Positions 1 to 39,461 of a DNA stretch of 39,461 bases are shown here, one piece after another (within the stretch, counting starts at the first letter, position 1; every line of letters begins with the position of its first letter). The position numbers and the translations under genes are program-made. The notes beneath the pieces were generated by a model. The model worked only from the letters and a program-made list of their open reading frames with translations, was not told the origin of the DNA and ran no database searches. The DNA is from Eubacteriales bacterium (lineage in GTDB: Bacteria > Bacillota > Clostridia > Lachnospirales > Vallitaleaceae), in NCBI GenBank assembly GCA_030535295.1, contig JAUMXK010000015.1:1-39461 (forward strand), read 5' to 3'.

Positions 1-207
1 ACTTAGTGCAACTTCTAGCCCTACTAGAACTTACTTTGAAAATTTACCTACTTTTATCAAATTATTACTCTGTTCTAATCCTAAAAAAGTTTTTTTGCAA
101 TTGTACCATTGTATTATCGCAAAAAGAGTTTCCCGCCTAACTTCTCATAGAAAATCCAAGCATTCCAAGCAGTACCCGTATCTCTCATTTTTGCAACCCA
201 TAGAAAA
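1..207. other. AT-rich intergenic stretch, no gene seen
   Basis: No open frame here has a credible ribosome-binding site, family motif or protein-like composition. A plus-strand frame of about 96 codons starting at 95 has no Shine-Dalgarno and no recognisable domain, so I treat it as chance. The stretch ends at a hairpin (208-239) that probably terminates minus-strand transcription. Confidence 0.5.
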
Positions 208-239
208 GGTCAAACCCATTATGTCCGATGAGTTTGACC
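208..239 (-). terminator. Candidate intrinsic terminator for the small minus-strand gene
   Basis: GGTCAAAC at 208-215 is an exact inverted repeat of GTTTGACC at 232-239, and the stem continues with CAT/ATG after one mismatch. On the minus strand the stem is followed by CTTTTCT, a short U-rich tail. It lies about 55 bases beyond the stop of the small zinc-ribbon ORF at 294, which fits a terminator for that transcript. The tail is weak, so efficiency is uncertain. Confidence 0.5.
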
Positions 240-293
240 CTTCTTATTCTATATTCCATATTCTTGTGGATTTCTACTTTATTCTTAATATTC

Positions 294-506
294 CTACTTT
301 TTCTTCCAATGCTTCTCAAACTCAAATCCGCAGCGAATGCATCTTCCACGAAAATACGATATTCCTGCTAAATTCTTCAATCTGAAACCACAGTTCGGAC
401 AACGGACAGCCCCTTTATGAAAAGCAAATATCGCTCCACAAACCATTGCTACAATTGCCGCCGTATCGTTGACAAAAATCTTCAGCAAAAATACCAGCGG
501 AATCAA
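294..506 (-). CDS. Small membrane protein with C-terminal zinc ribbon, probably interrupted
   Basis: The reading frame gives a hydrophobic N-terminus (two possible membrane segments within residues 1-32) followed by CPNCGF and, 17 residues after that motif, CIRCGF, the two Cys pairs of a zinc ribbon, then a basic tail. The only usable start in the open frame is TTG at 506, and no Shine-Dalgarno precedes it. The same frame continues upstream as sensible membrane-protein sequence from GTG 581, but is cut by a TAA at 513-515. That GTG overlaps the stop of the preceding small ORF, as coupled genes do. I infer a gene broken by a nonsense codon, or a short remnant. No function can be assigned; zinc binding is inferred from the cysteines only. 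Confidence 0.42.
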   Translation of the reverse strand: MIPLVFLLKIFVNDTAAIVAMVCGAIFAFHKGAVRCPNCGFRLKNLAGISYFRGRCIRCGFEFEKHWKKK

Positions 507-574
507 AAGAATTTAGCCCAGCACAAAAAAGTTCCTACCCAAAGTATATACCCATTCCCAGTGTCTGTCAATTC

Positions 575-769
575 TTACCACGGATTTTTAGACCTATCAT
601 AGTAAATCAATTCTTCAAGATTCTTCTTCAAAAAGGATACTTTGCAGGCATAGCAAGACCTAAACTCCTTAAAGTCTTTTAATGCGAGTAAAAATGCAGC
701 AAAATATAAGATAAAAGATAAGAAAAAAAACAGATTTTTTACTTGTAAAATATAGCGTAATATGTTAGA
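575..769 (-). pseudogene. Relic of a small membrane Cys-pair protein (tandem paralogue of the next ORF)
   Basis: The frame encodes a strongly hydrophobic segment of about 18 residues, then a basic linker, then CYAC followed by FLKKNLEELIYY. The ORF downstream at 294-506 has the same order: membrane segment, CPNC, then RLKNLAGISYF. This suggests a tandem duplication. The second Cys pair is missing here, because the frame stops at 575-577 where it would begin. No convincing start codon or ribosome-binding site is visible, and the upstream part runs under the rpsB promoter and leader. I read it as a decayed gene; a genuine short peptide is possible. Confidence 0.28.
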
Positions 770-771
770 AT
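743..771 (+). promoter_or_regulatory. Sigma-A-type promoter for rpsB
   Basis: TTGTAA at 743-748 and TAGAAT at 766-771 are separated by exactly 17 bases. TG at 763-764 gives an extended -10 (TGtTAGAAT). Transcription would start near 778, leaving a leader of about 100 bases before rpsB, which contains the hairpin at 787-845. Confidence 0.7.
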
Positions 772-786
772 GTCCTTTGGACAAAA

Positions 787-845
787 CACATGCCCTGATT
801 TTTAAATTGGTGCCCCTTGGGTAATTTAAAGAGATGACGGGTGTG
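787..845 (+). promoter_or_regulatory. Structured 5' leader of rpsB, possible S2 autoregulatory element
   Basis: Nested inverted repeats fold the leader into one long hairpin. CACA-CCC (787-790, 793-795) pairs with GGG-TGTG (839-845). TTTAAATT (801-808) pairs exactly with AATTTAAA (823-830). CCC (813-815) can pair with GGG (819-821) at the tip. There is no U-run after the structure, so it is not a terminator. Ribosomal protein operons in Firmicutes often carry such leaders for feedback control. That S2 binds here is inference, and I cannot place it in a named RNA family. Confidence 0.4.
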
Positions 846-879
846 GAAGTTAATTTAAAAACCAAATGGAGGAAAAAAC

Positions 880-1629
880 ATGAGTGTAATTTCAATGAAA
901 CAGCTTTTAGAAGCAGGTGTTCATTTTGGACACCAAACCCGTAGATGGAACCCTAAGATGAAGGAATACATCTATACCGAAAGAAACGGAATCTATATTA
1001 TCGACTTACAAAAAACATCTGTTCTTATCGACAAAGCCTATGATGTGGTAAAAGATATCGTGGCAAGAGGCGGCGATGTATTATTTGTAGGAACCAAAAA
1101 GCAAGCGCAAGAAGCTATCAGACAAGAAGCTGAGCGTTGCGGAATGTACCATGTAAGCAATCGTTGGTTAGGCGGAATGCTCACCAACCACAAGACCATC
1201 AAAGAAAGAATCAAGCGCTTACATGAATTGGAAGAAATGGAAGCAAACGGTACTTTCCAATTATTGCCGAAGAAAGAAGTCATGGGACTTCGTGCAGAAA
1301 TGGAAAAATTGGAAACCAACCTCGGCGGAATCAAAGAAATGGAAGATTTGCCGGCTGTTATGTTTGTAATCGATCCGAAGAACGAAGAAATCGCTATCAG
1401 AGAAGCTCACTTACTGGGTATTCCAATCGTAGCGGTAGTAGATACCAACTGCGATCCGGAAGAAGTTGACTACGTCATCCCCGGCAACGACGATGCCATC
1501 CGTGCCGTAAAATTATTGGCAGGTATGGTTGCAGATGCTGTATTGGAAGCAAAGCAAGGCGTACAATTGACAGATACCGCTGATTACTCTCCGGTTGCGG
1601 AAGAGCAAGAAAAAGTAGAAGAAGCGTAA
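880..1629 (+). CDS. rpsB: 30S ribosomal protein S2
   Basis: This 249-residue protein has the normal length of bacterial S2. The N-terminal hallmark [15 protein letters not shown] is complete, and the family motifs FVGTKKQAQ and RWLGGMLTN follow. The C-terminal tail after about residue 228 is acidic (EEQEKVEEA), a variable region in the family. S2 binds the 30S subunit late, bridging head and body near S1-type functions, and is needed for translation initiation. The start at ATG 880 is fixed by GGAGG at 868-872, seven bases upstream. It is the first gene of an rpsB-tsf unit with its own promoter (743-771) and a structured leader, so feedback control by S2 is plausible. In B. subtilis this pair lies downstream of the fla/che operon in the same direction; here it converges on it. 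Confidence 0.98.
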
Positions 1630-1689
1630 GAATTATACCAATAAAAAATGAATCTGCGAGCGACGAGCTGCGCAAAATATGTCAATCCG

Positions 1690-1722
1690 ATAAGCTCTAA
1701 ACTCTACTTTAGAGCTTATTTT
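1690..1722 (+). terminator. Hairpin with U-run between rpsB and tsf (attenuator or partial terminator)
   Basis: ATAAGCTCTAAA (1690-1701) and TTTAGAGCTTAT (1708-1719) form a perfect 12-bp stem with a 6-base loop, followed by TTTT. No new promoter is obvious between it and tsf, so the hairpin probably lowers tsf expression relative to rpsB or marks an RNA end, rather than ending the operon. AT-rich pairing makes it a moderate-strength signal. Confidence 0.6.
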
Positions 1723-1746
1723 AAAAGGAAACAAAGGAGGAAAAAC

Positions 1747-2670
1747 ATGGCTGTAACAGCACAAATGGTAAAAGAACTCAGAGAAATGACCGGCGCCGGA
1801 ATGATGGATTGTAAAAAAGCATTGACCGAAACCAACGGCGATATTGAAAAAGCAGTAGACTACTTAAGAGAAAACGGTATGGCAAAAGCTGCGAAAAAAG
1901 CAGGCAGAATTGCTGCGGAAGGTATCTCTTTCGTAAAATTATCCGAAGACTGGAAACATGCAGTAGCCGTAGAAGTAAACTCCGAAACTGACTTCGTAGC
2001 AAAGAACGAAGAATTCAGAACTTTCGTATCCGAAGTAGCAGACCAAATCTTAGCAAGTAACGCAAAAGATGTTGACGCTCTTTTAGCAGAAGCTTGGACC
2101 AAAGATAGCAGCTCTACTGTAGAGCAAGTATTGGCTTCTAAAATTGCTACCATCGGAGAAAACATCAAAATCAGACGTTTTGTAAAATTGGAATCTGCCG
2201 GTGCTGTAGCTGCTTATGATCACATGAACGGTAAAATCGGTGTCCTGGTAAATGCGGAAGCTGACGGTGCAAATGCAAAAGTTATCACTGTCTTAAAAGA
2301 CGTAGCAATGCAAGTAGCTGCTTTAAATCCAAAGTATGTTTCCAGAGAAGAAGTAGATCAAGACTACATCGCTCACGAAACCGAGGTGTTAAAATCTCAA
2401 GCAACTCTTGAAAATCCAGGCAAACCTGAAAACATCATTGAACAAATGGTAAAAGGTCGCCTTGCAAAAGAACTTCGTGAAATCTGCTTGCTTGACCAAG
2501 CATTCGTAAAAGATGGTGACTTGACCGTTGGTCAATACCTTGAAAAAATGTCCAAGGAACTTGGCTCAAGCATCACGGTAAAGAGCTTTGTACGTTTCGA
2601 AACCGGTGAAGGTATTGAAAAGAAACAAGAAAACTTTGCAGACGAAGTTGCAAAACAAATGGGAATGTAA
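1747..2670 (+). CDS. tsf: Elongation factor Ts
   Basis: EF-Ts is the guanine-nucleotide exchange factor that recycles EF-Tu from GDP to GTP form in the cytoplasm. The 307-residue product has the UBA-like N-terminal domain (residues 1-50) with LREMTGAGMMDCKKAL, and the core motif SETDFVAKN near residue 80, whose TDFV loop contacts the Mg2+ site of EF-Tu. The core continues as two related halves to the usual MSKELGSSITVKSFVRFE segment and a C-terminal helix. The start is ATG 1747, not the in-frame upstream ATG at 1648. It is preceded by AAAGGAGG at 1733-1740, and MAVTAQMVKELR is the standard EF-Ts N-terminus. It is co-oriented with rpsB across a hairpin, and followed by a strong terminator. pyrH and frr, the usual next genes, do not follow. 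Confidence 0.98.
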   Translation: MAVTAQMVKELREMTGAGMMDCKKALTETNGDIEKAVDYLRENGMAKAAKKAGRIAAEGISFVKLSEDWKHAVAVEVNSETDFVAKNEEFRTFVSEVADQILASNAKDVDALLAEAWTKDSSSTVEQVLASKIATIGENIKIRRFVKLESAGAVAAYDHMNGKIGVLVNAEADGANAKVITVLKDVAMQVAALNPKYVSREEVDQDYIAHETEVLKSQATLENPGKPENIIEQMVKGRLAKELREICLLDQAFVKDGDLTVGQYLEKMSKELGSSITVKSFVRFETGEGIEKKQENFADEVAKQMGM

Positions 2671-2683
2671 GGTAATATCATTT

Positions 2684-2715
2684 AAAAAAGAATTCGCAAT
2701 TGCGAATTCTTTTTT
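2684..2715 (+). terminator. Bidirectional intrinsic terminator after tsf
   Basis: A perfect palindrome GAATTCGCAATTGCGAATTC occupies 2690-2709, flanked by A6 on the left and T6 on the right. It starts 13 bases after the tsf stop. The symmetry means it can end transcripts from both sides, protecting rpsB-tsf from the converging flagellar operon. Confidence 0.9.
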
Positions 2716-2761
2716 GTTGCAACCTTCTTTTAAAAATATGCCGGCTACAGAAAAAAGTAAT

Positions 2762-2792
2762 AAAAAAGGCAAGACAGCTTTGGCCATCTTGC
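2762..2792 (-). terminator. Intrinsic terminator of the flagellar operon
   Basis: On the minus strand GCAAGA (2792-2787) pairs with TCTTGC (2774-2769). Four more pairs, two of them G-U, extend the stem inward to a CAAA loop, and six U residues follow after one C. It begins 12 bases after the TGA of the last operon gene. Together with the tsf terminator it forms a back-to-back pair between convergent units. Confidence 0.85.
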
Positions 2793-2803
2793 TCTTTTCA
2801 TCA

Positions 2804-3382
2804 TCAAAAATGATTGGTATCTAATACATTCCCTTGTTTTGGGCGGTTTGGATTTTTAGGCGGCGTCAAATCCTTGACATCCTTATCTTCCTCACTAATT
2901 ACCTGCTTAATCTCATTTGAGTCCTTTTTTTTGGTGCTCTTTGATTTCTTCGGCACAGTCTGAGAAGTTTGTTCCTTTTCCGTCTTTTCCGCTGCTTGTT
3001 CTGCTTCTTGCTCAACATCGGTATTTGTCTTGGCATCCGCTTGTTGAGAGTCTTCCTTTCCCTCGTTTTCAGGCTCTTGACCACTTTTTGCAGATTCCTC
3101 ATCCGGAAGATTTTCCTTCCTACTTTCACTCTCTTCCTCTGCACCAGTGCTTTTCTCTTTGGAAGCCGGCTCCTGCTTTTCTTCAGCCCCATTGTCATTC
3201 CCGGACGGCTCGGCCATCTTCTCCGTCAGAAAGACCATTCCCAGCTCTTTGGCTTTTTCAATGACTTCTCTTTCCGACAAAGTTTCTTTTTCTTTTCCTC
3301 CAAATTTCAAAAACAAGGCCGCTGAAAGTAAAAATCCAAGACCGATTCCCAAAATAATGTATTTCCAATTCTCTCGTTTCAT
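2804..3382 (-). CDS. Membrane-anchored charged protein at the operon end
   Basis: This 192-residue protein is not one I can name with confidence. Residues 8-26 form a single membrane anchor after a short basic N-terminus. Next comes a small ordered-looking motif, LSEREVIEKAKELGMV (about 35-50). The rest, from about residue 60, is a Glu/Lys/Ser-rich low-complexity tail ending in PPKNPNRPKQGN. The motif resembles short segments in MltG/YceG-like proteins of Clostridia, but the lytic domain itself is absent, so an enzyme role is not supported. ATG 3382 overlaps the upstream stop (ATGA) and follows AAGGAG, so translation is coupled to the preceding SwrB-like gene. As the last gene before the terminator it is a candidate accessory flagellar membrane factor; this is inference from position. 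Confidence 0.75.
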   Translation of the reverse strand: MKRENWKYIILGIGLGFLLSAALFLKFGGKEKETLSEREVIEKAKELGMVFLTEKMAEPSGNDNGAEEKQEPASKEKSTGAEEESESRKENLPDEESAKSGQEPENEGKEDSQQADAKTNTDVEQEAEQAAEKTEKEQTSQTVPKKSKSTKKKDSNEIKQVISEEDKDVKDLTPPKNPNRPKQGNVLDTNHF

Positions 3383-3957
3383 TTCCGCTCCTTGTTTCCG
3401 AACAAGCGCAAAACCAATTCTACTTGGCCCTTGTCGATATTCAGCTCTTTGGCAATTTCTGCCTCTGATAATCCCCGCTCATGCAGGGCTTTGATTTCCT
3501 GATTGTGATTGGCTATCGGCTCTTCGCTTTCTGCTTTTTGCTTTCTCTCTTCTTTTTTCGGCATGACCGGACTCGTTCCCAAACCTTTCTGCCGAGATGA
3601 CTCAAGTCCTTTCTCAGACAACGCCTTGCCTACTGAATGATTCTCACCGGTTTTTGGCATCTCTTCCGAAACCGCCTTTGGAATGTCCCCGGCAATCTTT
3701 TTTTCCTTTTCTAAAAGCATTTCATACATCAGCATGGCTTCATTTTGCTTATCCGAGAGTTCCTTCGATAAAAACTCACCATAATCATGCATCTGCAAAA
3801 TCTTCTGATTGATTTCTTCTGCATCTGCCAGCTCGTCCTCTTTTTTTTCTCTTTCTATTTTCTTGTAGCGCTCCACAACAATCATCAAAACTGCCACAAA
3901 GCACACTATCATACCCGTAAAAATCAGAAATAGAACAATTTTTTCATTGGATGACAT
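3379..3957 (-). CDS. SwrB-like / DUF6115-type membrane-anchored protein
   Basis: The 192-residue product has an N-terminal membrane helix (about residues 8-29), then a long charged coiled-coil region, a Lys/Glu-rich linker, and a C-terminal segment that reads as a helix-turn-helix: IKALHERGLSEAEIAKELN then IDKGQVELVLRL. This architecture and its place just after sigD and fapA match SwrB of B. subtilis, a membrane protein at the end of the fla/che operon that activates flagellar type III secretion and swarming. DUF6115 is the family label I associate with such clostridial proteins. The orthology is inferred from architecture and synteny, not from clear sequence identity. It starts at ATG 3957 with a weak AGGGTAAG site. 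The 3' end overlaps the next gene by four bases. Confidence 0.8.
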   Translation of the reverse strand: MSSNEKIVLFLIFTGMIVCFVAVLMIVVERYKKIEREKKEDELADAEEINQKILQMHDYGEFLSKELSDKQNEAMLMYEMLLEKEKKIAGDIPKAVSEEMPKTGENHSVGKALSEKGLESSRQKGLGTSPVMPKKEERKQKAESEEPIANHNQEIKALHERGLSEAEIAKELNIDKGQVELVLRLFGNKERK

Positions 3958-4002
3958 AATCTTACCCTATCTTTTGATTTCTTAGTTACCCATGCCATTT
4001 TG

Positions 4003-4311
4003 CTAAATCTTGACATCCAAGTGGACGCTGGATATTTCCGGCTCTTCCTTTTCCAGTGTTTGCTTCTTTTTTTGCGAAGGATGATAGGTATAACTGTTTT
4101 TCCCCTTATCCTTGGCATCCGCATCATTTTTCATCGCTGCATCCTTGGAAGTTTTTCGTACCACTTGTTTCTCTTTCTCGATTTGCTTATTTTGCTGGCT
4201 AGTCATTTGTAATTGCTCAAGCAATGGACGTTCTTTCTCTGCCTGATGCATCATTGACAAGTCCACCATCCTTGGTGTCATGATTTGCATATCTACCGGT
4301 CTAAATGCCAT
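4003..4311 (-). CDS. Small hydrophilic flagellar-operon protein, function unknown
   Basis: This is a 102-residue soluble protein with no membrane segment or enzyme motif. The N-terminal third (FRPVDMQIMTPRMVDLSMMH) is Met-rich and looks like a structured helix. The middle is Lys/Gln/Asp-rich and probably disordered. The last residues, VHLDVKI, are hydrophobic and look like a short beta-strand or docking peptide. Conservation at both ends around a variable linker would suit an adaptor that bridges two partners, but that is speculation. The start ATG 4311 follows AAGGAG by eight bases, 19 bases after fapA, so it is translated within the operon. I recall similar small proteins after sigD in other clostridial flagellar operons, without an assigned role. 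Confidence 0.78.
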   Translation of the reverse strand: MAFRPVDMQIMTPRMVDLSMMHQAEKERPLLEQLQMTSQQNKQIEKEKQVVRKTSKDAAMKNDADAKDKGKNSYTYHPSQKKKQTLEKEEPEISSVHLDVKI

Positions 4312-4330
4312 ATCTTCTTCTCCTTAAGTT

Positions 4331-5701
4331 TTAGATGGACACCATCCTTAGGTCCGCTCCGTCTCTTATAAATTTTACTGCTTTGACATCATCGGAAATA
4401 TTTCGGTTGACATTGTTTATGGTCAGTCGACAACCGGAATGAGCCACACCGTTAATACGAATCTCGGCAATGGTACTCATATTCATTTCCTCTTCCAGTT
4501 TTTTGAATTGCTTTTCCAGTTTTTGGATATGCGCTCCCAGCATAATCTTATTTTTGACAGCGCTGGCATACATCTCCTGCTTATCTTCTTCCAATTTCCC
4601 TGCAATTTCTCTTCGTTTATTGAGTAATGTAATTACTTTCTCAATCTGCTCTATTTCATTTTGCACTTTGGGAATCCTCTTTTTCAGTTCTTCATACTCT
4701 TCGGCAATAACCGGATTGACACCCACTTCAATCTCTGTCAGAGTACCCATGTGCGAGCCTAAGGTAACCGTTTCGACATAGTTGCCGGATATGATTCTGC
4801 CACCGGAAATTAAAGATTTTTTCCCTTCTACCACTACACTGCCGCCGCAACGCACGTCGCTGTGTAAAATGGCACTGGCATGGACATTGCCTCTGACTCT
4901 GACATTGGACTGCTCAATATACTTGGTCATCAAATTGCCGTTTGCTTCGACAATTCCTCGACCCATTCCGGAAATACCGCTATGCAGGATGATATTTCCT
5001 CCCGCCTTTAAGCTGGCTCCTTCTACCGCTCCAAAAACCTCAATATCACCATTGGCAACCACTTCAAAACCCGTCAGGATATTGCCCGTCACGATGACAT
5101 TGCCCTCAAAATTGATATTGCCTGTGGAAGTTCCGACATTATTCGGTACTTGATACACATCATTGACAACAATCACTCCGTCAAGAAGTGTGACCATTCC
5201 GTTTTTGACCGCATAAAGCTCCGTCTTTTCTTCGTTAAACCGGGTATTCTTACCCCCTTTGATAAACAAAGGTTTTGCCTGCATTGCAGCAATCGGCTCA
5301 CCATAGACATTGACTCCCGGCTCACCCGGTTCTACCGGCATCAGTTTAGCCAAAAGCTCGCCTTCTTTGACATTGGAAATCAAGGACAGATTTTTAAAAT
5401 CTACATTGCCGTCCTTATCCATCGACGGCTTGATGTCCTTGCCTGTCTTAAAGAAATAATCCACTCGTCCCGGAAACGGCTTAGTAGGGTGAATCCCTTC
5501 TGCAATCACATACTCCGTAAATAAAGGTTTGGATTCAACAATGGTATCAATAATTTCTTTATTGATACCAGTTCGAATTCCCATGTTTGTTAAATCATTT
5601 AAAATTTGTTCTGTCGTGATAACATCACTAATCCGTTCCAGACAAAAGACGACTTGCATCTTGTCCTTTGTCACTCTTATATCATATGCTTTAATATCCA
5701 T
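4331..5701 (-). CDS. fapA: FapA family (DUF342) flagellar assembly protein A
   Basis: The 456-residue protein has the DUF342 layout. An N-terminal region of about 150 residues contains the family's GxxGxxVYGEP-type turn (EPGEPGVNVYGEPI). Then comes a central repetitive segment (about 170-310) of short Gly/Val/Asn-rich turns such as GNIEV/GNVHV, expected to fold as a beta-helix. A Glu/Lys-rich coiled coil follows (about 325-400), then a small C-terminal domain ending in ADLRMVSI. FapA-type proteins are linked to flagellar assembly and polarity in some bacteria and to polymer-like scaffolds; the precise activity is unsettled. The gene starts 12 bases after sigD and is followed closely by the 102-residue gene. 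Membership in the motility operon supports a role in flagellar assembly or its spatial control. Confidence 0.88.
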   Translation of the reverse strand: MDIKAYDIRVTKDKMQVVFCLERISDVITTEQILNDLTNMGIRTGINKEIIDTIVESKPLFTEYVIAEGIHPTKPFPGRVDYFFKTGKDIKPSMDKDGNVDFKNLSLISNVKEGELLAKLMPVEPGEPGVNVYGEPIAAMQAKPLFIKGGKNTRFNEEKTELYAVKNGMVTLLDGVIVVNDVYQVPNNVGTSTGNINFEGNVIVTGNILTGFEVVANGDIEVFGAVEGASLKAGGNIILHSGISGMGRGIVEANGNLMTKYIEQSNVRVRGNVHASAILHSDVRCGGSVVVEGKKSLISGGRIISGNYVETVTLGSHMGTLTEIEVGVNPVIAEEYEELKKRIPKVQNEIEQIEKVITLLNKRREIAGKLEEDKQEMYASAVKNKIMLGAHIQKLEKQFKKLEEEMNMSTIAEIRINGVAHSGCRLTINNVNRNISDDVKAVKFIRDGADLRMVSI

Positions 5702-5713
5702 ATTACCTCAATC

Positions 5714-6481
5714 CTATATATATGCCAATAACTCTACATCTTCTCCCAAGAAACGCTTCATCTTACGCAATGATTTGGTGTGAAGTTGCGAAACCCTCGA
5801 CTCGGAAACGCCGAGCACCAGACTGATTTCCTTCAAAGTCAATTCATCGTAGTAGTACAGGGAAATCACTTTCTGCTCTTTTTCTGTCAAAGTTTCCAAG
5901 GCAGAAATAAGCTGTGCTTTGGTTTCTTCTCTGCCCATCCGGTCAAATGGCTGATCAAATCTTTTGTATTCTAAACTTTGCACCGACATTTCACCGTTTT
6001 GCTCAATATGTTCATCCAGAGAAGATAAGTGCAATGCCTTGGTTTGGTTCTCCCATCGATAGTATTCATCCACAGAGATATTCAATTCCTGTGCAATCAA
6101 TTCATCATAATTTTCGCTGTTTTCATCCACTTCCAGCTTTTGTACGGCAGCATCCAACATTCTTTTCTTTTTTCTGAGAGAACGAGGAATCCAGTCCATT
6201 CGCCTGATATTGTCTAAAATTTCTCCACGAATACGGAGAGAAGCATAAGTCTCAAATTTGTTGCCTTTGGAATAATCAAATTTATCAATTGCGTCAATCA
6301 ACCCAAAAACTCCATAGCCAACCAAATCATCAAAATCCACATTATTCCCCAAATACATATTCAGTCTGCCTGCAATGTATTTTACCAGCTGAGAATATTC
6401 GATGATTAATTTCTCTTTTAACTTTTCATCATGTGTTTTACTGTATTCTTCCCATAAGGCATTTTGTTGTACTAATTCCAT
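5714..6481 (-). CDS. sigD: RNA polymerase sigma factor SigD/FliA (sigma-28)
   Basis: This 255-residue sigma-70 family member lacks region 1.1, as sigma-28 factors do. Region 2 is clear (VGYGVFGLIDAIDKFDYSKG, then KFETYASLRIRGEILDNIR, the core-binding and -10 recognition helices), followed by RRMDWIPRSLRKK of region 3. Region 4 ends with LTLKEISLVLGVSESRVSQ, the -35-reading helix-turn-helix. It should direct late flagellar genes such as flagellin and receptors. I place the start at ATG 6481, nine bases after GGGAAG, instead of GTG 6487, which is too close to that site. Being near the 3' end of a 34-kb operon makes its level sensitive to whether polymerase reaches the end, as known for B. subtilis sigD. 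The anti-sigma factor FlgM is not in the window. Confidence 0.96.
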   Translation of the reverse strand: MELVQQNALWEEYSKTHDEKLKEKLIIEYSQLVKYIAGRLNMYLGNNVDFDDLVGYGVFGLIDAIDKFDYSKGNKFETYASLRIRGEILDNIRRMDWIPRSLRKKKRMLDAAVQKLEVDENSENYDELIAQELNISVDEYYRWENQTKALHLSSLDEHIEQNGEMSVQSLEYKRFDQPFDRMGREETKAQLISALETLTEKEQKVISLYYYDELTLKEISLVLGVSESRVSQLHTKSLRKMKRFLGEDVELLAYI

Positions 6482-6549
6482 ACTCACTCACTTCCCATCT
6501 GCTCGTGAAATTCTTTCGTTATCCTACATCTTTCACGTAATTATTTCCA

Positions 6550-6831
6550 TTATCGCTCCGGCTGCTCCTTGCCGACCGCTTCGCTGTTTTGTTCTTTCAA
6601 CTGCTCCGCCATCAACTCCTCTTCACGCTCTTTTGCCTCTCTTGCCTCTACTTGCGCAAACAAGCGATTGCTCATTCCCTGCAAGATAGAGCCGATAACA
6701 AAAAATATTAGAAAAACAACTGCCATTGTTTTTACTAAGCTTGGCAATGGATAATGATACACATACCCATAAATCGCAACTAAAATCTCTGCAATTAAAA
6801 CAATTACCAAATTAAAGTTTTTTACTCTCAT
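6550..6831 (-). CDS. Small two-helix membrane protein between cheD and sigD, function unknown
   Basis: The 93-residue product has two hydrophobic segments (about residues 7-27 and 32-52) joined by a short loop YHYPLPSL, so it should form a membrane hairpin. A charged Glu/Lys/Gln-rich helix of about 40 residues (AREAKEREEELMAEQ) would then project into the cytoplasm. ATG 6831 lies one base before the cheD stop, and the spacing to sigD is about 70 bases. I do not recognise the family, and B. subtilis has no gene at this position. The location between an adaptation enzyme and the motility sigma factor suggests a motility role, which is only inferred. Confidence 0.78.
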   Translation of the reverse strand: MRVKNFNLVIVLIAEILVAIYGYVYHYPLPSLVKTMAVVFLIFFVIGSILQGMSNRLFAQVEAREAKEREEELMAEQLKEQNSEAVGKEQPER

Positions 6832-6832
6832 T

Positions 6833-7315
6833 TTAAATAACCTTCAGTTCTTTACCAATCGTCTTTACGTGCAAATCCCCGGTTTCACTCATAAATTCTA
6901 TGGTTCTGCCGTAATTGCTTCCAGTATCCTCCGCCACCAATCGAATCCCAAGTGCTTTTAGTTTTTCCTTGGCAGCAATGGCATTTCTTTCACCGATTCT
7001 CATTAAATCATTTTTTCCGCCAAAAGAAAACATTTGCGCTCCACCTGCAATCTTCGCTACCAAACGATTTTTTGAGGCTCCCAAGCCAAGCATTTGACTT
7101 AGAAGCTCCTCAATTGCCGTATCTCCAAACTTTGCTTTGTTTTGATTGTTTTTGATTTGGGTACTGTCCGGCAACATAAAATGAGCCATACCGCTAATTT
7201 TGCTAGACGGATCATACAATGTAACACCTATACAGCTACCTAAACCAAGAGTGGTTAAATTCTCAGGATATTTGACTGCCTTTAAGTCTGCCATTCCAAC
7301 TTTAATCAATGCCAT
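6833..7315 (-). CDS. cheD: Chemoreceptor glutamine deamidase CheD
   Basis: CheD deamidates Gln residues in chemoreceptors and, in the B. subtilis-type system, binds CheC to enhance CheY-P removal and tune adaptation. The 160-residue protein has full family length. GLGSCIGVTLYD carries the catalytic Cys (Cys28), and SGMAHFMLPDS the catalytic His (His45). Thr21/Thr22 precede, as in the known papain-like triad. Later AKIAGGAQMF and RNAIAAKEKLKALGI are typical. The gene starts three bases after cheC, which fits the functional CheC-CheD pair, and is followed without a gap by the 93-residue membrane gene. Confidence 0.97.
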   Translation of the reverse strand: MALIKVGMADLKAVKYPENLTTLGLGSCIGVTLYDPSSKISGMAHFMLPDSTQIKNNQNKAKFGDTAIEELLSQMLGLGASKNRLVAKIAGGAQMFSFGGKNDLMRIGERNAIAAKEKLKALGIRLVAEDTGSNYGRTIEFMSETGDLHVKTIGKELKVI

Positions 7316-7318
7316 AAT

Positions 7319-7933
7319 TTATATCCCCAAACTCTTAAATATCTTTTCATACGATTCTGCTTCCGGAATTAAAATAAAGTAACCGAACACTTCTTCATCC
7401 GCACCTCCAAAGCTTGTTTGAATGAGCAGGGCAAAATCCCCCACTTTCCCAAACTCAATCGCCGGTACACTTAAAATCGCCCCCGCCATATCAAATGCCA
7501 TATTCGGTACGGTCGGTATGATTTTCAGTCCTGTCAAAGAGGACAGCGAATTAAGATATGCTCCTGTTATTATATTACCAATTTCTTGCAATGCAGACAA
7601 GTCCATTTCTGTAAATTCTGCATTATCTTCCAAATCTCTTCCCATCAGCAGATTGACCAGGTGGCGAGCGGAAACTTGTTCTTGTACGAACATCATCATT
7701 CCTTCCACATCTCCTTCAATCCCGAGCAAAATGCCGGCCACCAGGTTCTCTTCTCCACCCAGTATTTGCGATATCTTCTCGACTTGAATCAATTCTGCTT
7801 TCGGCACTCCCATATCCACTTTTTTGTTAATCATCTGAGATAAGGCAGTGGTCGCATTGCCTGCGCCAATATTCCCAATCTCCCGCAAAACGTCTAATTT
7901 TGTAGGGTCCAGGTTTCCATATTCCTGTGTCAT
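7319..7933 (-). CDS. cheC: CheY-P phosphatase CheC
   Basis: CheC dephosphorylates CheY-P away from the switch and works with CheD. The 204-residue protein shows both active-site repeats of the CheC/CheX/FliY family: LREIGNIGAGNATTALSQM (residues about 15-33) and LQEIGNIITGAYLNSLSSL (about 114-132). Each has the essential Glu and Asn (E-I-G-N). Two intact sites imply a fully active phosphatase. Start ATG 7933 follows GGAGGG. It sits between cheW and cheD, with an eight-base gap to cheW and three bases to cheD, as in B. subtilis. Confidence 0.97.
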   Translation of the reverse strand: MTQEYGNLDPTKLDVLREIGNIGAGNATTALSQMINKKVDMGVPKAELIQVEKISQILGGEENLVAGILLGIEGDVEGMMMFVQEQVSARHLVNLLMGRDLEDNAEFTEMDLSALQEIGNIITGAYLNSLSSLTGLKIIPTVPNMAFDMAGAILSVPAIEFGKVGDFALLIQTSFGGADEEVFGYFILIPEAESYEKIFKSLGI

Positions 7934-7941
7934 AAGCCCTC

Positions 7942-8409
7942 CTACTCGGAAATAATTTGCTCTACATTAAACAGCGAAATCAATCGGTCTTCCAGTTTAC
8001 CGACACCATAGATGTATTTTGATTTCGTGTCATTTCCTTCCTTGACTTGTTTATCAATTTGCTCGTCTTCTAAAATAATGACTTCCAGTACCTCATCTAC
8101 GAACAGGCCAACCAGATTGTCATTGACATTGACAATGATGATTCTGGTTTGGTTGGTGATTTCATCCGGCTCAAGATCCAAACGGATTCGAAGACTCATA
8201 ATGGGGATGATTTCTCCACGCAGATTGATAACCCCTTTGATGTAATTCGGTACATTCGGTACTCGGGTAATTGAAGTCATTCGCACAATATTTTGAATGA
8301 AATTGATATTGATACCGAATTGCTCCTTATTGAAACGAACGACAATGTATTGTTTTAAAGTTTGATCGGCAACTTCCAAATCTGCTGCCTGTTTTTTATT
8401 GTTTTCCAT
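7942..8409 (-). CDS. cheW: Chemotaxis coupling protein CheW
   Basis: CheW links receptors to the kinase CheA in the polar array. The 155-residue protein is essentially one CheW domain. It has QYIVVRFNKEQFGI at the start, NVPNYIKGVINLRGEIIPIM with the conserved receptor-contacting NLRGxIIP turn, and GLFVDEVLEVI in the second subdomain. There is no extra receiver domain, so it is CheW rather than CheV. The start ATG 8409 has an AGGAGG site eleven bases after cheA's stop. Its family and position between cheA and cheC are unambiguous. Confidence 0.97.
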   Translation of the reverse strand: MENNKKQAADLEVADQTLKQYIVVRFNKEQFGININFIQNIVRMTSITRVPNVPNYIKGVINLRGEIIPIMSLRIRLDLEPDEITNQTRIIIVNVNDNLVGLFVDEVLEVIILEDEQIDKQVKEGNDTKSKYIYGVGKLEDRLISLFNVEQIISE

Positions 8410-8420
8410 GTTTTCCTCCT

Positions 8421-10496
8421 TTAAAACAATGAACTGACATCTAAAATCAATGCAACTTCACCGTTTCCGAGAATGGTGGCACCTGCAATGTTTTTCACGT
8501 CTTTCAAATATTGACCTAAGTTTTTGATTACAACTTCCTGTTGTCCAATTAAGCTGTCTACCGCCAGAGCCAATGATTTTTCGCCACGATTGACAATAAC
8601 CACGGTTAATTTGTGTCTGGTGGATGGTTCTTTTCTTTCGATTCCGAGCACCTTTTCCAAATGGAAAATCGGAATCACTTTATTTCGAATGTGAATGACT
8701 TCTTCATTATTCACATATCTGATTTCTGAAATATCGACATCCTCAATGGTTTGAATGGTACTGAGCGGAATCGCATATTTTTCACCGCCAATTTCGACCA
8801 TCAAGCCTTGAATGATTGCTAAGGTAAGCGGCAAGCGAATAATAAACTTGCTCCCCTTTGTCAGCTCGGTTTTGACTTCGATATCACCGCCCAGACTCTC
8901 AATCTTGGTACGAACCACATCAAGTCCGACACCACGTCCGGAAACATCGGAAATTTTCTCTGCCGTCGAAAAACTTGGACGGAAGAGTAAACCGATAATG
9001 TCGTTGTCTTTCATGGTGGCCGCTTCCTCTTCGGTAATGGCTCCTTTTTCAATAGCTTTTGCCCGAACTTTTTCCACATCAATGCCGTTGCCGTCATCGG
9101 ATACTTCAATCACGACATTATTGCCGTCTTGATAAGCATCCAGATAAATGTGTCCGACTTCATCTTTTCCTCTGGCTACCCGTACATCCGTTGCTTCCAA
9201 ACCATGGTCGGCGGAATTACGAATCAAATGCACCAAAGGATCACCGATTTCATCGATAACGGTACGGTCGATTTCCGTTTCCTCACCGGACATTTCCAGC
9301 TCCATTTTTTTATTCAGGTTTCTGGACAAGTCCCGAATCAAACGTGGAAAACGATTGAACACACGCTCTACCGGTACCATTCGCACTTTCATTACCGATT
9401 CATGCAGATTGGTGGTGATTCTTTCCAGATATTCAATTTGCTCATTAGAGCCTTGGTTTCCTTTGGTAAAGGTTTCCAAACCATTTTTGACAATAATCAA
9501 CTCACTGACCAAATTCATCAAATTATCCAAACGCTCTACATCAACTCTGACAGTGGTATTGGTTTTCGGCTTATTAGCCCCGCTGTTTTCCGCTTTTGCT
9601 GCAGCCGGAGCCGCCGCTTTTGCTGCCGGTGTCTCTTTCTTTACTTCCGAAGGGGCTTCTTCCTGTGCAGGTACTGCCTCTTCTACCGGACTATCTGCAG
9701 CTTCCGCCACTGCCGACAAATCAATTAAATTGACTTCCACTTCCGCCACTTCACTGATATCGGACACTTCTTTGACCAAAGTATCTTTATCATGCTCCGT
9801 TACCATATAAATGAAAAATTCGTGTTCAAATTTTTCTTCTTCGATATCTTGAACCGTCGGCTCGGTACGAATAATTTCTCCCATATCTTCCAATGTCTTA
9901 TAGACAATAAAAGCTCTTGCCGCTTTGAGCATGCTTTTTTCATCAATCTTTACCCGAATGGAAAACGCCAACATACCGCTTTCATTGGCTTTTTGAATAA
10001 TGTTTTGCTCGTATTCGTTAAAGACCGCCTGACTTTCTTTTTTCTCGGTTTTGCCAGGCTCGGATGCCTTTTCTTCTACCGAATTCGCCGCAGAGGCGAC
10101 TCCCTCCGTTCCACCGTTTTTCAAGATATAATTCAGCTGATTGATAATACTTTCGTAAGCTTCACTGCCTTCGTTTCCGGTGTTGACGATTTCTTCCACA
10201 TATTGCTCCAAAGCATCTAAGCACTGAAACAAAATATCCAGCAATTCCGGATTGATGTCAATGTTTCCGGTACGAATCTCAGCCAATACATTTTCCATAT
10301 TGTGGGTCAAGCTGTTCATTCGCATAAATCCCATTGTTCCGGCCATACCTTTTAAGGTATGAGCCACTCGGAATACACTGTTTATCATTTCGATATCGTT
10401 TGGTGTATTCTCCAGCACCAGCAAAGTTTCATTCAAACTTTGTAAATGTTCTTTTGATTCTTCAATAAAAATTTCCAAATATTGCGATGTGTCCAT
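8421..10496 (-). CDS. cheA: Chemotaxis histidine kinase CheA
   Basis: CheA is the array kinase that phosphorylates CheY and CheB in response to receptors. The 691-residue protein has all five domains: P1 with phospho-acceptor His46 in VAHTLKGMAGT; P2, a CheY/CheB-binding domain at roughly residues 165-260; an Ala/Pro/Lys linker (about 275-310); P3 dimerisation, starting VRVDVERLDNLMNLVSELI; P4 ATP-binding with HLIRNSADHGLE (N box), DDGNGID (G1), and GRGVGLDVV (G2); and P5, CheW-like, with the NEEVIHIRNKVIPIFHLE stretch. It begins two bases after cheB, so the two are translationally linked. No unusual domain is missing or added; length is typical for Firmicutes. Confidence 0.98.
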   Translation of the reverse strand: MDTSQYLEIFIEESKEHLQSLNETLLVLENTPNDIEMINSVFRVAHTLKGMAGTMGFMRMNSLTHNMENVLAEIRTGNIDINPELLDILFQCLDALEQYVEEIVNTGNEGSEAYESIINQLNYILKNGGTEGVASAANSVEEKASEPGKTEKKESQAVFNEYEQNIIQKANESGMLAFSIRVKIDEKSMLKAARAFIVYKTLEDMGEIIRTEPTVQDIEEEKFEHEFFIYMVTEHDKDTLVKEVSDISEVAEVEVNLIDLSAVAEAADSPVEEAVPAQEEAPSEVKKETPAAKAAAPAAAKAENSGANKPKTNTTVRVDVERLDNLMNLVSELIIVKNGLETFTKGNQGSNEQIEYLERITTNLHESVMKVRMVPVERVFNRFPRLIRDLSRNLNKKMELEMSGEETEIDRTVIDEIGDPLVHLIRNSADHGLEATDVRVARGKDEVGHIYLDAYQDGNNVVIEVSDDGNGIDVEKVRAKAIEKGAITEEEAATMKDNDIIGLLFRPSFSTAEKISDVSGRGVGLDVVRTKIESLGGDIEVKTELTKGSKFIIRLPLTLAIIQGLMVEIGGEKYAIPLSTIQTIEDVDISEIRYVNNEEVIHIRNKVIPIFHLEKVLGIERKEPSTRHKLTVVIVNRGEKSLALAVDSLIGQQEVVIKNLGQYLKDVKNIAGATILGNGEVALILDVSSLF

Positions 10497-10498
10497 CT

Positions 10499-11590
10499 TT
10501 AAAGTACCTCCAGTTTTTTCTTAATCGCTTGGGCAATCTGATTTAAGGGTACGGTTTCATCAGATAAATGTTTTTGTACTACTGCTCTGGGCATTCCATA
10601 TACCACACAACTGGCTTCATCCTGAGCAATTGTGTAGGTATCATTTGCTTTTTTCAATTCTTCAATTCCCTCACAACCATCGTTCCCCATACCTGTCATA
10701 ATCACTGCAATCATTTTTTTGGATGGTAATTTTGAAAGTGAACTCATCATCACGTCAACCGATGGCTTATGAGGACCTTTCTTCGGTCCGTCATCCAATG
10801 CTACATAATATTTTCCGTTTTTCTCAATCACTGTTAAATGACGGTCTCCCGGAGCTATATAAGCTGTACCTGCTACAATTAATTCTCCGTCTTCCGCTTC
10901 TTTGACTTGGATTGTCGATAGTTGGTCTAAACGATTGGCTAAGGACTTGGTAAAACCCGGGGGCATGTGCTGCACGATAACGATACCTGCCGGGAAATCC
11001 TCCGGAAACTGTGTCAAAACATCCGGAAGAGCCTTGGGACCGCCCGTGGATGTTCCGATGGCAACCAGCTTGGTTGCCGGCTTTTGCACTTTGTCCTTGG
11101 AAACCTCTTTCGCTTTGGCAAAAACAGGAAGTTGTGGTGAATACGATGTTTTGGCAGCTTTACTTTCTGCTCTGCTACTGATTTTATTTTTACTCATAGC
11201 CGCCGCATACACTTTTTCAATGTATTCGGCAAATACCTCGTCCGTTTTCAAGCCAAAAATACTGCTTGGCTTGGCAATAAAATCAAAGGCACCGTATTCC
11301 AATGCTTGAATGGTTTCTTTTGCTCCTTCTTTGCTCAAAGAACTAACTACTACAATCGGAAAACTTTTTTTAGCCATCAATTCTTTAATCATGGTCAATC
11401 CGTTCATTACCGGCATTTCTATATCTACCGATATGACATCCGGCGAAAGTGCCAGAGCCATTTCCATACCTTCTTTTCCGTTTTTGGCTGTACCGATAAC
11501 TTCTAACCGACCATCTTCTTCTATTATAGTAGAAAGTACTTTCCTTGTAAATGCCGAATCATCAATTATAAGGATTTTCCTTTTTGACAT
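10499..11590 (-). CDS. cheB: Chemotaxis methylesterase/deamidase CheB
   Basis: CheB removes methyl groups from receptor glutamates and resets sensitivity. The 363-residue protein has an N-terminal receiver domain with the acidic pair Asp10-Asp11, phospho-acceptor Asp56 (VDIEMPVMNG) and the conserved Lys in FIAKPSS. A linker of about 40 residues (140-175) follows, then the esterase domain with the catalytic Ser in GTSTGGPKAL, His in VQHMPPGFTKSLA and Asp in TGMGNDGCEG. All catalytic groups are present. The companion methyltransferase CheR is not in this window. ATG 11590 lies six bases after the PilZ gene; cheA follows two bases after its stop. Confidence 0.97.
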   Translation of the reverse strand: MSKRKILIIDDSAFTRKVLSTIIEEDGRLEVIGTAKNGKEGMEMALALSPDVISVDIEMPVMNGLTMIKELMAKKSFPIVVVSSLSKEGAKETIQALEYGAFDFIAKPSSIFGLKTDEVFAEYIEKVYAAAMSKNKISSRAESKAAKTSYSPQLPVFAKAKEVSKDKVQKPATKLVAIGTSTGGPKALPDVLTQFPEDFPAGIVIVQHMPPGFTKSLANRLDQLSTIQVKEAEDGELIVAGTAYIAPGDRHLTVIEKNGKYYVALDDGPKKGPHKPSVDVMMSSLSKLPSKKMIAVIMTGMGNDGCEGIEELKKANDTYTIAQDEASCVVYGMPRAVVQKHLSDETVPLNQIAQAIKKKLEVL

Positions 11591-11596
11591 TCTACG

Positions 11597-12253
11597 CTAC
11601 CTACTTTCTCTTTTCAGTCTTCTTCTTTGTTCATCATAAATAAACTTTATGATGATATCTTGCTTATTCATCGGGATATCCACAAATACCCATCTTGTCT
11701 CGTATCGCCTGTCTGCCAGATTCACTACCGTACTGTCTATCACTTCAGCCAAATTCGAAATGGTATATACTTTTTTCTCAATTTCCAATTTCAACTCACA
11801 TAGCACTCTTGTGCCCTTACTTAAATCTTCATTGGAAATGCAGCGAATTCCGTTTCCACTGATATCTAATGTCGTGGCTTCCTTCCACCGATTGGTCAGC
11901 TGATTGTAATAGCGGAAGTCAAACACCACATCCAAACGATAAAATCCTCTTCTTTGGTATTTTGCAATTTGAGTAATCACCTTCATTCTCAAAAAATGCA
12001 AATTATTTTCCACGTATCGTTTTTCCATCACGACCTGACAGCGAAACAGCCCGTATATCGTGATAAAAATACATTCATATTCCTTGCCGATTTCTAAAGG
12101 AATGATGATTCCCTTTTCTAAAGGTGCGGCAATATCAAAAGTGGAAGCATCAATAATATCGGAAATCACACTATAATAGGTATGCTTATTTCCGCCTCTT
12201 AAGTGGTCAATAATCTCCAGCTTGCTTCCTTCGGAAAGTGTTTTTTCTTCCAT
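11597..12253 (-). CDS. PilZ-domain c-di-GMP receptor (YcgR/DgrA-like flagellar brake)
   Basis: The 218-residue protein has a YcgR-like N-terminal beta domain (about residues 10-95) and a C-terminal PilZ domain. The c-di-GMP-binding signature is intact: RRGFYR gives R102-x3-R106, and DISGNGI gives the D-x-S-x2-G element at 130-135. In YcgR and its B. subtilis homologue, ligand binding lets the protein slow the motor by touching MotA or the switch. Here it sits inside the operon between flhG and cheB, where the B. subtilis operon has no PilZ gene, tying second-messenger control to flagellar expression. It starts at ATG 12253 after AGGAGG. Binding is predicted from motifs; the target is inference. 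Confidence 0.93.
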   Translation of the reverse strand: MEEKTLSEGSKLEIIDHLRGGNKHTYYSVISDIIDASTFDIAAPLEKGIIIPLEIGKEYECIFITIYGLFRCQVVMEKRYVENNLHFLRMKVITQIAKYQRRGFYRLDVVFDFRYYNQLTNRWKEATTLDISGNGIRCISNEDLSKGTRVLCELKLEIEKKVYTISNLAEVIDSTVVNLADRRYETRWVFVDIPMNKQDIIIKFIYDEQRRRLKRESR

Positions 12254-12265
12254 TCTAACCTCCTG

Positions 12266-13168
12266 TTATCTACGATGGAATATTTTGCTAAAAATAGAGC
12301 TAAGCCCTTTTGCCTGAGTTTCTTTTTTTACACCCGTCTGCTCCTCATTCAGCAGCCTATCGGCAATGCCTTCAATCGCTTTGGTCACTGCTGCCTTGGG
12401 ATAAATCAGAGAAAACGGCTTTCTTTCAATGACCGCATCTACTAGAGCACGGTCATCCGGCAAGGCTCCGAGCATTTCCAGACGGATTCCCAAAAAACGT
12501 TCTGCCACTTTATCCAGTTTGTCAAAGACTTCTTCGCTCTCCTTGGCACTTCTGCTTTTATTAATAAGCAGACGCATTTTCGGCTTACTTTGCTGAAATT
12601 GAGGATTGTTGCAGATGGATTTTATCAATGCATAGGCATCGGTAATAGCGGTCGGCTCGGGCGTTGTCACAAATAATATCTCATTGGACACAAACGCAAA
12701 AGCAAGAACCGCTTCATTGATACCGGCTCCGGTATCTATAATGATTATATCGGCATGTTCATCCAAAATTTCCAGTTGTTTTACTAAATATTCTATTTGT
12801 TCGGAAGATAAATTTAAAAGTTGACCAAGTCCCGAACCTCCGGATAAAAATCGAATTCCCATCGGCCCCTCGGTCAGCACATCAAAAATTGACATTTGAT
12901 TGGTGATCAGGTCTAAAATATTGTATTTCGGTAAAATCCCGAAAATAACTTCCACATTGGCCAGACCGAAATCTGCATCAAAAATCACTACTTTTTTTCC
13001 CTGCTTCTGAAATTGCACGGCCAAATTGACACTGATATTGCTTTTTCCTACACCGCCTTTTCCACTGGTGACAGTAATCACTCTGGCCTTTTTCTTTCCG
13101 GAAGGTGTCGGCTCTTCACTTTGCCGGGATTCTCTTATGATATCTCTTAGTTTTGCTGCTTGATCCAT
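12266..13168 (-). CDS. flhG: Flagellar number/placement ATPase FlhG (MinD-like)
   Basis: FlhG is a ParA/MinD-type ATPase that controls the number and site of flagella with FlhF. The 300-residue protein has the deviant Walker A SGKGGVGKSN at residues 35-44, with the signature second Lys typical of MinD-type dimers, and IFDADFGLANVEV as the Walker A'-type segment. IIIDTGAGINEAV is the Walker B region. Its first residues, DQAAKLRDI, match the DQAxxLR activation helix that stimulates FlhF GTPase, so it is FlhG rather than MinD. The C-terminal FSKIFHRR could be an amphipathic membrane-binding tail. Start and flhF stop overlap by one base (TGATG). Confidence 0.96.
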   Translation of the reverse strand: MDQAAKLRDIIRESRQSEEPTPSGKKKARVITVTSGKGGVGKSNISVNLAVQFQKQGKKVVIFDADFGLANVEVIFGILPKYNILDLITNQMSIFDVLTEGPMGIRFLSGGSGLGQLLNLSSEQIEYLVKQLEILDEHADIIIIDTGAGINEAVLAFAFVSNEILFVTTPEPTAITDAYALIKSICNNPQFQQSKPKMRLLINKSRSAKESEEVFDKLDKVAERFLGIRLEMLGALPDDRALVDAVIERKPFSLIYPKAAVTKAIEGIADRLLNEEQTGVKKETQAKGLSSIFSKIFHRR

Positions 13169-14319
13169 CAGGCGTTGACTCCTCCCAATATTTTATTTGC
13201 TATCTCATACGGGTCAAGCTCTGCAATGTCTTCCGGTACATTTTGTCCGGTAGTAACATAGGCCAGTGATTTTCCCGTCTGATGTTTCAAATTCAAGATA
13301 CTGCCATACGCCAGAGTTTCATCCAATTTGGTGAAGATAAGGGATAAATCGGTAAAATGATATGCCGAAATTGTCTTTTTCAAATCAGAATTTTTGGTGG
13401 ATAGGCTCAGCACCAAATAGACCTGCTTCTCCTCGACTTGTGCCAGCAGCTCTTTCAGCTCATTCAAATGTTTGGTATCCTGATAGGAGCGTCCGGCCGT
13501 ATCAATTAAAATCAAATCCATATCCGAGAACTCTTCAATGCAATCGATGATTTCTTCTTCTTTATAGATAACCTTAATCGGAATATCCAAAATGTTGGCA
13601 TAGGTTCTAAGCTGCTCGACTGCAGCAATCCGGTAAGTGTCGGCAGTAATCAGGGCAACTTTGTATTTCTTGACTAAGGTGTAAATGGATGCCAATTTGG
13701 CAATGGTTGTCGTTTTCCCCACTCCGGTCGAGCCGATAAAGAAAATCGGTTTGGCCTTTCCTTTTTCCACCTCAATCGGTTTGACATCTGATAACTCTTC
13801 GACAATCTGACGATAGACCAGATTAAGCCCCTCTTCAAAAGACAGCTCCTCCTGATTTCCCGATAATTCCCTCAAAAGTTTATTGGCAAGCGGCTCTTCT
13901 ACTTCATTTTCCAAGAGCTGCTCATATATCACCTGACGAATGATATTTTGCTCCGAGGAAGGCTCCTCTTGCTCTTTCTCTTGCTTCACCGTCTCGGGAA
14001 TGCTTTTCTCCTTTTCTTCAGCCACTTCGGATATTTTTGGTTCTTGCTTTTGTGCTTGTTTTTCGATTTCTCTCTGTTTTTGCGACAATCCGCTGAGAAA
14101 TGCCTTGAACTCCTCGGCCTCCCAGTCTGTTTTTTTCTTGTCTTTGTTGTTTTCATCCAATGCTGCTGTTACTTCAACAAAAGGCTTACGAAACCAGCGA
14201 AAAATTCCTTTTGGCTTTACAGACTTGATTTCTAAAATCAAGGCATCGCTTCCAAGCTCTTCTTTGACCAGCAGCATAGCTTCTTTTTCCGTACCCGCTT
14301 GATATTTCATTATTCTCAT
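13168..14319 (-). CDS. flhF: Flagellar placement SRP-type GTPase FlhF
   Basis: FlhF is the third member of the SRP GTPase family (with Ffh and FtsY) and helps place new flagella. The 383-residue protein has a variable basic/acidic B domain (residues 40-125, Lys/Glu rich), an N domain, then the G domain with GSTGVGKTT (196-204), ITADTYRIAA VEQL (G2/insertion region), DTAGR (273-277) and FTKLDE (specificity). The family-typical C-terminal GQNVPEDIAELDP is present. It starts within the end of flhA (four-base overlap) and overlaps flhG by one base, so the flhA-flhF-flhG trio is tightly coupled. Its partner FlhG carries the matching activation motif. Confidence 0.97.
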   Translation of the reverse strand: MRIMKYQAGTEKEAMLLVKEELGSDALILEIKSVKPKGIFRWFRKPFVEVTAALDENNKDKKKTDWEAEEFKAFLSGLSQKQREIEKQAQKQEPKISEVAEEKEKSIPETVKQEKEQEEPSSEQNIIRQVIYEQLLENEVEEPLANKLLRELSGNQEELSFEEGLNLVYRQIVEELSDVKPIEVEKGKAKPIFFIGSTGVGKTTTIAKLASIYTLVKKYKVALITADTYRIAAVEQLRTYANILDIPIKVIYKEEEIIDCIEEFSDMDLILIDTAGRSYQDTKHLNELKELLAQVEEKQVYLVLSLSTKNSDLKKTISAYHFTDLSLIFTKLDETLAYGSILNLKHQTGKSLAYVTTGQNVPEDIAELDPYEIANKILGGVNA

Positions 14320-16355
14320 GATAAACTCACCATCCCTACCGATTGCAACTCTGTCGAGGCATCAATTTCATTGTAAGAGATTACCACGACTTCCGGTAAT
14401 TGCTCTTGAATAATTCGTTTATAATAAATTCTCAAAATCGGAGAAGTAATAATTATCGGCATTTTTCCCATCTCCGTCAGCTTACGCACTGCCAAATCCG
14501 TAGCTTCGATGATTTCAGAAATTACTGCCGGATCCAGTGCCAGATAAGTGCCTTGCTCGGAATGTTTGACCGACTCCATAATCATGGACTCCACTGCCGG
14601 ATCCAGAGTCAAGACCTGCTGATTCTTCTCGTCCAGAAATTTGGCACTGATACTTCTCTTTTGTGACTGTCTGGCATATTCGGTCAGCACATCCGTATCT
14701 TTGGTAAGCAGTGCCTGATCTGCCAAGGTTTCAAAAATAGTGACCAAATCCCGAATAGAAATGCCTTCGGACAATAAATTGGTCAAGACCTTTTGAATTT
14801 CACCCACACCCAAAAGCTTTGGCACCAGCTCGTCGATTAAGGTTTGATTTTCTTCTGCTACTTTGTTGATTAAATTCTTGACATCCTGACGGGTAATCAG
14901 TTCGCCTAAATGCGATTTAATCACTTCCGTCAAGTGCGTAGCAATAATGGAAGGCGGATCCACCACAGTATATCCGGCCGCTTCCGCTCTTTCCCTTTGC
15001 CCTTCCGTAATCCAAAGGGCAGGCAAACGGAAGGCAGGTTCAATCGTTTCAATTCCGTCAATCTGCTCATCCACAAATCCGGGATCCATGGCCAGGTAAT
15101 GATCAAATAAAATTTCCCCGTCAGATACTACATTGCCCTTAATCTTGATGACATATTGGTTCGGGCTAAGCTGAATATTGTCACGCAAGCGAATAATCGG
15201 CACAATCGCACCCAGCTCCAGTGCAATCTGTCTGCGAATCATGACCACTCTGTCCAGCAAATCACCGCCTTGCGATGAGTCTGCCAGCGGAATAATGCCA
15301 TAACCGAATTCCAACTCAATTGGGTCAACTTGCAATAAATTGATAACATTTTCGGGCTTGCGGATTTCCTCTGCCGCTTCCTCTTCCATGCTGATTTCCT
15401 CTTCGGTTTCCGATACTTTCAGATTATCTGCCATTTTCTTACCGGCAAACATGGTCATAAAGCCGATACCGCTGACAATCACGACCGGAAGCGGTGTGAC
15501 GATTCCCAGAAACACCAAAACACCACCCGCCATATACATGACTTTAGGTAGTGCAAACAATTGTTTTCCGATGGTATCACTGATTTCCGATTCTTTGGAT
15601 ACCTTGGTGACCAAAATACCGGTTGCCAAAGAAATCAGCAATGCCGGAATCTGACTGACCAGTCCGTCACCGATAGTAACAATGGCATACTGCTGTAAAG
15701 CCTCTTCTGTAGACATTCCCAGCTGCATCACACCGATTAAAATACCACCGATAATATTGATAAAAGTAACAATCAAGCCGGCGATGGCATCTCCTTTTAC
15801 GAATTTGGCCGCACCGTCCATGGAGCCGAAAAAGCTGGCTTCATCCTGAATCTTTTCTCTTCGCTTTCTAGCCTGCATTTCGTCAATCAAACCGGAGTTT
15901 AAGTCCGCATCAATCGCCATCTGTTTACCGGGCATGGCATCCAAAGTAAAACGTGCCGATACTTCCGCTACACGCTCCGAACCTTTGGTAATAACCATAA
16001 AGTTGATTAAGACCAAAATAAAGAAGACAATAATACCAACAATTAAATTGTTTCCGCCAACGAACTCACCGAAAGTCCTGATGACGCTACCGGCCGCTTC
16101 CGGACCGCCTGTCAGAATCGCTCTGGTCGAAGAAACATTGAGTGCCAGACGGAACATGGTGGTAAAGAGCAATATGGTCGGAAATGCCGACATTTCGAGT
16201 GCTTCCCTTGCAAACAAAGCATTAAAGAGAATGACAAGAGCAAGCAACAAGTTGACCGTGATAAGAATACTGATTAATACTCCGCTGAGCTGCAAAATCA
16301 TCAGTACCACTGTCATTACAATAAATAAGCCTAAAATTAAATCTCCAATTCTCAT
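14316..16355 (-). CDS. flhA: Flagellar export gate protein FlhA
   Basis: FlhA is the largest gate component of the flagellar type III export apparatus and forms the cytoplasmic nonameric ring that receives chaperone-substrate complexes. The 679-residue protein has eight predicted membrane segments in residues 1-320. The family motif lies between them: AIDADLNSGLIDE, then a basic RKRREK segment and SFFGSMDGAAKFVKGDAIAG. The cytoplasmic domain (about 350-679) includes YGIIPLAD, PRxxLxxDP-like LALDPAVES and ITSPILRIYYKRI. Length and motif order are normal. It overlaps flhB by one base upstream and flhF by four bases downstream. Confidence 0.98.
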   Translation of the reverse strand: MRIGDLILGLFIVMTVVLMILQLSGVLISILITVNLLLALVILFNALFAREALEMSAFPTILLFTTMFRLALNVSSTRAILTGGPEAAGSVIRTFGEFVGGNNLIVGIIVFFILVLINFMVITKGSERVAEVSARFTLDAMPGKQMAIDADLNSGLIDEMQARKRREKIQDEASFFGSMDGAAKFVKGDAIAGLIVTFINIIGGILIGVMQLGMSTEEALQQYAIVTIGDGLVSQIPALLISLATGILVTKVSKESEISDTIGKQLFALPKVMYMAGGVLVFLGIVTPLPVVIVSGIGFMTMFAGKKMADNLKVSETEEEISMEEEAAEEIRKPENVINLLQVDPIELEFGYGIIPLADSSQGGDLLDRVVMIRRQIALELGAIVPIIRLRDNIQLSPNQYVIKIKGNVVSDGEILFDHYLAMDPGFVDEQIDGIETIEPAFRLPALWITEGQRERAEAAGYTVVDPPSIIATHLTEVIKSHLGELITRQDVKNLINKVAEENQTLIDELVPKLLGVGEIQKVLTNLLSEGISIRDLVTIFETLADQALLTKDTDVLTEYARQSQKRSISAKFLDEKNQQVLTLDPAVESMIMESVKHSEQGTYLALDPAVISEIIEATDLAVRKLTEMGKMPIIITSPILRIYYKRIIQEQLPEVVVISYNEIDASTELQSVGMVSLS

Positions 16356-17470
16356 CAGATGGTGACTCCCTCATTTTTCATCGCATACACAAATGCTAAT
16401 ATTTCCGCTACCGTCTGATATAGCTCAGGCGGTATTTCATCTCCAATTTCCACGGTATAAAACAAAGTTCGTGCCAGAGATTTATTCTCGATAATCTCAA
16501 TCTTGTACTCCTTTGCCTTATCCTTAATATTTTTCGCTACCAAATCCGCTCCTTTGGCAATCACAATCGGAGCGGCATCTTTTCTGTCATCATATCGCAG
16601 TGCCACCGCAAAATGCGTCGGGTTGGTAATGATGACATCCGCTTTGGGAAGGTCCTGCATCATGCGGCGCATGGCTGCCTCCCTCATCTTTTGGCGAATC
16701 TTACCCTTAACTTCCGGATTACCTTCGGACTGTTTGTATTCATCTTTGACTTCCTGCTTGGTCATCTTGATGTCTTTTTCAAATTTATATCGGGTGTAGG
16801 CATAGTCAATTGCCGCCACCAAAATAAAAAACCAGCCGATACGGATACACAAATCCAAAACAATTTCAAACACAACTCGGTATGCAGTCATGGTATCCAT
16901 TTGATACAGATTAATCGCCAAATTGTCATAGTTTTTAATAGTATTATATACAAGAATCGAAATCAGGACAATCTTGAAAACCGCCTTCAAAAGCTCTACA
17001 ATGGTACGCATTGAGAAAATTCTTTTGACTCCCTTCAAAGGACTGGCATTGCTCAATTTCGGTGTTAAAGGTTTCCAAGTCACCATCCAGCCGACCTGCA
17101 CCAAATTGGTCACAACCCCTACGACAATCGCCACCAGAAAAAACGGCCAAATCATCAAAAGCATATCCTTGGCAATCTCCCACATCAAAGCATTTGCCAC
17201 CTGTGCCGTCAGTTCCTCCATATAAAAAAGACGAATACACTTTTCAAATACTTCCAGAAAGCGAGCCTTAATTTCCACCCCAAACACTTGAATCGCAAGA
17301 AACATCAAAATCAGCAAGAAAGCCGTTGTGACTTCATTGCTTCTGGCCACCTGTCCGTCTTTTCTGACCTTCTCTCTTTTTTTGCTTGTCGGCTGCTCCG
17401 TCTTTTCATCCGAAGCAAACAATTGCAAATTCAAAGATAGTAAATATCTTTTTGGAAATTCCTGTATCAT
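16355..17470 (-). CDS. flhB: Flagellar export switch protein FlhB
   Basis: FlhB changes export specificity from rod/hook to filament substrates after self-cleavage. The 371-residue protein has the N-terminal DEKTEQPTSKKREKVRKDGQVARS element, four membrane segments (about 48-65, 100-125, 160-178, 210-226), a charged linker and a cytoplasmic domain. The autocleavage motif NPTH is intact at residues 283-286. It carries an N-terminal extension of about 20 residues (LLSLNLQLFA), which I recall in clostridial FlhB proteins. The start ATG 17470 overlaps the fliR stop by four bases. Hook-length control by FliK, also encoded in this operon, would act through this protein. Confidence 0.98.
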   Translation of the reverse strand: MIQEFPKRYLLSLNLQLFASDEKTEQPTSKKREKVRKDGQVARSNEVTTAFLLILMFLAIQVFGVEIKARFLEVFEKCIRLFYMEELTAQVANALMWEIAKDMLLMIWPFFLVAIVVGVVTNLVQVGWMVTWKPLTPKLSNASPLKGVKRIFSMRTIVELLKAVFKIVLISILVYNTIKNYDNLAINLYQMDTMTAYRVVFEIVLDLCIRIGWFFILVAAIDYAYTRYKFEKDIKMTKQEVKDEYKQSEGNPEVKGKIRQKMREAAMRRMMQDLPKADVIITNPTHFAVALRYDDRKDAAPIVIAKGADLVAKNIKDKAKEYKIEIIENKSLARTLFYTVEIGDEIPPELYQTVAEILAFVYAMKNEGVTI

Positions 17471-18249
17471 CTTCCACTCATTCCTCTGATAAACTCATAC
17501 ATACTTTCCGTTCCACGCTCGATAATGCCGGCACTCAAGCCTTCAAATACAAAAAAGGTGACATAAACCGTCAAAAACCCTAAGAGCAATTTAATCGGAA
17601 AACCGACCACAAACATATTCAGCTGCGGAGCCGTTCTTGCCAGAATGCCCAGTACCGCATTGGAAATCAGCATCACAAAAAAGACCAAAAGAGAAATCTG
17701 CATTGCCAGCACAAAATAATCCCGCAGCAAATAAAACATCGAATCATATAGGCCATAGGTCAGTTGCATTCCACCCAAGGGAATCAGGCGAAAACTCTGC
17801 TTTAAAGCTTCCAAAAAATAGTAGTAAGCCCTGGTCATCAGCATTACAAAAATCAAAATAAAATAATAGAAATTTCCTGTAACCGTAAATTGCATACTGC
17901 TAAGCGGATCCACCACACTAACCATAGAAAGTCCGATTTGCATGTCAATAAACTGACCGGCCATCGAAAGCGAAGAATAAATCAAATAAACAGCAAAGCC
18001 AAGCAGCCAGCCGGTGAAGAACTCCTTAACCACTGCGATAAAATAAAGAATCGGCTCCGAAGTCGTCACAGGAGCGGCAAGCGGCATCATCTGCGTAAAA
18101 ATGACAGTAATGGCAAAAGCCGTAAATACCCTGACACGCCTCGGCATATTCTGATTACTAAAAAAAGGAATCATGATAAACATTCCCAGGATTCTTACAA
18201 AAACCAGCAAAAATGTTTCAATAAATCCCATCTCCAATAACGATGCCAT
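17467..18249 (-). CDS. fliR: Flagellar export gate protein FliR
   Basis: FliR is one of the three small membrane proteins (with FliP and FliQ) that build the helical export pore. This 260-residue protein is almost wholly hydrophobic, with about six membrane segments and the family features FVRILGMFIMIPFFSNQNMPRR near the N-terminus and GMQLTYGLYD in the middle. It ends with the polar tail GTESMYEFIRGMSGR. The start ATG 18249 lies 12 bases after fliQ, after AAAGGGG. The order fliP-fliQ-fliR-flhB-flhA is the standard gate cluster. Confidence 0.96.
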   Translation of the reverse strand: MASLLEMGFIETFLLVFVRILGMFIMIPFFSNQNMPRRVRVFTAFAITVIFTQMMPLAAPVTTSEPILYFIAVVKEFFTGWLLGFAVYLIYSSLSMAGQFIDMQIGLSMVSVVDPLSSMQFTVTGNFYYFILIFVMLMTRAYYYFLEALKQSFRLIPLGGMQLTYGLYDSMFYLLRDYFVLAMQISLLVFFVMLISNAVLGILARTAPQLNMFVVGFPIKLLLGFLTVYVTFFVFEGLSAGIIERGTESMYEFIRGMSGR

Positions 18250-18261
18250 CCAAACACCCCT

Positions 18262-18534
18262 TTACTTGACAATAAACTCACTAAAGCTCATCACTGCTTT
18301 TTTGAAAAACTCAATCATATACGTCCCGATAAACGGCCCGAATACCAGTGCACCGATAAAAATGGCAATAATTTTCGGTACAAAGGCAAGTGTCTGCTCC
18401 TGAATCGACGTAATCGTCTGGAAAATACTAACCAACAAACCGACCACCAAAGCAATCAGCAAAAGCGGTCCTGAAGTCATAATCACCACATAAATGGCTT
18501 CTCTGGCAAAATCTAACACTAAATCCGTATTCAT
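18262..18534 (-). CDS. fliQ: Flagellar export gate protein FliQ
   Basis: This 90-residue two-helix membrane protein has the usual FliQ length. The hallmarks are present: an N-terminal DFAREAIYVV, SGPLLLIALVVGLLVSIFQ with TSIQEQTLAFVPKI between the two membrane helices, and a polar C-terminus. I choose ATG 18534 because AGGGAG lies seven bases before it and MNTDLVLDFAREA is the family-like N-terminus. An open frame extends 20 codons further upstream into fliP without a better site. FliQ wraps around the FliP-FliR core of the export gate. Confidence 0.96.
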   Translation of the reverse strand: MNTDLVLDFAREAIYVVIMTSGPLLLIALVVGLLVSIFQTITSIQEQTLAFVPKIIAIFIGALVFGPFIGTYMIEFFKKAVMSFSEFIVK

Positions 18535-18548
18535 AGTCACTCCCTTTT

Positions 18549-19355
18549 CTAACGATAAAAGGTACGCACCAATTGACCGATAATCAAGTTCCAACCGTCT
18601 GCTACGATAAAGAGCAGCAACTTAAACGGCATAGAAATCATAACCGGCGGCAACATCATCATACCCATAGACATCAAAGTACTCGCCACCACCATATCAA
18701 TCACAATAAAGGGAATATAAATCAAAAATCCCATAATAAATGCAGCTCGCAATTCTGAGATAATAAAAGCCGGAATCATAGCGGTAATCGGAATTTCTTC
18801 AACTCTCTCCACCGTTCCCACTTCGGCAATCTCCAGAAAAAGTTTCAAATCCTTGTCATTCGTCTGCTTTAGCATAAACTCACGAAGCGGCTTCATTCCT
18901 CTCTCCAGTGCCACCTGCTGCGTAATCTCGCCCCGAGAATACGGCTGCAAGGCCTGTTCATTAATCTGATTGCCGAGAGGAGCCATTATGAACAAAGTAA
19001 TAAAAAGAGCCAAGCCAATCAACACCTGATTCGGTGGTGCCTGCTGCGTTCCCAAAGCCGTTCTTGTAAAATGTAAAACAATCAGGACTCGGGTAAAGGA
19101 TGTCAGCATCAACAAAAATGCCGGTGCCATTGCAATGATAGTCAAAATAAAAAGTATCTGCAAGCTATTTACCACATCTGCGCCATTCTCCGCCGGCTTA
19201 AAATTAAAGTCGAAGGAAAATGGAATAGGCACATTATCCACTGTTGCCCATGCGGCCTGCATGCCGCTCAACGTAAAAATAGTTACAAATACTCCTAAAA
19301 AATGCAATATCCTCTTTCTATGTAGTTGTCCGATTTTTTGAAATCTATTTTTCAT
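18549..19355 (-). CDS. fliP: Flagellar export gate protein FliP
   Basis: FliP forms the pentameric core of the export pore. The 268-residue protein begins with a basic stretch and hydrophobic segment ending in AWA-TVD, a probable cleavable signal peptide as known for FliP. The signatures follow: FILTIIAMAPAFLLMLTSFTR, LGTQQAPPNQVLIGLALF, PAFIISELRAAFIMGF and the final FKLLLFIVADGWNLI. The start ATG 19355 lies inside the end of fliO (11-base overlap), so the two are coupled. Length is at the long end because of the leader peptide. Confidence 0.97.
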   Translation of the reverse strand: MKNRFQKIGQLHRKRILHFLGVFVTIFTLSGMQAAWATVDNVPIPFSFDFNFKPAENGADVVNSLQILFILTIIAMAPAFLLMLTSFTRVLIVLHFTRTALGTQQAPPNQVLIGLALFITLFIMAPLGNQINEQALQPYSRGEITQQVALERGMKPLREFMLKQTNDKDLKLFLEIAEVGTVERVEEIPITAMIPAFIISELRAAFIMGFLIYIPFIVIDMVVASTLMSMGMMMLPPVMISMPFKLLLFIVADGWNLIIGQLVRTFYR

Positions 19356-19698
19356 CCTTGTGGCCTGCCTTTTCCTTGAATTTTGTTAAAACCTGGTCAA
19401 AAAGTTGGCTGCTGGCAGGCTCCGTATTCTCTAGTCCCTTAGTATCTTCGGCATTTAGTTCCGTCAAAAAAGAAATGCTATCCTTGGATACGGCAATCAA
19501 AAAATACCTTCCGCCCACTTGAATGATTTGCAGCATCCTGCCGGGCGATACATACATCGCCTCAATGAGGCGCATAGCCTTTCCGGTCTGCCTGCCAAAT
19601 TGCATTCCTGCAATTTTTTTACTCGCAAATTGAGCTGCCCATAAAACAGCCATAAATGCCAATACTAACAGCGTAATTTCTAAAAAATGCTTGGGCAT
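19345..19698 (-). CDS. fliO: Flagellar export assembly factor FliO (FliZ-type)
   Basis: FliO helps FliP assemble and is the least conserved gate protein. The 117-residue product has one N-terminal membrane helix (about 4-24) and a small beta-rich domain with GRQTGKAMRLIEAMYVSPGRML, then VGGRYFLIAVSKDSISFLTEL, the characteristic FliO core. The C-terminal tail is charged. It lies between cheY and fliP, where B. subtilis has the equivalent gene named fliZ. The start ATG 19698 is four bases after the cheY stop, within a tight CheY-FliO-FliP block. Confidence 0.92.
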   Translation of the reverse strand: MPKHFLEITLLVLAFMAVLWAAQFASKKIAGMQFGRQTGKAMRLIEAMYVSPGRMLQIIQVGGRYFLIAVSKDSISFLTELNAEDTKGLENTEPASSQLFDQVLTKFKEKAGHKDEK

Positions 19699-19702
19699 TC
19701 TA

Positions 19703-20068
19703 CTATCCTATTACTTTGCTTACCGCTTCAATGACTCGATCACGGTCAAAAGGTTTTACAATAAAATCTTTTGCTCCGGCTTGAATCGACTCGATAACCA
19801 TAGCCTGTTGGCCCATTGCCGAACACATAATGATGTTGGCTTTCGGATCTGCCGCCTTGATTGCTTTGACTGCTTCAATTCCGTCCATTTCCGGCATGGT
19901 AATATCCATCACTACCAAATTCGGTTTCAACTCGTTATACTTTTCCACGGCTTTCAATCCGTTTTCTGCCTCGCCTACTACATTGTAACCATTCTTGGTT
20001 AAAATGTCTTTGATCATCATTCTCATAAAAGCGGCATCATCAACAATTAAAATATTCTTATCTGACAT
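19703..20068 (-). CDS. cheY: Chemotaxis response regulator CheY
   Basis: CheY is the diffusible signal that, when phosphorylated by CheA, binds FliM and FliY at the motor. The 121-residue protein is a lone receiver domain. It has Asp10-Asp11 for Mg2+, phospho-acceptor Asp55 in VVMDITMPEMDG, Ser/Ala in MCSAMGQQ (the signalling Ser), and the Lys in FIVKPFD. The strong GGAG upstream of ATG 20068 and its place directly after fliY match B. subtilis. The preceding gap of 59 bases shows no clear promoter. Confidence 0.97.
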   Translation of the reverse strand: MSDKNILIVDDAAFMRMMIKDILTKNGYNVVGEAENGLKAVEKYNELKPNLVVMDITMPEMDGIEAVKAIKAADPKANIIMCSAMGQQAMVIESIQAGAKDFIVKPFDRDRVIEAVSKVIG

Positions 20069-20127
20069 TTTTTTCTCCTTATATCCTATTTACGATAAGT
20101 TATTATCTATGTTACTCGATTCGTGAG

Positions 20128-21288
20128 TTATTTCAAAATTTCCGTGACACGAATACTAAAGTTCTCTTCTATGACCACTACCTCACCTCTGGCTACTACT
20201 TTGCCGTTGACTAAAATATCAATTGGCTCACCGGAAAGTTTGTTGAGCTCAATAATGCTACCCGGTGCAAGCTCCAAAATATCCTTAATACTTCTTTTGG
20301 TTCTGCCCAGCTCTACGGTCACTTCCAGCTGAACATCCATAATCAATTCAATATTTTCCTTTTGTTGAATAAAGGATGTCATTTCAAAGTTTTGGAATTG
20401 TGCCGGCTGTACCTCGACCGGATGATTGTAAATCGCTGCTGACGATTGATGCGGCATAGACGCATAATTCATTTGCGGCATCCCCCCCATGTTGGCCATC
20501 GGCTGTGCCTGCATATTCGGCATTGCCGTTTCCGTTACCGGTGCTGTAGGACTTGGTGCGGCCACCGGTGCCGGTGCAGCGGGTTGCTCCGCCTTGACCT
20601 CCACCTCTTCATTTTTCTTTTTATGCTCCATAAAGGTAGAAATGACTTCTTTGGCAAATCTCAACGGATATATTTGCGATAAAGTATTATCAATCAAATC
20701 ACCGATTTTGATACTGAAATCCACCTCAATAAATTGGTCTTCCTGACCGGCAATCGCATCCGGCATCTCAGACTGTAAATCAATCTTAGAAGCCACCGGA
20801 GGTAAAATATCGACCTTCTTCTTGAACATAGAAGACAGAGCGGTCGCCGAAGCCCCAATCATTTGGTTCATCGCCTCACTTATCGCACTTAAATGTAAAT
20901 CACTCAACTCTTCGCTGACATTGGTTCCATCGCCACCCATCATCAAATCCGTAATAATTTTGGCATCCTCTTCCAATAAAACCAAAACATTATTGCCTTC
21001 CAGCCCCTCTTTGTATTTCAGCTGAACCGTTACATAAGGAGATGTATGCTTCTTGACAAAGCCATCCCATGTCACAATCGAAACGGTAGGGGTAGTAATC
21101 GTAACCTTTTGATTCACCAACGCTGATAAGGAGGTTGCCGCAGCACCCATACTGATATTCGAAACTTCTCCGATTGCATCTTCTTCTCTTGGCTCCAAGG
21201 ATGCCGTTTCGACATTTTCATCCGAATTCAATTCTTCTCTTCCCTGAAGCAAAGCATTGATTTCTTCTTGTGATAGTAAATCGCTCAT
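20128..21288 (-). CDS. fliY: Flagellar switch phosphatase FliY (FliN-type switch protein)
   Basis: FliY combines the C-ring role of FliN with CheY-P phosphatase activity. In this 386-residue protein, residues 1-17 (LLSQEEINALLQG) match the CheY-P-binding peptide also seen at the start of FliM. A CheC-like domain follows, with its two sites as GEVSNISMGAAATSLSAL and ISEAMNQMIGASATALSSM; Glu and Asn are kept at both. A Pro/Ala/Met-rich linker spans about 225-285, and the last 80 residues are the FliN/SpoA domain with VTVELGRTKRSIKDILEL and LSGEPIDILVNGKVVARGEV. The first site reads E-V-S-N instead of the usual E-I-G-N. It starts one base inside the fliM stop (TAATG). Confidence 0.97.
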   Translation of the reverse strand: MSDLLSQEEINALLQGREELNSDENVETASLEPREEDAIGEVSNISMGAAATSLSALVNQKVTITTPTVSIVTWDGFVKKHTSPYVTVQLKYKEGLEGNNVLVLLEEDAKIITDLMMGGDGTNVSEELSDLHLSAISEAMNQMIGASATALSSMFKKKVDILPPVASKIDLQSEMPDAIAGQEDQFIEVDFSIKIGDLIDNTLSQIYPLRFAKEVISTFMEHKKKNEEVEVKAEQPAAPAPVAAPSPTAPVTETAMPNMQAQPMANMGGMPQMNYASMPHQSSAAIYNHPVEVQPAQFQNFEMTSFIQQKENIELIMDVQLEVTVELGRTKRSIKDILELAPGSIIELNKLSGEPIDILVNGKVVARGEVVVIEENFSIRVTEILK

Positions 21289-22274
21289 TATGTATCCTCC
21301 CTATTCATTACACCGGTAATCATTGCCGCATTCTTTCCACCGGACAAACCGGCCTTTCCATAAAACTTTGGTATATTTCCCACCAGTACCTCTACTTCAT
21401 CCGTAATTTTTCGTTCTAAGCGAATAATATCCCCACACTGTAAATGAACAAAATCATCCACGGAGATATTGGTTTTCCCTAAAATAACCCGCATCGGGAT
21501 TTTCGAAAGCTCAATTTGCTTTTCAATATATTGTGCATATAATTCCACATTGGTTTCTTTAATGCTGCTAAACCAATATCTGGTATTCAATTTATCAATA
21601 ATCGGCTCTAAGGTAATGTAAGGAATACATACATTAACCAGACCTTCTACACTGCCAATCTTTAGATTCAAAGTAATCAGCGCTACAATTTCGGTTGGAG
21701 AAATAAACTGTGCAAATTGAGGATTGGTTTCAATTTGCGTCAAGCGCGGCATGATATTGACTACATTTTTCCAAGCTTCAACCATTTCATCAATCATCAT
21801 CGACATAATTTTTTGGATTACCGTGATTTCTATTTCTGTGAAGTCTCTACCGTGGATAATACCATTGCCGTTACCTCCCAGTAATCGGTCTACAATGGCA
21901 AAACCAATATTGGCGGACATTTCCATGACAAAGTTTCCTTTCAGCGGCCTCACTTCTAAAATCGCCAGCAACGCCGGATTGGATAAAGCATTGGAGAATT
22001 CCGAATACGAAATGGCTTCGGAATTGATGACTTCCAATTGACAGGAGGTCCTCATTCTACCGGAAAGCAAAGTTGCCAATAATCTGGCATAATGTTCATG
22101 AATAATTTCCAAAGTCCTTAAATGATCTTTGGCAAATTTGGACGGTCTGGAAAAATCATATTCTTTGATTTGTTTTTCGCCTTTTTCCGACTGAATCTCT
22201 TCAACGTCCAATTCCCCTGTATTTAAGGCATTTAACAGTTGATCTATTTCACTTTGACTTAGGATATCACTCAC
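21288..22274 (-). CDS. fliM: Flagellar motor switch protein FliM
   Basis: FliM forms the middle of the C-ring and receives CheY-P. The 328-residue protein has the N-terminal CheY-P-binding motif ILSQSEIDQLLNAL and a conserved YDFSRPSKFAKDHLRTLEIIHE segment. The middle domain follows with LLGGNGNGI, the GGxG region that contacts FliG. The C-terminal SpoA domain has VILGKTNISVDDFVHLQCGD and GNIPKFYGKAGLSGG. It starts at GTG 22274, seven bases after GGAGGTGAAGTC-type Shine-Dalgarno sequence; no nearby ATG is better. It is coupled to fliY by a one-base overlap. Confidence 0.97.
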   Translation of the reverse strand: MSDILSQSEIDQLLNALNTGELDVEEIQSEKGEKQIKEYDFSRPSKFAKDHLRTLEIIHEHYARLLATLLSGRMRTSCQLEVINSEAISYSEFSNALSNPALLAILEVRPLKGNFVMEMSANIGFAIVDRLLGGNGNGIIHGRDFTEIEITVIQKIMSMMIDEMVEAWKNVVNIMPRLTQIETNPQFAQFISPTEIVALITLNLKIGSVEGLVNVCIPYITLEPIIDKLNTRYWFSSIKETNVELYAQYIEKQIELSKIPMRVILGKTNISVDDFVHLQCGDIIRLERKITDEVEVLVGNIPKFYGKAGLSGGKNAAMITGVMNREDT

Positions 22275-22304
22275 GACTTCACCTCCCTAAAACCTAAAAG
22301 CAAT

Positions 22305-22802
22305 TTATCTTTGGCTGGATAATACATCCGAAAATACAACATCAATAATGGAGTTGGTTTCAAATAGTTTACGAGTTAATTCCAAGATTTCTTGCTTTAA
22401 TTGTTGCTGACTTTCAATATCTTCAAACGGATTGGTGGTCTTTTCCTTCACCAGGGTTTGAATACGATCTCTGACCAGACCTTGTTTTTCTGCAAATTGC
22501 ACCAATACATCTTCTGTATCTTTTTCGTCATTGTTTAAGACAAATCCGATATTGGCAACCACATTGGTTGATTTCTTTTCGCCTTCTTTCGGCGGATAAG
22601 AAAAAATAAACTGTTTTTCCATATTATATAAGGTTTGTTGCGATAATGGAATTTCAGCTGATACTTCACTTGGGGATTTGCTGCCCTCTGACAAATGGGC
22701 TATTTCACTTTTCACTCCGTTGACCGTCAGCAGCGTTATCACACATACAACAACCGCTACCAAGCTTAATACGATATTCACAATCGGTAATAATTTTTCC
22801 AC
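22305..22802 (-). CDS. fliL: Flagellar basal body-associated protein FliL
   Basis: FliL is a single-pass membrane protein that surrounds stators and supports torque and swarming. The 165-residue product has a membrane helix at about residues 7-28, a short linker, and a periplasm-facing-type domain with ANIGFVLNND, VRDRIQTLVKEKTTNPFEDIESQQQLKQEIL and IDVVFSDVLSSQ, the standard FliL ending. The start is GTG 22802, eight bases after AGGAGG. Its position between motB and fliM matches its work at the stator-switch interface. Confidence 0.93.
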   Translation of the reverse strand: MEKLLPIVNIVLSLVAVVVCVITLLTVNGVKSEIAHLSEGSKSPSEVSAEIPLSQQTLYNMEKQFIFSYPPKEGEKKSTNVVANIGFVLNNDEKDTEDVLVQFAEKQGLVRDRIQTLVKEKTTNPFEDIESQQQLKQEILELTRKLFETNSIIDVVFSDVLSSQR

Positions 22803-22840
22803 AATGTTATCCTCCTTGACTTCTTGTTTCTTTCAAAACT

Positions 22841-23719
22841 TTATTTAATATCTCTTTCCTCTAATACTTTTTCTTCCGCTCGAAGCAAAAGCTTAATTTC
22901 CACTCGGCGATTGTGCGCCCTTCCCTCCGGAGTGGCATTGGTATCAATCGGGTGAAACTCCCCATATCCCGTACTGGAAACTTTTTGTGGAATAAAACCA
23001 TGCTGATTGACCAATTCTTCTTCTACCGCAATCGCTCTGGCCGCTGATAAATAGCGGTTACTCTTGTAAAAACCGTTGTTAATCGGACGATTGTCGGTAT
23101 GCCCTTCGACCTGAATATCATAGCTGTTGTATTGGGATTCCTTCAACACTTCGGAAATGACTCCGATAGCAGCCACGGCATCTTCTTTTAAAATCGCCAT
23201 ACCGCTGTCAAATAAATATTCCCCTCGCAAAGTCAGCTTGACATAGTTCGGAGTATAGGAAACTTCAATCTCGGCATTGAGCAAATCATTGTTGATTTCA
23301 TTCTGCACTTCTTCCTGAATGGTTTCCGCAATTTTCTTTGCTTCTTTGAGTTTTTTCATCTCTTCCCGTTCAGATTCTTCGAGTTCTTCCAAGTCTTCCG
23401 TTTCCATATTATAATGCTCGGTATTCAGTGCATTTTCACCGCCGCTGATTACCGCATTGATATTTTCTAATTGTACGGTTCCGTTGATGATTAAATCACC
23501 ACCGGTAATGGCTTCTCCTCCCGGCATGAAATCGGTCATATATTCCCCTTGACCGGTAAAATATTCCATTACCTTCTGAAATTTTTCCTGGTTGATGCTG
23601 GACATGGAAAACAATAGCACAAAAAAGCACAAGAGCAAGGTAACCATATCTCCATACGTTGCCATCCATGCCGGAGCTCCGCTCCCGCCGCCATCACCTT
23701 GTTGCTTCCTCTTTGCCAT
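22841..23719 (-). CDS. motB: Flagellar motor stator protein MotB
   Basis: MotB anchors the stator to peptidoglycan and carries the ion-binding aspartate. The 292-residue protein has a short basic Gly-rich N-terminus, one membrane helix at about residues 20-42, and the channel residue Asp24 in ATYGDMVTLLLCF. A long Glu/Lys-rich segment (about 100-150) precedes the OmpA-like domain, with VEGHTDNRPIN, RYLSAARA and GYGEFHPIDTN-RRVEI. The ion type, H+ or Na+, cannot be decided from these residues. It starts two bases after motA ends; the two form the motor unit. Confidence 0.97.
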   Translation of the reverse strand: MAKRKQQGDGGGSGAPAWMATYGDMVTLLLCFFVLLFSMSSINQEKFQKVMEYFTGQGEYMTDFMPGGEAITGGDLIINGTVQLENINAVISGGENALNTEHYNMETEDLEELEESEREEMKKLKEAKKIAETIQEEVQNEINNDLLNAEIEVSYTPNYVKLTLRGEYLFDSGMAILKEDAVAAIGVISEVLKESQYNSYDIQVEGHTDNRPINNGFYKSNRYLSAARAIAVEEELVNQHGFIPQKVSSTGYGEFHPIDTNATPEGRAHNRRVEIKLLLRAEEKVLEERDIK

Positions 23720-23721
23720 CT

Positions 23722-24525
23722 CTATTCACCTGCCTCTGCATTATTATCCTGAGCAGCCATTTGTGATTGCATCTTTGGTGATAAGAAGGCTTTGAGCTTT
23801 TCTTCAATAACACGAGGGTTTTCACCGGCTTGAATGGAAAGAAGACCTTCTACCATAACCTCCTTGACCATCATTTCTTCCGTGGAACGAATCTTCAGCT
23901 TAGAAGCAAATGGAATCGCAATAAAGTTTGCCAAAATAGAGCCGTACAAAGTGGTAATCAAGGCAACCGCCATCGCAGGTCCGATAGCCGAAGAATCTCC
24001 GCCTACCGCCTTCAACATATTTACAAGACCAATTAAGGTACCAATCATACCCCAAGCCGGTCCGAGTTCACCGATTTTCGCCCAAAATGCTTGAACGGAA
24101 CTATGTCTTTCTTCAATATAAATAATTTCCGTTTCCAAAATATTCCGAACCAGTTCCGGATCGGTTCCATCTACGATTAACAGGATGCCCTTTTTCAAAA
24201 ACGCATCATTGACGGAATTGGCCGCTTCTTCCAATGCCAAAAGTCCCTCTTTCCGAGCGATGTTCGAAAGCTGAATAATATCCTGAATCATCTTTCCTTC
24301 ATTGTTTTTAATATCCTTAAAAATCAGGGTTGCTCCCTTTAAGCCGTTCATAAACTTATTCATCGGGAATGTGATTAAAACGGATGCCATGGTACCGCCT
24401 AATACAATCATTACCGAAGCCGGATCGCCAAAGTTTGCAAGCGAGCTGACACCACCGTTTAAAATGATGGATGCCAAGAAAAAGAATATTCCCAATATCA
24501 ATCCAATAATTGATGCTAAATCCAC
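23722..24525 (-). CDS. motA: Flagellar motor stator protein MotA
   Basis: MotA forms the five-fold stator ring that pushes FliG. The 267-residue protein has four membrane helices: two near the N-terminus and two around 145-200 that contain GELGPAWGMIGTLIGLVNML and the TTLYGSILAN segment with the conserved channel prolines. A cytoplasmic loop of about 90 residues carries the charged torque helix. I choose GTG 24525 as start because GAGGTGG lies five bases before it and MDLASIIGLILGI is the standard MotA N-terminus. An earlier in-frame GTG at 24534 lies within that site. It is the first of motA-motB behind flbD, downstream of an internal promoter. Confidence 0.96.
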   Translation of the reverse strand: MDLASIIGLILGIFFFLASIILNGGVSSLANFGDPASVMIVLGGTMASVLITFPMNKFMNGLKGATLIFKDIKNNEGKMIQDIIQLSNIARKEGLLALEEAANSVNDAFLKKGILLIVDGTDPELVRNILETEIIYIEERHSSVQAFWAKIGELGPAWGMIGTLIGLVNMLKAVGGDSSAIGPAMAVALITTLYGSILANFIAIPFASKLKIRSTEEMMVKEVMVEGLLSIQAGENPRVIEEKLKAFLSPKMQSQMAAQDNNAEAGE

Positions 24526-24551
24526 AATTTCCACCTCGTCAATTTCAATAC

Positions 24552-24737
24552 CTACTTTTGATAGATTGCTCTCTTAAACTCATATATTTTTTGATACAAC
24601 TCTTCTTTCGTTTCCCTTACTATTATCTTCTTCCCCGTTGTCAATGTAATAATAGTATCCGGTGTTTCTTCGATCAATTCTATCAAGTCTTCATTGAGCA
24701 AAAGTTCCAGATTATTTAATTTGGTGATGTATATCAT
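24552..24737 (-). CDS. flbD: FlbD/SwrD-type small flagellar protein
   Basis: The 61-residue protein matches the FlbD/YlzI (SwrD) family: MIYITKLNNLELLLNEDLIE, then PDTIITLTTGKKIIVRE, a small beta-rich fold ending in a helix EELYQKIYEFKRA. In B. subtilis, SwrD raises motor torque and swarming, acting through stator function. Here it sits immediately before motA-motB, which strengthens that link. The start is ATG 24737, five bases after AAAGGAG; GTG 24743 overlaps that site. It is the first gene downstream of an internal sigma-A-like promoter at 24803-24831. The family call is firm; the torque role is inference from the homologue. Confidence 0.9.
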   Translation of the reverse strand: MIYITKLNNLELLLNEDLIELIEETPDTIITLTTGKKIIVRETKEELYQKIYEFKRAIYQK

Positions 24738-24802
24738 CTGCACTCCTTTATCTCGAAAACCTTTCCAATACAGCCCTTTATAGTAGCTGCACAGCTGAAT
24801 TA

Positions 24803-24831
24803 ATTATAGCAATTTTATAGAAAAAAGTAAA
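24803..24831 (-). promoter_or_regulatory. Internal sigma-A-type promoter upstream of flbD-motA-motB
   Basis: On the minus strand TTTACT (24831-24826) and a perfect TATAAT (24808-24803) are 17 bases apart. TG at the right place gives an extended -10 (TGcTATAAT). It lies in the 163-base gap between flgE and flbD, just beyond a large hairpin. It should give expression of stator and downstream genes separate from the codY-proximal promoter. Confidence 0.72.
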
Positions 24832-24845
24832 GTCCAAGTTCAGTA

Positions 24846-24889
24846 AAGGAAAGCCTATACAGCTTTATTCTCTGTGCTAGGCTCTCCTT
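24846..24889 (-). terminator. Large hairpin after flgE, partial terminator or RNA-stabilising end
   Basis: TAGGCTCTCCTT (24878-24889) pairs with AAGGAAAGCCTA (24846-24857) through 12 pairs, one of them G-U. Inside it, ACAG/CTGT can extend the stem. It starts 11 bases after the flgE stop. The trailing U-run on the minus strand is short (TTTAC), so termination may be incomplete. Confidence 0.6.
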
Positions 24890-24900
24890 AGATTACCGCC

Positions 24901-26211
24901 CTATCTCTTTAAGTTTACCAATTCCTGTAATATTTCATCCGAAGTTGTGATTACTCTGGAGTTCGCTTGAAATCCTCTTTGAGTTGTAATCATTTCGGTA
25001 AATTCCAGGGATAAATCTACATTACTCATTTCCAATACACCGGAGTTGATGGTGGATCCGATAGAAGTCACATCCTTACCGATACCGTTGAATTCTCCGG
25101 AGTTCATGGTTGTTCCGAATAAGTTGTTGCCTTCTTTTTGCAAACCGGCCGGATTGTCGAAATCCGCAATTACGACCTGACCCAGCAATTTACTGTCTCC
25201 ATTGGAATACTTTGCAAGGATTCTTCCATCACCACCGATTTGAAATCCGGACATTTCCCCTGCCGCGTTACCGGCTCCGATTTTGTCCTTGTCACCACGC
25301 ATTCCTTGAATGGTGGTATTTCCCGAAAACTGGGTTATTTTTGAGAAATCTATTTTCATGTCACTGATTTTTGATTTGAAGTTGGTGTCACCACCGGTCA
25401 GGGTAAAGACCGCTGCCGCAGGATTATCAATGGTACCTGCATCATTGAAGGTAATTACCACAGGATTGGTGTCCGGTGCCATAGCAGGAGTGGTTGTCAC
25501 GACATTGGAGTTTTGGTCGGTCACTTTTTCCAGGCTCAATTCGTAGCTGCCCGGATTTCCATTGGCTTTTTTCATACGAAATTGTGCCGTGTAAGGATAC
25601 CCCTGGCTGTCATAGAAGTTGAAGGTAATCGGAACACCGGCCTCTGTCGGTGCTACTTGTGAATCATTTTGATTGATGTTTCCGGTCAGCATGCCTTGGG
25701 TCGTTGCCTGTGGCAAGCTGTACATATTTTCCGGAGACATTACCTTCAGCGGAGTCACTTCCGCTTTTTGAATTTCATTCGGTTTGTTCGGATCCGGTTG
25801 CCAACCCATGACATACATACCGGACGGATTGACCAAATTGCCGGCTACGTCTACACGGAAAGCACCGGCTCTGGTAAACTTCAAACCCTCAGCATTTTTT
25901 ACGATAAAAAATCCGTCTCCTTCAATCTTTAAGTCCGTAATCAGGTCGGTTCTTTGTGCCGCTCCTTCATTCATATTGATATCAATTGTGTTTACATTGG
26001 CACCCAAGCCGATTTGCATCGGGTTACGACCGCCTAAGTTCGGTGTCGGTCCGGAAGCATTCTGCAAATTTTGGCTGAATACTTCGTTGAACAAGGTACG
26101 GCTGGCTTTAAAGCCTGCTGTATTCACGTTTGAAATGTTGTTACCTATTACGTCCATCTTCGTTTGATGAACTCTCAATCCGGATACACCGGAATACATT
26201 GAACGCATCAT
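24901..26211 (-). CDS. flgE: Flagellar hook protein FlgE
   Basis: FlgE polymerises into the hook. The 436-residue protein has the rod/hook N-terminal motif (MMRSMYSGVSGLRVHQ and VIGNNISNVNTAGFK) and the matching C-terminal motif (NVDLSLEFTEMITTQRGFQANSR, then TTSDEILQELVNLKR), which form the coiled core. The 300-residue Gly/Asn/Thr-rich middle holds the surface domains. The length fits a hook protein and exceeds the roughly 260 residues of the distal rod protein FlgG. ATG 26211 follows AAAGGAGG by nine bases. It follows flgD and the TIGR02530-type gene, as expected for the hook set. Confidence 0.95.
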   Translation of the reverse strand: MMRSMYSGVSGLRVHQTKMDVIGNNISNVNTAGFKASRTLFNEVFSQNLQNASGPTPNLGGRNPMQIGLGANVNTIDINMNEGAAQRTDLITDLKIEGDGFFIVKNAEGLKFTRAGAFRVDVAGNLVNPSGMYVMGWQPDPNKPNEIQKAEVTPLKVMSPENMYSLPQATTQGMLTGNINQNDSQVAPTEAGVPITFNFYDSQGYPYTAQFRMKKANGNPGSYELSLEKVTDQNSNVVTTTPAMAPDTNPVVITFNDAGTIDNPAAAVFTLTGGDTNFKSKISDMKIDFSKITQFSGNTTIQGMRGDKDKIGAGNAAGEMSGFQIGGDGRILAKYSNGDSKLLGQVVIADFDNPAGLQKEGNNLFGTTMNSGEFNGIGKDVTSIGSTINSGVLEMSNVDLSLEFTEMITTQRGFQANSRVITTSDEILQELVNLKR

Positions 26212-26291
26212 AATGCGTAACCTCCTTTATCCTTGGCTAATGGCTCTTTCTTCTGTCTGTCCGAAAGATTTGCTTCCTTACAAAGGTCCAG

Positions 26292-26675
26292 CTACAATAC
26301 CACAGCCCCGTCAATATTTGTAAATACATGGTTTTTGGTTTCTTTAGCATCAAGTGCTGTAATTACCGTGGCATTTTTAATACTTACCACATAAGCCACA
26401 TTATCCATGAGCATAAGCGATTCCCGAATGCCTTTTTCTCTGGCACTGCTAACGCCTTCTTTCAGCTTATCCATGCCATTGGCATCCAGATGGATATCTC
26501 GGTGCTTCATCTGTTCCAGTGCATGTCTGGAAAAGGTCAGCTCCGATTCACTGATTTTCTCCTGCAAAGCCTGCTGAAAACCGCTTGACTTTATCGGACT
26601 TTCTGCTTTTCTAAGGCCAATTTTAGCTTCGTTTTGGATTTGCGAAATGCTCTTAAATTGGTTTTGAATTTTCAT
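26292..26675 (-). CDS. Flagellar operon protein of the TIGR02530 type
   Basis: The 127-residue cytoplasmic-looking protein matches, by its SRHALEQMKHRDIHLDANGMDKLKEGV core and NVAYVVSIKNATVITALD with the final NHVFTNIDGAVV, the small family I know as TIGR02530, found only in Firmicutes flagellar operons between flgD and flgE. Its function is unknown; location suggests a hook-cap or hook-assembly helper, possibly a chaperone for FlgD or FlgE. The N-terminal 35 residues are Lys/Gln rich and probably flexible. ATG 26675 has an AGGAGG site. B. subtilis lacks an obvious copy in the same operon. Confidence 0.87.
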   Translation of the reverse strand: MKIQNQFKSISQIQNEAKIGLRKAESPIKSSGFQQALQEKISESELTFSRHALEQMKHRDIHLDANGMDKLKEGVSSAREKGIRESLMLMDNVAYVVSIKNATVITALDAKETKNHVFTNIDGAVVL

Positions 26676-26727
26676 ATTTCCTCCTTCCCTTTCTGCTTTT
26701 GCTTCAGGTCTTACGGAGTGTACTCCC

Positions 26728-27258
26728 TTATTTTTTCAACGATTTGATGGCCGACTCCAAGTTTGCAACTTTGTTGGTCAACTCTGCAATTTGTTTGGCC
26801 AGCACTTCTGCATCCACGGTTGTTCCGTCATTAATTACCTTTACTTTGGAAAGCTCAACTTCCCTTTGTTTGCCGTCTTCGGACTGCACCAAGAGATATT
26901 GCTTGTTTTCCTTGACATTGACCGCTACGACTTTTCCTATCACCTTGGTGATATCTCCGGTTTGGTCGTTTTTAATTTCCGCCTCTACGTTTTTATTAAT
27001 CATAGCATTGGCTTGGCTGAATTGAAATGCGGAATACATATTGTTCATTTGCTCCAATGCGGTAAATTGTGCCATTTGTGCCAAAAACTCTTTGTCATTG
27101 GTTGGCTCCAAAGGATTTTGATAACGTAATTGCGTGGTCAAAAGATTGAGGAAAGCATCCTTACTCAAGTCACTTCCGCCGACTCTTTTTTTCGGCAAAG
27201 TTTGTGTGCCGTACTCATCCAAAATTCTCTTGCTGATTGCATCTGTATTGTTTGTCAT
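26728..27258 (-). CDS. flgD: Flagellar hook cap/scaffold protein FlgD
   Basis: FlgD caps the growing hook and is needed for FlgE polymerisation. The 176-residue protein has the conserved core FLNLLTTQLRYQNPLEPTND followed by EFLAQMAQFTALEQMNNM, the diagnostic FlgD N-terminal domain. The C-terminus ends in a predicted helix with a Lys tail, and there is no clear Ig-like domain, so it belongs to the short FlgD form found in Firmicutes. It starts at ATG 27258 after AGGAGG, eight bases after fliK. Confidence 0.95.
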   Translation of the reverse strand: MTNNTDAISKRILDEYGTQTLPKKRVGGSDLSKDAFLNLLTTQLRYQNPLEPTNDKEFLAQMAQFTALEQMNNMYSAFQFSQANAMINKNVEAEIKNDQTGDITKVIGKVVAVNVKENKQYLLVQSEDGKQREVELSKVKVINDGTTVDAEVLAKQIAELTNKVANLESAIKSLKK

Positions 27259-27266
27259 ATTTCCTC

Positions 27267-28577
27267 CTATGCAGTAAAGTCCACGGTTCCGGTGGAAATC
27301 TTAATTTCTTCCGTTTCTGCCTCTTCTTTCACCGCATCCATGGTAATCTCACTGATTACTCTTCTGCTTTTTCTTTTTCCGGATTCCTGATTTTGTTCTT
27401 TCGGTTTGTCTTCCGCAAAGTAATTGACAGTGTCACCTACCACCACTTTTACGTCCGATACTCGAATGCCCTGCTCGGAAAGATGCAGTTTTAATTGACT
27501 CATTTGTGCTTCCAGTGCCGATTTTACCGCTTCTGATTCAGCCACAAATTGGCCGGTCATTTGTCCTTCCCGACTGACCACTTGGAATGCCAATTTTCCC
27601 AGATGTTCGGGATTGAGCTGAACGGTTACTTTGGAAGTTCCATCTACATTTTGAGCTGTAAACTTGGTTACCACCTGCTCATAAATATCCCTGACCGAAA
27701 TCGTAGTTGTCACTTTTTCCAGGCCATTCGCCGTCACAATGATTTGCTCTTCTGTTGCTACCACTTTTTGAAAGGCTTCCGGTATGGCCGGTTTGGTAAG
27801 ATTAACTTCCTCTTGCCCTTGCTCCTGTGCCAAATTATCTTGCACAAACTCTTTTTGGTCAGCGGCAGTATCGACTGTCACTGTTCCCGTCATTGTTCCT
27901 GACATGCTTTCTGCTTGCGGCGCTCCGGCAGAGGTCCCCATTTGCTCCGGTTTCAGCATTTGTTCCATCATTGCTCCAAAATCAGCTTCTTCGGGCATTT
28001 TCGCCATTACTGCCTGTGCAATTTTTTCCAAACTTGCCGCTTCCTTCATCAAGGCCTTCAGCTGCATGGTCATATCGGAATTGCTCAGCAATTCGCTCAC
28101 ATCCACTCCCTTGACTTGCATGAAGAATTGTTGCAATTTTCCGGCATCAAAGAAATCTTTCCATTCAAAGCCGAGCGTTGTCATCCACATCTGCATTTCT
28201 TCGTTGGTTAAGCCCAGTTCTTTTTGTACTTTCTCAGCAAATTCTTTCAGTTTCTTATTTTCCGAACTTTGATTGGCATCCGTCTTTACCGAAACTTCGT
28301 TTTGCTTTGTTTCTGAAGCCGTCTGTCCTGCTTTTCCGGCTCTATCCTGCACTTCGGATTTACCCTTCGGTGCGGATTCGCTTTGTGCAGGTCCCGCTTC
28401 ATCTTGTCTTACAGCTGTTTTGGTATTTTTCGGCTCCGGTGCTTTTTCTTGATTGACAGATTTTTGTAAAAACCCTTGAAATGAGCTTGCACCGTCCGTT
28501 TCCGCACTTTTATTTGCAAAGCCGTTCACCTTGGTCGCTACCATAGTTGTAAGGCGACTAATTGATGATGTTGTCAT
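27267..28577 (-). CDS. fliK: Flagellar hook-length control protein FliK
   Basis: FliK measures hook length and triggers the FlhB specificity switch. In this 436-residue protein, residues 1-110 are Lys/Ser/Glu-rich and low-complexity, as in other FliK N-terminal rulers; the middle is variable, with Met-rich helices. The C-terminal Flg_hook domain (about 300-395) shows VTVQLNPEHLGKLAFQVV, then a LxxxGxxxxxVxV-type end LSEQGIRVSDVKVV. After it comes a basic tail. Low sequence conservation is usual; the C-terminal domain and the neighbours make the call. ATG 28577 lies after AGGAGG. Confidence 0.92.
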   Translation of the reverse strand: MTTSSISRLTTMVATKVNGFANKSAETDGASSFQGFLQKSVNQEKAPEPKNTKTAVRQDEAGPAQSESAPKGKSEVQDRAGKAGQTASETKQNEVSVKTDANQSSENKKLKEFAEKVQKELGLTNEEMQMWMTTLGFEWKDFFDAGKLQQFFMQVKGVDVSELLSNSDMTMQLKALMKEAASLEKIAQAVMAKMPEEADFGAMMEQMLKPEQMGTSAGAPQAESMSGTMTGTVTVDTAADQKEFVQDNLAQEQGQEEVNLTKPAIPEAFQKVVATEEQIIVTANGLEKVTTTISVRDIYEQVVTKFTAQNVDGTSKVTVQLNPEHLGKLAFQVVSREGQMTGQFVAESEAVKSALEAQMSQLKLHLSEQGIRVSDVKVVVGDTVNYFAEDKPKEQNQESGKRKSRRVISEITMDAVKEEAETEEIKISTGTVDFTA

Positions 28578-28651
28578 TTTATCCTCCTTTCGTCGATTTT
28601 TTGTGAGGTTTTCCCCACCCTATCTATATCAAGAGACTTGCTCTTAATATC

Positions 28652-29443
28652 TTAACGCTCCGGATACAAATACGCTGTTACTCTGGCTGCCACCTTGGCT
28701 TCCATTTCGCTCATTATTTTTCCGGCTTGGTCGGTATCCAGATTTTTGATAATCATCGCTACCATCTCCAGTCTGGTACTGCTCATCGTTTCCAAAACTT
28801 TGGCCGCTGCCTTCGGTTTCATTTCCGCATAGACTTTGGTCAGTTTTCCCAGCTCTTCCTGCTCTTCCAAGGTTGCCAGCGACTCTTGATAGAGTCTTGC
28901 AGCATTATCCGGACTGATGCTCTCATACCACTGCACAAAAGCTGCTTTGTCACCGGATTCCACAATCAGTCTATCCAGTTCTTCTTTGTCCTTTTGATAT
29001 TTGAGCTGATTTTTCTCAAAAACAGCCAATCTTTCGTTTTCCGTTTTCAGCTTCTGTACTTGCTTCAATAATATATCGGCTTCTTCTTCCTTTTTCTTCA
29101 GTTCCATCTCCATTAAATTTAATTTTTCTTTTACTTCTTCTAAAGTTTCTTCCGGTTCTTTGACAATCGGCTCTCCGGTTTCCGGGTCGAGTTCTATTTC
29201 TCCGGTTTCAGTCATCGGCGGTAAATAAACCTGCGAAAGCGGCCAATTGCGCATAGACGGTGCAAGCATATTTCCCAGTCCGAATACATTCAGCCTAAGC
29301 AACAACAAAAATAAAAGCAATAAAAACACCAAAGAGAGAAAGACAACGAGAATATTCTTAATCAAAGAACCTTTTTGTCTTTCTTTTTTTTCTTTTGTTT
29401 CTATTGCTTCGCTATTTACTTTTTCCATTTTTTCTTTTGCCAT
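28652..29443 (-). CDS. YlxF-like flagellar protein with MgtE-N-like domain
   Basis: The 263-residue protein begins with a charged stretch and one membrane helix (about 30-50). A long Glu/Lys/Leu coiled coil follows (about 95-155), then a helical C-terminal domain with MKPKAAAKVLETMSSTRLEMVAMIIKNL, like the superhelical MgtE N domain. YlxF of B. subtilis has the same layout and the same position between fliJ and fliK; MotE of other bacteria is also related and acts as a chaperone for MotC. The orthology to YlxF is inferred from architecture and place. It starts 11 bases after fliJ. An isolated hairpin lies in the 74-base gap to fliK. Confidence 0.88.
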   Translation of the reverse strand: MAKEKMEKVNSEAIETKEKKERQKGSLIKNILVVFLSLVFLLLLFLLLLRLNVFGLGNMLAPSMRNWPLSQVYLPPMTETGEIELDPETGEPIVKEPEETLEEVKEKLNLMEMELKKKEEEADILLKQVQKLKTENERLAVFEKNQLKYQKDKEELDRLIVESGDKAAFVQWYESISPDNAARLYQESLATLEEQEELGKLTKVYAEMKPKAAAKVLETMSSTRLEMVAMIIKNLDTDQAGKIMSEMEAKVAARVTAYLYPER

Positions 29444-29454
29444 GTCTAACCCCT

Positions 29455-29895
29455 TTATTTCCTACTAAATTTAAAGCTCGATTGTTCATCAACCATTTTC
29501 AGTTCCGCCCTTTTTTCTTCTTCCAAGTACATTTCCAAGGCCTTTTCTCGTAAGATTTCATAGGTTTTGCGTTCCTGCATTGCTTTGGCCAATCTTTCTC
29601 TGCTTACTATCACCTTAGCTTCCAGTTCTTTTTGGTAGACAAGTGCCTCTTTTTCCAAGTCTTTGAGATAGGCAATTTTATTTTGCACTTGAACCAAGTC
29701 TTTCACCAAAAAAGTTTGTGACTGTTTTTCAAAAAAAATTTGATTCTCCTTTAGAATCAATCCTTTGATCCGCTGAATTTCAAGAAGATTTTCATCTCTC
29801 TTTTGCAGTACCCTGCCGTACTCCATTTGATATTGAGATTCCAATTTTTCTTTTATATTCAGCAAATTCTGCATAGAAAAACGAAATTTCGCCAT
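29455..29895 (-). CDS. fliJ: Flagellar export chaperone FliJ
   Basis: FliJ is a coiled-coil export protein that joins the FliI ATPase to the gate. The 146-residue protein is almost entirely helical and charged, starting FRMQNLLN-like FRFSMQNLLNIKEKLE, the typical N-terminal motif, followed by Glu/Lys/Leu heptads with no membrane segment. The length is usual. It starts at ATG 29895 after GGAG, 15 bases after fliI. FliJ is poorly conserved, so the call rests on its N-terminus, coiled-coil character and position. Confidence 0.93.
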   Translation of the reverse strand: MAKFRFSMQNLLNIKEKLESQYQMEYGRVLQKRDENLLEIQRIKGLILKENQIFFEKQSQTFLVKDLVQVQNKIAYLKDLEKEALVYQKELEAKVIVSRERLAKAMQERKTYEILREKALEMYLEEEKRAELKMVDEQSSFKFSRK

Positions 29896-29910
29896 TTGTT
29901 ACGACTCCTT

Positions 29911-31224
29911 TCACGCCTCTTGCTGCACAATTTCCTTGAGCATCCGGATTTCTTCGTCAAAGGAATAAAATTGATTGACTTCTTGTTTTAAGTAGGCATT
30001 GATTTCATCGATTTTGGCAATTGCCTTATCTATTTTAGCATTGGAGCCGTCCACATAAGCACCGATATTTATCAGGTCTTCCGCATCCTGATATGTCGCC
30101 ATCAGGGCTCTCATTTCCGAAGCTGCTTTTTTGTGTTCACTGTCTGCCACTTCCGACATTACCCGTGATACGGATTGAAGTACGTCAATGGCCGGATAAT
30201 GGTTCTTATTGGCGATTTTACGGTTCAACACAATATGCCCATCCAAAATACCTCTGGCCGCATCGGTAATCGGTTCATTCATGTCATCACCGTCAACCAA
30301 TACTGTGTAAAGTGCTGTAATGGAACCTTGATTTGAGTTGCCTGCTCTTTCCAACAAAAGAGGCATAGTCGCAAACACAGATGGTGTGTAGCCCCTGCTG
30401 ACGGGCGGTTCTCCAATCGCCAGACCGATTTCTCTTTGTGCCATGGAAAAGCGAGTTAAGCTATCCATCATCAGCATGACATTTTTTCCTTTATCCCGAA
30501 AATATTCGGCAATGGCGGTAGCAGTCTTGGCTGCCTTTTGTCTTTCCAATGCCGGACGGTCGGAAGTGGCAACCACAACCACACTTTTCTTCAGTCCTTC
30601 CGGCCCTAAGTCTTTTTCAATAAATTCTCTGACTTCTCTGCCACGCTCTCCAATCAAAGCAATGACATTGACATCTGCCAGTGCATTTCGGGCAATCATA
30701 CCCAAAAGAGTACTCTTACCCACACCGCTGCCTGCAAAGATACCGACCCGCTGACCACGTCCGATAGTCAACAGGCCATCAATTACCTTGATCCCCATTG
30801 GCAAATAGTCTTTGATTCTAGCTCTCTGCAAAGGGTCGGGGGCATCATTTTCAATATTATAAAGTTCTTCGGTATAAAACGGTCCCTTGTTGTCGATCGG
30901 TTTTCCCAGACCATCCAAGACTCTGCCGAGCAGGTCATTGGAAACCGACACCTGCAATGGGTGACCAATCGACTTGACATGGCTGCCGGGGCCGATTCCT
31001 TCCATATCATCAAGCGGCATCAGCAAAATATTATTTTCCCGAAAACCGACTACTTCTGCCAAAACGACTCGAGTCGAGTCCTGCGAACTGATCAGACAGG
31101 CATCTCCCACATTGACATTCGGACCTAGGGATTCAATGGTCAAACCGATAACCTTGTTGACTCTTCCCAAGTGCTCAATATAGCTTTTGCTCAACATTTT
31201 TTCATATTTATCAAATTCTATCAT
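29911..31224 (-). CDS. fliI: Flagellar export ATPase FliI
   Basis: FliI powers the release of export substrates from chaperones at the gate. The 437-residue protein resembles the F1 beta subunit: Walker A GSGVGKST at about residues 165-172, GERGREVREFIEKDLG, Walker B VMLMMDSLTRF and the FliI family signature IGEPPVSRGYTPSVF. A long N-terminal domain (1-90) binds FliH. I place the start at ATG 31224, eight bases after AGAGG. Other in-frame starts are ATG 31230 (too close to the site) and TTG 31242. It starts after fliH and before fliJ in the standard order. Confidence 0.97.
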   Translation of the reverse strand: MIEFDKYEKMLSKSYIEHLGRVNKVIGLTIESLGPNVNVGDACLISSQDSTRVVLAEVVGFRENNILLMPLDDMEGIGPGSHVKSIGHPLQVSVSNDLLGRVLDGLGKPIDNKGPFYTEELYNIENDAPDPLQRARIKDYLPMGIKVIDGLLTIGRGQRVGIFAGSGVGKSTLLGMIARNALADVNVIALIGERGREVREFIEKDLGPEGLKKSVVVVATSDRPALERQKAAKTATAIAEYFRDKGKNVMLMMDSLTRFSMAQREIGLAIGEPPVSRGYTPSVFATMPLLLERAGNSNQGSITALYTVLVDGDDMNEPITDAARGILDGHIVLNRKIANKNHYPAIDVLQSVSRVMSEVADSEHKKAASEMRALMATYQDAEDLINIGAYVDGSNAKIDKAIAKIDEINAYLKQEVNQFYSFDEEIRMLKEIVQQEA

Positions 31225-31257
31225 TTCCATGTCCTCTCGCAATCGCTATGTCCGGGT

Positions 31258-32073
31258 TTAACTTTGAATATTTTTCATAATACTTTCATAAATCAAGCGA
31301 AGCTCATCCAACAGCCCTTTGAGCTGGACATCCAAACTGCATTCGATATTACCCATGATAGTTTCGATGATACATTGATTCTTCTCCAGACTTTTATCTT
31401 TCAGGACTTCAATGGTCAGCTTCTCACTCAATTCTTCGGTCAATTTGTTTTTGTTTTCCAAAACATAATCCAGGTCATACTCCGAGACCCGAATAATCAG
31501 GTCACCTTGCAAAGAAATTTCCTGCATTCCCATCCGAATCAGATGTGTAATGACTTCTTCTCTTTGACTGGCCTGACCGACTAGTTTTTCCAGCATGCCT
31601 TTCATCCACAGAATCATCTTACCTTCCAATCTGTGAATTTCCTGTTGATATTTCTGCTCATAACTGTCTGTCAGTTCCCGCTCCAAGGCATTTTTTTTTC
31701 TGCTGTACTCTTCTTCCAATATAGCAGCTCTTCTCTCCAGTTCTTCTTTGGCTTCGGCCATACCCGAATTGTACGCTTCTTCGTAAATCTTGCCTTTTTT
31801 GGCATTGGCTTCTTCCAGAATTTGAGCCGCTTCCTCTTGTGCCTGCTCTAAGTCCGTTTCCGGCTCCGGCAAGACAGACTGCACCTCTTCTTCAGCCACT
31901 TGCGACATTTCCTGTTTCAGAAAATCTTCGGCAAAGTCCTGCACCGCTCTGGTGGCAGCGTTTTCCCTTCTTTCTAAAACCGTCGGCTCCAGCACACGAA
32001 ACTCGGCAAAGCTTTGGATAATCTTTTTTTCCTGGGACAGAGCAACATAATTTTGTTTAATTACTCTAGACAA
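31258..32073 (-). CDS. fliH: Flagellar export ATPase regulator FliH
   Basis: FliH binds FliI and holds it in check or at the C-ring. The 271-residue protein has an N-terminal region with a Glu-rich coiled coil (about 75-150), and a C-terminal half with ISLQGDLIIRVSEYDLDYVL typical of the FliH/YscL/V-ATPase E-type fold, then CIIETIMGNIECSLDVQL. FliH is poorly conserved; the call rests on fold-like features and position between fliG and fliI. The start is TTG 32073, nine bases after GGAGGTG and inside the end of fliG (eight-base overlap). This rare start likely keeps FliH low, coupled to FliG translation. Confidence 0.92.
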   Translation of the reverse strand: MSRVIKQNYVALSQEKKIIQSFAEFRVLEPTVLERRENAATRAVQDFAEDFLKQEMSQVAEEEVQSVLPEPETDLEQAQEEAAQILEEANAKKGKIYEEAYNSGMAEAKEELERRAAILEEEYSRKKNALERELTDSYEQKYQQEIHRLEGKMILWMKGMLEKLVGQASQREEVITHLIRMGMQEISLQGDLIIRVSEYDLDYVLENKNKLTEELSEKLTIEVLKDKSLEKNQCIIETIMGNIECSLDVQLKGLLDELRLIYESIMKNIQS

Positions 32074-33064
32074 CTATCTCGTCACCTCCGCCTCTGGAAA
32101 TAACAATTTCTTGGGCATCTTCCAACTTACGAATGACACCGACAATACTTTGTTGTGCTTCTTCGATATCCTTGAGTCGAACCGGTCCCATAAATTCCAT
32201 TTCTTCTTTAATCATTGCCGCCAGACGTTTCGACAAGTTCTTAAAGATAAGGCCTTGAATCTCTTCGCTTTGTCCTTTCAGGGCAACCGACAGAACATTA
32301 TTATCGACTTCACGCAATACTCTTTGTACCGAACGGTCGTCCAAGGTAAGAATATCTTCAAAGACAAACATTTTCTTATGGATTTCTTCGGCCAGTTCTG
32401 CATCTTCAATCTCCAAAGTTTCCATAATATGTTTTTCCGTCGCACGGTCAGCAGAGTTTAAGATATCGACCACTGCCTCGATACCGCCGACCAAGGTGTA
32501 ATCCTGGGTCACCAGAGAAGACAGCTTTCTTTCCAAAATATCCTCCACATCTTTTATCACATCCGGACTGGTTCTATCCATTCTCGCAATTCTACGGGCG
32601 ATATCCGCCTGCTTTTCCATCGGTAGAGCCGCCAAAACCATAGAAGCCTGATTGGCATTCAAATACGATAAAATCAAAGCAATGGTTTGGTTGTGCTCGT
32701 CCTGGATAAAGTTCAGTAATTGAGCCGGCTCGGTTTTTCGAATAAATTCAAACGGTTTTACTTGCAAGGAAGAAGTCAATCTACCGATTACTTCCATTGC
32801 TTTATCCATACCCAATGCCTTTTCCAAAATATCTTTGGCATAGCCGATACCGCCTTCGCTGATATACTGCTGCGCCAGACAAATTTCATAAAATTCATTC
32901 AGCAAATCTTCTTTTTGATCAGAGCTAATCGTCCTGGTGTTGGCAATTTCCAAGGTCAACTGCTCAATTTCATCTTCTTTTAGGTATTTAAAAATTTCCG
33001 ATGAGCGCTCCGGCCCCAAAGAAATCAACAAAGCCGCTGCTTTTTGAACCCCTCTTAATTCCAT
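32066..33064 (-). CDS. fliG: Flagellar motor switch protein FliG
   Basis: FliG is the torque-bearing ring between FliF and FliM. The 332-residue protein has the three-domain layout. The N-terminal domain has GVQKAAALLISLGPERSSEIF. The middle ARM domain has LSYLNANQASMVLAALP. The C-terminal domain has the motor helix EDILTLDDRSVQRVLREVD, whose charged residues contact MotA. The GPVRLKDIEEAQQ end is standard. It lies four bases after fliF, and its last eight bases overlap fliH. All conserved charged residues of the motor helix appear intact. Confidence 0.98.
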   Translation of the reverse strand: MELRGVQKAAALLISLGPERSSEIFKYLKEDEIEQLTLEIANTRTISSDQKEDLLNEFYEICLAQQYISEGGIGYAKDILEKALGMDKAMEVIGRLTSSLQVKPFEFIRKTEPAQLLNFIQDEHNQTIALILSYLNANQASMVLAALPMEKQADIARRIARMDRTSPDVIKDVEDILERKLSSLVTQDYTLVGGIEAVVDILNSADRATEKHIMETLEIEDAELAEEIHKKMFVFEDILTLDDRSVQRVLREVDNNVLSVALKGQSEEIQGLIFKNLSKRLAAMIKEEMEFMGPVRLKDIEEAQQSIVGVIRKLEDAQEIVISRGGGDEIVV

Positions 33065-33068
33065 ATTA

Positions 33069-34673
33069 TCAGCCTCCCCATTGATCGTTCAACCAGTTGC
33101 GCAGCAAGGTTGCCGCCGCTTCCGGATTTTCGTCTACAAATTTCTCTACTTGAATACGAACTTCGGATTTGTATTCCACAATCGGTTCCTTCGGTTCTTC
33201 TTCCATTTTGGTGCTTTCCAAAAGTTCTTCCACGGAAAGCTCCGGCTCGGTCTTGACCACTTCCACCGGTCTGGTACCGAGGAAAATGGCAATGGCAAGC
33301 AAAATAACCATCAAGGCAATAATGCCGAGCAGAATATAATCTTGAACGACATTCTTGCTTGGTACTTTGTCAATAAATTTAGGCACTTCATATGCCAGAA
33401 CCGCCGGATTCGGAATATTATTGGTCGCACCGGAAATCAGTGCCACAATATCCGGATCTACTTCCAATTTCTTTCTGGCACTGTTTTGGTCTTTAAAGTC
33501 TTCCCAACTGATTTCTTGCAAAGCACCTTGGCTTTCTAAAAGAGCCTGATCATAGACTTTAAATTTATTCAATACGACTGCAATACTGGACTCTTTATAG
33601 TCAATCGCACCATTGGGGCGATATACTGTTGATTTTTCGCTATCCACTTTGTACTGTGTTCTGCTTTCTTCCGTAGTGGAATTGGAATTTCCTGACGGAG
33701 TAAGAAATGTAGATGGCGTTTCTTGATTGGCATCTGTGCCGACCGGATTGGCATTTTCGGTATTGGACGTTTCGACATTGCGAATTTCTTCTTCCGAAGG
33801 AATTCCTTTGACCGTCCCATCCAATGGACGATATTTTTCCGATACAATAGTTGCTTCACTAAAGTCAATCTTTAAATCCACAGTAACAAAGGCATCATCA
33901 TATTCTCCTCTGGAGAGCAAAATGGAACGCACCTTTTGTTGAATAAATAATTCTTGCTGCATTTTATAATCGGTATTGCCGTTGATGCCGTTTAACGTAC
34001 CGACTGCATCACCGTCATAAAGCAAACGTCCTGTGGTATCAATAATGGAAATATGATTCTTGTCCAAGCTTTTGACATATTTTGCCACCAAAGAAACAAT
34101 GCCCAAAACTTGTTTTTCTGTAATTTCATCTTTTAATTTCAAAACAATTGAGGCAGAAGCCGGAGTTTGGTCATCCAGAACCGTTCTCTCTTGGTCCGCC
34201 ATCACAATTGCCACATCCGCATCTGTGACAACATCCAACAATTCAATGCTTTTTTCCAACTCACTTTGTAAAAACAGCTTTTGCTTTAATCGCTTTTCTT
34301 CCTGTGTCATAGTCAAACTATTTTCAAAAAGCTTATCATAATCAATTTGATCCGCTGTCAAAATTCCTGCTTTTTGTAAAGCCAAGGTGGCATTTTGCCT
34401 TTGACTGCGCTCAATATATATTGCGGTTGCATTATTATCAATAGTATATAGTATGTTTTCCGAGTCAAACACTTCTTTCATTGCATTGACACGAGCAGGA
34501 TCCATATTGCGCTCAAGCAGGACATATTGCGGACGACTCAAATACATTACCAATGCCGCTATGGCAACAATAGCTACTGCCGCTATGGCAATCATTTGAA
34601 TTTTCTGCTTACGCTCAAATTGATTCCAGATTTTAGTGATTTGATCCGATATACGGGTTATAAAAACTGGCAT
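33069..34673 (-). CDS. fliF: Flagellar MS-ring protein FliF
   Basis: FliF forms the MS ring that starts flagellar assembly. The 534-residue protein has an N-terminal membrane helix (about 26-45), then two ring-building motifs (YscJ/FliF domain, with RVNAMKEVFDSENILY and the NATLALQKAGIL segment). A long Asn/Thr/Ser-rich loop occupies about 290-350, and a second membrane helix 446-466. The C-terminal tail (IQVEKFVDENPEAAATLLRNWL) binds FliG. Its start ATG 34673 follows GAGGTG. The 66-base gap to fliE shows no convincing promoter. Length is within the family range. Confidence 0.97.
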   Translation of the reverse strand: MPVFITRISDQITKIWNQFERKQKIQMIAIAAVAIVAIAALVMYLSRPQYVLLERNMDPARVNAMKEVFDSENILYTIDNNATAIYIERSQRQNATLALQKAGILTADQIDYDKLFENSLTMTQEEKRLKQKLFLQSELEKSIELLDVVTDADVAIVMADQERTVLDDQTPASASIVLKLKDEITEKQVLGIVSLVAKYVKSLDKNHISIIDTTGRLLYDGDAVGTLNGINGNTDYKMQQELFIQQKVRSILLSRGEYDDAFVTVDLKIDFSEATIVSEKYRPLDGTVKGIPSEEEIRNVETSNTENANPVGTDANQETPSTFLTPSGNSNSTTEESRTQYKVDSEKSTVYRPNGAIDYKESSIAVVLNKFKVYDQALLESQGALQEISWEDFKDQNSARKKLEVDPDIVALISGATNNIPNPAVLAYEVPKFIDKVPSKNVVQDYILLGIIALMVILLAIAIFLGTRPVEVVKTEPELSVEELLESTKMEEEPKEPIVEYKSEVRIQVEKFVDENPEAAATLLRNWLNDQWGG

Positions 34674-34739
34674 TTCTACACCTCAAATATAATAGCTCTG
34701 ATTGGTGACAACTTCAGGTAATTTAAATAATTCAAAACA

Positions 34740-35048
34740 TTATACCTGCAAACGCATAATCTCATTATATGCTTCTAAAATAGTATTTCTTAATTGGACG
34801 GTGAACTGCAAAGAAGCGTTGGCGATTTCCTGTGCCGCATTCACTTCTGCAATATCTTCCACTTTTCCCAGCGCAAAGTCAATTCCTTTTTGATTCGCCG
34901 CTTTTATCAGCTCGTTTGTCGAGGATACTTGGTTTTGGATGGCCTTGCTTAAGAAGTCACCAAAATTGACTCCCTGCTCTTTCGGCTTAGCACCAAGTGT
35001 TTCCAGCATTTTCGTTTCTAAGCCTGCCGGTCCGATTCGATAAATCAT
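34740..35048 (-). CDS. fliE: Flagellar rod-MS ring junction protein FliE
   Basis: FliE links the MS ring to the rod and is exported early. The 102-residue protein has the usual size and shows VNFGDFLSKAIQNQVSSTNEL, EDIAEVNAAQEIANASLQFTVQLRN and the C-terminal AYNEIMRLQV, the diagnostic FliE ending. It starts at ATG 35048 after AGGAGG, 11 bases after flgC, and precedes fliF as in B. subtilis. Confidence 0.96.
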   Translation of the reverse strand: MIYRIGPAGLETKMLETLGAKPKEQGVNFGDFLSKAIQNQVSSTNELIKAANQKGIDFALGKVEDIAEVNAAQEIANASLQFTVQLRNTILEAYNEIMRLQV

Positions 35049-35059
35049 ATATTTCCTCC

Positions 35060-35500
35060 TTATTTACCAATTTCCATTGCTTTGGCAATCATTGCCTTTG
35101 TTGCGTTAAAGGCTGTTACATTGGCTTCAAAAGAACGATGCGCCGAGATTAGGTCTGTCATTTCCTGAACTACATTTACATTTGGGTAAGTCACATAGCC
35201 TTCTTCATTCGCATCCGGATGATGCGGTTCATAGACTGTGGTGTACGGTGATTTATCCTCAACAATGCGAGAAACTTTGACACCACCATTTCCCTCTTTA
35301 TTCATAAAGCCGGTTAAAACATCTTTAAAATCCGTTCTTCTTTGTAGAGTTTCGAATAAAACGGTTTGTCTACGGTAAGCTTTCCCGTTGGCAGCCCTTG
35401 TTGTCTTGACATTCGCCAGATTTTGGGCAATGATATCCGCACGTAATCTTTGTGCCGTCATGCCGGAGGCACTGATTTTTAGAGTGTCAAAATAAGCCAT
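35060..35500 (-). CDS. flgC: Flagellar proximal rod protein FlgC
   Basis: FlgC is one of the proximal rod subunits. The 146-residue protein has the N-terminal rod motif LKISASGMTAQRLRADIIAQNLANV and the C-terminal coiled segment MTDLISAHRSFEANVTAFNATKAM, with PNVNVVQEM between. It is the usual length. It starts 19 bases after flgB and continues the codY-flgB-flgC-fliE order. Confidence 0.97.
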   Translation of the reverse strand: MAYFDTLKISASGMTAQRLRADIIAQNLANVKTTRAANGKAYRRQTVLFETLQRRTDFKDVLTGFMNKEGNGGVKVSRIVEDKSPYTTVYEPHHPDANEEGYVTYPNVNVVQEMTDLISAHRSFEANVTAFNATKAMIAKAMEIGK

Positions 35501-35519
35501 TTTAGCTCCTTTCCATCAA

Positions 35520-35897
35520 CTAACGATTCATCACCATTTTTAAACGCGAAAAATTATAATTCATTTGGTTCACCAATGCCTGAAAGCGCAAACTGTTCTC
35601 TGCCGAATAGGCCATTTCGGTGTCCATGTCCACATTGTTTCCGTCCCAACGGTAGCTTAAATTGGCTTTGTCTACAAAAACTTCCGGTTTCACTTTCTCC
35701 AGCTTGGACAAATTGATACGATGCTTGTGATCGACCGCCTTACGCAGCTCGTCTTCAAACTTAATGTCCAAGCGTTTATAGCCGGCTACATCCTTGTTGG
35801 CAATGTTGTGATTAATCAGTTTATTTCTCTGCCAGGCCGCATCTATTGCTTTCCGATAAAGGGCAACTTCCGCTCCTGCAATCAACCCGTTTGCCAT
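35520..35897 (-). CDS. flgB: Flagellar proximal rod protein FlgB
   Basis: FlgB forms the base of the rod. The 125-residue protein has the rod N-terminal region RKAIDAAWQRNKLINHNIANKDVAGYK, a middle segment with the typical NNVDMDTEMAY, and a helical C-terminus FQALVNQMNYNFSRLKM. It is the first flagellar gene of the operon and starts 28 bases after codY at ATG 35897 after AAGGAGG. No separate promoter is visible in this gap, so it is read from the codY promoter. Confidence 0.96.
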   Translation of the reverse strand: MANGLIAGAEVALYRKAIDAAWQRNKLINHNIANKDVAGYKRLDIKFEDELRKAVDHKHRINLSKLEKVKPEVFVDKANLSYRWDGNNVDMDTEMAYSAENSLRFQALVNQMNYNFSRLKMVMNR

Positions 35898-35925
35898 ATA
35901 TCCTCCTTTTCAATCTTCCAAAAGA

Positions 35926-36696
35926 TTATGCCAAGATACTCAATTCTCTCAATAAGTTTTCATTTACCACGCTGATAAAGGTACCTTTCATGCCCAAAGA
36001 ACGGGTTTCAATGACACCTGCCGATTCCAGTTTTCTTAGTCCATTGACGATGACCGAACGAGTGATTCCCGCTTTATCAGCTACTTTGGAAGCAATCAGC
36101 ACACCTTCATTGCCTTCCAGCTCTTGGAAAATATGACGAACTGCATCTTGCTCGGAGAAAGAAAGTGTAGAAATCGCCGAGCGTACCATGTTTTGCTTTC
36201 TGGTTTCTTCCGATTCCTCTTGATTAATCGAGCGGATGATTTCAAGGCCAACGACAGTTGCGGAATACTCCGCCAAAATCAAATCATCAATCATATATTC
36301 CTGGCGCAGGCGATACAGGAAAATGGTTCCCAATCTTTCTCCTGCGATATCCACCGGAATGGCAAGTCCCAAATAACCTTGCTCGGTAATACCTTCGCTA
36401 AAACCCAGAGTTACCAAATTGATATTTTCCTTGGTAGACAAAATATTCAGCAATCTTTCATTCAGCTTTTCATTGATGTATTCACCGGATTTGGTGGTCA
36501 AAAATTGATCAATAATCGGAATATTGTGTCTTTCATACGAAGCCAACAATTTTCCTTTTTTACTTACAATCAATACGGTCGAATCCAATACTTCACTCAT
36601 TACTTCCGATATATCGGAAAATTCAATTCTTTCATCACCGGTTCCCTGTAATAATCGATTGATCTTTCTGGTCTTATCTAATAACTGTACACTCAT
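35926..36696 (-). CDS. codY: GTP- and amino-acid-responsive regulator CodY
   Basis: CodY represses or activates many genes when GTP and branched-chain amino acids are plentiful. The 256-residue protein has the full length of the family: an N-terminal GAF domain that binds isoleucine (about 1-155), a linker helix, and a C-terminal winged helix-turn-helix with the near-invariant ASKVADKAGITRSVIVN GLRKLESAGVIE and SLGMKGTFI. It starts at ATG 36696 after TAGGAGG, 106 bases after a consensus promoter (-10 at 36802-36807). Being the first gene of the flagellar operon, as in B. subtilis, places motility genes next to nutrient control. Confidence 0.98.
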   Translation of the reverse strand: MSVQLLDKTRKINRLLQGTGDERIEFSDISEVMSEVLDSTVLIVSKKGKLLASYERHNIPIIDQFLTTKSGEYINEKLNERLLNILSTKENINLVTLGFSEGITEQGYLGLAIPVDIAGERLGTIFLYRLRQEYMIDDLILAEYSATVVGLEIIRSINQEESEETRKQNMVRSAISTLSFSEQDAVRHIFQELEGNEGVLIASKVADKAGITRSVIVNGLRKLESAGVIETRSLGMKGTFISVVNENLLRELSILA

Positions 36697-36801
36697 GTTT
36701 TTCCTCCTAACAAAAACTTCTCCGTAATTTTCTATCTTTTTCTGTTTGTTTTCTCAATCTATTGATGAAGATCATCGGACTTTTTCTTTCCATTACTCTT
36801 A

Positions 36802-36830
36802 ATTATACTCGAATTCGACTTTTATTTCAA
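36802..36830 (-). promoter_or_regulatory. Sigma-A-type promoter for the codY-flagellar operon
   Basis: On the minus strand TTGAAA (36830-36825) and a perfect TATAAT (36807-36802) are separated by exactly 17 bases. It sits in the 225-base gap between topA and codY, and transcription would begin near 36795, about 98 bases before the codY start. It is the best match to consensus in the window and likely drives the whole 34-kb unit. Confidence 0.88.
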
Positions 36831-36845
36831 CCGAAATAGAGGATT

Positions 36846-36858
36846 AACTCTTTGAGTT
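36846..36858. repeat. Small inverted repeat upstream of the codY promoter
   Basis: AACTC (36846-36850) and GAGTT (36854-36858) form an inverted repeat with a TTT spacer, 15 bases upstream of the -35 box. There is no U-run, so it is not a terminator for topA. It could be an operator or activator site; its owner cannot be told from sequence. Confidence 0.35.
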
Positions 36859-36921
36859 TTGTCCGTTCCATAATAGATTTTTACAATTTTTCACACTTTT
36901 CCAGCTCCAAATCGGAATGGC

Positions 36922-39003
36922 TTAATTCTCGTCTGAATAATCCTCAATATGTTTGCAAGTTTCATTGGAACATAAGATTTTCTTGCCTTTTTTAAACATC
37001 ATGGAATTACAAAGACTGCATTTTTTAGCAACCGGCTCATTCCAAACCATGAAATCACATTCCGGATTGTTGGCACATCCAAAATAACGACGACCTTTTT
37101 TGGTTTTTTTGATTTGAACAGCTCCGTCACATTTCGGACAACGCACATTCGGCAGTTCTTCAAAGTACGGTTTGGTGTGACTGCACTCAGGAAAACCGGG
37201 GCAGGCAAGGAATTTTCCGTATTTACTCAACTTAATTACCATGTGCCTTCCGCATTTTTCACATAATATATCGGTCTCTTCGTCTTTTATCTCAACCTTT
37301 TCTAATTCTTTTTCTGCTTTTTCTACATCTTGCACTAATTCCGGATAAAAAGAGCGCAATGGTTCTCGCCAATCTGCATTTCCTTCCTCAATTTTATCCA
37401 ATTTTTCTTCCAATTCCGCTGTAAAATCTATATTGACGATATCGTCAAAATATTTTGTGATAATATCATCTACAATTTCACCAAGTTCGGTCGGGAAGAA
37501 TGCTTTTTGTTCCTTGGCCACATATCCTCTTGCCAAAATAGTGCTTATCGTCGGTGCATAGGTGCTTGGACGACCAACCCCTTTTTCTTCCAAAAGTTTC
37601 ACCAGCGAGGCTTCCGTAAAGCGAGCCGGTGGCTGTGTAAAGTGTTGTTCCTGCAGAGCATCTTTCATTTCCAGCTCCATATCTTTGCTGACCCCTTTGA
37701 ATTCTTTAGCAGAAGAAGTATTTTCCTCTTCTTCGGCTTCTTGATATAATTTCAAATATCCTTCAAAAGTCAAGGTTTGACCGGAGGCACGATATTCATA
37801 TTTTCCCGCTTCAATAATTAGTCGCTTGGCGGCATATTCTGCCGAAGCCATTCGACTGGCAATAAATCTTCTCCAAATCAACTGATATAAACGAAATTGG
37901 TCTCGGCTGAGAGCATTTTTGATTTCATTTGGATTTAATTCCGGCATAGAAGGACGAATGGCTTCATGGGCATCTTGACTCCTGCCCTTGCTGTTTTCCT
38001 TCGGTAAGTCGGTACGCACAAAATTTTCACCAAAGTTTTCCCGAATATATTCCGTAGCCGCAATGGCCGCTTCTTCAGCCACTCTGGTCGAATCGGTTCT
38101 CAAATAAGTAATCAAACCGATCGTTCCCATTCCGGGAATGTCGATGCCTTCATACAGTTGTTGTGCCACTCGCATGGTCTTAGCCGTGGTAAAATTGAGA
38201 GCTTTGGCCGCTTCTTGCTGAAGGGTACTGGTCTTAAACGGCAGCGGTGCATTTCGCTTTCTACTGCTCTCTTTGATATCCGTAATGATAATTTTTTCTT
38301 TTTTTGTCTTTTTGACAATGTCCTGCACTTCTTTTTCCGAAGTCAATTCTTTCTTTTTTCCGTCAATTCCGTAAAAATCGGCATGGAACTTGACCTTGCT
38401 CTTACTGTTGGTCAATTGCAGCTGCAATGTCCAATATTCTTGCGGCAAAAAGGCTTCAATTTCTTTTTCCCTGTCACAAATCAAATGCAAGGCAACGGAT
38501 TGTACTCTGCCGGCGGACAATCCTTTCTTGACTTTCGCCCACAGGAGCGGACTGATTTTATATCCTACAATTCTGTCTAACACTCTTCTGGCTTGTTGCG
38601 CATCAACCAAGTCCATATCAATTTGGCGTGCTTTTTTGATAGAAGAAGATACTGCCTGCTTGGTGATTTCGTTGAAAGTAATCCGATAAATCGGTACTCT
38701 GGTGCTTTCCAGTATGGTTTGCAAATGCCAGGAAATCGCTTCTCCCTCACGGTCGGGGTCAGTTGCCAGATAGATTTTATCCGCTTTCTTGGCTTCTTTT
38801 TTCAATTTGGCAATCAAAGGCCCTTTCCCTCTGATTGTGATATACTTCGGCTCAAAATCATCCTCCGGCGAAACTCCCATGCTACTTTTCGGCAAATCTC
38901 TGACATGCCCCATAGATGCTTCCACGGCATAGTTCTTCCCCAAAAATTTTTTTATGGTTTTCGCCTTTGCCGGCGATTCCACGATGACCAAATTCTTCGC
39001 CAT
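36922..39003 (-). CDS. topA: DNA topoisomerase I
   Basis: This type IA enzyme relaxes negative supercoils using a single-strand break. The 693-residue protein has an N-terminal TOPRIM domain with Glu9 (IVESPAKAKTI) and Asp82/Asp84 (TDPDREGEAI), and the active-site Tyr300 in GLITYLRTDSTRV. The GLSAGRVQSVAL and GVGRPSTYAPTI motifs of the toroidal core follow. The C-terminus has three four-Cys zinc-ribbon modules, from about residue 585: CEKC/CPGFPEC, CPKC/CANNPEC and CSLC/CSNETC. Start ATG 39003 follows AGGAGG. It follows dprA and precedes codY; in B. subtilis trmFO, xerC and hslVU lie between topA and codY but are missing here. Confidence 0.98.
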   Translation of the reverse strand: MAKNLVIVESPAKAKTIKKFLGKNYAVEASMGHVRDLPKSSMGVSPEDDFEPKYITIRGKGPLIAKLKKEAKKADKIYLATDPDREGEAISWHLQTILESTRVPIYRITFNEITKQAVSSSIKKARQIDMDLVDAQQARRVLDRIVGYKISPLLWAKVKKGLSAGRVQSVALHLICDREKEIEAFLPQEYWTLQLQLTNSKSKVKFHADFYGIDGKKKELTSEKEVQDIVKKTKKEKIIITDIKESSRKRNAPLPFKTSTLQQEAAKALNFTTAKTMRVAQQLYEGIDIPGMGTIGLITYLRTDSTRVAEEAAIAATEYIRENFGENFVRTDLPKENSKGRSQDAHEAIRPSMPELNPNEIKNALSRDQFRLYQLIWRRFIASRMASAEYAAKRLIIEAGKYEYRASGQTLTFEGYLKLYQEAEEEENTSSAKEFKGVSKDMELEMKDALQEQHFTQPPARFTEASLVKLLEEKGVGRPSTYAPTISTILARGYVAKEQKAFFPTELGEIVDDIITKYFDDIVNIDFTAELEEKLDKIEEGNADWREPLRSFYPELVQDVEKAEKELEKVEIKDEETDILCEKCGRHMVIKLSKYGKFLACPGFPECSHTKPYFEELPNVRCPKCDGAVQIKKTKKGRRYFGCANNPECDFMVWNEPVAKKCSLCNSMMFKKGKKILCSNETCKHIEDYSDEN

Positions 39004-39127
39004 ATATCCTCCTATTTCTTGTTTCCTTATATTTTCTTTTCTGAATTGTCAAATCTCACAATCACTGATTGCAACTATCTATCTTTTCGTCAGATAAATC
39101 CGGTTGCTTTCGCTTTCGCACAGGTTT

Positions 39128-39162
39128 TAGGAAACTTGCAGCTAAGCGGTAGGTAACTTGCA
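39128..39162. repeat. Two near-identical 13-bp direct repeats upstream of topA
   Basis: TAGGAAACTTGCA (39128-39140) and TAGGTAACTTGCA (39150-39162) differ at one base and are spaced 22 bases start to start, two helical turns apart. They lie just downstream of the candidate topA -10 box, so a dimeric protein bound here could control topA. The same DNA would also be in the 5' end of the topA RNA. The binder is unknown. Confidence 0.4.
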
Positions 39163-39178
39163 ACATAACTTATTTTAG

Positions 39179-39205
39179 AATATACCATTTTTTCATTTTA
39201 TACAA
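39179..39205 (-). promoter_or_regulatory. Candidate promoter for topA
   Basis: On the minus strand TATATT (39184-39179) has an upstream TG, giving an extended -10 (TGgTATATT). TTGTAT (39205-39200) is a -35-like box only 15 bases away, short of the preferred 17. An extended -10 may tolerate this. It sits in the 279-base gap between dprA and topA, about 175 bases before the topA start. Confidence 0.42.
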
Positions 39206-39282
39206 GATTTTTTTCTGTATTTTCCGATTTTTTAGCAAAATCCTTTGATTTCGGTTGTTTTTAACAAAATAATCGCAACTCT

Positions 39283-39461
39283 CTATTGCCGCAGCACATA
39301 GTAGCCTGCCGCAATTTGTTCAATTTCAGCCTTCAACTCTAGCTGAAGTAAGATTAATTGCAACTCTCCCTGCTCTAAATTTGTTTTTTCTAAGATTCTC
39401 TCAATATAAATCGGCTCAATTCCGATTTGTTCATATACCCTTTTTTCATTTTCTTCTAAAT
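39283..39461 (-). CDS. dprA: DNA processing protein DprA, C-terminal end (partial)
   Basis: The window cuts this gene; only about 59 C-terminal residues are visible, ending at TAG (39283-39285). They read as a winged-helix domain: EKRVYEQIGIEPIYIERIL, then TNLEQGELQLILLQLELKA and IEQIAAGYYVLRQ. This matches the C-terminal domain of DprA/Smf, whose fold has the pattern helix, helix, strand pair ending with G-x-Y. The Rossmann-fold part that binds single-stranded DNA and RecA lies outside the window. In B. subtilis smf (dprA) is directly upstream of topA, as here, which supports the call. No clear terminator follows. Confidence 0.88.
   Translation of the reverse strand, partial: LEENEKRVYEQIGIEPIYIERILEKTNLEQGELQLILLQLELKAEIEQIAAGYYVLRQ

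Follow-up and report, generated by a model that had tools for sequence, protein, structure and literature searches.

A stem-loop kept in place behind the flagellar hook gene flgE in Clostridia, a candidate stabiliser of hook mRNA

Introduction

In C. cellulolyticum, highly transcribed genes frequently have a stem-loop at their 3' end, and the genes whose transcripts are processed tend to code for components of protein complexes, according to the sections of Xu et al. 2015 used here (PMC4423207). For three inserted segments described in the same sections, the level of the upstream reporter tracked the stability of the stem-loop and the downstream level was unchanged; a U run followed 5 of 33 such stem-loops (PMC4423207). 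SLOFE lists one flagellar operon (1018) among the predicted selective RNA processing and stabilization (SRPS) operons of C. cellulolyticum, and the gene is not named in the portion of that source cited here (PMC8219983). By analogy, and as far as the cited sections describe it, this stem-loop stabilisation (PMC4423207) is the closest tested mechanism for the element that we report, a hairpin behind the flagellar hook gene flgE. Our literature searches, which covered open-licence papers, recognised no paper on a hairpin at this place, and PMC10667835 gave no matches to flagellar words.

How can one very long flagellar operon yield parts in very different numbers? The hook of one flagellum is built from about 130 subunits. 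A covarying hairpin that is fixed in position within such an operon offers one testable answer.

Results

The flgE-flbD spacer within the flagellar gene run

The window, by which we mean the whole stretch of 39,461 nucleotides that was analysed, belongs to a genome of 2.46 Mb in 142 contigs with a completeness of 89.6%, whose nearest named relative found was Clostridiales bacterium COT-073. Its minus strand holds topA, codY, flagellar genes, chemotaxis genes, sigD, FapA and DUF6115, and rpsB and tsf oppose this run of genes at its end. The names flgB to fliJ, fliM and fliO to flhA follow operon order and are what we take these genes to be. Judged by strand and spacing, the genes at the flgE-flbD junction would belong to one operon; the spacer between the end of flgE (24901) and the start of flbD (24737) measures ~163-164 nt and contains the features collected in Table 1. 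Downstream of its promoter-like site come flbD, motA, motB and fliL and, farther on, sigD, FapA and DUF6115.

The two ends of the run have features of their own. flgB lies directly downstream of codY, whose final part, immediately ahead of flgB, carries a candidate promoter for the flagellar genes, TTGAGA-16-CATAAT with an extended -10 (35952-35925, minus). Behind FapA, at the end of the flagellar run, positions 2804-3957 encode the DUF6115 protein and one protein with no Pfam match. A terminator-like hairpin followed by CTTTTTTATT (2792-2769, minus) lies 3' of the last gene of the run, facing tsf.

Table 1. Coordinates, in the window, of the spacer elements and of the genes discussed
Feature	Position	Strand	Basis
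Stem-loop, 12 bp plus inner 4-bp helix; proposed 3' stabiliser of hook mRNA	24846..24889	minus	folding; same place in relatives
flgE, hook protein gene, upstream of hairpin	24901..26211	minus	Pfam Flg_bbr_C, LlgE_F_G_D1, Flg_bb_rod, FlgE_D2
Sigma-A-type promoter-like site, TTTACT-17-TATAAT, extended -10 (TGC)	24803..24831	minus	sequence, genus comparison
Expected transcription start, A, 7 nt below the -10 hexamer	24796	minus	inferred from spacing only
Leader with AAAGGAG ribosome-binding site before flbD	24738..24795	minus	sequence
flbD, 61 aa	24552..24737	minus	Pfam PF06289, E 2.4e-24
motA, stator	23722..24534	minus	Pfam MotA_ExbB
motB, stator	22841..23719	minus	Pfam MotB_plug, OmpA
sigD, sigma factor, near the end of the promoter-reachable gene run	5714..6487	minus	Pfam Sigma70_r2, Sigma70_r4

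A stable hairpin with no U tract behind flgE

The original prediction had placed a 12-bp hairpin after flgE, and it is indeed there. It begins 11 nt past the flgE stop codon, and its arms, AAGGAGAGCCTA (24889-24878, minus) and TAGGCTTTCCTT (24857-24846), form 12 bp including one G-U pair. Folding of the 71 nt around it gave -25.2 kcal/mol and a z-score of -3.7, a value that none of 200 shuffles equalled. The hairpin was less extreme when scored inside the whole spacer (z -2.3, 1 of 60 shuffles as good; z -2.8 in a second run), and the fold of the entire spacer (~163-164 nt) reached z -1.95, with 10 of 200 shuffles as good.

What kind of element could this be? Rfam returned no match at the gathering cut-off anywhere in the window and none at E <= 1 within 24700-24960; with no covariance-model match, we rejected an Rfam family or riboswitch identity. 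An intrinsic terminator has a run of U after its stem, whereas here UUUACUGAAC comes next and a U tract is absent. We rejected an intrinsic terminator on this ground, and a clean stop of transcription at the hairpin is therefore unlikely. The hairpin has sequence features of an SRPS element. It is stable, it lies at the 3' end of flgE in a gap inside the presumed operon, and no poly(U) comes behind it: under the SLOFE rule (at most 5 U in 10 nt, with no run longer than 3) it is classed as a stabiliser. Its free energy in the spacer run, -23.9 kcal/mol, lies inside the range of -6.6 to -31.8 given for SRPS stem-loops in the cited sections of PMC4423207.

The hairpin is kept at the flgE end across the class

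We then asked how widely the hairpin occurs. A search for flbD gave a match in 205 of 392 genomes of the order and in 83 of 196 genomes of the class (82 above the cut-off), and from these matches we examined 142 loci of the order (some genomes twice; four are named contigs) and 49 of the class. These loci are the best-scoring matches per search together with hand-picked genomes (many genera, long contigs) and not a random sample. At every locus examined, flgE and flbD had the same orientation with flgE upstream, at a distance of at most 718 nt in the order and 511 nt in the class. Spacers were clipped at 450 nt, and those shorter than 30 nt were dropped before z-scores were counted; this removed 12 of the 113 unique order spacers, 2 of the 49 class spacers and 5 of the 31 spacers of family f6, described below.

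When the order and class samples are pooled, 147 unique flgE-flbD spacers reach 30 nt, and 124 of them have a significant hairpin (z < -2). Each score is based on 60 shuffles, and single scores vary between runs (-2.3 and -2.8 for the window). The order sample contributed 85 of 101 unique spacers (median z -3.7; 82 of 98 when three named-contig spacers are left out) and the class sample 40 of 47 (median -3.6). One spacer is common to both (L039 = L175), which gives the 147; counted over the 148 spacers of the two samples, 23 miss the threshold. The hairpin core begins a median of 16 nt past the flgE stop and ends a median of 36 nt before flbD. Families differ in the sequence of the stem but share its position throughout the class. 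Loci from beyond the class gave a weaker signal, with z < -2 at 13 of 27 linked loci and a median of -1.9 (30 loci taken, three dropped where the FlgE end was not found); this sample repeats two spacers (L193 = L194, L214 = L221), as de-duplication was applied to the order sample only. Several of its sub-threshold spacers are GC-rich stems that shuffles reproduce.

The hairpin is not simply a general property of gaps. In 41 long operons (40 relatives plus the window), in which flagellar genes of the relatives were labelled by likeness to the proteins of the window, z < -2 was reached at flgE-flbD in 30 of the 37 gaps that measure 30 nt or more, compared to 29 of 291 other gaps (Fisher P = 1e-19). 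Restricting the comparison to gaps of 60-250 nt gave 25 of 30 versus 20 of 132. The control junctions ylx-flgE, flbD-motA and fliL-fliM scored 1 of 36, 0 of 17 and 1 of 20, respectively. A stem of at least 9 bp was found in 172 of 198 unique spacers, compared to 60 of 198 shuffled spacers and 61 of 291 control gaps. The gap before fliK was the second most structured among often-seen junctions (9 of 31 with z < -2); the corresponding gap of the window (28578-28651) holds no hairpin (z -0.6).

Quantification of base changes revealed that the letters of the hairpin change and the pairing is kept, with covarying stems in the two groups tested. Both sides had changed in 6 of 17 pairs among seven genomes of family f24 and in 4 of 13 pairs among six genomes of genus g3, in a test that favours pairing, as the stem arms were picked after the hairpins had been seen. 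When the arms were slid against each other, they paired in at most 57% of cells, compared to 95-96% for the true arms; in genus g3, one slid version also gave 3 double changes.

The hairpin follows flgE where flbD is distant or missing, and cheY in one family

Does the hairpin belong to the end of flgE or to the beginning of flbD? For family f6 we searched 120 genomes, found a flgE match in 67 and took 40. In 31 of these, flbD is next after flgE, and 21 of the 26 gaps of at least 30 nt had z < -2. In the other nine, motA is the next gene found, and eight had z < -2, the ninth reaching -1.9. In three cases flbD lies farther off, at 560, 831 and 1047 nt; their hairpins, all of them significant, begin 95, 3 and 2 nt past flgE, respectively, and lie within 156 nt behind it. 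The hairpin thus persists without an adjacent flbD and therefore belongs to the end of flgE. A 5' element of flbD was rejected, since the hairpin remains where flbD is missing.

Family f2 shows a different arrangement. Most of its genomes seen have flgE-flbD gaps of 6-33 nt with no hairpin, and 8 of the 12 that lack the flgE hairpin and have cheY in view carry a strong hairpin behind cheY (L262-L266, L093, L094, L118), with the stem core ATTAGTGG/CCACTAAT in seven of the eight. The other four have no intergenic cheY hairpin; in these, cheY abuts the next gene or almost does so, and in two of them a weak signal (z -2.2 and -2.1) falls in the 150 nt past cheY, inside the next gene. Three members of the family in which the flgE hairpin is strong and cheY can be seen (L269, L271 and L274, the spacer of the last in L076) have none behind cheY, and L272, with a weak flgE hairpin, has none there either. 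L273, which is congeneric with three of the cheY-hairpin genomes, has the flgE hairpin, and its cheY lies outside the view. CheY, too, is a protein required in high copy number. ATTAGTGG...CCACTAAT is common to the cheY hairpins of family f2 and the flgE hairpins of genus g3. Their longest shared stretch measures 10 nt, and 70 of 200 shuffled sets contain one as long, so the likeness does not demonstrate common descent.

A promoter-like site behind the hairpin is kept within the genus

The other element named in the original prediction, a promoter with a perfect extended -10 after the hairpin, is present as a promoter-like site. The hexamer TATAAT (24808-24803) matches at 6 of 6 positions and is preceded by TGC (TG at 24811-24810), and 17 nt upstream the -35 element TTTACT (24831-24826) matches at 4 of 6. 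The site thus has the extended -10 form for sigma-A, TGnTATAAT with a -35 element 16-18 nt upstream, albeit with a -35 of only 4 of 6. TTKACW-N13-15-TGNTATAAT, a pattern for promoters of this strength, occurs at 15 sites in the 2.46-Mb genome and the reversed control pattern at none.

The three species of the genus that were compared (this one and two others) all have the hairpin and the promoter-like site at flgE-flbD, with hairpin z-scores of -2.7 to -3.1 in one run, the window scoring -2.3 in another. The layout of the promoter, with its 17-nt spacer, is identical in the three, and the leader between it and flbD varies in length and sequence; the promoter stands out as kept because the leader differs. 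When up to 3 mismatches are allowed, a pattern made from the three members hits each of their genomes exactly once, at the flgE-flbD junction. Among the 22 fliF-to-flhA gaps listed for all three species, a small control in which 5 gaps reach 30 nt in every species, hairpin and promoter occur together only at flgE-flbD, where the promoter score is 12 against a best of 9 at the other junctions. In this genus, the promoter probably functions.

In most relatives the hairpin has no strong promoter behind it. Among 146 unique spacers of at least 40 nt, 16 had a promoter score that no more than 1 of 100 shuffles could match, and TGNTATAAT was present in 14 of 147 compared to 1.5 expected, the three genus members being included in both counts. 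In gaps of at least 100 nt, a score of at least 12 was reached by 6 of 26 flgE-flbD gaps (three of them from the genus) versus 2 of 81 others. Of 14 spacers of at least 130 nt with such a score, 13 had a hairpin with z < -2 and, again in 13, the promoter came after the hairpin. The two flgE-motA spacers scored (of nine) had no significant promoter. Because its spread is patchy, the promoter would be an addition in some lineages and not ancestral. Strong promoter-like sites at flgE-flbD were also seen in L049, L126, L127, L128 and L044 (family f20) and in L064, L121, L122 and L142 (family f12), three of them beginning with TTGACTTTTT, which suggests that such promoters are kept within these two families too. 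For C. difficile, additional transcription start sites are named for CD0241, fliQ and flgG, and the main text of the source, as far as it is cited here, mentions neither flbD nor motA (PMC7438776).

Most hairpins lack a terminator-like U tail

We applied the U-tail rules of SLOFE, as we coded them from the cited portion of the paper (PMC8219983), to 125 hairpins. Measured from the outermost G-C pair, 96 fell in the stabiliser class, 23 in the mixed class and 6 in the terminator class; with the end of the whole fold as the starting point, the numbers were 102, 21 and 2. The hairpin of the window was a stabiliser by both measuring points. U was mildly enriched after the hairpins (3.35 of 8 nt versus a background of 2.52), and 33 of the 125 had at least 4 U in the first 6 nt, so partial termination is likely in some species. 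Together, the usual lack of a U tract and the scarcity of strong promoters in relatives make it more likely that the hairpin marks a boundary of mRNA stability rather than of transcription.

Discussion

We favour, with a probability of about 0.58, the reading that the hairpin is an SRPS-type stabiliser at the hook gene which gives more hook than motor mRNA. The long flagellar transcript would be cut in the AU-rich stretch behind the hairpin, and the hairpin would then block 3'-to-5' exonucleases. The segment ending in flgE may thereby outlive the segment that starts with flbD and motA, and the hook would get more message than the stators and the export parts. In this genus, the extended -10 sigma-A promoter could add a second dose of transcription for flbD, motAB, the switch, export, chemotaxis and sigD; for flbD, motAB and the genes down to sigD, it would supplement read-through, not replace it.

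Could the hairpin instead act on transcription itself? As a partial terminator, or attenuator, it would end a share of transcripts behind flgE, though it has no good U tract, and lower the genes downstream, with the promoter of this genus making good the loss. In B. subtilis, NusG and NusA aid terminators with weak hairpins, as described in the part of that work drawn on here, and the 33 U-rich tails fit such a role; we nevertheless consider attenuation, the main rival, the less likely reading, as 96 of the 125 hairpins, the one in the window included, class as stabilisers by their tails, and most relatives that carry the hairpin lack the strong promoter behind it. The original prediction went further, to a terminating hairpin and a promoter that starts a separate, differently regulated transcript for power and chemotaxis. 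What holds of it is that the promoter could reach sigD and is kept in the genus; the clean split between torque, switch and sigD genes and the genes before them does not follow from a hairpin with no U tract. The order of the two elements, hairpin before promoter in nearly all long, high-scoring spacers, is what such a transcript would call for. Against it, most species have the hairpin but no strong promoter, and a search that covered the promoters identified no regulator site, which leaves this reading improbable.

Dispersed palindromic (REP-like) repeats often sit behind genes, and the hairpin might be one that was inserted by chance. A 421-nt query around it has, however, one match in its own genome at E <= 0.001, and the ATTAGTGG...CCACTAAT motif of two other groups occurs once each in 6 of 10 genomes, always in the flagellar operon, and in none of the other four. 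The position is kept through the class and the sequence is not. We rejected a dispersed repeat on the single match and the confinement of the motif, and regard a chance insertion as barely credible.

If the hairpin is a stabiliser of hook mRNA, a broader possibility can be put forward tentatively, as a conjecture that we hold with some reserve. The stem-loop may be a conserved device of flagellar stoichiometry in Clostridia, perhaps in all flagellated Bacillota with this operon, that sets the ratio of hook to motor at the RNA level. It could stand at another gene in high demand (cheY, in one family) where the copy at the hook gene is missing, and the promoter behind it may further split structure from power in several lineages. 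The cheY placement is a natural experiment, and the hairpin is a ready spot at which to remove or move an element, with hook length, stator number and sigD output as readouts.

Three known systems frame this comparison. Like an intrinsic (Rho-independent) terminator, the element is a GC-containing hairpin past a stop codon; unlike one, it has no U tract, and genes of the same run continue downstream. The motility operon of B. subtilis is similarly long and ends near sigD, and its distal genes get less transcript, which an internal promoter would raise. Its internal promoters lie elsewhere, whereas the promoter described here is placed between flgE and flbD and occurs in some lineages only. The nearest likeness is to SRPS in the cellulosome operon of C. 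cellulolyticum, where a 3'-end stem-loop also lies within an operon of many genes that code for a large protein complex and the stem-loops mostly have no U run and a similar free energy. The difference is that no flagellar gene is named in the cited portions of that work, and that here the stem-loop is set at flgE and can be traced through a class.
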